NCBI GenBank assembly: GCA_030827475.1
Contig: JAUREJ010000004.1
Coordinates: forward strand, 37,244-79,773
Reading direction: 5' to 3'
Length of the DNA: 42,530 nucleotides
Source: Candidatus Poseidonia sp.
Lineage (GTDB): Archaea; Thermoplasmatota; Poseidoniia; Poseidoniales; Poseidoniaceae
In this document: piece by piece, positions 1 through 42,530 of the stretch
How the letters are laid out: each line of letters starts with the position of its first letter
How positions within the stretch are numbered: the stretch's first letter is position 1
The notes under the pieces: model-generated
The model's database searches: none
Told to the model about the DNA's origin: nothing
What the model saw: only the letters and a program-made list of their open reading frames with translations
Translations under genes and position numbers: made by a program

Positions 1-25
1 CCGGTGAACCAATTGCTTACGACGC

Positions 26-1663
26 TTATTCGGGCATGCCATCCTTAACGAGATCAACATTGAAGTGAAGGCCTCGATTTTGGTGTTGGGCAAGGGCGTC
101 GGTGACGACAAGATGGCCGATGAGCGCAAGATTTCGCAATTCAACAATGGCGCGGGACGGCAGGCTTCCTTTCCAAATCAACTCAACTTCCTTGTTGAGC
201 AAAGCCAACCTGCGTTCCGCACGCCTCAAGCGCTGGTTTGAGCGTACGATGCCGACTTCTTGCGTCATTGTGCTGACAAGACTGGCTCGATCGTGAACGA
301 TCGGTGCGTGTTCCTTGAGCACATTCAACCCGTCAGCTCGCCAAGGAGGGTGCTGACCTTCGTAGGCTTCGGGTGGGTGGTCTATGAGGTGTTTCGCAAC
401 GCGATGAGCGTAAACAACGGCTTCAAGCAAGCTGTTGGAGGCCAGCCGGTTGGCGCCGTGCATGCCGGTGCACGCCACCTCGCCAATGGCGAACAGGTGG
501 GGCATGACAGCGTCGGTTTGACGAACATGGGCTCTGCCGATGGCGTCCACGCGGACACCTCCAACCATGTAGTGTGCGGCAGGAACGACCGGGATGGGGT
601 CCACGCCCAATTCCAACCGCTCTTCTGCCAACCTGCCTGCGATGGTGGGGAATTTCATGGCGAGGTCCTCCTTGTTGAGGTGGGATGTAACGAGATGCAC
701 GTGGCCCGTGCCGGTTGTTTTCATTTGTTGGTCAATGGCTCGGGCGACGATGTCCCGGGTAGCCATTGAACCCTCTGGCGAGTGTTTGAGGGTAAATGAA
801 TAGGGTTCGGGCGAGGGAAGTGCCTCCCCCGTGATTTCGGCCTCCCTCGTCGCCTCGTTCCATGCAGCAAGGCCTGCGTTGTCCATCAAGACTCCCCCTT
901 CGCCACGAACGGCTTCGGAAATCAAGAAGGGAGGTTCTCGCGTTGACCAAAGTGCGGTGGGATGGAATTGGATAAATGCAAGGTTGTCCACGCAAGCCCC
1001 TGCTCTATAGGCCATCGCCAAACCGTCCCCGGTGGCAACACTCGGGTTGGTGGTTTGCTTCCAGAGTTGGCCAACGCCTCCCGTTGCAAGCACGACCGCA
1101 TCCGCCTGAAGCGTCACCACTTCCTTGCTGAGTTGGTCCAAACACCATACGCCTGCAACGCCGTGCTCCGGATGGCGATGGTGCCGCTGAATCAAATCGA
1201 TGGCGAGCGTGTTCGGTCTCAAGTGAATCCGCTCATGTTGCTCTGCGTAGGAGGAGAGTGCGCGCTCAATCTCCCGGCCGGTTGCATCTTTGGCGTGCAG
1301 GATTCGTTTGCTTGAATGGCCGCCTTCTTTCGCAAGGGAAAAATCTCCCGAACTGTCTTTTTCAAAACGAACTCCAAGAGAAATCAAATCTTGGATTCGC
1401 TCGGAAGCTTCCGAGATGATACTCCGGACCACGGCTTCATCGCATTGCCCATCGCCGCTTCTCAAGGTGTCTTGGACATGGGCCTCCATCGCTTTCGTGT
1501 TTGTTTTGTCCAAGATGGCAGCGATGCCACCTTGAGCCCAATTCGTAGAGGAATCCTTCGTGCGTTGTTTGGTGGCCACCGTGACCTCATGGCCGGCATC
1601 GGCCAACATCGACGCCGCAAAAAGGCCAGCGATGCCGCTCCCGACGATGACCACATGCGCCAT
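26..1663 (-). CDS. nadB: L-aspartate oxidase (NadB)
   Basis: This FAD enzyme oxidises L-aspartate to iminoaspartate, the first step of de novo NAD synthesis, which NadA then converts to quinolinate. At 545 residues it has the usual family length. The N-terminus carries the dinucleotide-binding GSGIAG (residues 8-13) followed by the succinate dehydrogenase/NadB signature AQGGIAA (about 43-49). Further family motifs are HSSKRILHAKDATG, an EAVRGEGGVL active-site arginine segment, HYMVGGVRVD, and the C-terminal FAD segment HGANRLASNSLLEA. NadB is favoured over SdhA/FrdA because of the soluble, single-gene context and the short C-terminal helical domain. The start is the ATG at 1661-1663, just before the glycine motif. 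No nadA or nadC lies inside the window, but the gene is read toward the left edge, so partners could lie beyond it. Confidence 0.93.
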   Translation of the reverse strand: MAHVVIVGSGIAGLFAASMLADAGHEVTVATKQRTKDSSTNWAQGGIAAILDKTNTKAMEAHVQDTLRSGDGQCDEAVVRSIISEASERIQDLISLGVRFEKDSSGDFSLAKEGGHSSKRILHAKDATGREIERALSSYAEQHERIHLRPNTLAIDLIQRHHRHPEHGVAGVWCLDQLSKEVVTLQADAVVLATGGVGQLWKQTTNPSVATGDGLAMAYRAGACVDNLAFIQFHPTALWSTREPPFLISEAVRGEGGVLMDNAGLAAWNEATREAEITGEALPSPEPYSFTLKHSPEGSMATRDIVARAIDQQMKTTGTGHVHLVTSHLNKEDLAMKFPTIAGRLAEERLELGVDPIPVVPAAHYMVGGVRVDAIGRAHVRQTDAVMPHLFAIGEVACTGMHGANRLASNSLLEAVVYAHRVAKHLIDHPPEAYEGQHPPWRADGLNVLKEHAPIVHDRASLVSTMTQEVGIVRSNQRLRRAERRLALLNKEVELIWKGSLPSRAIVELRNLALIGHLVVTDALAQHQNRGLHFNVDLVKDGMPE

Positions 1664-1782
1664 GGACTCCCCTCGTTTCTGTCCTCGTGTCTCCCCTTCT
1701 TGACCGTGATGGCTTTTTCAGAAAGGCTTTCATCTCAAAATCACTATGAAGCAGGGCGGGCTCGAGGAATTGAGGCCCACCG

Positions 1783-2553
1783 ATGGTGTTTGGATTGTCG
1801 ACCCGGAAAATCATGACCGTGGTGGGTGCCGCGATTCTGCTTTTTGTGGTCGCGAATGTCCAATTTGGGGCGGTTGCCCCCCGCCTTATCGACGGTGCAG
1901 AAGGCTACAAACTCGACTCCTTGTTGATGCTTGAACCCACCTGCTCGCCCAGTGCGGTAGAGGCCGAACTCCGTGATACCGGGACGTCGTACTGCTTGGG
2001 CGAAACAGGCCAGTGGTCAGGAGCAGACATTCTCATGCTCATGGAAGGTTTGTTTTTGTTCGTTTACGGCTTTGAACTGCCTCAGAACAAGGCTTGGGCA
2101 AAGCGATTGCGCAAAGCGGGCTTCGTCATGGGGAGCGTTTTGGTGGGTTTGGCCGTTCTGGACCGATTGGGTTGGCTGCCCACTTCCGCCAGTTCACAAG
2201 GCCTTGCTGACCTTGCGCCAATGCCGATTGAGCCCTGGGTGATCCAAATTCTCTTTGCCGTCTTTGGGGCCTTGATGATTCGGGGGCCAAAATATTGGGA
2301 AGCCGAAGCCGTGGTTCAGACGCGTGAAAAATTGGAACGGCGCCGTGAGAAGGCGGGACGATTCAGGCTTTCGTTCTTCAACAAGGACGTTCACAATCAG
2401 AAGCACTTGGAGCGAACAGACCGGTCTCGTTTGCTCAGTAACGACAAGAACCTAGCGATGAGCCGGCGACGGAGCAAGATTCTGGTGATGGCGACCTGTC
2501 CGTACTGCCGTGGTGCCGGATGCAAACATTGCAACGAACACGGCGTGTTTTGA
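1783..2553 (+). CDS. Unknown multi-pass membrane protein with C-terminal cysteine cluster
   Basis: I do not recognise the family. The 256-residue protein has an N-terminal hydrophobic helix (about residues 10-30), an extracytoplasmic-looking stretch with two cysteines, then three more hydrophobic segments near residues 85-100, 112-132 and 150-165. A basic, arginine-rich cytoplasmic tail follows. The last 20 residues contain CPYCRGAGCKHC, a CxxC-x4-CxxC arrangement resembling one zinc-binding repeat of a DnaJ-type zinc finger. It starts 119 bp from divergent nadB and lies 133 bp upstream of smc. The ATG at 1783 was chosen because it precedes the first hydrophobic segment; an ATG at 1813 would also keep most of that helix. 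Zinc or redox binding at the tail is an inference. Confidence 0.75.
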   Translation: MVFGLSTRKIMTVVGAAILLFVVANVQFGAVAPRLIDGAEGYKLDSLLMLEPTCSPSAVEAELRDTGTSYCLGETGQWSGADILMLMEGLFLFVYGFELPQNKAWAKRLRKAGFVMGSVLVGLAVLDRLGWLPTSASSQGLADLAPMPIEPWVIQILFAVFGALMIRGPKYWEAEAVVQTREKLERRREKAGRFRLSFFNKDVHNQKHLERTDRSRLLSNDKNLAMSRRRSKILVMATCPYCRGAGCKHCNEHGVF

Positions 2554-2618
2554 ACGCTGTTCGGCGCCGCTCACGGCCTGCCCAAAACCGAGTGACTGAG
2601 GCTTGATTGTTCGTATTG

Positions 2619-2626
2619 TTTAAATC
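2619..2626 (+). promoter_or_regulatory. TATA-like box upstream of smc
   Basis: TTTAAATC lies in the 133-bp gap before smc, so transcription would start about 25 bp downstream, near 2647-2651. That would leave a leader of roughly 40 nt before the ATG at 2687. A GTG at 2651 could instead be used as a leaderless start. The call rests only on the AT-rich octamer and its spacing. Confidence 0.4.
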
Positions 2627-2686
2627 CTGTAAGGGACGGGTGTTCTGAATGTGGTGGAAGAATCTTCCGCCCATTGGGGTATAGGG

Positions 2687-5600
2687 ATGTATCTGAAGTC
2701 ACTCGAAATGCTCAATTTCAAATCCTTCAAGGGCGAAGTTACCGTCCCCCTTGACCGCGGTTTCACCGCCATCACCGGGCCAAACGGTTCGGGCAAATCG
2801 AATTGCGGCGATGCCATTCAGTTTGTTCTTGGCCCGAAGTCCAACCGAGTGATTCGTGCTCAGAATTCCGCCGACCTCATCTTCAACGGCGGGAAAAATT
2901 CCAAACCTGCGCGGGAGTGTTCTGTCACCCTTGTCTTCGCGAACCCCGTGATGGCCAGCGGCCGCCGCCGTCTTCCTCTTGACAGCGAAGAAATACGAAT
3001 GTCACGCAGCATCCGGCTCACCACCTCAAACAACCCCGTGACAACCTACCAGTTGAACGGCGAGGACAGCACGCAGAAAGTGTTCCACCGATTGCTGGGC
3101 GCTGCCAACGCCCGCCCTGACGGCTACAACATCGTCCTGCAAGGGGACGTAACGAGCCTCGCCAAAATGACCGCTAACGAACGGCGGAAAGTGTTGGACA
3201 ACGTCGCAGGGGTGACCTCGTACGACGACGAGATCCGAAAAGCCGCGAAGCAGAAAGACATGGTGGAGAGTTATCTTGAGCGCATTGGTTTGCTGGAAAA
3301 AGAGCAACTTGAGCGGTTATCCACGCTGGCCAAAGAGCGACATGTCGCTCAGAAAGCGAAGGAGGTGGCCGACGCCATCGCCATGACCAATGCGATGTTG
3401 CTTCAATCCCGTTACGCCACGCTGAAAAACGAACTTCAGTTTCATATCGACCAGCGCCAAACCTACCTTGACGAAAGCCAACATCTTCTCGATGAGCACA
3501 AAGAAACCGAGAAGGCGTTGTTGGCTCTCGACGACCAAATCGGTGAACTTCAAGCGGAGATCAACCGATTGACCGGAGGTGAGACCTCCGAACTCGGTCG
3601 GGCCATTCAAGCCCTGCAGGTGGCGATTGAACTCAACGCTGACCGCATTGCAGAAGCCACACGGGAAGCAGAAGAAGAGGCCGAAGAGGCGTCGGTGTGC
3701 GATGAGGAACTCGTTGAAGCGAACACCGAGTTGGAGGCGTTCAAAGCCAACCTCGCTGCAGCGAACGCAGCCCTTGAGGGTGCCCTTCAGGCCTTGGAAG
3801 AAGCACAGGCGGAGGAGGATGAAGTCCGACTTGCCCTTGAATCTGCAGGCCAAAAGAATCTGGACTTGAGCAACGCTCTCACGGAAGCCGAAGCGCAAGT
3901 TGAACGCCACCAAGGCCACCGAAACCAAGCACAGAGCGACGTTGACCGGCTTGCAGTCGAAGCAGACTTGCTGAGTCAACAACTGGCATCTGCGCAGGAG
4001 GAGGAAGAGAACATCCGTCTTGCTTTGGGTGAATTGGACATCAAACTGGAGCGCATGGCAGAAGACGCACCCGAATTTGACCGTGAAGCGCTTGCTAAAG
4101 CGCTGCTCGACGCCCAGCGCACCGAAGCCCAACTCTCCGAAGACCGAGGCCGCATTGAGGTAAAACTCCGTGAAGCGGAGCGAGCCCTGAGTCTTGCAAA
4201 AGCGGAAATGGAACAAAAGTCCGGTGCAAAGGGTCTCGCAGGAGGCGCCAGCGCTGTGCTCGCCGCACGTGACCGTCAAGAATTAACGGGCATCATCGGG
4301 ACCATCGCCGAGTTGTGCGCTCCAAAGGATTCCACTCACGAGGTCGCACTTGCGACGGCCATCGGGTCTGGCATGGCCTCGGTCGTCGTCGACACCGATG
4401 AAAACGCCGCTCAAGCCATCCGTTGGCTCGCCGAGAACAAAGCAGGTCGAGCCACCTTCTTGCCGCTCAACAAACTCACCAGCACACGACCTGCAGGGCG
4501 TGCCGTGATCACCGCTCGGAAAGACGACGTGTTGGGTTTTGCTCACGAAATGTTGGATTTCGACCCTCGCATAGAGGTGGCGGTTCGGTTTGCCCTCCGC
4601 AACACCTTGGTCGTGGACAACATGGCTGCAGCACGCAGGCACATGGGCGGCATTCGTCTTGTCACGCTCCGTGGTGACGTGGTCGAAGCTGGAGGGGCGA
4701 TGGTTGGCGGTTCCAAACGGAACATGTCGATCTCCTTTGGCGGCCGAATCCAGGGAGCCACTGAGGTGGAAAAATACACGGCTCAGGTTGAGCAATACTC
4801 CCTCACAGAACGAACGGTCAACGAAGCCCTGCGGGAGGCGCGTGGTCGCCAACAGGATCTCCGAAACAAAATCAATTCACTCGTGGACGATTCCCACGTC
4901 ACCGAGGTCCGCAACCTCCAAGCCGAGAAGAAACAGGTCCTCTCCGCTCAAAAACGAGCTCGCGAAGTCTCCCAAGGACTCGAATCGAAACTCGATGATG
5001 TTCGTCGTGATGCGCAAGATGCTCTTCGTGCATTGGATGCGGCAGAACGCACCTTCAAGCACGCCATCGAAGCAAAGGACGAGGCAAAAACCGCTCTCGA
5101 AGCCGCAAGCCCGGAGCACCTTCGTGAACGCATGCACGATGCCAATTTGAAGCGGGTGACGGCATCAGGGGACCAGGAAAAAGCTCGGGAAACCCTGTCC
5201 AGCGGGGCCAACCACCAAGCGGTCCTTCAGCGTCGAGTGGATGACATCTCAAAACGAGCGCAGACGCTGCTCAACAACAAAGAGGCGAGATTGGAGCGAA
5301 TCGATGAATTGGAGGCCACCCTGGCATCGGACCGCATTGAATTGAAGGCGAAAAAAGACGAACAGGCGGTTTACTTGGAGGAGAACCAAGGCCTCGAACA
5401 AGAGCGTCAAGAACTCACGGACAAGCGAGCGACCCTCCGTGTGCGGAACGAAGAAAGGCTGACGAAGGCCGAAAACCATCGCCGGCTCGCCCATGATTTG
5501 GGTCGCGTGATGGGCGAAAAGGAAGCGGAAATCCAAATCATGGCGCAGGAGTTGATCGACGCTGGGTTGTCGCTGACCGACCTGCCAGAGAACCTTGAGA

Positions 5601-6583
5601 ACGTGGGTGAACTTGAACGCAAATTGCGTGGCTATCAACGCACCATGGAAGGCTTTGGAAACGTGAACATGATGGCGATCGAGCAATACGATGCCTGCCA
5701 GGCACGTCTTGACTTGATGAAGGATGAATTCGCCATGCTTCAAGCCCGTCGCAAGCATCTGATCGACATCACCGAACAACTCGAGAGCCAGCGGAAAGAA
5801 CGTCTTTTGACGGTGCTTGAGAAGGTGAACGAGAACTTCCAGAAATCCTACAGTGAACTTTCCGATGGCGGCCGTGGAGAACTCTTCCTCGAGAACCCCG
5901 ATGAACCGTTCAAAGGCGGCCTTGAATTGTGGGCGCAACCCCGGGGCAAGTCCTCAAAGGTCAGCCGGCAACAACTGTCCGGTGGAGAACAATCGATGGC
6001 GGCTTTGGCCCTCATTTTTGCTATTCAGGATTACGACCCAAGTCCGTTTTACTACTTTGATGAGGTTGACCAAAACTTGGACGCTTACAACGCAGAGCGT
6101 ATTGCCAAGATGTGTCAGCAACGAAGTCAGCGTGCACAATTCATCATGGTGACGCTTCGAAAGGTGTCGCTGAAACTGGCCGACCATCACATCGGCATCA
6201 CGCACGGCGGCGACGGGTGCAGTCGACGCATTCTCGACTTCGACCGAGAGCGAGCCATGGCCTTGGGTGAAGCAGCCCTGAAGGAGGCAGAACGGGACGC
6301 GAAAAAGAACGAAAGCCGAATCATGGATGCCGTCGCCGCTGCAGAGGACATGCCCCAAGTTCCCAATGAACTTCCCGTCCCAAAGAGCCTTGGTGGTTTG
6401 CTCCCCCATCTTTCTTCAAACGAAGATGCCGATGCAGGTCCACGGCTCGAAGCCTTGCTTGAACGGGCGCAAGAGACCACCGAGGACATCAACGAGCGAG
6501 CCGGAATCGCTTCGCAGTTGATGGAAGAGAGCGAAGGTGAGGAAGCCGAAGCTGAAGATACGGTTGAAATCACGGACGAGTGA
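2687..6583 (+). CDS. smc: Chromosome segregation protein SMC
   Basis: This is the condensin-type ATPase that forms a dimer with long coiled-coil arms and, with ScpA and ScpB, compacts and segregates the chromosome. The ATG at 2687 gives the canonical N-terminus MYLKSLEMLNFKSF and a 1298-residue protein; an in-frame GTG at 2651 would add 12 residues. Walker A GPNGSGKSN is at 31-39. Long heptad-rich coiled coils flank a hinge at about 530-680 (GIIGTIAELC, with glycine-rich GGAMVGGSKR near its end). The ABC signature LSGGEQ is near 1097, Walker B FYYFDEVDQNLD near 1121-1132, and an H-loop-like segment follows. About 115 acidic residues continue after the point where archaeal SMCs normally end. 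scpA starts 9 bp downstream, so the genes form an operon. Confidence 0.95.
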   Translation: MYLKSLEMLNFKSFKGEVTVPLDRGFTAITGPNGSGKSNCGDAIQFVLGPKSNRVIRAQNSADLIFNGGKNSKPARECSVTLVFANPVMASGRRRLPLDSEEIRMSRSIRLTTSNNPVTTYQLNGEDSTQKVFHRLLGAANARPDGYNIVLQGDVTSLAKMTANERRKVLDNVAGVTSYDDEIRKAAKQKDMVESYLERIGLLEKEQLERLSTLAKERHVAQKAKEVADAIAMTNAMLLQSRYATLKNELQFHIDQRQTYLDESQHLLDEHKETEKALLALDDQIGELQAEINRLTGGETSELGRAIQALQVAIELNADRIAEATREAEEEAEEASVCDEELVEANTELEAFKANLAAANAALEGALQALEEAQAEEDEVRLALESAGQKNLDLSNALTEAEAQVERHQGHRNQAQSDVDRLAVEADLLSQQLASAQEEEENIRLALGELDIKLERMAEDAPEFDREALAKALLDAQRTEAQLSEDRGRIEVKLREAERALSLAKAEMEQKSGAKGLAGGASAVLAARDRQELTGIIGTIAELCAPKDSTHEVALATAIGSGMASVVVDTDENAAQAIRWLAENKAGRATFLPLNKLTSTRPAGRAVITARKDDVLGFAHEMLDFDPRIEVAVRFALRNTLVVDNMAAARRHMGGIRLVTLRGDVVEAGGAMVGGSKRNMSISFGGRIQGATEVEKYTAQVEQYSLTERTVNEALREARGRQQDLRNKINSLVDDSHVTEVRNLQAEKKQVLSAQKRAREVSQGLESKLDDVRRDAQDALRALDAAERTFKHAIEAKDEAKTALEAASPEHLRERMHDANLKRVTASGDQEKARETLSSGANHQAVLQRRVDDISKRAQTLLNNKEARLERIDELEATLASDRIELKAKKDEQAVYLEENQGLEQERQELTDKRATLRVRNEERLTKAENHRRLAHDLGRVMGEKEAEIQIMAQELIDAGLSLTDLPENLENVGELERKLRGYQRTMEGFGNVNMMAIEQYDACQARLDLMKDEFAMLQARRKHLIDITEQLESQRKERLLTVLEKVNENFQKSYSELSDGGRGELFLENPDEPFKGGLELWAQPRGKSSKVSRQQLSGGEQSMAALALIFAIQDYDPSPFYYFDEVDQNLDAYNAERIAKMCQQRSQRAQFIMVTLRKVSLKLADHHIGITHGGDGCSRRILDFDRERAMALGEAALKEAERDAKKNESRIMDAVAAAEDMPQVPNELPVPKSLGGLLPHLSSNEDADAGPRLEALLERAQETTEDINERAGIASQLMEESEGEEAEAEDTVEITDE

Positions 6584-6592
6584 GGTGAGCGG

Positions 6593-7828
6593 ATGGTGGA
6601 AGAGCAGACCGGTTTGGACCGATGGTTCCTCCAACAGGAGGTCATCGATGAACTGCTGGCCCACGGTGAGGACGAAGCAGAGGCGGCGTTGTTTGGTGAA
6701 CGTATCGCCTCCATCGCCGCAGCAGAAGAAGCCGAACACCAGAGCCTACACGACCCCTTCGACCGTTCGGTTGCCTTGGTGCTTTCGTTGGTTCGCGAAG
6801 AAGCGTTCAATCCGTGGAACGTCGATCTCTCTGCGTTCCTTACGGTGTTTTCTCAACGGGTTCGTGAAGGGGAAAACCTCGACTTGCCCGCCTGTGGTCG
6901 GTTGATTCGCCTCTCGTGGGAGGTGCTGCATCACCAATCTGCGATGCTCTTTGAGCGTATTCAGCCCGTGGAGGAAGAGGACGCATGGGATGACGACCCC
7001 ATGTTCGGTTGGGAAAGCGAGTACGACGATGAAGCCTTCTTTTTCACACAATCCGTCCTCGACGGTGCTGCAGACGACGTGTTGCCAGGCTTGTTTGATG
7101 AGCGTGTTCGTCGTGAAGAAGGGCGGCCGGTTACCCTCGCTGAACTGCTCTCGGCTTTCAAAGACGCCGCCGACGACGCAGCGAGCCTCAAACAACGGGA
7201 AATCAATCGCTTGGAGCACGAAAAGGAACTCAGCGAGTACCTCGAAAACGTTGGCGGTCGAATGCACAACGAAGACCTTGAGGGCGACATTGAACGTTGT
7301 TGGTCCGCTCTCCGAGCAACCTGCCAAGAGCACGGCAGTGAAACGGTGCCTCTCGTTGACGTTACCTCTAAACTCGAGCCTGAGTTGACACGCCTCTTTG
7401 GCCTCGACGCCGAGAACGCCAAAAGCGAGGCCTTCGTCGCTTCGTTCATCGCCGGCTTGTTCCTCACGCATCGCCGTATCGCCAGCATTTCCCAAGAGGG
7501 CGAAGCGGTGGCGGACATCATGATCACCGACCTCTGGGCGAAGGTTGACTCCTTTGAGGACATTCTCGTGGAGGTTGAAGCGATGATGGCGAACGATTCG
7601 GACGATCTGGAGGGTCAGGCCACAGGTTCGGACCATCGGATGGAGGCCATTGCAATCCGAGCACGCCTCGCAGAGGAGCGCGAAACCCGTCGACAGGCGA
7701 AATTGGCCGAGCATAAAGAAAGCCTGATCGAGGAATCGAACGGGGATGATGTCGAGCCATTAAGTGAAGTCGTTGCTCAAGAACCATCGGCAGAAGGTTT
7801 TGATGAGCATGCGTGGCTGGTTGAATAG
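6593..7828 (+). CDS. scpA: Segregation and condensation protein A (ScpA, kleisin)
   Basis: ScpA is the kleisin that bridges the two SMC heads and binds ScpB. The N-terminal part contains the typical ScpA helix region with the segment DPFDRSVALVLSLV, then FNPWNVDLSAFLTVFSQR, matching the conserved kleisin pattern (hydrophobic-x-x-W-x-x-D-h). A C-terminal winged-helix-like region lies around residues 250-320 (VPLVDVTSKLEPELTRLF, then FLTHRRIASISQEG). At 411 residues it is much longer than the roughly 250 residues usual in bacteria. The extra length is in an acidic middle section and a charged C-terminal tail. The Shine-Dalgarno GAGGTGA overlaps the smc stop codon, which points to translational coupling. 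scpB follows after 11 bp. Confidence 0.88.
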   Translation: MVEEQTGLDRWFLQQEVIDELLAHGEDEAEAALFGERIASIAAAEEAEHQSLHDPFDRSVALVLSLVREEAFNPWNVDLSAFLTVFSQRVREGENLDLPACGRLIRLSWEVLHHQSAMLFERIQPVEEEDAWDDDPMFGWESEYDDEAFFFTQSVLDGAADDVLPGLFDERVRREEGRPVTLAELLSAFKDAADDAASLKQREINRLEHEKELSEYLENVGGRMHNEDLEGDIERCWSALRATCQEHGSETVPLVDVTSKLEPELTRLFGLDAENAKSEAFVASFIAGLFLTHRRIASISQEGEAVADIMITDLWAKVDSFEDILVEVEAMMANDSDDLEGQATGSDHRMEAIAIRARLAEERETRRQAKLAEHKESLIEESNGDDVEPLSEVVAQEPSAEGFDEHAWLVE

Positions 7829-7839
7829 GAGGGTGTACG

Positions 7840-8448
7840 ATGTCGGAAATGCCGCTTGAGACATTGATTGAAGCGACGTTGTTCAGTTCGGGGAAGTCCA
7901 AGTCGGTCTTGGAGTTGTCCGAGGCCTTGGGTTACGATGAGGACGAGATGTTGGATGCTCTGGGAAGCCTCCAGGCCACCCTTCGCCGCCGAAAAGGCGG
8001 CGCCTTGCAACTTGCCGAGGTCGGTGACCGTTGGGCGCTGGAAGTGAAACCCGTCATTGCGACCCACCTCCCGAAAGCTACGAAGACGGACATGCCTCCG
8101 AAGTTGCTCAAAGCTGCAGCGCTCATCGCCTACCACCAGCCCATGCCCCAGTCAAGGTTGGTTGAATTGTTAGGTCAGAAGGCCTACGATTATGTGCGAG
8201 AATTGGCTCAATTGGGGATGGTTGATCGGAGAAAGGACGGCAACACGCGACGTTTGGCAACGACCCGACGATTTTCGGAAGCCTTCGGCTGCCCTCATAC
8301 CGATCGGAAGAAAGTCAAGGCTTGGTTCAGGGAGCAAGTCCAAGCATCGGGATTGCTCGACGACCTTGGGGCAAACGATGTTCTGCGGGAAGAAGGTCAA
8401 GCGGACGGCACCGTTCAGACTTCGCTTCCTGTAAGTGAGGAAGAATGA
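7840..8448 (+). CDS. scpB: Segregation and condensation protein B (ScpB)
   Basis: ScpB is the small tandem winged-helix (kite) subunit that binds the ScpA kleisin in the SMC condensin complex. The 202-residue protein has the family opening ETLIEATLFSSGKSKSVLELSEALG. A second winged helix follows, with LLKAAALIAYHQPMPQSRLVELLGQKAYDYVRELAQLGMV and the conserved RRKDGNTRRLATTRRFSEAFG beta-hairpin (segments written here run over helix and wing). A strong Shine-Dalgarno, AGGAGGGTG, overlaps the scpA stop and fixes the ATG at 7840. The gene ends the operon and converges on the HMG-CoA reductase gene with 3 bp between stop codons. Confidence 0.9.
   Translation: MSEMPLETLIEATLFSSGKSKSVLELSEALGYDEDEMLDALGSLQATLRRRKGGALQLAEVGDRWALEVKPVIATHLPKATKTDMPPKLLKAAALIAYHQPMPQSRLVELLGQKAYDYVRELAQLGMVDRRKDGNTRRLATTRRFSEAFGCPHTDRKKVKAWFREQVQASGLLDDLGANDVLREEGQADGTVQTSLPVSEEE
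8425..8443. terminator. Stem-loop at the scpB/HMG-CoA reductase convergent junction
   Basis: CTTCCT and AGGAAG form a 6-bp stem with a 7-nt loop just before the scpB stop codon. No oligo-T tract follows, so a terminator role is only a possibility. Confidence 0.3.
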
Positions 8449-8451
8449 ACT

Positions 8452-9807
8452 TCAACCTTGACGCAGTTCGTTGAGCCATTCTTCGACCAAACTTTGGGTT
8501 CGATGGCCTTCGTGGGCTTGAAGCCTTGACGCCAAGAGATCAATTTCCTCGCCCACCGCTCCTGCACTCACGGCCATGTTCTTTGCATGGAGTTTCATGT
8601 GGCCTGCTTGAATGCCTTTGGTCGACAGCGCACGAAGGGCGCCCAAATTCTGGGCGAGTCCTGCACAGAGCATGATGCCGGCCAACTCTTGTGCGCCCTC
8701 AACTCCCAAGATGGCCAGGTTGGCCTGTGCGGCAGGGTGAACCTTGGAGGCGCCTCCCACGACGCCAACGGCCATCGGCAATTCCATGCTCCCAACGAGG
8801 TTTCCTTCGTCGTCTTGGGACCAATTTGACATGGAGGTGTATCGCCCGTGTTCGACGCTTGGCCAAGCATGGCATCCAGCTTCAATCGCTCTCCAATCTT
8901 GTCCGCAAGCAAGAGCAATGCTGCTGATGGCGTTCATGATCCCTTTGTTGTGGGTCGTGGCTCGAAACGGGTCTGCCACGGCAAAGGCATGGGCTTCCAG
9001 AATGCCTTGGATGACCGCCATCCCGTCTTCTCTTGAACCGTCAGAAGCAAGTTCTTCTGGCGTGAACGTAGCGGAGATTCTTGCGAGGCGGTGGGCTGCG
9101 AGGTTGGAAAGGATGCGGAGATGAGCACGGCCTCCGCACAGGGCCTCGATGCGCGGCGCGACACGCTCGGCCATGGTGTTGACGGCGTTGGCGCCCATGG
9201 CGTCTCGACAATCCACGAGCAGGTGAACGATGAGCATGTCACCTAGTGCTGTCGTCAGTTTACGTGATTGGATGTCCTTGCATCCGCCGCCAAGGGCAAC
9301 CATGCGAGACGGGATGTCGTTGCAGAACGCCATCAAGGCCTCTTTTTCACGTTCCAATGCTGCGATGGCTCCATCAAGGTCAGCAACCTCGAGCAGCTGA
9401 ATTTGACCGATCATCACGGGATCATCGTTGTTGGTGGTAAATCCGCCCAAAGCTCGGCATCGCTTCGCCATGTTTGATGCAGCGGCGACAATGCTGGATT
9501 CTTCCACGCAAAACGGTATGAGGTAGGGTTTGCCGTCGATCAGAAAGTTGGTCGCAACGCCAACGGGCAAGGACATCGTCCCGATCACGTTCTCGATCAT
9601 CCTGTCGGCTGCAGCCTCGTCCAATTCGCCATGTGCTGCGAGAGCAGCGACGTGTTCGGCCGAGAGGTTGCAGGCTTCCGCAACAATGGTTCGCCGTTCC
9701 TCCACGCTTTGGTTGTACAAGCCCTTGATTCGACTGTTTTCCACCGGCACGGCTGTCCCCTGTTCCAACGGTGGGCAAGGCGTTCTTTGAATGAATCGCA
9801 TGTGCAT
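8452..9807 (-). CDS. hmgA: Hydroxymethylglutaryl-CoA reductase, class II (bacterial-like)
   Basis: The enzyme reduces HMG-CoA to mevalonate, the committed step toward the isoprenoid chains of archaeal ether lipids. The sequence is of the class II type: ENVIGTMSLPVG with the catalytic glutamate (residue 72), then LIPFCVEESSIVAAASN, the catalytic lysine in HNKGIMN (about 288), aspartate in GQDWRA (about 304), and the C-terminal histidine in KLHAKNMA (about 407). Length is 451 residues, typical for class II. Two ATGs are possible, at 9807 and 9801; AGGA just upstream favours 9807. Class II enzymes in some Thermoplasmata and Archaeoglobales are thought to derive from bacteria, while most archaea have class I. 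The gene is divergent from the pseudo-AAA operon and shares its TTAACG-rich control region. Cofactor preference cannot be read reliably. Confidence 0.93.
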   Translation of the reverse strand: MHMRFIQRTPCPPLEQGTAVPVENSRIKGLYNQSVEERRTIVAEACNLSAEHVAALAAHGELDEAAADRMIENVIGTMSLPVGVATNFLIDGKPYLIPFCVEESSIVAAASNMAKRCRALGGFTTNNDDPVMIGQIQLLEVADLDGAIAALEREKEALMAFCNDIPSRMVALGGGCKDIQSRKLTTALGDMLIVHLLVDCRDAMGANAVNTMAERVAPRIEALCGGRAHLRILSNLAAHRLARISATFTPEELASDGSREDGMAVIQGILEAHAFAVADPFRATTHNKGIMNAISSIALACGQDWRAIEAGCHAWPSVEHGRYTSMSNWSQDDEGNLVGSMELPMAVGVVGGASKVHPAAQANLAILGVEGAQELAGIMLCAGLAQNLGALRALSTKGIQAGHMKLHAKNMAVSAGAVGEEIDLLASRLQAHEGHRTQSLVEEWLNELRQG

Positions 9808-9820
9808 GAGTTCCTGGGAG

Positions 9821-9912
9821 TTAACGGGTTTAACGCGTGGATTAACGCGTTAGGTTGCCGTTAATCTCGCGTTAATTCGCCTGAATTGGCCGTCGCCGCA
9901 TCACGATTAACG
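9821..9912. repeat. Cluster of six TTAACG/CGTTAA hexamers
   Basis: Between the divergent starts of HMG-CoA reductase and the AAA-like gene there are three direct TTAACG copies (9821, 9830, 9842), two inverted CGTTAA copies (9859, 9870) and one more direct copy (9907). The flanks are similar, giving a consensus near ATTAACGSG. The third copy also sits inside the palindrome TAACGCGTTA. About 0.05 copies would be expected by chance in 92 bp. The cluster begins 14 bp upstream of the HMG-CoA reductase start. It is most simply an operator array for a multimeric DNA-binding protein. A replication-origin element cannot be excluded, but it does not match known euryarchaeal ORB sequences. Confidence 0.75.
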
Positions 9913-9981
9913 TGTCCTAACAGGTCTCCGGCCGCATCCCGATGGATGAAACATCAAATACGTGAAGTGCGGTTGGGCGGT

Positions 9982-11871
9982 ATGGTCCAGAAATCTCGTC
10001 TTTTTGGCTTACCACTTCTTGATGTGAATCCGTTCTCCACCCGGCCGCTTGAGCCGGGTGATGCGGGGAAACTCATCGGCAGGAGCGAGGAGTTCAACCT
10101 CCTCAGGACCTATCTGAAGCTGGGGACGGCCCGGCGCATCATGTTGACGGGGCCGTTGGGATCTGGCCGAACCTCACTGGTTCGTTGCCTCAAACCCTAT
10201 GCAGGTGCCTTCATTTCCATCGATCATTTGCCTGCTCAGGCGCCTGCGCAAGCGATGTTGGAAATGTGCTATCAGCAACTGATTGGAGGCGACACGCTCC
10301 CGGGGCGCACCGAACTGGTGAACCAACTGGTCACGGAAATGTACGCGTATACGGACAAACTTCCGCTTGTGGTCATCGACGTTCCGGCCAGTGATTTCTC
10401 GGTGGTCGATGTTGCGCTCAGAGATGCACATTCTTCGCTTGAGCGACTCAATGCCGTCGTGGTTTTGGTGTGCGATGTCCGAGAGCGCCACCACCTTCCT
10501 GCAACGGTGGTCACCGGTTTTGAGCGGTTTTTGCTGTCGCCTTTTGGGCCGAGTGATGTCGTGGATTTGGTTGAGCATCGGTTGCGTGAAATCGGGGTGA
10601 TGAGCAGCAATTTTTCCTTGCAGGATGCCGAAACCATCCTCGAGGAATGCAGCGGCTACCCCTCAGAGGTGGTTGCCATGTTACGCGATGCTGTTGACCG
10701 TATTCGCATTGAGCACGCAGAAGGGGTTGCACCGCCGTACAGGGACACGTCTGCCCGCCTCCAACCGCGGGATGAGCCGCAACCGCTAGACGCTTTGATG
10801 AGCGGGGGGCTGGATGAACCACCGTTCCTTGGAAAGCAGAACGAGGCGATGAGCGGACTTGATGCAAACCCTCAACCTGCTTCGCAAACGCCGTCAGGTG
10901 ACATCATCGATGCCTCCACGCCGTGGAATGAGCGGCAAGAACCCGCCCACGATGCAGCAGCGTCGGAGGCGAAGGAGGGCGACGAAGGGAACGATGCAAC
11001 ACCCGTTCTGTCATTTTTTGATTTGGACATGGACGATCTTGACCGCTCCATCACCAACGATGACCCTCTCAAACCGCCCGAGTTCACCAACAACATCATC
11101 GATGCCTCTGGTTCTGCACCCTCCCGCCAACCCGTGGCGAGCGGGGGGTTTGGTAATCTTGTGAACCGAAACAAGGTCTCGCTATCAGCGGTTGATGCCA
11201 TCAAGAAAGACGCCATGAACCGCCCAAGTCGACTTGAAGATTATTCCGAGGCCGCTGAATGGTGGGTTGAGGAGACAAGCTTGCCTGATGTTCTCGAGGT
11301 TGAGGTGCCGGAGGTTGAATCCGCTGCCCTGATACATGACGAAATTGGTTTGCCCGCTCTCGAACTCGATTCTTTGTTCTCCCCTGAGGGCGGAGGGTTT
11401 GAATTGGGTGATGAAGAGATCTTGACTCTGCCGTCCGAAAACGCCTATCCAACCCAGACCGTACTTGAAGAGGCAACGCTCACCAAGCTGCTTCAGTTGC
11501 TGTTGGGTGGGAAAGTAAGCACCTCAGGCAACGAGGTCAAACACCTCGTTGACTTCTTCGCAAAGCGTCGCGTGGAGCGCACGGGCCCCAAAGAGTCCTA
11601 TCCGCTCGACAAGGTTGCGCTCGGTAGCCTCAGCATCGCCGAGACCTACGTGGTTGGCATCTCCAATCACCGTCCATATTCGCCATCGGATGCCGAGATT
11701 TTGGACCATCTTGACATCAAACGGTCTCGACTTTCGCAGATCAGCAACCGTCTCCTCAAGTTCGGTATTCTGCAGGTGCGGCCTTCAGGGCGAACAAGGA
11801 AGTATTCTCTTACTCAGGCAGCTCGAGCCCAACTTCTCGCTTGGGGTGCACTCAAAGGAGGTGAGGCTTGA
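9982..11871 (+). CDS. AAA+-like protein with degenerate Walker motifs and C-terminal winged helix
   Basis: The N-terminal about 260 residues have an Orc/Cdc6-like AAA+ layout. It has LIGRSEEFNLL before the P-loop, then GPLGSGRTS at 57-65, where the Walker A lysine is arginine. A Walker B-like strand LVVIDVPAS follows, lacking the usual glutamate. A long acidic, probably disordered linker (about 270-480) contains a repeated IIDAS motif. The C-terminus is a winged helix with SDAEILDHLDIKRSRLSQIS and an arginine-rich wing, suggesting DNA binding. The ATG at 9982 gives 629 residues; an ATG at 9946 or TTG at 9886 would extend it. Its stop overlaps the next gene's start in TGATG. Function is unknown; the architecture suggests a non-hydrolysing or weakly active DNA-binding assembly factor. 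Confidence 0.8.
   Translation: MVQKSRLFGLPLLDVNPFSTRPLEPGDAGKLIGRSEEFNLLRTYLKLGTARRIMLTGPLGSGRTSLVRCLKPYAGAFISIDHLPAQAPAQAMLEMCYQQLIGGDTLPGRTELVNQLVTEMYAYTDKLPLVVIDVPASDFSVVDVALRDAHSSLERLNAVVVLVCDVRERHHLPATVVTGFERFLLSPFGPSDVVDLVEHRLREIGVMSSNFSLQDAETILEECSGYPSEVVAMLRDAVDRIRIEHAEGVAPPYRDTSARLQPRDEPQPLDALMSGGLDEPPFLGKQNEAMSGLDANPQPASQTPSGDIIDASTPWNERQEPAHDAAASEAKEGDEGNDATPVLSFFDLDMDDLDRSITNDDPLKPPEFTNNIIDASGSAPSRQPVASGGFGNLVNRNKVSLSAVDAIKKDAMNRPSRLEDYSEAAEWWVEETSLPDVLEVEVPEVESAALIHDEIGLPALELDSLFSPEGGGFELGDEEILTLPSENAYPTQTVLEEATLTKLLQLLLGGKVSTSGNEVKHLVDFFAKRRVERTGPKESYPLDKVALGSLSIAETYVVGISNHRPYSPSDAEILDHLDIKRSRLSQISNRLLKFGILQVRPSGRTRKYSLTQAARAQLLAWGALKGGEA
10901..11108 (+). repeat. Duplicated IIDAS linear motif in the AAA-like protein linker
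   Basis: A 16-base segment is identical at 10901-10916 and 11093-11108, 192 bp apart and in frame. It encodes DIIDAS at residues 307-312 and NIIDAS at 371-376 within an otherwise acidic, low-complexity linker. Conserved short hydrophobic islands in a disordered linker often bind a partner. The family is unknown, so the partner is not known. Confidence 0.6.
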
Positions 11872-12923
11872 TGGCGTGGAATGTTGCATGGTCTTGGCAG
11901 GCATCCTCCCGTATCGCCACCTTGGCACCCGTTGAAGGCGGGCTTGTGGTCAGTTCAGGTTTGGACCTCGTGATGTTGGAGGCGGACGGAAGCGTCCGCT
12001 GGCGGATTGAAGTTCCCTTCAAAGTCCACGCCGCCCGAGCCGTGCAAGGCTCAATTGCCTTGCTTGCCGCTCATGGATTTTACATCATCAACAGTTCAAA
12101 CGGTGCCTTCGTGAGCGAAGGTCGAAGCACGCCTGGGGGATTCCGTGACCTTGCCGCCCGCCCCGGAGGCGGTTGGGCGCTTGCAGGACGTCACGGACAG
12201 ATCCACCTCTTTTCCCAAAAGGGCAGAGGCATCCGACGCGTTGACAGCGGTCCTGTTCGCCGTTTGGTCGGGTGGCTTGATCGAGAACATCTGCTCTGGC
12301 AAGACCCCCAAGGATGCATGTGGTGCGGCCGATTAACGGGCGAAGACAAGAAACGCCGCATCGAAGACCGCGCATGGAGTTGGTGCTCTGCCCTCAAGGA
12401 CGGGCGTTTGCTCTTGCAGAGCGCTGATGGTGGGCTTTGGGAGGGCGTTCCTCATCCGTTTGGTTGGGACCACTTGGAACGCTTGGAAAGCGATTCGCTC
12501 GAACCGATGGAAGCCGTTCGCTCGGGTGACGGTTGGTGGGTGCTGGGCATTGAAGGGCACCTCGTTTCGTTGTCCACCGCAAGCAAGGATGAAGGTGAAA
12601 AGCCTCCGCTGACCGAACGCATGAACCTCGGCGACCTCCTCGTGTTGTGCACGCCCGACGCCATGGCGACCGCCACGAGAGAAGGCCTTGTCCGTCGTTG
12701 GACGGCCCCTCATCTTTCGGATGCCGAGCGTGAAGGGAGGTACAAGGCGGTTGCCGAGGCGGCCATGGCCCGAAACTGGGAAGAGCGACGTCAAATGTTC
12801 CTCCGTGCTCAAGAAGCTGAAGACCTTGGAAAACTGTCCTTGGCCATCGAACTCTACGAGGCCTTAGGGCGTAGCGAAGACGCTCGGCGTTTGCTCGGGC
12901 GCATCAAGGAGGGCGATTCGTGA
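11871..12923 (+). CDS. Beta-propeller-like protein with short helical tail
   Basis: About 350 residues, soluble, without a signal peptide. The first about 280 residues look like WD40/PQQ-type propeller blades: repeated strands of the form GGLVVSSGLDLVMLEADGSV, GSIALLAAHGFYII, GGWALAGRHGQIHLF and DGRLLLQSADGGLWEG, each with a small glycine turn and a hydrophobic strand. The last about 65 residues are helical (YKAVAEAAMARNWEERR, then LSLAIELYEALGRSEDARRLL) and resemble a TPR-like hairpin. The ATG overlaps the preceding stop codon (TGATG at 11869-11873) and its own stop overlaps the next start the same way, so it is translationally coupled to both neighbours. It is probably a scaffold for the AAA-like and DUF357 proteins; that is an inference from the operon. 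Confidence 0.75.
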   Translation: MAWNVAWSWQASSRIATLAPVEGGLVVSSGLDLVMLEADGSVRWRIEVPFKVHAARAVQGSIALLAAHGFYIINSSNGAFVSEGRSTPGGFRDLAARPGGGWALAGRHGQIHLFSQKGRGIRRVDSGPVRRLVGWLDREHLLWQDPQGCMWCGRLTGEDKKRRIEDRAWSWCSALKDGRLLLQSADGGLWEGVPHPFGWDHLERLESDSLEPMEAVRSGDGWWVLGIEGHLVSLSTASKDEGEKPPLTERMNLGDLLVLCTPDAMATATREGLVRRWTAPHLSDAEREGRYKAVAEAAMARNWEERRQMFLRAQEAEDLGKLSLAIELYEALGRSEDARRLLGRIKEGDS

Positions 12924-13219
12924 TGTCGGAACTGACCAGCCTCACGGTCGAACGCGTGGAGCACTACCTCGACATCACCCGTCGAGCCCGTCAGAAGGCC
13001 ACACGAACGGTTGATGAATCGACGGAGGAGGGTCAGAAATTGACCGTGATGCTTCGCATGGCCGATGACTACGCAGCAGATGCTCGTCACTTTCTCGAAA
13101 CCGGAGACCTGGTCCGAGCCTTTGGGGCCATCAATTATGCGCACGCTTGGATCGATGCAGGTGTCAAGATCGGTTGGCTTGACGGTCACGGCGACGACGT
13201 GTTGTTCACCCTTCCTTAA
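12923..13219 (+). CDS. DUF357 family protein
   Basis: A 98-residue helical protein matching the archaeal DUF357 pattern: an N-terminal helix VERVEHYLDITRRA, a central helix MLRMADDYAADARHFLETGD, and the diagnostic LVRAFGAINYAHAWIDAGVKIGW at the end of the second hairpin. The function of the family is not established. The ATG at 12923 overlaps the propeller gene stop codon (TGATG). This makes it the third and last gene of a coupled operon with the AAA-like and propeller genes. It ends facing the PIN-domain gene, with a perfect stem-loop across the two stop codons. Confidence 0.85.
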   Translation: MSELTSLTVERVEHYLDITRRARQKATRTVDESTEEGQKLTVMLRMADDYAADARHFLETGDLVRAFGAINYAHAWIDAGVKIGWLDGHGDDVLFTLP

Positions 13220-13235
13220 GGCACTCAAAGTGCCT
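13219..13235. terminator. Stem-loop between convergent DUF357 and PIN genes
   Basis: AGGCACT and AGTGCCT form a perfect 7-bp stem around a CAA loop. The stem begins at the last base of the DUF357 stop codon and contains the PIN-gene stop codon (13225-13227). Because it is symmetric it would form in transcripts of either gene. No oligo-T tract is visible. Confidence 0.45.
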
Positions 13236-13602
13236 CAATGAGGGCCAGCCGTTTACTTTGTTTGACCTCGACCACCGGCACGTTGGCTTCAAACAAGCGC
13301 CGCTTCAGCTCGGTGTCAACGGTGAGGACGGGCCAACCTTCCTCGCAGGCCAAGGAGAGAAGTTGGTTGTCGGTGTGTCCGGCAAAAGGCACATCCACCA
13401 CGGTTGCCTTTTGTTCGAGCAAACCGAGCAAGAGGGGCTTTGAGCGAGGGCGTTGCGGCTGAAGACGTTCCAATTCCTGCATCACCGACGGGATGATGGT
13501 CCATGAACAGGGGCCAAGCAGGGCCTCCAACTCCTGTTCAACGTTCAACCGAGCGTCCATGCAAGCGACCCAGCCGCAAGCGTCGATAAGGACGGGCTGC
13601 AT
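13225..13602 (-). CDS. Fcf1/Utp24-like PIN-domain endonuclease
   Basis: A 125-residue PIN nuclease of the archaeal Fcf1 (COG1412) kind, whose eukaryotic relatives cut pre-rRNA during small-subunit assembly. The expected acidic metal ligands are visible: Asp7 in LIDACG, glutamate in PSVMQELERL, aspartate in HTDNQLLSLA and aspartate in LTVDTELKRRL. It lies 12 bp downstream of aIF2-gamma. This S6e, aIF2-gamma, PIN order recurs in many archaeal genomes and supports a role in translation or ribosome biogenesis rather than a toxin-antitoxin pair; no antitoxin gene is adjacent. The start is the ATG at 13600-13602, preceded by GAGAGGTCGG. Confidence 0.82.
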   Translation of the reverse strand: MQPVLIDACGWVACMDARLNVEQELEALLGPCSWTIIPSVMQELERLQPQRPRSKPLLLGLLEQKATVVDVPFAGHTDNQLLSLACEEGWPVLTVDTELKRRLFEANVPVVEVKQSKRLALIEAL

Positions 13603-13614
13603 CGCACCGACCTC

Positions 13615-14853
13615 TCATTCGATGGTGCCGTAGCCAATCAGTCGCCAGCGTGAGCCGATGCGCCGTGAGATCGAAATACGCTGGCCTTTGTCGGCGCAAA
13701 TTGGAAGGCGGAGTTCAAGGTCCGTTCGAGTCTTCTCAGCGTTTTTTGTCACGCCAACGGAGGTCGCCGTGGCCACGTTCAGCATCAACATCTCGTTGTT
13801 GCGCAGTGGCTGAATTTTCTCGGGCAACTCGCCGTCGCCTGCCACCATATGGCTCATCAGGCTCACGCTGATGCTCAACGAGGAATGGATTTCAGGGAGG
13901 TCGCCTTTTCGAGCAACGACCTGCCCGGAGAGGTTGTCAGATGAGGTGATTGAGGGGTCAAGGTACGTGGCCATACCGCACAAGCCTCCAGCATGCATTT
14001 TGTCGAGACTCAAACCTCCACCTTGCATGCTGCTGATGACGGCTTCAATGGGTTCCCAGGTGGCTTTGTTGCCCTTCTCGATCTTTCGTCCCGGACCGAT
14101 CACGATGGTGTCGCCTTGGTTGAATTCTCCTTCAACAATGCTCCCTCCAATCACGCCGCCTTTGAGTTTTGAAGGGCGGGTGCCGGGTCGGTTGATGTCA
14201 AAGGAACGTGCAACATGCATGATCGATCGCTTGTCTTCGGAACGGTCAGGTGTCGGAATGGTGGCTTCAATCGCCTGGATGAGCACGTCCAAGTTCACAT
14301 CGTGGTGAGCGGAAACCGGGATAACAGGTGCGTTTTCTGCGATGGTTCCTTTGAGGAAGGCTTTGATCTCCTTGTGGGATTCAAGCGCCCGTTCTTTGGA
14401 CACAAGGTCGATTTTGTTCTGAACGATAACGATGTTCTCAATGCCGGCGATTTCAAGGGCCATCAAATGCTCTCGAGTTTGAGGCTGCGGGCAAGTCTCG
14501 TTGGCTGCAATCATCAACATTGCTCCATCCATGATGGAGGCGCCGGTGATCATGATCGCCATGAGGGTCTCGTGCCCGGGTGCGTCGACGAAGGAAACAA
14601 CGCGCTTCAACTCGCTCTCAACGTCCTCGCCACCGTCGGGTCGTTTTCCTGTGGCATAGAATTGACCTTGATCGTCTTGGTAGAAGGCCGTGTCAGCGTA
14701 TCCGAGTTTGATGGAGATTCCTCGCTTGCGCTCCTCGGAGTGGGTGTCGGTCCAAACGCCAGAAAGCGCCTGCGTGAGCGTTGTTTTTCCATGGTCAACG
14801 TGACCGACGAGGCCGATGTTCACTTCTGGTTGAGCGGGAAGCTTTCGTGCCAT
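13615..14853 (-). CDS. eif2g: Translation initiation factor aIF2 gamma subunit
   Basis: This is the GTPase subunit of heterotrimeric aIF2, which delivers Met-tRNAi to the small ribosomal subunit. Over 412 residues it carries all G motifs: GHVDHGKTT (17-25), RGISIKLGYAD (switch 1), VDAPGHE (G3), NKID (G4) and SAHHD (G5). Domains II and III follow, including GTRPSKLKGGVIGGSI. The zinc knuckle of four cysteines that normally separates switch 1 from VDAPGHE is absent. That stretch (YATGKRPDGGEDVES) contains no cysteine. The start ATG at 14851-14853 follows the ribosome-binding site GAGGGA. The gene lies 42 bp downstream of rps6e and 12 bp upstream of the PIN gene. Confidence 0.96.
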   Translation of the reverse strand: MARKLPAQPEVNIGLVGHVDHGKTTLTQALSGVWTDTHSEERKRGISIKLGYADTAFYQDDQGQFYATGKRPDGGEDVESELKRVVSFVDAPGHETLMAIMITGASIMDGAMLMIAANETCPQPQTREHLMALEIAGIENIVIVQNKIDLVSKERALESHKEIKAFLKGTIAENAPVIPVSAHHDVNLDVLIQAIEATIPTPDRSEDKRSIMHVARSFDINRPGTRPSKLKGGVIGGSIVEGEFNQGDTIVIGPGRKIEKGNKATWEPIEAVISSMQGGGLSLDKMHAGGLCGMATYLDPSITSSDNLSGQVVARKGDLPEIHSSLSISVSLMSHMVAGDGELPEKIQPLRNNEMLMLNVATATSVGVTKNAEKTRTDLELRLPICADKGQRISISRRIGSRWRLIGYGTIE

Positions 14854-14895
14854 GCTTCCCTCTCTCCTTCATGCCCGTCGATTGCCCTCTCGGGT

Positions 14896-15384
14896 TCACT
14901 CCGAAGATTCCTCAGCTTCTGCTCCGAGGATGGTTTCGAGCGGCTTCTTTCCGGCCTCGACAACCCGGAGGTTGATTTGACGGGTGTCTTGAGTGATGGT
15001 GTTCCCGCGGAAGTTTCGTCGCTTGCGTAGGCCGTCTGGCTTGTATCGGAAACGCTTCTTGCCGCCGCCCTTTTCCTTGTGGACGACGACTTGACCCTTG
15101 TAACCCGTCGATTGGGTCACGAGGATGGACTGGCGGTTTCCGCCTTCCAGGTCCCGGCGCATGGGCGTTCCGGTCTTGTCGGAGCCACCGGTGATTTCGA
15201 GTTTGTAGCCGCTGAGGGTCTTGTCACCTTCGCCGACGAACAAACCGTCAACCACGTCGCCAATGCGCTTTCCGAGCATTTGAGCGTGGTTGTTCCCGGT
15301 GATTTTGAGGGCGTAGGATTTCCCGCCGTTCTTCGGGTCGGTATCGTTGACCACTGCGATAAATTCTGCATCGTTACCAGCCAT
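14896..15384 (-). CDS. rps6e: 30S ribosomal protein S6e
   Basis: This is an archaeal/eukaryotic small-subunit ribosomal protein. The body (AEFIAVVNDTDPKNGGKSYAL, written over residues 5-25 and ending in GKSY, then IGDVVDG and LEITGGSDKTGTPMRRD) matches S6e closely. The GRxMRRD-like segment and the basic RKRRNFRGNTI tail are characteristic. The ATG at 15382-15384 is chosen because GAGGTG lies 6 nt upstream and the family starts there. An in-frame start at 15456 would add 24 unsupported residues and nearly touch orc1. At 162 residues it is longer than the roughly 125 usual for archaea, mainly through a C-terminal acidic extension. Confidence 0.95.
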   Translation of the reverse strand: MAGNDAEFIAVVNDTDPKNGGKSYALKITGNNHAQMLGKRIGDVVDGLFVGEGDKTLSGYKLEITGGSDKTGTPMRRDLEGGNRQSILVTQSTGYKGQVVVHKEKGGGKKRFRYKPDGLRKRRNFRGNTITQDTRQINLRVVEAGKKPLETILGAEAEESSE

Positions 15385-15420
15385 GAGAGCACCTCTTGGG
15401 ATTTGTCCGACTGATGACCC

Positions 15421-15428
15421 GTATTTAG
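15421..15428 (-). promoter_or_regulatory. TATA-like box for rps6e
   Basis: On the minus strand the sequence reads CTAAATAC, in the 68-bp gap between orc1 and rps6e. A start site about 25 nt downstream would fall near 15397, upstream of the GAGGTG ribosome-binding site, so rps6e, aIF2-gamma and PIN may have their own promoter. Confidence 0.4.
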
Positions 15429-15452
15429 CCCCATCGTCTAAGCACTTGAAGT

Positions 15453-16658
15453 TCAACGACGAGCCAGTCGCTTTGGAAGAAGCAATTCAAGACGCTGAGC
15501 GAGGTCGGCGGGGAGGAAATGCGGCATGCTCAGGTGGGTCGTACGACCTCGGCCGCCGGGGACGGTGGCCACACGGCTGGCCACGATGCCTTCTTGCTCG
15601 ATGGTCTTGACGTGCTTCCAGAGCGTCGTGTGGCTTTTCGGACGCTGTTCGTATTCTTCGCAAACCACGTTGTAAAGTCGTTCAACATCTCCCATGGTCA
15701 TGGATTCCTCGGTTCGTAGTCGGCGACACATGGCCAGAAGGACCAACATCCCTTGAGCCGGAAGGTCGTCAACAATCTCCAAGCGAGATGTTGTGTTCGT
15801 CGCCAATTCATCGTTCATGCCATGGAGGTCATCGACGGTGATGGCTTGCTCCGAATGGCCGTCCTGGCGAAATTCAGCGCGCTCGGCGGCGCTGCTCAGG
15901 TACTCGATCACTTGGCGAGCATCGCCGCTGTTTCCGGCCCGCTCGGCCACCAAACGAATGATCCCGTCGTTCCATGTCCCGGGCACCAAGGCCGATTCCG
16001 CTCGTTGACGCGCAATGGCCTCAAGGCCGTCGACGGTGTAGGGGGGGATACGGATGTGGTTCGTTTGGCCGAACTTGGAAAGGACCGCCGTCTCAAGCAC
16101 GTCCAGCACCTGTTCTTGGCTGATGAGAATGAGGGACACCGTGCCTTTCCCTTCTTGGTCCTCGTCGAGACGGAGCAGTTGATAGAGCAGTTCGTCACCT
16201 GAACGACGGAGCATGTGGTCCACCTCGTCGAGGACAACGATGAGGTGAGTGGATGTGCGACGCAACATCTTCCGCAAGCTCATCAACAGTTCGCCCATTG
16301 ACAAGCCACGGTCAGGATGGCCCGGGTCAAATTGGTGGAGGATGCGCTGAGCAACCCGCATGCTTGTCGAGGCGTTTCGGCAATTGATATGGGCGACGTT
16401 GATCTCACGTTTGCCCGAAAGGTGCCGCCGAAGGTCACGGCAGAAGGTTTTGGCGAGCACGGTTTTTCCGCTCCCCACCGGACCCGTGATGACGGCTCGG
16501 GCTGCGCCTTCTGGTGAGCCAACGGTCGTGAATTTGGAGGCCAAGGCCTCCTGGAGGTCTTCTCGGCCCACGAGTTCTTCAGGGAGGTAATCAAAATCCA
16601 GAATTTCAGGATGAGCGATGATGAGCCCAGCGCCAATCCGGTCCAAGTAGCCCGCCAT
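15453..16658 (-). CDS. cdc6: Orc1/Cdc6 replication initiator
   Basis: This AAA+ initiator binds archaeal origins and loads the MCM helicase. The 401-residue protein has LVGRE before Walker A GPVGSGKT (59-66), Walker B LIVVLDEVDHML, and a sensor 2-type GDARQVIEYL. A C-terminal winged helix follows (SHTTLWKHVKTIEQEGIV, then a wing with PGGRGRTTH). The order and length match archaeal Orc1/Cdc6. The ATG at 16656-16658 has no ribosome-binding site but has an AT-rich box (TTTTAG) about 28 bp upstream, consistent with a leaderless transcript. The upstream gap is only 89 bp, and I could not see obvious ORB repeats there, so an origin adjacent to this gene is not evident. Confidence 0.95.
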   Translation of the reverse strand: MAGYLDRIGAGLIIAHPEILDFDYLPEELVGREDLQEALASKFTTVGSPEGAARAVITGPVGSGKTVLAKTFCRDLRRHLSGKREINVAHINCRNASTSMRVAQRILHQFDPGHPDRGLSMGELLMSLRKMLRRTSTHLIVVLDEVDHMLRRSGDELLYQLLRLDEDQEGKGTVSLILISQEQVLDVLETAVLSKFGQTNHIRIPPYTVDGLEAIARQRAESALVPGTWNDGIIRLVAERAGNSGDARQVIEYLSSAAERAEFRQDGHSEQAITVDDLHGMNDELATNTTSRLEIVDDLPAQGMLVLLAMCRRLRTEESMTMGDVERLYNVVCEEYEQRPKSHTTLWKHVKTIEQEGIVASRVATVPGGRGRTTHLSMPHFLPADLAQRLELLLPKRLARR

Positions 16659-16747
16659 ATCAAGGGAATGCTGATGTCAACCGTTCTAAAAGATGTGGTA
16701 GGTCACTGGGCCGTTGCACGGCTTTTTTCACAGAGGGCGCACGCCAA

Positions 16748-17857
16748 TCAGGGAATTTCGTCGAACTGGTAACCGGTTTCCCATTTCTTCTCGCCCAGCG
16801 CCACCTCAAGTTCAAACGGCGTGATAAGCGGTTTGCGGTACTTGACGGCGTCGTCGATGGCGATGCGCGGGCAAGCGGTGTTGACGAAGGCATCAACGGG
16901 GTAGAAGTCGATCAGCTCCGGACCAACATGTTCCAAGGCGAGCAGGTACCCCTTCTTGCCGTGTTGAGCAAGCATGCGCTTCATGCGAAGCGCAAGGGTG
17001 CGACGCATTTGTCCAGGCTTTTCACCGATGAGAATGCCGAAGGTGGAGGCATCTTGAACGCTCATGATGAGGCCAAAGCGCTGGCGCAGGATACGCTCGA
17101 TGCGCTCCAACGACATTTCTTCCGCGTCGCCGGTGTAAGGGTCGAGCATCGCCAACGGTTTTCCAGTGTGCAAGACCAAACCAATCGGGTGGAAATCACC
17201 GCTGCCCAAAAACAAGTAATGTCCTATAGAAGGGTCATCTCCGGAGTAGTTGCAACCGAGGACTTGGCCGGGAAAAGAGAGTCGAGCGCCACCGATAGGA
17301 ATGGTGACATCAAAGCCGGCCTTTTCCAAACGGTCATGAAACTCGGGAAGCAGGTGGAGGTGTTGGATGGAGCCGACCAAGCCCAATTTGGTGTCGGTGA
17401 GAGGGGCCATCCGACCAACAGCATCCATGAATTTCTCTTGAGCTTCAGTTTCGCTCAGCGGCGATGTCCCGTCTTGATTGACCAAACGTTGTTTCGCCAT
17501 GTTGCGGTGCTGTTCAAGCCAGGGGAGAACCGGCGAGAGTTCGGGGTCGCCGTCGTACGTGACGTTGATGAATTGTGTCGGCATGCCGGAATCGATGTTC
17601 ATTTGGGAATGGCCCATGTGAGCAACCAATTCCACGCCCATCAGTTTCATTTTGTCGTGAACAAGGTCGCACGCCCCGTAACAAGGGTCGGCAGCGAGCA
17701 CCACTTGGGCGCTGGTCTCGGTCTCGATGGTGTCCATCATCTCCAGCGCTTGCATCTTGAGGCCTTCGGGAACCTGAAGGGCAATGAGCCGATTGTCGTT
17801 GGAACGAATGCGTTCCATCAACTCCTCGAGTTCGAAGTCGTGACGGTCAAGATCCAT
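16748..17857 (-). CDS. dph2: Diphthamide biosynthesis protein Dph2
   Basis: Dph2 is the [4Fe-4S] radical-SAM-like enzyme that transfers the 3-amino-3-carboxypropyl group to the histidine of elongation factor 2, the first step of diphthamide synthesis. Three conserved cysteine regions are visible: DPCYGACDL (cysteine about 59), VLGCNYSGDD in the middle and NTACPRIAIDD near the C-terminus. The domain layout matches archaeal Dph2 over 369 residues. The ATG at 17855-17857 is preferred because GAGGGGA lies immediately upstream; a GTG four codons earlier is less likely. The gene lies in a minus-strand run between hpt and orc1. Confidence 0.94.
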   Translation of the reverse strand: MDLDRHDFELEELMERIRSNDNRLIALQVPEGLKMQALEMMDTIETETSAQVVLAADPCYGACDLVHDKMKLMGVELVAHMGHSQMNIDSGMPTQFINVTYDGDPELSPVLPWLEQHRNMAKQRLVNQDGTSPLSETEAQEKFMDAVGRMAPLTDTKLGLVGSIQHLHLLPEFHDRLEKAGFDVTIPIGGARLSFPGQVLGCNYSGDDPSIGHYLFLGSGDFHPIGLVLHTGKPLAMLDPYTGDAEEMSLERIERILRQRFGLIMSVQDASTFGILIGEKPGQMRRTLALRMKRMLAQHGKKGYLLALEHVGPELIDFYPVDAFVNTACPRIAIDDAVKYRKPLITPFELEVALGEKKWETGYQFDEIP

Positions 17858-17961
17858 GCTTCCCCTCACCTTGACGGCGGGGCCACCCCCTCATGAAGCC
17901 ACCCGTTCTGATGAAGAGGGGCGAGTCCATCCTTTGCAGACGATGGTGCATTCAGAAATTT

Positions 17962-18555
17962 TCAAAGGGCGTTGTCTTCGGCTTCGTCGAGCAGCACGAC
18001 TTTGTCCCCATCCATCTCCAAGCGGACCAGCGATTGGATGTTGATGTCGGGATATTTCCTTTGCAATCGACGCAAACCGCCTCCTTTCTCAACCACGGCC
18101 ACGATGTTTGTGACTTCGGCACCCGCTCGTCGAACGCCTTCAACCACCGCCTCCAACGTCCCCCCAGTTGAGAGCACATCATCGAGAATGGCGATGCGCT
18201 CCCCATCACCGAGGTCGTTGAGGTACATCTCACCCTTTGAGTAGCCGGTGGATTGATCGATTTCGACCTCCCCTTCCAAACCGTATGACCGCTTTCGTGC
18301 GATGACGAGCGGTATCCCAGTGGCCATGCTTAAGGGGGCGGTCAGCGGCAACCCCATGGCTTCAATGCCCAAAAGGACATCAACTTCGCTCCAATCAACG
18401 CGGTGAACGACCAGTTCGATGATGGAGGTCAGCACGTCTGGATGCATTCGGGGGACGCCGTCGGTGATTGGGTGGATAAAGTAGGGATAATCTCCCTTCC
18501 AAATGACGGGTGCGGCTTGGAGGCTTTCCCGCAGTTGTTCCATCGCGTCGCTCAT
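17962..18555 (-). CDS. hpt: Archaeal-type hypoxanthine/guanine phosphoribosyltransferase
   Basis: It salvages purine bases to nucleotides with PRPP. The 197-residue protein follows the archaeal Hpt pattern closely: KGDYPYFIHPITDGVPR, EAMGLPLTAPLSMATGIP, RKRSYGLEGEVEIDQSTGYS, and the PRPP-binding loop ILDDVLSTGGT (123-133). The exact base specificity cannot be read from sequence; adenine use is less likely. The start is the ATG at 18553-18555. An ATG four codons later is possible. No ribosome-binding site is seen, and an AT-rich box (ATGATTAA on the minus strand, near 18580) suggests a leaderless transcript. Confidence 0.88.
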   Translation of the reverse strand: MSDAMEQLRESLQAAPVIWKGDYPYFIHPITDGVPRMHPDVLTSIIELVVHRVDWSEVDVLLGIEAMGLPLTAPLSMATGIPLVIARKRSYGLEGEVEIDQSTGYSKGEMYLNDLGDGERIAILDDVLSTGGTLEAVVEGVRRAGAEVTNIVAVVEKGGGLRRLQRKYPDINIQSLVRLEMDGDKVVLLDEAEDNAL

Positions 18556-18619
18556 GCGGATGGCTACCGGTGTGAGTTAATCATTCTTGAGGCGACCTCG
18601 AAGGTCCTCCCTATGAGCG

Positions 18620-19045
18620 TCACAATTCGGCAAGGTACTCGACATATTCGTCGTGTTCCATGAGATTTTCAAGCAACTGCTTGTCTTCGGGATTGATTTG
18701 GAGGTCGTGCGGTTCGAAAAGGATGATCCACCCGTCGTTGTAGGCGGATTCATTGACGAGGTCCGGATTGATTTCCACCTCGCCGTTCACATCGGAGATG
18801 ACGCCCGAAAACGGTGAGGTGAGCGAGACCTTCTCATCAGCGCTCCAGAGCGAAAAGAGGCTTCCGCCTTCGTCCACTTCGGTTTCAGCTTGGGGCAGAA
18901 TCACCCGCAGGATGTCTCCGATTTCGATGCGCATGAATTCGCTCACACCGATCATCAATTTCTGTTCCTTTTGCTGGAACCACAAGTGGTCCATGGAGTA
19001 TTTCCGGTCTTGGGCAATCACGAATTCAACGATGTCATCGTCCAT
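18620..19045 (-). CDS. GcvH-like lipoyl-domain protein lacking the canonical lipoyl lysine
   Basis: The 141-residue protein has the glycine cleavage H-protein fold signature: YSMDHLWFQ near the N-terminus, IGVSEFMRIEIGDIL, then the lipoyl hairpin region and the conserved LVNESAYNDGWIILFEP. Aligned on the SPFSG motif with ordinary H-proteins (ESVKA...APVSG), the position of the lipoylated lysine is Asp70. The nearest lysine is two residues later (Lys72). No gcvT or gcvP lies in the window. It may therefore be an H-protein relative with another role, or have a shifted attachment site. The ATG at 19043-19045 has GAGGGAG just upstream and a TATA-like box about 35-40 bp upstream. Confidence 0.8.
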   Translation of the reverse strand: MDDDIVEFVIAQDRKYSMDHLWFQQKEQKLMIGVSEFMRIEIGDILRVILPQAETEVDEGGSLFSLWSADEKVSLTSPFSGVISDVNGEVEINPDLVNESAYNDGWIILFEPHDLQINPEDKQLLENLMEHDEYVEYLAEL

Positions 19046-19077
19046 AGGTCTCCCTCGTAGACGCGGCTTTCACAGGT

Positions 19078-19087
19078 GGTATATGAA
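19078..19087. promoter_or_regulatory. TATA-like box near the GcvH-like/acyl-CoA dehydrogenase divergent starts
   Basis: GGTATATGAA lies in the 117-bp gap between the two divergent genes. Read on the minus strand it is well placed for the GcvH-like gene, with a start near 19055. For acyl-CoA dehydrogenase a closer box, GATTAAGAAA at 19124-19133, fits better. Only AT-richness and spacing support these sites. Confidence 0.35.
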
Positions 19088-19162
19088 GACTGAGGAGGAA
19101 AGTGCTTTTTGACCGAACCAACGGATTAAGAAACTCTGCGATGTGGGCATGTTGGCGAGCGT

Positions 19163-20332
19163 ATGATTTTTGGCGAAACCGATGAACAGCAGATGATTCG
19201 CGAACTGGTCCGAGACTTTGCCGAAACGGTGCTTGCTCCGACGGTTGAGCACCGAGACCAAAATCAAATTCCGCCCGCAGAGGAATGGGAGGCCTTCCTC
19301 GAATACGGCCTCCACGGAATCACCATCCCTGAGGCGTACGGTGGTTCACCGGTCGACGATGTGTCCGAGGCCATCATCATTGAGGAATTGGCTCGCGTCG
19401 ACCCTTCCTTTGCCGTGATGTTTTGCGTCCACGTTGGTTTGTGCTCCATGACCATCGCCCTTCACGGGGATGAGCACCAGAAAAGCACCTATCTCCCTCG
19501 CCTCGCTGCCGGAGAAGTCGGAGCCTATTCGCTGTCAGAATCCGGCGCCGGGACCGATGCAGCCGCCATGGTCTGCAAAGCCAAACTTTCCGAGGACGGC
19601 CGTCATTACGTGCTCAACGGCGAAAAAATGTGGGTCACCAACGGTGCCCAAGCCAAGATTCTCGTGCTTTTCGCAAAAGATGTTGACCATCCAGATTACG
19701 GCACAAAGAAGCACGGCGGAACAACCGCATTCATCGTTGATGCTGACTTTGAAGGCTTTTCCGTTGGAAAGAAAGAAGACAAACTCGGGATTCGGTCATC
19801 CGATACCTGCACCCTCGTTCTCAACGATTGCAAGGTTCCTGTTGAGAACGTGATCAAGGGGGTTGGAAACGGTTTCCCCATCGCCATGAATGCCCTTGAT
19901 AACAGCCGAATTGGTATTGCAGCCCAAGCCCTTGGTATCGCCCAAGGCGCTTACGAGTCGGCTTTGCAGTACGCTCATGAGCGAGAAGCCTTCGGTAAGC
20001 CAATTGCTCATCATCAAATGATCATGGCTTATTTGGCGGACATGGCCACGCAAATTGAGGCTGCCCGTTTGCTGGTCTACAAGGCCGCATGGACCAAGGA
20101 ACAGCATTACCATGCCGACGGCCCTCGGCACTCCAAGGAAGCAAGCATGGCCAAACTCTTCGCAGGGGATACGGCAATGTGGGTTTCCGAACGGGCAATT
20201 CAGGTGCTCGGTGGATACGGTTACACGAAGGAATTCCCCGTCGAGCGCTTTTTCCGCGATGCGAAAATCACCCAGATTTACGAAGGCACCCAAGAAGTTC
20301 AGCGGATCGTGATCGCTCGAGCGCTGAAGTGA
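19163..20332 (+). CDS. Acyl-CoA dehydrogenase
   Basis: This flavoenzyme introduces the alpha-beta double bond in acyl-CoA thioesters, passing electrons to an electron-transfer flavoprotein. Over 389 residues it has the standard three-domain acyl-CoA dehydrogenase structure. Both family signatures are present: YSLSESGAGTDAAAM in the beta domain, and QVLGGYGYTKEFPVERFFRD before the catalytic glutamate of IYEGTQE (about residue 374). A catalytic glutamate at this C-terminal position is typical of short- and medium-chain or glutaryl-type enzymes. Substrate length cannot be read. No etf or other beta-oxidation genes are in the window. The ATG at 19163 begins the family N-terminus directly. The gene converges on the EF-hand gene with the stop codons touching. 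Confidence 0.95.
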   Translation: MIFGETDEQQMIRELVRDFAETVLAPTVEHRDQNQIPPAEEWEAFLEYGLHGITIPEAYGGSPVDDVSEAIIIEELARVDPSFAVMFCVHVGLCSMTIALHGDEHQKSTYLPRLAAGEVGAYSLSESGAGTDAAAMVCKAKLSEDGRHYVLNGEKMWVTNGAQAKILVLFAKDVDHPDYGTKKHGGTTAFIVDADFEGFSVGKKEDKLGIRSSDTCTLVLNDCKVPVENVIKGVGNGFPIAMNALDNSRIGIAAQALGIAQGAYESALQYAHEREAFGKPIAHHQMIMAYLADMATQIEAARLLVYKAAWTKEQHYHADGPRHSKEASMAKLFAGDTAMWVSERAIQVLGGYGYTKEFPVERFFRDAKITQIYEGTQEVQRIVIARALK

Positions 20333-20341
20333 TCAGCGCTC
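20319..20341. terminator. Perfect stem-loop spanning both stop codons of convergent genes
   Basis: GAGCGCTGA pairs perfectly with TCAGCGCTC in a 9-bp stem with loop AGTGA. The loop includes the acyl-CoA dehydrogenase stop (20330-20332), and the 3' arm begins with the stop codon of the EF-hand gene (20333-20335). It is symmetric, so it would fold in both transcripts and could act as a bidirectional 3'-end element. Confidence 0.55.
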
Positions 20342-21394
20342 AAGGCAAACCAAGCGGCGAAGGGCGACGGACCAGATGTACGGCTGAACAACAGCGTCGT
20401 AGATTTCGCCTTTTTCGAAGGTTCGACCGTCCTCTTGAACGACCATCAACTCAAACACCGTCCCGTCAGAACCCGAGCACGTGAGCGTAGAACCGTTCTT
20501 GTAAGGCCCTTCCCCGAGCAAGGTTCTCGCCTTGGAAAGCACCGTGAACTGGACTTCGTGCGAGCCGCAAGAGGCGATGTAGGCCTGAGTTTCGCTGCGC
20601 AACCGCATGGCCGCAAGCGATTCATTGACTTCGGAAAACGAAACGGAGGAGGGCAAAACCGGCTCATCTTCAACGGCACGTTCTGTTTCGTTGGAGGCAT
20701 CTTCCTCAGTCGTTGGTTCGGGTTCAACCATGAGCGCCTCGGTGATGACAAACCCGCCGGTGTCCAGTCGTACGCCGAGATGAAGGAGTTCAACGGTGTA
20801 TTCTGCAGCGGTATCGCCTTCCAAAACGAACTCATCAAAGGTCGGCGAATCCATCGCCTCCTGCCGAGTAATGAAATTCTCACTTTGCCCGAGAGAAGAG
20901 GTGACGTTCAGCTCGTAAGCATCGACCGGTTCGTTGAAGGAAGCCGTGATGGTGACGCTCTCGCCAACGTGAATTTCGGCCTTATCAATCAACAATGAGC
21001 CGGTGATGATCACCGGGGTAGCAAACAGCGAATCGGGGACTTCGAGTCCGCTTGCAGCCAGGAACGCCATCCAATCCGAGATGGGTATGCCCGTTTTCGT
21101 ATCGGCTTCAACGAACGAAAAGACCACCTCGACCACCCATTGAGGGGGTTTTTCACCTGTCATCTTTCCCAGCAGCGTGGCGAATTCATCGCCCGAAATC
21201 ATGCCGTTCTTGTCTTCATCGAGGTCTTGTGTGAGCTTGACCGGAGACACGGCTGAAGAATTGAGCCAAGTTTTGAAGTTGGACTGGAGCAACTTCGCCA
21301 TGGTGTTGCTCTCGCTGATGGATGCGATACGTTGTGAAACGTCATCGACACGGCGATTAAATTCCTCTTTCTCAGGCAAAAGAATCTCTGCCAT
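20333..21394 (-). CDS. EF-hand-containing protein of unknown function
   Basis: The 353-residue protein is not recognised as a whole. Near residues 65-77 it has a calcium-binding EF-hand loop (DEDKNGMISGDEF, with Asp, Asp, Asn and Glu at ligand positions). A degenerate second hand follows (ADTKTGIPISDWMAF). After that come beta-strand-rich segments (VIITGSLLIDKAEIHVGESVTI) that look Ig-like, and an acidic threonine/glutamate-rich linker. No signal peptide or membrane helix is obvious at the chosen start, the ATG at 21392-21394. An upstream in-frame start at 21484 overlaps cca and was rejected. Calcium-responsive protein interaction is a possible role, but unproven. Confidence 0.7.
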   Translation of the reverse strand: MAEILLPEKEEFNRRVDDVSQRIASISESNTMAKLLQSNFKTWLNSSAVSPVKLTQDLDEDKNGMISGDEFATLLGKMTGEKPPQWVVEVVFSFVEADTKTGIPISDWMAFLAASGLEVPDSLFATPVIITGSLLIDKAEIHVGESVTITASFNEPVDAYELNVTSSLGQSENFITRQEAMDSPTFDEFVLEGDTAAEYTVELLHLGVRLDTGGFVITEALMVEPEPTTEEDASNETERAVEDEPVLPSSVSFSEVNESLAAMRLRSETQAYIASCGSHEVQFTVLSKARTLLGEGPYKNGSTLTCSGSDGTVFELMVVQEDGRTFEKGEIYDAVVQPYIWSVALRRLVCLER

Positions 21395-21437
21395 GAAACG
21401 TCCACGACCTTCATCGTCATGAAGATGATGCCTGCAC

Positions 21438-22796
21438 TCAGGGAAATTCCAACTGCGGCCAGTCTTCGCATTCACCGTGTTCAAACGGAAGTTGACTCAA
21501 GAGGCGCTCCATATCTTCCACGCGAACAAGGTCTTGTTCAATCTGCAATCGATGCAACCAATTTTTCAGCCTGCCTAAACGAAGGCCCTCTTGAATGCCG
21601 GAACGTTGCATGAGCCAATGCCCGTCAACGAGACAACCATCGGGACTTTTCCTTGATGGAAGGGCATCCCATGCGGCAAGAACTGCGTCAACCTGCGTTT
21701 CGGGTTCTCCTTGAAGGTCAACCCCGTGAATCGCAAGGCCTTTTCGTGCTGCCAGGTGCAGGGCTGCCGAAGTCCCCAAGACGTAGGAAAAGACCCGAAG
21801 GGAGGCACCCAAAGGCGAAGGGAGGTGTTGGAGTTGTTCGTGAAAGGTGGCTGCTTCCCGTTGTTCCTCCCGTGAGGTCCGAAGGTTCCTCAGTTCCTCC
21901 AACAAGGTGGAGGTCGGTTGTTGGGCGAACACGACAGCGAGTCGCTGCATCGGGCTGAGGTCACGGAGGTTTCCATCGTCAACGGCCCTCAGAAGAGGTG
22001 CTCCGATGATGCGGGATGCGGGGAAAACGATTGGGAAAACACCGTCGTCCTGCATCATTGAGAGGATGGCACCAGAAAACGGATTTTTCAAGATCTTCTT
22101 GATTTCACGCCAGTGGCGTTCCACGGCTACCATGGCGAGTCGGCTTCGGTGGTGACCCACGGCAACGCGCAGCTGAGGCGACATTGACCAGAGCGAAACT
22201 GCGTCTTGAGAAAGGAAGCGATAGGCGCGCAGGATTCGCAAAGCATCTTCTTCGCACCGTTGCATTGCTTCCCCCACGGCCCGGACGCACCGCTTTTCAA
22301 GGTCGCTTCGGCCGTCAAAAGGGTCGTAGAGTCGCTGGCGTGCGACATCAACGGCCATGCTGTTGATGGTGAAATCACGACGGCTCAAATCTTCTTTCAA
22401 AGACCGGCCCCAAACGACGTTTTCAGGGTGTCTTCCGTCTCTGTATAACGATTCGGTCCGCAGGGTGGTCACCTCGTAAGGTTGCGTTGTCCCCTTCACG
22501 GTCACGGTGCCAAACTCAAGACCTGTCGGAACGGCTTGTTCGCCGAACAGCGCAAGCATTTCTTGCGGAGGGCAGGAGGTGGCGACGTCGATATCGGTGT
22601 TTTGCACTTCCTGTGCCTGCAGAGCGTCACGAACAGAACCGCCCACCAACCACACGCCGTAACCTTCGGAACACAGACGGTTGGAGATGGTGCACAAGTC
22701 ATCCGGAAGGGTGTTGAGCCATCTTTTGAGTTGAGGTGGGGCGTCGATGCCGGGCAGGTCAGCTTCCGTGCCCGTTATCCACCGTTCGCTGACCAT
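21438..22796 (-). CDS. cca: Class II tRNA nucleotidyltransferase / poly(A) polymerase family
   Basis: The head domain has the class II signature VGGSVRDALQAQ...DIDVATS, the RRDFTINSMAVD motif and the EEDALRILRAYRF motif, all typical of bacterial and eukaryotic CCA-adding enzymes and bacterial poly(A) polymerase. The neck and body domains extend to 452 residues. Archaea normally use class I CCA-adding enzymes, so this gene looks transferred from bacteria, or belongs to a poly(A)-type or repair nucleotidyltransferase. CCA addition versus polyadenylation cannot be decided here. The ATG at 22794-22796 has AGAGGCGG upstream; a TTG eight codons earlier is less likely. The gene is divergent from the SerK-like gene. 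Confidence 0.88.
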   Translation of the reverse strand: MVSERWITGTEADLPGIDAPPQLKRWLNTLPDDLCTISNRLCSEGYGVWLVGGSVRDALQAQEVQNTDIDVATSCPPQEMLALFGEQAVPTGLEFGTVTVKGTTQPYEVTTLRTESLYRDGRHPENVVWGRSLKEDLSRRDFTINSMAVDVARQRLYDPFDGRSDLEKRCVRAVGEAMQRCEEDALRILRAYRFLSQDAVSLWSMSPQLRVAVGHHRSRLAMVAVERHWREIKKILKNPFSGAILSMMQDDGVFPIVFPASRIIGAPLLRAVDDGNLRDLSPMQRLAVVFAQQPTSTLLEELRNLRTSREEQREAATFHEQLQHLPSPLGASLRVFSYVLGTSAALHLAARKGLAIHGVDLQGEPETQVDAVLAAWDALPSRKSPDGCLVDGHWLMQRSGIQEGLRLGRLKNWLHRLQIEQDLVRVEDMERLLSQLPFEHGECEDWPQLEFP

Positions 22797-22840
22797 CGTG
22801 TGTCCGCCTCTCTGGGCCAATCCACGGAACGGCGTGAAAA

Positions 22841-22850
22841 AGCATTATGG
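22841..22850 (+). promoter_or_regulatory. TATA-like box of the SerK-like gene
   Basis: AGCATTATGG lies about 25 bp before the ATG at 22873, in the divergent gap with cca. Its spacing suggests a leaderless transcript, because no ribosome-binding site is seen. Confidence 0.35.
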
Positions 22851-22872
22851 GAGAATCAACCGTCGCAAAGGC

Positions 22873-23316
22873 ATGGAGTGGACCGAAGCTGATGTTACGC
22901 TGGTCCCCCTTGCGTGGCTGAAGGCGCACGAAGAAATCAAAGAGAAGAACCGAGATAAGTTGCTTGAGATGACCAAACGATGGGATGGATATACCAAACC
23001 GCTCATTGTCGACCGAGCAACCGGTTCAATTCTTGACGGGCACCATCGGCATTCTGTCGGTGTACTCCTGGGCTTGAAACGCGTACCGGCGATTTGTCTT
23101 GATTACCTCACAGACGACCGAATCGAGGTTGATGTTTGGCCCGGGTGCGGCCTTGAGAGCATTACAAAAGCCGATGTGATCGAAATGAGCCTTTCGCCCG
23201 ATGTGTATCCACCAAAGACCAGCCGGCACCGTATCGCCGACGAGACGCCACCGATTTTCTTCTCGCTCGAGACGCTGCGGGAGTACCCGCCGTTCAACGG
23301 CCCTGACGGGTCTTGA
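22873..23316 (+). CDS. ParB/Srx-fold protein resembling ADP-dependent serine kinase SerK
   Basis: The 147-residue protein matches the small archaeal ParB-like family that includes Thermococcus SerK, a free-serine kinase. It has LVPLAWLKAHEEIKEKNRDK at the N-terminus, the ParB-family motif ILDGHHRHSVG, then VEVDVWPGCG, and PPKTSRH near the C-terminus. The start was moved to ATG 22873 because the upstream reading frame overlaps cca and its sequence is unrelated to the family. SerK phosphorylates serine with ADP and feeds cysteine or serine metabolism in Thermococcus. Assignment to kinase rather than another ParB-fold activity is inference. It overlaps the 3' end of the M61 gene by 23 bp. Confidence 0.72.
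   Translation: MEWTEADVTLVPLAWLKAHEEIKEKNRDKLLEMTKRWDGYTKPLIVDRATGSILDGHHRHSVGVLLGLKRVPAICLDYLTDDRIEVDVWPGCGLESITKADVIEMSLSPDVYPPKTSRHRIADETPPIFFSLETLREYPPFNGPDGS
23289..23301. terminator. Small hairpin at the SerK-like/M61 convergent overlap
   Basis: GCCG and CGGC form a 4-bp stem around a TTCAA loop that contains the M61 gene stop codon (23294-23296). It is weak and short, and is listed only because similar hairpins sit at the other convergent ends in this window. Confidence 0.25.
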
Positions 23317-25099
23317 TCCACGCCTTCCAACGGTCGTTGCCTTTGCCTTTTAGCGTGACGCCATGCTGCCGAGATTCACCGATGGTGACGGCCGTGGAGG
23401 TGAGGATGCCTTCGTGGGACAGGTCAATGGTCACGCTTTCTCCGGCTCGCCCTGCAATCAACTTGTTGAGGTGGCTGGTTGAGCGGACACGGACCCCGTC
23501 CACGGCGACGATCTCATCGCCGACTTGTGTCGACAATCGGAGCGGAGAACCTGTCTGATGGCTTGAAACGATGACATGGCCGCCATCTTCCTTCAGATGA
23601 AGTCCCAGCCAGCCGCTTCCTGGCTCATCGGATGCGTGAGGGACTAGTTTGAGCCGAAGCGACGACAAGGCCTTTGCAACGTTGGGTAGCGCCCGTTTCT
23701 TGACCAACTTGTCCAAGAAAGGTCCCATGTTTTCGCCCCCAGGACAGGTTTTGAGGGTGGACCGGATGTCACGATACTCAACGCCGAGTTCTTCCGATTC
23801 TTCGGAATCAAGCGCATACTTGCGGACCATTTTCGCCATCAAGTCGCAAGCCCCGAACACGTTTTGATTTCGTCGTCGGAGTTCAAGGTCCAAGCACAAC
23901 ATGGCCAACTCGCCTTCAAGGTAGTAAGAAATTTGACTTTCACGAGTATAAGGTCCGCTTCTATAGAGGTGAATCCACGCATCATGACTCGACTCGGCAA
24001 GCGATTCTCGATGCATCCCGTTGCGAACTGTATGGCGTTTCATCTTGCGCTCGAAATCAATTCGCCAGTCCTCCTCGCTCCAAGCACCGGAGCGGACGCA
24101 CATCATGTCGCCCAACCATGACGTTCCACCTTCAAACCACCAAAGCAAATCGGTGTGTGTTTCCGATTGGAGGTCGTAATCCAAGAAGGCCTTGGGACGA
24201 AGGCGTTTCACGTTCCATTGATGCAGGTATTCATGGGAGAACAAACTCACCAAATCGCGGTATTCGTCCGGGTGTTTTGGGAATAAACACGAACGCGGCA
24301 TCATCGAGGTTTGAGAGTTCATGTGCTCCAAACCACCTCTCCCCGTATCGGTCAGGTGAAGAACGGTGGTGTAGGCTGGCCAAGGGGGGACGCCGAAAAG
24401 GGCGTGGTGTTCTTTGATGATGCGTTCGGTGTCTTCAACAAAGGAGGCAAGACGCTTTTTGTCAGGTTCGTGGCCGCCGCTGTCCCACCACTTGAGGCGA
24501 TGTTCTCTTCCATCAACGACGTAGATGATGGCCGGGTTTTCGTTCACTTCAATGATGCTGTCCAGGAGGAAGTCTCTCCCATCTGCGAGGTAGGTCCAAA
24601 GTTTCGATTCTTTGTTCGTTGTGCTCTTTTCTCCTTGGAGCTGGGTTGCAGGTGTCCAAGATGAGGGGGCGGTCAACTCCACGGTGTGCGTTTGATGAAG
24701 TCTTGCAGGTTCAATGCCCCGCTCAGGCCAAAACCAGGTGAAAGGGGGCATTAAATGGAGGTGTGTTGCGTCCAAATGATTGGACCGGACGGTGAGTTCA
24801 TTGGCCAGCAGTCCGTAGTTTATCTTCACCTTCTTCGTGCTTTTTTTCATGCGGACGGTGATGCCGTCCACTCCGACACGTTTCCAAGACAACGGCCCGT
24901 TTTGATCCTCTGCCTCAAAATCGAACATGTGTTGGATGGGCTCGCGTAGGAAATAGGAGCCGGGCACCCAACGAGGGAAGCGGAGAACAAGCGAGGTGGA
25001 CGTAAACGGCCCATCGATGGTGAGTCCTGCCACCAATCGATGTTCTGCACCGTGTGTTGCATCGGCGTGGAAGCATAGGCCCGAGGCGTTCTCGCTCAT
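23294..25099 (-). CDS. M61-family metallopeptidase with PDZ domain
   Basis: This is a glycyl-aminopeptidase-like zinc peptidase. An N-terminal beta-domain of about 190 residues (RFPRWVPGSYFLREPIQHM) is typical of M61. The zinc motif HEYLH (about residue 291) occurs in FSHEYLHQWNVKRLRP, and the third ligand glutamate follows in WFEGGTSWLGD. The C-terminal about 110 residues form a PDZ domain (LGLHLKEDGGHVIVSSHQTGSP, then VGDEIVAVDGVRV). No signal peptide is visible, so the protein is probably cytoplasmic. The start is the ATG at 25097-25099, which overlaps the HEAT-gene stop as ATGA, so translation is coupled. It is 601 residues long, normal for the family. Confidence 0.9.
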   Translation of the reverse strand: MSENASGLCFHADATHGAEHRLVAGLTIDGPFTSTSLVLRFPRWVPGSYFLREPIQHMFDFEAEDQNGPLSWKRVGVDGITVRMKKSTKKVKINYGLLANELTVRSNHLDATHLHLMPPFTWFWPERGIEPARLHQTHTVELTAPSSWTPATQLQGEKSTTNKESKLWTYLADGRDFLLDSIIEVNENPAIIYVVDGREHRLKWWDSGGHEPDKKRLASFVEDTERIIKEHHALFGVPPWPAYTTVLHLTDTGRGGLEHMNSQTSMMPRSCLFPKHPDEYRDLVSLFSHEYLHQWNVKRLRPKAFLDYDLQSETHTDLLWWFEGGTSWLGDMMCVRSGAWSEEDWRIDFERKMKRHTVRNGMHRESLAESSHDAWIHLYRSGPYTRESQISYYLEGELAMLCLDLELRRRNQNVFGACDLMAKMVRKYALDSEESEELGVEYRDIRSTLKTCPGGENMGPFLDKLVKKRALPNVAKALSSLRLKLVPHASDEPGSGWLGLHLKEDGGHVIVSSHQTGSPLRLSTQVGDEIVAVDGVRVRSTSHLNKLIAGRAGESVTIDLSHEGILTSTAVTIGESRQHGVTLKGKGNDRWKAWIKTRQGR

Positions 25100-26088
25100 G
25101 GGGCAACTTCGTCTGCGGCGGTTGATAGGTTCTCGCACGCTACTTTGAGCAGTTCCTCGGGCTCGGATGCGAGCAGAGCCTGAACTTCAGACCGGACCGC
25201 TTGCTCACCGGCTCTGCCGACCAGGCGTTCAAGCAACTTGCACCGCTCAATGAGGTCAAGGTCGCTGTTGTTGATAAGCGACCACCGCAATGCATCTTCG
25301 CTCGCTCCTTGTTTCGCCACCCAGCGAGCCACGGGGGTGAGCATCTTGGCGCTCATGAGCGCTTGAAGCAACGGGTCGTCGCTGCTAGAAACTTCCCTGC
25401 GCAAATGGTCGGTCAACGCTTTGACATGACCGATTTGCAAGCCCCCGGTCAGTTCTTTGAGTTCTTCAGGGGCATGACGAGTCGCCCAAACCAAGATGGA
25501 AACGGGTTGGATATTCGCTTCGAAAAAGGGCATGAGGGTTGACAAGGAGGTGCTCAAATCGCGCTTGAAAACGGCTTCGAGGGCCATGCTTTGAACGGGT
25601 GAAGCGGGGTCTTTCAGTCCTGCGAGTACGTCTCCCTCATTTGTGGCAGGGTGGCGCATGGCCATGGCTCGAATGGATGGCGAAGCATGTTGAAGCAAGG
25701 CTGCAATGTCATCCTGACCGCCATGGGCGAGAACGGCTTGGCTTGCTTTCTTCTGGACCACTCGGTCTTCGTCGCTTAATGCCTGCAGGGCCAATGCAAC
25801 GCCTTCACTTCCCATGGCGACCAAGAGATTCGCTCCACATCTGCGAACGTCCAAGGATGCATGCTCCATCAGCGTTCGAACAGCACCTGGGCCGGCTTGG
25901 GGGGCCCACAGTCGGTATGCATCAAGCGCTTTCGTGACGAACCAGGCATCGTCGTCGTCCAAGAGGGTTTCAAACGCATCAAGCGTGGAGGGGTCATCGT
26001 GTTCGAACAACGACCTGACCGCACGCCGACGGGTGCGAACATCACGATGACGCAACCGAGCCATCGCCTTACCGACGTCGTTCGCCAT
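25096..26088 (-). CDS. HEAT-repeat protein
   Basis: The protein has about 330 residues and is almost entirely helical, built of HEAT/PBS-lyase-like repeats of about 30 residues: ARLRHRDVRTRRRAVRSLFEH, PSTLDAFETLLDDDDAWFVTK, GAVRTLMEHASLDVRRCGANL and further copies. Such proteins usually act as protein-binding scaffolds; no enzymatic residues are seen. The start MANDVGKAM (26086-26088) was preferred because it begins the first repeat; an ATG at 26148 would overlap the upstream gene by 22 bp. Neither start has a good ribosome-binding site. Its stop overlaps the M61 start, so the two are co-translated and may act together. Confidence 0.75.
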   Translation of the reverse strand: MANDVGKAMARLRHRDVRTRRRAVRSLFEHDDPSTLDAFETLLDDDDAWFVTKALDAYRLWAPQAGPGAVRTLMEHASLDVRRCGANLLVAMGSEGVALALQALSDEDRVVQKKASQAVLAHGGQDDIAALLQHASPSIRAMAMRHPATNEGDVLAGLKDPASPVQSMALEAVFKRDLSTSLSTLMPFFEANIQPVSILVWATRHAPEELKELTGGLQIGHVKALTDHLRREVSSSDDPLLQALMSAKMLTPVARWVAKQGASEDALRWSLINNSDLDLIERCKLLERLVGRAGEQAVRSEVQALLASEPEELLKVACENLSTAADEVAP

Positions 26089-26126
26089 GATGGTAGGAGG
26101 CGGTCGTCCCTCATAGCCTGTTGCGT

Positions 26127-26762
26127 TCAAACCCGCAATTCCAACCATGCGAAGAAGAGAATGATGGGGAGCAGGTAGAACAGTCGGCGATGCATCCGGT
26201 GGGTGGCCTCCATGTGCTCGATAATGGATGGCGGCATGACCTCGATGGTCGAGGAGGTCCGGCGTCGACGGTGCAACTCCACTCGCTCTTCGATGTGGGC
26301 GAGAACCTTCGGGCGAAGTGTTGGTTCACGACTTCTCGCCTCACCCCGTCCAACGATGTATTTCACCGGGACCTCTTCTGCAAAGGGCAACGTCGCAGCG
26401 ACGATGGCCAAGACTTGCGTCGAATTGTGCAGGTCGATGCGGACGTTTCGCCCGTCGCTTCGTACATGGCTTAACGGCCTCCACTTTCCTTGCCCTTCAT
26501 TGAACGGCTCCACCACCGCCCGAACCGCTTCCAGCGGGTCGGCTGGAGGCGGTGGGGGGGCACGTCGCCACGCTAAAATCGGACCGAGAACAGCTGCACA
26601 AAGCAACGGTGTAATGCACATGAATTCAACCAGTTGCATCAGTTCGTCCGGTTGGGTGAGGGCCGAGACAACGGCGAGGGAAAAGCCGAGGAACAAGCCG
26701 ATGAAGCCTCCCGCTTGCAGGCCGGTGAACAAACCAACACGAACAGGTGGGTCGACGACCAT
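26127..26762 (-). CDS. Membrane protein of unknown function
   Basis: About 211 residues. Two N-terminal hydrophobic helices (LQAGGFIGLFLGFSLAVVSAL, and the region ITPLLCAAVLGPILAW) form a hairpin in the membrane. A cytoplasmic segment of about 110 residues follows, rich in prolines at first (APPPPPADPLEAV) and later basic. A final hydrophobic helix (RLFYLLPIILFFAWLEL) closes the protein. The family is not recognised. The chosen ATG, 26760-26762, has GAGGAG upstream but at a long spacing; a longer start at 26810 is possible. It is the first gene of a minus-strand set with HEAT and M61, and is divergent from the DUF2085 gene. Confidence 0.7.
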   Translation of the reverse strand: MVVDPPVRVGLFTGLQAGGFIGLFLGFSLAVVSALTQPDELMQLVEFMCITPLLCAAVLGPILAWRRAPPPPPADPLEAVRAVVEPFNEGQGKWRPLSHVRSDGRNVRIDLHNSTQVLAIVAATLPFAEEVPVKYIVGRGEARSREPTLRPKVLAHIEERVELHRRRRTSSTIEVMPPSIIEHMEATHRMHRRLFYLLPIILFFAWLELRV

Positions 26763-26842
26763 GAAGCGGGGAAGGCTCCTCAAGCATTGAAGTCTTGGCT
26801 GGTCGAGCAAAGAATCAAGTCATTCCTCACCAAGGATTGATC

Positions 26843-27619
26843 ATGGAGCCCAACGGCTTGGAACACCGTGACGCCGAAGCAAAGGTGGGCCGATGGGTGA
26901 CGGTGATTTGCGGATTTTTTTTGTTCTCGTTTTTCGTTGCGCCCCTCACGCTTGAGCCGGGCACGGTCACCGACTTGGGGGCGCGGGCAAACGCCATCGA
27001 TTACCTGGGCACGGATGGTTGGGGATCAAACGGAAACGACCCGGTCCCTCCGCATGCTCACGAGGATGACGTGCAGCACGGACACGGCCAGTTGGCCTGG
27101 GGTGAAATCAATCCTTACGCTGCGCTGATTTACGGTTTTGGGGACTTAAACTGCCACCAGAAGCACGAACGCTCTTGGGAAGTAAACAACAACCAACTTC
27201 CTGTCTGCACCCGTGATATCGGGATTTTCATGGGTCTCTTTGTCGGGGGCGTGGTGTTCACCCGGAGAGGATGGAATCGCTGGACGGTTCGCGATACGTG
27301 CCTCTCCCTCCTTCCGGATGCATGGTTGAAATCAACCTATCAAAAAAATCGAAGGACTTTGCTTTGGCTGGCAATCGGTTTGCTTCTCTGCATGCCGCTG
27401 ATCTTCGACGGCTTTCTCCAATTGCTGACATCGTATGAATCAACGAACATGAAACGCGTGCTCACGGGCGTGCCCTTTGGCTTCGGTCTTGGGGTGTTGT
27501 TGTGCGGGATGTTCTCAGCTCGAGCCCAAGCCTTCCTCGGGGCGGGAGAGGTTCTTCTTCCGGGCAACGCCACGTTTGTTCTCGCAAAGCGTGAGGCGAA
27601 CGGTCAGGAAGAGGAATGA
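26843..27619 (+). CDS. DUF2085 membrane protein
   Basis: The 258-residue protein has an N-terminal hydrophobic helix (WVTVICGFFLFSFFVAPL) and an aqueous loop. The DUF2085 core motif follows: NCHQKHERSWE, then QLPVCTRDIGIFMGLFVGG. In this family the CHQ and CxRxxGI residues are conserved and may bind metal. Two further membrane helices follow (LLWLAIGLLLCMPLIFDG and GVPFGFGLGVLLCGMF). The ATG at 26843 was chosen because it precedes the first helix and upstream sequence lacks family features. The biochemical role of DUF2085 is unknown. The gene converges on the thymidylate kinase gene with a 16-bp overlap. Confidence 0.82.
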   Translation: MEPNGLEHRDAEAKVGRWVTVICGFFLFSFFVAPLTLEPGTVTDLGARANAIDYLGTDGWGSNGNDPVPPHAHEDDVQHGHGQLAWGEINPYAALIYGFGDLNCHQKHERSWEVNNNQLPVCTRDIGIFMGLFVGGVVFTRRGWNRWTVRDTCLSLLPDAWLKSTYQKNRRTLLWLAIGLLLCMPLIFDGFLQLLTSYESTNMKRVLTGVPFGFGLGVLLCGMFSARAQAFLGAGEVLLPGNATFVLAKREANGQEEE

Positions 27620-28971
27620 GTCGGTGGAGGCACGGACCACCACACCTCAAGTTCGGCTGGCGTGGTCGGAAGAGGGCATCCCTCGTGACCGCTCGTCAAG
27701 ATGGTCAAGCGTTGGCTGATGTCATTTGTGGCCTTTGCGAGCACCGGCGCTAATTCCCTCCCATCGGCGGTAGCAAACACGTCGCGAAGAGCCCTCTCCC
27801 AAGGAGCGTTGGGATTCGCTCGACGCCAGCTTGCAAGGGAGGAGCGTAACGGCCACATGGCGAGCGTTAAGCGTGCAAATCCAAGCCGCTCATCACGAAG
27901 TTTGAACAGTTGAGCGTCGGTGAACGGCGTGTGGTTTTGCTGCTTGTGAACCCAATTTTCCATCAGAAGCCACTTGATGAGCCGTTGGGTATGCCGTTGG
28001 GTCACCATTCTCACGGGGCCGAGGGAGGCATGGAGCCGGGGTACTTCGCTTGAGCCCACCATCAAGGAAAGGGTGCCGAGAATGGACCAGCTCGAATGGG
28101 CCATCGGGGTTGCCGGAACGTCGTTGTCCTGTGCGGACGCTGTGGGCCAGTTGTCTTCGGCATCCTGCATCCATTGTGCCGGCGATTTACCTCCGAGCCA
28201 TCCGATGTGAATGGCGGTTCGTTCCTGTGGGGCTCCCGGAAGCCTTCGTTGTTTTTTGACATCGTGGACCAACCCGTTCAACAGGTTTCGGTCGACCAGG
28301 TCCAAATCGGTGTTCAACGGCGCAGGTTTTCGGTTGAAAAACCGGCGCAGTTCCCTTCTTAATTTGCTTTTGAGTTCATCCAGTCCACCCTCGTTCATGA
28401 TCGGGCCGACAACGGTGCATTGGTGGAACGGGGCCGGCACCGTGTTCTCCTCGGCAAAAAGGTCGTGGAAGCCTTGGCGAATGGTGGTCTGAATCTCCTC
28501 TGTCTCAAAATATTCTTGCTTCTGGCTGGTCATTCTTAGCGTGCCCGAACGGATTCGTTTCATGGCCTTCTCGGGGTCGCAGTCAATCCAAAACACGAGG
28601 TCCGGAATCATGGCGGCAGCGTTCATGCCCGCCACCTCTTCAACGCCCAAGTCACCGACAACGCCCTGGTAGATGAGCGAGGAGTGGATGTTCCGGTCCG
28701 AAACCACGACCGCTCCCCGCTGAAGATGCGGTCGAATGAACGTGTGGGAATGATCCAATCGGTCGGCAGCAAACAGACCCGCTTCTTCAAGCGGAGTTTT
28801 GTTGCCGAGTTTGACCGATGCGAGGGCCAATTTCCCCAATTCACTGTGGCGACGGGGTTCGTGCGTCATGACGACCTCGGGAAAGGGAAATTCAGCAAGC
28901 AATTCGCCAAGGATTCGTGCGGCTTCGCCTTTTCCGGAGCCGTCTCCCCCCTCGACCGAGATGAGGTACAT
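27604..28971 (-). CDS. tmk: Thymidylate kinase fused to an unknown C-terminal domain
   Basis: The N-terminal about 215 residues form a dTMP kinase. They include P-loop EGGDGSGKG (7-15), THEPRRHSELG for nucleotide binding, AADRLDHSHTFIRPHL, VVVSDRNIHSSLIYQG with the phosphate-binding DR, and a lid region with arginines. dTMP kinases phosphorylate dTMP to dTDP for DNA synthesis. After that about 240 residues of unknown sequence follow (from about LVDRNLLNGLVHDVK on), mostly helical and tryptophan-rich, with no recognised motif; ordinary Tmk ends near residue 210. The P-loop has Gly15 where most kinases have Thr or Ser. The ATG follows the preceding gene's stop by 2 bp, so they are cotranscribed. 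Confidence 0.85.
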   Translation of the reverse strand: MYLISVEGGDGSGKGEAARILGELLAEFPFPEVVMTHEPRRHSELGKLALASVKLGNKTPLEEAGLFAADRLDHSHTFIRPHLQRGAVVVSDRNIHSSLIYQGVVGDLGVEEVAGMNAAAMIPDLVFWIDCDPEKAMKRIRSGTLRMTSQKQEYFETEEIQTTIRQGFHDLFAEENTVPAPFHQCTVVGPIMNEGGLDELKSKLRRELRRFFNRKPAPLNTDLDLVDRNLLNGLVHDVKKQRRLPGAPQERTAIHIGWLGGKSPAQWMQDAEDNWPTASAQDNDVPATPMAHSSWSILGTLSLMVGSSEVPRLHASLGPVRMVTQRHTQRLIKWLLMENWVHKQQNHTPFTDAQLFKLRDERLGFARLTLAMWPLRSSLASWRRANPNAPWERALRDVFATADGRELAPVLAKATNDISQRLTILTSGHEGCPLPTTPAELEVWWSVPPPTHSSS

Positions 28972-28973
28972 GG

Positions 28974-29834
28974 TCAGTCCTCTCGACGGTCTTCAAAGTC
29001 ATCACGTGCGAAGACGTTGATCACCATTCCAAACAGGATGAGCGCAGGCCCTACGATGATGAGTCCACGGCTGAACAACGCCAAGCCAGCAAGGTATTGG
29101 CTTCGTCGGTAGCGCTTTCCTCGCCGTATTTCAACCGCCGATTGGATGCCGAAAAAGGCTGCAACAATCGTGATGAGGCCGATGGCGCTTGAGAGCGCCA
29201 CGGCGTTGTCCAAGGTCCATCCGTCAACGCGTTGTTCGTTGTTCTCGTATCGAGTTCCCTCTCCGGGTTTCATCGTGACGGGATCCAAACCGACGTTGTC
29301 CGGCAGGAAGGTCCGTTCCACGGTTTCGTAGCCGCTTTTGGAGAAGACGATGATGTGAACATCTTGTTTCACGTTGTCCATCGTGTAATGGCCAAATTGG
29401 TCCGTAACGGTTTCCTGAAGCAATATCCTCGAACCTTCTTCAAGCAACTGAACCGCGACGCCCTCGACGCCTGCGCCGTCAACGTCCTCAAGCGCTGTTC
29501 CCGAGATGTCAACGGATTCTTGCTCAGCAAAAAGGGAGGTGTTCAGCAATTCGCTGGGGTTGCCTTGGAGGATGAGTGCCCCGCTGATGATGCCCAGAAT
29601 GCTCCCGAGAAGAATCAGCGTCGCAGCGAGGTTCCGCCAGCGGTCAGCATCCCGATCCAGCATTTCCATCCACTCGTCATTGGCTCGTTCGGTCTCGACA
29701 AGGGTTTGAGAGACGACGAGTTCTTCCTCGTGTTCTTGGGCTTCAACGGTAACTTGTCCGGTGAGGTTGGCTGTTTTTTTCGCTTTGACACGTTCGCGGA
29801 GGGCCAGCATGCGTTGTTCACGGTCTTCGTCCAT
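28974..29834 (-). CDS. Membrane protein with carboxypeptidase-regulatory-like domain
   Basis: The 286-residue protein starts at ATG 29832-29834, with GGAGGGGG upstream, rather than the longer open frame. It has a charged N-terminal coil (EDREQRMLALRERVKAKK), then a membrane helix (LAATLILLGSILGIISGAL). An extracytoplasmic CarboxypepD_reg-like beta-sandwich follows (DISGTALEDVDGAGVEGVAV, GHYTMDNVKQDVHIIVFSKSG). Two more membrane helices are at the C-terminus (AVALSSAIGLITIVAAFFGI and LFSRGLIIVGPALILFGM). This domain usually mediates binding to surface polymers. No catalytic residues are seen, so a structural or sensory role is inferred. Confidence 0.72.
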   Translation of the reverse strand: MDEDREQRMLALRERVKAKKTANLTGQVTVEAQEHEEELVVSQTLVETERANDEWMEMLDRDADRWRNLAATLILLGSILGIISGALILQGNPSELLNTSLFAEQESVDISGTALEDVDGAGVEGVAVQLLEEGSRILLQETVTDQFGHYTMDNVKQDVHIIVFSKSGYETVERTFLPDNVGLDPVTMKPGEGTRYENNEQRVDGWTLDNAVALSSAIGLITIVAAFFGIQSAVEIRRGKRYRRSQYLAGLALFSRGLIIVGPALILFGMVINVFARDDFEDRRED

Positions 29835-29904
29835 GCATCCCCCTCCTAGCGCGACGATACCGTGCGCGGATATGACCTCTTTCCATATTTCCCGCGCATG
29901 TTCC

Positions 29905-31104
29905 TCATCCTTTCCTGCTGGTTTCAAGCAACAAGAGGCCTCCGGTGACGATGATAAGTGTCGCCAATCCTGCGATGGCCATCCTTGGGTTACCACGGCC
30001 GTCAACCTCCTCCTCGTCGCTTGAAGGGGGCGCCTGCTCTTCTTGCAGAGGTTCGGTTGAATCCCCGCCCATGATGATGCCCACGAACGCATCGGTTCGC
30101 AGACCCAATTCCACCAAGCGACCGACTTGCTCAAGCGAGGTGGCACTGACTTTGTCGGGCGTGTCTTCCATGGTGTGCCAGAGGCTGCCGAATGCGTAAG
30201 GCGTCGGTTCTCCGTATTCAGGGTCCATGATGTCGATGCTTGGAATGTTACGGACGTGGGCGTGATAGTGGTCATCAAGCACGCCGACCTCGATGTCGTA
30301 TTGCACGATGTCGAGCCCAGCCACCCCGTTGCAGTCGTTCATGTCGGCAACAAGGCCCAGTGCACCGGCGAGGCGGACCGTTCGCTCTTTGAGCGTCTCG
30401 TTCCCGGGGTTGATGTTGCGAAGTTGAAGGTCAGCATCGCCGACCATGTCCAGCAACACAAAGGCCTCCGTGTTCGCAATTTCTTCCGAGGAGAGATTTT
30501 CTGCCCACGCCTCTGCGCCTACGGTGAAGTTTTGATTTTGGTCTTCGGCGTCGTTGAGGAACAGCACAACATCGTACGACAAGTTCAGTTCGGGAACGAT
30601 CGTCGCCAACTCGAGCAAAACCGCTACGCCGCTTGCGCCGTCGTTTGCTCCTGGCACTGGAAGGCTTCGATTTGTTTCGTTGAGGTCTTTATCGGCGATG
30701 TTCCGGGAGTCATAATGGGCAGCAAGGACCACTTGGCGCCCCTGTGAGCCAGGCGCAATCCACCGAGCCTCAATGTTGGTGAGGTTCATGCCGTGCCTTG
30801 CGTGAACGGTTTGCTCGACCTCCCAGCCGGCTTGGGAGAGGGTGCTGTTCACGTGCTCTCTGAAGGCTAGAGAAGCGTTTGATTCGGGCACGCGAGGTCC
30901 CAGTGAGACCTGCCATTGGACCGTGGCGTTTGCTCGGCTTCCATCGAACCGCAGCTCCTCAACTCGCTCGCAGAGGGCATCGACTTCCATCGGCCATGAG
31001 GTGGTTGGTTCCTCGGCCATGCTCAACGGAATCAGGACCAAACCAAGCACAAGGAGCACCGTCAACCGCTTTCGATGAAAAAGACGGCGATTGCGTTGAT
31101 GCAT
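29905..31104 (-). CDS. Secreted, membrane-anchored M28-family peptidase
   Basis: An N-terminal signal peptide (basic RRLFHRKRL, then LTVLLVLGLVLIPLSMA) exports it, and a C-terminal helix (MAIAGLATLIIVTGGLLLL) anchors it. The M28 zinc motifs are present: AAHYDS (His and Asp), GANDGASGVAV, NDAEDQ in place of the usual EE pair, LLDMVGD, and HTMEDTPDKV with the last histidine. M28 members are aminopeptidases or glutaminyl cyclases; which is uncertain. Acidic, N-glycosylation-rich stretches (NLT, NETN, NLS) fit a surface protein of a marine archaeon. The ATG at 31102-31104 has GGAGG upstream. It shares a TATA-like divergent promoter with the PKD protein gene. Confidence 0.88.
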   Translation of the reverse strand: MHQRNRRLFHRKRLTVLLVLGLVLIPLSMAEEPTTSWPMEVDALCERVEELRFDGSRANATVQWQVSLGPRVPESNASLAFREHVNSTLSQAGWEVEQTVHARHGMNLTNIEARWIAPGSQGRQVVLAAHYDSRNIADKDLNETNRSLPVPGANDGASGVAVLLELATIVPELNLSYDVVLFLNDAEDQNQNFTVGAEAWAENLSSEEIANTEAFVLLDMVGDADLQLRNINPGNETLKERTVRLAGALGLVADMNDCNGVAGLDIVQYDIEVGVLDDHYHAHVRNIPSIDIMDPEYGEPTPYAFGSLWHTMEDTPDKVSATSLEQVGRLVELGLRTDAFVGIIMGGDSTEPLQEEQAPPSSDEEEVDGRGNPRMAIAGLATLIIVTGGLLLLETSRKG

Positions 31105-31126
31105 GATGATGCCTCCACCACGGACT

Positions 31127-31135
31127 CTTAAATAC
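31127..31135. promoter_or_regulatory. Shared TATA-like box between divergent peptidase genes
   Basis: CTTAAATAC (plus strand) is also GTATTTAAG on the minus strand, so one AT-rich element could serve both genes. It gives starts near 31157 for the PKD protein and near 31107 for the M28 gene. A purine-rich GCGAAAGGAG, resembling a BRE, precedes it on the minus strand. Confidence 0.45.
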
Positions 31136-31179
31136 CTCCTTTCGCTTCGTGAAATTAGGAACCTGTCTTGCGTTTCTCT

Positions 31180-34100
31180 ATGGTGATTCAATTGTCGGAA
31201 CGGCGTTCTAGTCTCGCATTTTTCTTTGTGGCGATGATGGTGCTTTCCACCACCCTCCCTTTCATGGTCAGCGCAAGCGCAGAGGGAGAGGCTGAATCAA
31301 CCTCTGCCTCGATGTACAACGCTGGCGGCAATGTCATCGGCGACCTCGATGAATTCGACCCCAGCACCGGAAGTGAGTACTTGTTTATTCACGAAGAAGA
31401 GCCAGTGGTTTCGGCCACCTCCTTCATGCGGCAAGCATGGATTGACGCTGGCCGTCCTGGGGTGGATGAGATGGTGATTGAACCTTCCTTGGGCCGTTCC
31501 GGCGGTCGGGCTTGCACACCCCATTCCGTCGGGGACAGTTTGACGGTCAACACCGCCGGCGGCCAAATCTCGGCTTATGTCGCAAAAACCACCACCAGTG
31601 TGGCCTTTATCGTTCAAAGCGGGCGAACGCTGTCTTCGACGGTCCTGAACAATCTGGCGAGCACATGGGATTCCACCATCTACCCCACGATGACGACCTA
31701 CTACGGGAAGGATTACCAAGACGGTCGAGGCCTCGCTCCCCCCGACGTCGACAACAACTGCCAGGTACAGATCATCATCTACGACATTGACGGCGCATAC
31801 AACACCGGCGGCTACTTTGCCCCCTCCTTCGCAAGTTCACGAGAGGCGGTGTTTGTTGACTTTGCAGACATCACCCTGAGTTGGGGAAAATCCATCCTCG
31901 CTCACGAACTTGAGCACCTGTTGCACAACGCTCTCGACCCGTACGAGAATCTTTGGATTGATGAAGGCAACGCCGACGTGGCGATCTACCTCTGTTTCGG
32001 CGCCGATTCGACCCTGAGGGGGCACGTGAACGCCTGGACGGGTTCGCCCGAGCAATCGGTTCGTTGGTGGAATCAACGCATTGCGGACTACGGCGCAGGA
32101 TACCTCTTCACGATGTACCTCGCTGAACACTTGGGCGGTGGCCCGGCTGTTCGCCAGTTGGTGCAGGACTCTGCCACCGGCGGACGTGGGGTAGAAAACC
32201 TCCTTCTCTCACCCCAAGCGGGCCAAGTTGGTCTCTTGGGACGAACCATGAACGAAGCTTTTGCGAACTTCAGCATCGCCGTAACTTTGGATTCCGATCA
32301 AGGAATTTACGGGTTTCCAAACCTGGATTTGAACCCCGTCTGCACCGGCGGAGCGTTCTGTCGTGCACAAGCCACGGAAGCCAACAGCGATTGGTCTGCA
32401 CCTTGGTCATCGACCGGCAACACCCTCGAAGGATGGGGGATTCGCTCGTTCAAATTCACGCCGGGAAGCGCATCCCCTGCACCGCTCACGCTTCGCCTCA
32501 CGGCGGACAAGAGCCAATTCGAGGGCGTCGTGGTCACAAAAGCAACCACAGACGGCCTTTGGTCGGTGAGTAAATTGAATTTTGTGAACAACGTGGCTAC
32601 CGGTCTCGTCCCCGGATTCGGGAACTTGACCAACGAAGTTTGGGTCATCACCTGGTATGCCAGCACGGTGGCAGATTGCGATTACACCTCCTGCGGGCCC
32701 TCCTACCCCACGGGTGTCGTCGATGTTGAGGCCGCACGAATCACTTCACCGGCCACGCTCTCGTTGAACAACACCGTCCTCTCCGACCGCGACGGTGATG
32801 GGCTTGACGATACGGTGAACATCAACTACGGTGTCCTTTCCAACGCGTTCTTCGAAGACCTTGACGTTGAGATCCACGTCAGAGACAACACGGGAAATAT
32901 CGTTGACAGCATCACGGACCGCATCGCTGCGGGTGGAGGCGTCGACGTTCCTGGGTCCGTTTACTTCACCGCTCCGCTCAACGATCAGTACAGCTTCTCC
33001 ATGGTGATGAAAGACATGCTTGGGGATGTGGTCGACACTCTGCAGACCTCTCCTCAGGTTCTCAACAACATGAAGCCTGTTGCCAACGGTACGGTCTCGT
33101 TGAACGACGTACAAACGTGGGAGAACATTCGGTTCCTCGGTGGCGGTTTCGATGCTTGGGGCCTTTCGGTGGACAACAACAGTCTCCCTTACCTCGATCC
33201 GCCGACGGCGTATGCCTGGGTGTTTGGCGACAACGGATCGTCGAACCTCAAATCCCCGATGCGCTCCTACACCGATGTCGGCTCTTACAATGCGACGTTG
33301 AGGGTTCAAGATCAGGGTGGTTCGTGGTCGGAGACGCAGGTTCATTCGATCAACGTTTCAGATGATTCTCAACCCGTTCCCATCATCACGGTGAACAACG
33401 TGGTCATCGACCAAGAACTCACTCTGCTGACCGGACAACGCGTGCTCTTCTCAGCAGGCCGGACGGCGGACAACGTTCCGTTGGAGTACCTCGATTTCCA
33501 ATGGGATTGGGGCGACGGGACCAGCAGCGGCGGACAGGGGGCCTACGCTCAACAACACGAGTGGGACGACATCAACGGCGAGAACATCACGTTCAACCTC
33601 ACGCTTTCAGTCTCCGACGGCATCAATTCCGGTGTCAAAACCATCCTCGTTCATATCAACAACCGAATCCCGGTTCAGATTTTCGCTGAAACGATGATAA
33701 CGATGACCTACACCACACTGGTGCTCCCCGATGTTTTCGAAGACGACGATGGTGAAATCGTCTCCTACGACTGGACATTCACCGACGGCGTGCGACTCGG
33801 TACCGGCATGCCTGAGCGTGGCGATGATTTCTCCATCATATCCAGCACATCCTCAAATCCGGTTGTCGCCTGGGATACCCCCGGGAACAAAACCGTCTTC
33901 CTCACCGTCACGGACGACGATGGAAGCGATGCTACGGCCATGCTCAACATCGTGGTCATGAACCAACTCCCCGTTTCGACCTTTGATGTTCGGACCCTTT
34001 CTGCGATGGGCTCTCGAGAGATCGACTTCCGTGAGGAAGACGGGGAGGTCGATACTGCGTACGTGTTCGACGGACTTGACAGCCAAGATCCCGACGGTCT

Positions 34101-35397
34101 GGTGGGCGATTCAAGCGACATTGAAGTTTGGAATTGGACGTTCTCTGACGGCACCTTCGGCGACCGCCCTCAGGTCACCCACTCCTTCACCACTCCCGGT
34201 ATTCACACGGTGACGTTGGTGGTGACCGATAAGCAAGGAGAACAAAGTTTTGCTCGAACCATGACGGTCCGAATCACCAATCCGTTACCGGTCGTCAACG
34301 TCAGAATCCTTGACGGTTGGCTGGAGGGCGAGTTGATCACGACTTCGACCGTTTTCCCCGAAGGCTCCCTTCCCGATGCTTGGTCGCACACGTTCAACGA
34401 GGAAGGTGCCGTTGTCACCGCACCTCACCGTTTGCTGTATTTCGACTCCGCCGGGACCCGAGACGGTGACCGCCAATTCGAAGGAAAATACGTGCCCTTC
34501 GAAACCGGGTCTCCGGACTGGAACGGCTTGGTGGAATACACGTGGGATTTCGGTGACGCCACGCCCCTCGACCACAGTGCTTCTCCATGGCACGCCTATG
34601 CACTCCCCGGGACCTACACCGTTTCGTTGACGGTACGGGATGCTTTTGGCACGGGCGATGTCACTCGAGCGACTTTCACCGTGGTCGTTGACCACCCGCC
34701 GAGCGTGACGGAGATTTATGTTCCCGAAGACGTTTTTTCCGAGTCTTCGGCCTCGTTCAGCGCTGAAGTTACGGACAGAGAAGCCGGTTCCACGATGGAG
34801 ATCTACCGTGACCTCGATGTAGAGGACGGCTCCATCACCGAACGCGACGAGCGAATTGTGACCGACCTCACCGTTCGGTGGGATTTCGACATTGAAATGG
34901 ATGAAGATGGGAACGGAGTTCTGGATGACGACTGGGTGCTCCCTGTTGCCGGCTCAACCACCCGAGCCATCAACACCTGGGATGCGACGGGGTACTACAC
35001 CGTTCTCGTGGAAGTTTGCGATGGCATGGGCCAATGTTCGGACCTCACACGGGACATCGAAATCGTTCCAGAGCCCGAGGGTCCACCCTCGCTCTCGGAA
35101 TTCAGCGCTGAAGAATGGAAGTCCTGGATTGCCGATGCCGGCTCCGAATTGGCCACTTTCGTGGCGCTTATCGTGGTCGCCCTCATCCTCGGGTGGCTGG
35201 TGATGCGAGAACCAACCCAACTTGAAGAAGAGGCCAAGGAGGCTGCAGAGACGTACACGGACATCGAACACGTAGAATCTCAAGGCGGATTGCTCGGGAT
35301 GGACCATCACCAACCGCCTCCCGCACCGAAGATTCTCTCAAAGGACGAACGGCGCAGTGACGACAGCGGTTACGTCCGGCCGTTGCGCCGTCGTTGA
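31180..35397 (+). CDS. Cell-surface metallopeptidase-like protein with PKD domains
   Basis: A 1405-residue secreted protein. It has an N-terminal signal peptide (SLAFFFVAMMVLSTTLPFMVSASA) and a zinc peptidase-like domain with AHELEHLLHNAL (HExxH, about 242-246), followed by WIDEGNAD (third ligand Glu). Resemblance to M30/M6-type peptidases is noted without certainty. Next come a thrombospondin-type-3-like calcium motif (DRDGDGLDD, near 536) and about six PKD-like beta domains (near 700, 775, 863, 984, 1120 and 1231) with WDFGD-type motifs. A C-terminal membrane helix (about 1322-1340) and a 50-residue cytoplasmic tail complete it. The start is ATG 31180. It probably digests proteins outside the cell or binds surfaces. 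Confidence 0.85.
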   Translation: MVIQLSERRSSLAFFFVAMMVLSTTLPFMVSASAEGEAESTSASMYNAGGNVIGDLDEFDPSTGSEYLFIHEEEPVVSATSFMRQAWIDAGRPGVDEMVIEPSLGRSGGRACTPHSVGDSLTVNTAGGQISAYVAKTTTSVAFIVQSGRTLSSTVLNNLASTWDSTIYPTMTTYYGKDYQDGRGLAPPDVDNNCQVQIIIYDIDGAYNTGGYFAPSFASSREAVFVDFADITLSWGKSILAHELEHLLHNALDPYENLWIDEGNADVAIYLCFGADSTLRGHVNAWTGSPEQSVRWWNQRIADYGAGYLFTMYLAEHLGGGPAVRQLVQDSATGGRGVENLLLSPQAGQVGLLGRTMNEAFANFSIAVTLDSDQGIYGFPNLDLNPVCTGGAFCRAQATEANSDWSAPWSSTGNTLEGWGIRSFKFTPGSASPAPLTLRLTADKSQFEGVVVTKATTDGLWSVSKLNFVNNVATGLVPGFGNLTNEVWVITWYASTVADCDYTSCGPSYPTGVVDVEAARITSPATLSLNNTVLSDRDGDGLDDTVNINYGVLSNAFFEDLDVEIHVRDNTGNIVDSITDRIAAGGGVDVPGSVYFTAPLNDQYSFSMVMKDMLGDVVDTLQTSPQVLNNMKPVANGTVSLNDVQTWENIRFLGGGFDAWGLSVDNNSLPYLDPPTAYAWVFGDNGSSNLKSPMRSYTDVGSYNATLRVQDQGGSWSETQVHSINVSDDSQPVPIITVNNVVIDQELTLLTGQRVLFSAGRTADNVPLEYLDFQWDWGDGTSSGGQGAYAQQHEWDDINGENITFNLTLSVSDGINSGVKTILVHINNRIPVQIFAETMITMTYTTLVLPDVFEDDDGEIVSYDWTFTDGVRLGTGMPERGDDFSIISSTSSNPVVAWDTPGNKTVFLTVTDDDGSDATAMLNIVVMNQLPVSTFDVRTLSAMGSREIDFREEDGEVDTAYVFDGLDSQDPDGLVGDSSDIEVWNWTFSDGTFGDRPQVTHSFTTPGIHTVTLVVTDKQGEQSFARTMTVRITNPLPVVNVRILDGWLEGELITTSTVFPEGSLPDAWSHTFNEEGAVVTAPHRLLYFDSAGTRDGDRQFEGKYVPFETGSPDWNGLVEYTWDFGDATPLDHSASPWHAYALPGTYTVSLTVRDAFGTGDVTRATFTVVVDHPPSVTEIYVPEDVFSESSASFSAEVTDREAGSTMEIYRDLDVEDGSITERDERIVTDLTVRWDFDIEMDEDGNGVLDDDWVLPVAGSTTRAINTWDATGYYTVLVEVCDGMGQCSDLTRDIEIVPEPEGPPSLSEFSAEEWKSWIADAGSELATFVALIVVALILGWLVMREPTQLEEEAKEAAETYTDIEHVESQGGLLGMDHHQPPPAPKILSKDERRSDDSGYVRPLRRR

Positions 35398-35405
35398 GCA
35401 ATCTC

Positions 35406-35411
35406 CTATAA
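35406..35411 (+). promoter_or_regulatory. TATA-like box of the following surface protein gene
   Basis: CTATAA lies 32 bp before the ATG at 35443, giving a start near 35433 and a leader of about 10 nt. It is the only clear AT-rich element in the 45-bp gap after the PKD gene. Confidence 0.4.
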
Positions 35412-35442
35412 CCGCCAAGCATTCGCTGAGGTTGGTGAATCC

Positions 35443-36471
35443 ATGAGGTGCCTCCCGTATGTGCTTCTCGGCACCCTCTTGCTTCCTTTTTTCGCAGGAG
35501 CAGGAGGCGGTCTCCCGTCCGCCCAAGCAGCGGGTGGGTGTGAAGGTACCATCGAGAACCCGGTTTGGAACAAGACCGTTCAACGGCATGCGCTCGTCCC
35601 CTTTTCCTCATCATGGAACGAACCGTACTACGGGGATGATGTTTGGGAAGGGGACGGCGGAAAAGGCTCATCAAGCGGGTCATCGGCTCCTTTGAACGAC
35701 GAACTCCACCCCGAGGAATACTGGATGTACAATCCGTCATGGCCGCTACCTCCCCTTGAACCCTTCACAGCGGGTCATTACATCACGATGGAGGTCGGTA
35801 ACGATAGCGTCGGGGCTCTCCGCTTCAATCTCTCGAGCTCGCACCGCACCACGTTTTGCGTCACCCTCTCGTCGTTGGTCGGCAACGACACCAGCCCCGT
35901 GGACGCCGATGTCTACCTGATGACGAAATCCCAATACAACCGCTATGAAAACGTGTACCAAATGGTCCACGGTGGTTGGTGGATGTGGGATGCAGCCTTC
36001 AGCGATCAGGATGAATTGGATTTGAGCAACATCCCGCCCGAATGGCGCAGTTTTGACCCAACGGGCTGGCAGAGTTATCGTGATGTTCACCAATACGAAA
36101 GTCGCTCCAGTGCAACGTTCTCCGTGAGCCTCGACGGCCCTGAAGTTTACAGTTCGCTGTTCGGTAGCGATGACTGGCAGGATTTCTACTTGGTCATCGA
36201 TACTTGGAACAACAGCCATGACACCGATGCACCTGCTCCAGAAACTGTCGTTGTTGCCGAAGTCACCGTCATCGCAGAATCGCGTTCGGTGCTCTTCCCG
36301 CCTTGGACGGTGCCCCTTGTGCTGTTGGGTGCTTTTGCGACGCTAATCATCGTTCCCGTCGTGCTCAACAAACGCTACATGGAGGCCGGTTTGGGGGCCG
36401 CTGATGCATCCGCTTTGTCGTCAACATCCGTTCCACACCTCGAGCAGGTGGGCTCGGGGGGCGAAGGCTGA
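35443..36471 (+). CDS. Secreted membrane-anchored protein of unknown function
   Basis: The 342-residue protein has a signal peptide (MRCLPYVLLGTLLLPFFAG) and a large extracytoplasmic domain rich in Trp, Tyr, Ser and Asn with several potential N-glycosylation sites (NDS, NLS, NDT). The pattern EVGNDSVGALRFNLSSS and ATFSVSLDGP suggests beta-sandwich folds. A C-terminal membrane helix (WTVPLVLLGAFATLIIVPVVL, about 288-308) and a short cytoplasmic tail complete it. I do not recognise the family. It follows the PKD protein by 45 bp with its own TATA-like box. It converges on aroD with 3 bp between the stop codons. Confidence 0.75.
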   Translation: MRCLPYVLLGTLLLPFFAGAGGGLPSAQAAGGCEGTIENPVWNKTVQRHALVPFSSSWNEPYYGDDVWEGDGGKGSSSGSSAPLNDELHPEEYWMYNPSWPLPPLEPFTAGHYITMEVGNDSVGALRFNLSSSHRTTFCVTLSSLVGNDTSPVDADVYLMTKSQYNRYENVYQMVHGGWWMWDAAFSDQDELDLSNIPPEWRSFDPTGWQSYRDVHQYESRSSATFSVSLDGPEVYSSLFGSDDWQDFYLVIDTWNNSHDTDAPAPETVVVAEVTVIAESRSVLFPPWTVPLVLLGAFATLIIVPVVLNKRYMEAGLGAADASALSSTSVPHLEQVGSGGEG

Positions 36472-36474
36472 GAA

Positions 36475-37272
36475 TCAGTATTCGAGCAGCGTCCAGGCGT
36501 TCTTCAAGTCACGAACGTTCACAAGACCCTTGTTGGAGAGTTTGTATTCTGAACGGAGCGTGGCATAGACGAGATCTTGGCCCAAGATCGGAGCGTGGAG
36601 GCGGGTCCAGTCCCCGCCGTTGCCGAGTGCCATCATGGAAAAGGCGTGCTTAGAATTTCGGAGCTCATAGCTTGCTTCAACGATTTGGAGGGCGTCTTGG
36701 TGGTCGTTCACGGTGCCGCAGAACTTGAAGACCTGGCCTTCTTGAGCGTGTTCTTCGACCATCTTGATCAGTTCTTCTGCAGATGGCGTGGTCGTGGTGT
36801 TGTGGATCGACGAGATGACGCTGACGTTGGCTTCTCCCGCTTTCGCAAGCAAGGCAGAGCGTTGTTTCTCGTCGATGGAGAGTTCCAAGTCAATGCGGCT
36901 AACGCCTGAGGCAATGGCTTTCTCAAGAATGGCGATACGGGCTTTCTCATCGCCGGGGAAGTAGCCACCTTCTTCGCTTGGTCGAACGGTGAACACCACC
37001 GGGAGGGGGATGCTTTCTTTGAGGGCGGCGATCGCTTCGTCCACGTCCACTTCGCTTTCTTCTCGGACAGGCCATTCCTCTTCAGGGGCCATCACTCGCT
37101 TGATCTCGCCTTCTTCGTCCTCCACCTCAACGGGCTCGGGTTTCTTGAGGTAGAGTCGGTCGAATCGAACTTCAACCATGTCGGCGCCTGCTAAGTTGGC
37201 TCGCGCTGCTTCGTCCGCCATGGCTTTCACAGTCGTACCGTCAAGGGAAACGCACACTTTCGGTCCAGTCAT
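36475..37272 (-). CDS. aroD: Type I 3-dehydroquinate dehydratase
   Basis: This enzyme converts 3-dehydroquinate to 3-dehydroshikimate in the shikimate pathway, using a lysine Schiff base. The 265-residue protein has CVSLDGTTV at the N-terminus, the substrate-binding VEVRFDRL, PVVFTVRPSEEGG (conserved TxR), the catalytic histidine in SSIHNTTTTPS and the catalytic lysine in VFKFCGTVND. The C-terminal loop has NKGLVNVRDL. Residues about 42-75 form an acidic insertion (KKPEPVEVEDEEGE and more) not seen in most family members. The ATG at 37270-37272 follows AGGAG closely. No other aro genes are in the window. Confidence 0.9.
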   Translation of the reverse strand: MTGPKVCVSLDGTTVKAMADEAARANLAGADMVEVRFDRLYLKKPEPVEVEDEEGEIKRVMAPEEEWPVREESEVDVDEAIAALKESIPLPVVFTVRPSEEGGYFPGDEKARIAILEKAIASGVSRIDLELSIDEKQRSALLAKAGEANVSVISSIHNTTTTPSAEELIKMVEEHAQEGQVFKFCGTVNDHQDALQIVEASYELRNSKHAFSMMALGNGGDWTRLHAPILGQDLVYATLRSEYKLSNKGLVNVRDLKNAWTLLEY

Positions 37273-37421
37273 ACTCCTGCCACCTGCCCCCTCCTCTTAA
37301 CGCTCACGCCTGGTGTTGCGTGGGGTGCGATGGCTGATGTTGCCGTCAAGGGGTGCACTCGAGCCAGGTCCAAAACTTGTCGCTGCGGCGGCCAAACTTC
37401 GTCGCAATCACGCGTTTTTGG

Positions 37422-37449
37422 CCCCTCATTCAGGGGTATGTTTATACCC
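37422..37449 (+). promoter_or_regulatory. Two overlapping hairpins upstream of gyrB
   Basis: CCCCT-CATTC-AGGGG (37422-37436) and GGGTAT-GTTT-ATACCC (37434-37449) share three bases, so only one can form at a time. They lie about 110-135 bp before gyrB. They could be an RNA switch if transcribed, or an operator palindrome if not. TTTATA at 37441-37446 inside the second might instead be a TATA box. Confidence 0.35.
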
Positions 37450-37473
37450 TGTCGGGAAGTATGAAAACCGTAG

Positions 37474-42208
<4,735 letters not shown>

Positions 42209-42306
42209 GCACGGTCAGCGGGCTCTTTGCTTGCAGGGCAAAGAAGCGACGCATTCAAACGGGAAGGCGTGTTCTCCAAACATGCGAGGGGTTTGTTCTC
42301 CCGCAG

Positions 42307-42530
42307 GTGAGTTTCGTGGACGAACGGTCATTGATTTACGATTGGAACGTTGTGGATTACGACATTAACCGAAACCCCTCTAATCACCCTCACGGTGTTT
42401 GGTTTGATGATGAAACGCTGCGGGACGGTCTGCAAAGTCCAAGCGCACGCAATCCCAGCATCGAGCAAAAAATCGAATTGTTGGGGTACATGGAAAAACT
42501 CGGCTTACAAAAAGTCGACTTGGGCCTCCC
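42307..42530 (+). CDS. HMGL-like/LeuA-family protein, partial (start only)
   Basis: An open frame runs off the right edge. It contains WFDDETLRDGLQSP and the helix IEQKIELLGYMEKLG, then KVDLGLP. This is the start of the TIM-barrel family of 2-isopropylmalate, homocitrate and citramalate synthases and HMG-CoA lyase. In these enzymes the Asp and Arg of the DTTLRDG-type motif bind metal and substrate. Here the motif reads DDETLRDG. No ATG precedes it in frame; GTG at 42307 or 42316 is possible. Which reaction it catalyses cannot be told from this fragment. Confidence 0.72.
   Translation, partial: MSFVDERSLIYDWNVVDYDINRNPSNHPHGVWFDDETLRDGLQSPSARNPSIEQKIELLGYMEKLGLQKVDLGL

Follow-up and report, generated by a model that had tools for sequence, protein, structure and literature searches.

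Three overlapping genes of a Candidatus Poseidonia genome form a conserved, translationally coupled set, preceded by an array of TTAACG half-sites that faces the divergent HMG-CoA reductase (HMGR) gene. They lie in the window, the whole stretch of 42,530 nucleotides that was analyzed, and encode a degenerate AAA+ protein with an Orc1/Cdc6-like module, a beta-propeller protein and a DUF357 protein. The initial annotation knew of no described system with such a set, and we found no published description either. We give an even chance to the interpretation that the trio is an Orc-derived, array-bound regulator acting on both divergent promoters.

Organization and distribution of the gene set

All three genes are located on the plus strand, gene 1 (AAA+/winged helix) at 9982–11871 (629 aa), gene 2 (beta-propeller) at 11871–12923 (350 aa) and gene 3 (DUF357) at 12923–13219 (98 aa). 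The two TGATG stop/start overlaps reported before were confirmed at 11869–11873 (genes 1/2) and 12921–12925 (genes 2/3); the DUF357 gene has an additional in-frame GTG at 12920. Among 80 named relatives, a stop/start overlap of 1 or 4 nt with the start in frame characterizes 74 of 75 AAA-propeller junctions and, for propeller-DUF357, 64 of 78 (73 of 78 without frame check). Of the remaining 14 propeller-DUF357 junctions, 10 abut directly, and the odd cases are L129, L139 (fused ORFs), L144 and L143. Loci L071–L150 were taken as the first family without taxonomy check in the junction counts and in the spacing counts given below. Overlap conservation at both junctions exceeds chance.

The AAA+ gene is present in 142 and DUF357 in 137 of the 145 Poseidoniales genomes. 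In 7 of 21 genera the propeller gene does not occur, and the AAA+ and DUF357 genes close up into direct neighbours. A stoichiometric complex of all three proteins, as suggested by the initial annotation, is not supported in that form; since the propeller is dispensable, the core consists of the AAA+ and the DUF357 protein. In the aIF2-gamma tree, the propeller-less rows form one clade, a sub-group of the order without gene 2. They require two changes in the HMGR tree, which also places the first-family row L038 between rows of the second family. The unit is kept together in L042, L045, L046 and L049 despite rearrangement of the genes around it. Neither gene 1 nor gene 2 was found outside the Poseidoniales in a search of 194 genomes of the phylum. 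Co-occurrence of the three families, which the initial annotation had named as a check, was supported inside the order, where the trio is regularly adjacent, and not in the phylum sample outside it, where DUF357 was the only trio member found and had other partners.

Properties of the encoded proteins

The gene 1 product is composed of an AAA+ module (residues about 11–250), an acidic low-confidence linker (about 250–540) and a C-terminal winged helix (about 540–620). Proteins from the whole order share 23–50% identity with that of the window. The P-loop is AAA_16-like and scores under the Pfam cut-off (25.2 vs 32.6 bits). Comparison of the AAA+ module with the Orc1 profile by hhalign gave a probability of 95.4 and an E-value of 1.8e-8 over 224 columns, and the best PDB match of the fold (Foldseek rank 1) was Cdc6/Orc1 (2qby_A, E 1.7e-8). 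Clamp loaders and MuB/TnsC stand close behind it in the Foldseek list. HerA ancestry of gene 1 was ruled out (hhalign probability 0.3). A defence or phage origin of the trio was rejected, as there was no good match; the PADLOC profiles returned only IetA on the gene 1 P-loop (E 0.023) and nothing for genes 2 and 3.

Alignments A1, A2 and A3 exclude L043 because two of its genes contain ambiguous residues. A4 comprises the window plus 67 rows out of 68 candidates (L095 omitted), which derive from the 75 named loci that have gene 1. A5 comprises the window plus 65 rows out of 77 candidates, 12 being omitted by hand. In two gene 1 alignments of 20 and 68 rows, the Walker A lysine is replaced by arginine in 17 and 61 rows, respectively, and kept in only 3 and 7. 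The Walker B aspartate occurs in all rows and the Walker B glutamate in none of the 20 or the 68. Judged by these residues, ATP hydrolysis has probably been lost. The winged-helix residues R581, R583, S585, Q586 and R606 do not vary in either alignment.

Like the Orc1/Cdc6 initiators, which it matches in profile and fold, gene 1 combines an AAA+ module including the lid with a winged helix. In contrast to them, it lacks the Walker B glutamate and mostly the Walker A lysine, contains a low-confidence stretch of about 165–340 residues (by fixed trimming) between the modules, and forms a coupled set with propeller and DUF357 genes. A scan of four gene 1 proteins gave no match to the Cdc6_C winged helix, and the winged helix is not placed close behind the lid in Cdc6_C style but past the long linker. 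Gene 1 is no ordinary member of a known family; had it proved to be one with other partners, the proposal of the initial annotation would have been refuted on its own terms. The available text of one study describes Sulfolobus Orc1-2 as a non-initiator Orc1 acting as a transcription regulator (PMC9738581), a precedent for the conversion of an Orc1 into a regulator. Two further sequence features were considered. The linker motif FDLD is found in part of the first family only; as a propeller dock it was set aside as not conclusive, since L045 and L049 of the second family have the propeller without FDLD. The exact sensor-2 arginine is kept in 7/7 propeller-less rows vs 0/13 others (alignment A1), a pattern that is not independent evidence because the propeller-less rows are a single clade in the aIF2-gamma tree.

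Gene 2 has only a sub-threshold PQQ_2 match in Pfam and no family above cut-off. The AlphaFold2 model consists of a beta-propeller and a four-helix tail (residues 280–346; mean pLDDT 87.6). With a best Foldseek E-value of 5.7e-13 to BamB and TM values of about 0.45–0.63 to BamB and WD40 proteins, the predicted structure has the propeller fold of BamB/WD40-type propellers.

Gene 3 is a clear DUF357 member (PF04010; 72.8 bits vs cut-off 29.4, E 2.3e-20) with an LFTLP motif near or at the C-terminus that is invariant in 19/19 aligned sequences. According to the available parts of PMC6393860, DUF357 (arCOG01224) occurs in 463 of 524 archaeal genomes, ranks among the top-priority uncharacterized proteins and is found in the context of DUF555 and a TagD-type cytidylyltransferase. 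The contexts observed here are different, namely AAA+ and propeller genes in Poseidoniales and often a HerA-type ATPase elsewhere in the phylum. Among the 75 other Thermoplasmatota genomes with both positions listed, DUF357 directly follows the HerA-type ATPase gene in 27 and is not adjacent in the remaining 48. Moreover, 3 of 80 loci encode a fusion in which DUF357 follows an SPFH domain. DUF357 thereby gains two recurrent DNA-related neighbours, the Orc-like AAA+ gene with its array and the HerA-type ATPase gene, as well as a membrane-type fusion, so that its function becomes accessible to experiment.

The TTAACG array upstream of the operon

The divergent gap at 9808–9981 separates the AAA+ gene from the HMGR gene (8452..9807, minus strand; PF00368, E 3e-103). 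It harbors six TTAACG/CGTTAA half-sites (9821..9912), four in plus orientation (9821, 9830, 9842 and 9907) and two in minus orientation (9859 and 9870). The centre of the array is TTAACGCGTTA (9842–9852), and the array begins 14 nt ahead of the first ATG in the HMGR ORF, on its upstream side. A conserved block in an alignment of 18 sequences in front of the AAA+ gene contains the BRE/TATA-like element GAAACATCAAATAC (9948..9961, plus strand), the probable core promoter of the operon. The array was overlooked by the initial annotation and is the strongest clue to a fixed local DNA target of the AAA+ protein. It provides a sequence-defined candidate binding target in widespread uncultured ocean archaea (Marine Group II).

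Six of the 14 TTAACG hexamers in the whole 42.5-kb window belong to the array. In 84 of 86 upstream regions, each of 260 nt, 409 hexamers were counted vs 21.2 expected, with 2 to 9 per region; L074 (N) and L092 (<400 nt upstream) were omitted. A genome-wide avoidance of TTAACG was not seen (72 observed vs 69.6 expected in 400 kb). Array layout is not the same in both families: half-site spacings of 9, 12 and 11 together with a palindromic offset of 6 recur in 75 loci, and a spacing of mainly 11 is found in 10 second-family loci, 8 of which have a site within 80 nt of gene 1. The array occurs both with and without the propeller gene. Clusters of at least three sites in 120 nt were detected once or not at all per locus scanned. 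No second cluster was seen in the scanned loci and genomes, so no wider regulon is visible; single sites are possible.

An array pattern matched 70 of 96 Poseidoniales genomes, and some of these matches are expected by chance, given 24 of 96 in the reversed control. For the 67 genomes with listed pattern rows, inspection by eye placed 63 beside gene 1 or, in seven cases with gene 1 unlisted, a few kb from DUF357. The other four are a stray match (G045:C21), two near the end of another contig (G072 and G062) and one with gene 1 unplaced (G060). Of the other 26 genomes of the order, 11 were matched by a direct-repeat form of the pattern (control 13/43), leaving 15 of 96 that match neither pattern; another array-pattern scan gave 3/20 vs 6/20 in its control. 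Neither the array nor a gene 1 match was detected in the five sister-order genomes (0/5 each).

HMG-CoA reductase, the enzyme of the mevalonate pathway by which carbon is committed to archaeal lipids, is a candidate regulatory target, as the array lies upstream of its gene. This gene adjoins the AAA+ gene in 20/20 diverse loci. Among 69 named loci it was found upstream of gene 1 in 65, and the four exceptions have gene 1 starting at most 261 nt from the locus edge.

Possible functions of the trio

In a regulatory role, the AAA+ protein of gene 1 would descend from Orc1/Cdc6, would probably no longer hydrolyze ATP and would function by binding DNA. The array may be occupied cooperatively by several copies via the tethered winged helix, with half-sites about one helical turn apart and a central palindrome in many genomes. 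Binding at this position, between the divergent HMGR and operon promoters, would most likely control both, resulting in autoregulation and control of HMG-CoA reductase. DUF357 might serve as the core small adaptor, and the propeller might add an accessory surface in some lineages, perhaps for sensing or docking. Several points speak against a regulator, among them the single array cluster, the family-specific layout and the 15 of 96 genomes that match neither array pattern. We consider order-wide constraint this strong unusual for a plain autoregulatory operator, HMGR adjacency could be explained by plain synteny, and the array binder might be another protein. The need for DUF357 and the propeller is left unexplained.

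It appears rather unlikely that the array is a centromere-like site bound by gene 1, with DUF357 and the propeller as the link to condensin or membrane in chromosome anchoring or partition. The single array cluster per locus, the SPFH-DUF357 fusion and the HerA-type ATPases preceding DUF357 are consistent with such a role. So is the nearby SMC-ScpAB, with ScpB located beyond HMGR in 17 of 20 loci (an extra ORF lies between in one of these). A precedent in the available text of PMC12284271 is archaeal SegAB, likewise a cassette of overlapping genes, which is immediately preceded by palindromic binding sites. However, SegA is ParA-type and SegB a ribbon-helix-helix protein, and neither domain was found in the trio proteins. 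Hydrolysis residues are absent from gene 1, and L042 and L046 have no adjacent SMC-ScpAB yet possess AAA+, DUF357 and array intact. The neighbours SMC, ScpA, ScpB and an Orc1-like gene, from which a role in chromosome biology had been proposed, are indeed present in the window; as evidence they are weak, since much of the block around gene 1 is conserved order-wide. Equally doubtful is a Poseidoniales locus-handling machine, in which the Orc-derived pseudo-ATPase coats its unique array and DUF357 ties the locus to membrane or condensin. DUF357 would then serve DNA-acting P-loop ATPases in general as an adaptor, as its HerA neighbours and the SPFH fusion may indicate.

Least probable is an array serving as replication origin or second origin, with gene 1 as lineage-specific initiator. 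The combination of an Orc-like AAA+ module and winged helix, the multiple phased repeats, the Orc1-like gene about 6 kb away and an AT-rich stretch between the sub-arrays of L046 would fit an origin, but the catalytic residues of gene 1 are lost. The window contains no full ORB match, and ORB core matches are at chance level. In four genomes (G066, G008, G045 and the window's own), inverted ORB-like pairs, 147–175 bp start to start, are located on contigs other than that of gene 1, in each case upstream of the same gene. Because these paired origin boxes lie elsewhere, the case for oriC is weakened and the array is probably not oriC. Only repeated pairs carry weight, as single ORB-like matches (≤3 mismatches) numbered 35 in 17 genomes vs 23 in the reversed control. 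G002, a single contig, has single matches only, so the origin was not placed there. Twenty spaced 20-kb stretches and one 18-kb stretch sampled from it displayed no clear turning point of the GC skew, nor do genes switch strand at the array; sampled genes on either side are mostly on the plus strand.

Finally, there is a small chance that the trio reflects inherited synteny, i.e. unrelated housekeeping genes on one transcript without physical link, the array being bound by another regulator. The conservation of adjoining genes and the possible loss of the propeller agree with this explanation. Against it stand the overlaps retained at 74/75 and 64/78 junctions, the AAA+ and DUF357 genes that close up and remain adjacent after propeller loss, and a unit that is intact despite rearranged flanks in four loci.

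A TTAACG array upstream of gene 1

The gap between the divergent HMGR gene (HMG-CoA reductase, 8452-9807, minus strand) and gene 1 (9982-11871) contains six TTAACG/CGTTAA hexamers within 92 bp (9821-9912); the window holds 14 in total. Across 84 upstream regions, 409 hexamers were observed versus an expectation of 21.2 under a first-order Markov model built from the same upstream sequences. All 84 regions carried at least two hexamers, and in ten of them the observed count was reached in at least one of 200 simulations. Recurrent spacings in 75 loci were 9 and 12 nt on the plus strand and 11 nt on the minus strand, together with a palindromic offset of 6. Ten loci from the second of two Poseidoniales families displayed a different overall layout with a spacing of chiefly 11 nt on either strand. 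Alignment of 18 first-family sequences revealed an invariant array centre, TAACGCGTTA, and downstream of it a BRE/TATA-like block immediately before gene 1. A second hexamer cluster was found in none of the loci scanned.

Genome-wide, the three-site pattern was present in 70/96 genomes of the order and its reversed control in 24/96. Judged by eye, 63 of the 67 genomes among the matches listed had the pattern adjoining gene 1. The direct-repeat form of the array occurred in 11 of the 26 remaining order genomes and in none of five sister-order and twelve other genomes (control: 13/43). The mixed form was detected in 2/12 other genomes, in 0/5 of the sister order and, near a contig start, in one of the three order genomes in which gene 1 was not matched (control: 6/20). 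These matches by genome group indicate that array and gene 1 have a common phyletic range, as far as sampled. At one first-family locus (L038), HMGR (5969-7282) clusters with second-family sequences (100/100); it was perhaps replaced in place, with the adjoining array of nine sites retained.

The operon and the kinship of gene 1

According to the initial annotation, three genes are joined by TGATG overlaps, and both overlaps are indeed present in the window sequence. Gene 1 is followed by gene 2 (11871-12923). In its model, a propeller carries a tail of four helices, and the nearest folds are BamB and WD40-type propellers. Gene 3 (12923-13219) matches the Pfam profile of DUF357, a family with solved structures among its relatives (e.g. 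2oo2). In the AlphaFold2 model of the 629-residue gene 1 product, calculated from a 68-row alignment, a long linker of low confidence connects an AAA+ module to a winged helix. Mean pLDDT was 70.1 overall; per ten-residue block it reached 84-94 over residues 11-240 and 91-97 over residues 541-620.

Profile comparison connected gene 1 with the Orc1 proteins from the same loci across AAA+ and lid (prob 95.4, E 1.8e-8) and showed no likeness to HerA, so that HerA ancestry was rejected. The best Foldseek match was Cdc6/Orc1 (2qby), followed closely by clamp loaders and MuB/TnsC. The Walker A lysine is replaced by arginine in 17/20 order-wide and 61/68 first-family sequences; throughout both sets the Walker B aspartate is invariant and the glutamate at the next position absent. 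Because the lysine is mostly replaced and the glutamate never present, the product is probably a nucleotide-binding pseudo-ATPase. Gene 1 lacks defining marks of an Orc1/Cdc6 initiator, namely intact catalytic residues and a Cdc6_C winged helix shortly after the lid, and was therefore not classed as one. It may function as does Orc1-2, the non-initiator Orc1 regulator of Sulfolobales. The window's genome seems to encode two Orc1-like proteins: that of the window (15453-16658) is only about 24-25% identical to the other, which lies on a different contig (L177:1092-2333).

Distribution of the genes and partners of DUF357

Gene 1 was present in 142, DUF357 in 137 and the propeller in 85 of 145 order genomes, the last in 71/72 genomes of the first family, 14/73 of the second and 14/21 genera. 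In 20 diverse loci, HMGR always adjoined gene 1, the propeller separated gene 1 from DUF357 in 13, and BLAST located DUF357 downstream in 19; in the twentieth (L034) it was recovered by profile search (G109:C31:25554). The seven loci lacking the propeller formed a single clade (98/96) within the second family in a midpoint-rooted aIF2-gamma tree, which agrees with a single propeller loss. They were not one clade in the HMGR tree, which has long branches. Outside the order, 33/146 genomes gave short gene 1 matches to P-loop or winged-helix fragments (E 6e-8 to 1e-3); the sister order gave none (0/5), compared with 47/48 order genomes in the same search. Propeller matches outside the order were three, partial and weak. 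DUF357 was found in 175/194 genomes of a phylum sample.

Among 75 Thermoplasmatota genomes with both positions among the matches listed, a HerA-family gene lay directly upstream of DUF357 on the same strand in 27 and not in 48. Gaps, measured between profile edges with up to 1.5 kb allowed, were at most 130 nt in 15 of the 27 pairs. In the fetched loci six such ATPase genes directly preceded DUF357 (L053, L054, L057, L059, L061 and L065), and all four that were Pfam-scanned carried the HerA domain DUF87. This pairing may be a general clue to DUF357. At E 1e-60, HerA occurred in 106 of the 194 genomes and was absent from those of the order and sister order. In 3/80 named loci DUF357 is fused, at the usual operon position, behind a Band_7/SPFH domain whose start resembles a transmembrane segment by eye (L129:4404-5279 and L139:4404-5279, both from MAGs, and L150:4434-5285, labelled AG-404-K16 rather than as a MAG). 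L139 and L143 both belong to assembly bin_83, a MAG with two DUF357 loci and possibly two strains in one bin. PMC6393860 links DUF357 to DUF555 and TagD; descriptions of the gene trio or of the array were not found in the literature searched.

Proposed function and the origin question

Sequence features, their conservation, the predicted fold class and the residue losses are observed directly; we infer array binding by the gene 1 product, complex formation and the functional output. In the reading we prefer, and to which we give even chances, this Orc-derived protein would coat the array and control the divergent HMGR and operon promoters, with DUF357 as a core adaptor and the propeller as an optional partner. 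That array and gene set instead constitute a chromosome anchoring or partition unit appears unlikely. The propeller-DUF357 junction overlapped in 64/78 loci in a recount with frame check; this result and the two array layouts left the odds of both readings unchanged. A rival candidate for array binding in L031 is the product of a MarR-like winged-helix ORF (11281-11691, minus strand; E 1e-4, short of the cut-off) between DUF357 and a PIN gene. ORFs of similar size occupy this position in a few other loci.

The array is probably not a replication origin. No full ORB (origin box) was found in the window. In G066, G008, G045 and the window's own genome, inverted ORB-like pairs precede a single conserved gene that by eye resembles a metallo-beta-lactamase gene; they lie on contigs different from the one with gene 1 (L172:7770-7965, L173:7086-7267, L174:7968-8135 and, in the window's own genome, L175:8514-8698 on contig C79). 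Single ORB-like matches were close to the control rate, and one site of the pair in the window's own genome has four mismatches. Four genera share the pair upstream of this same gene, and these pairs are a candidate Marine Group II replication origin away from the window.
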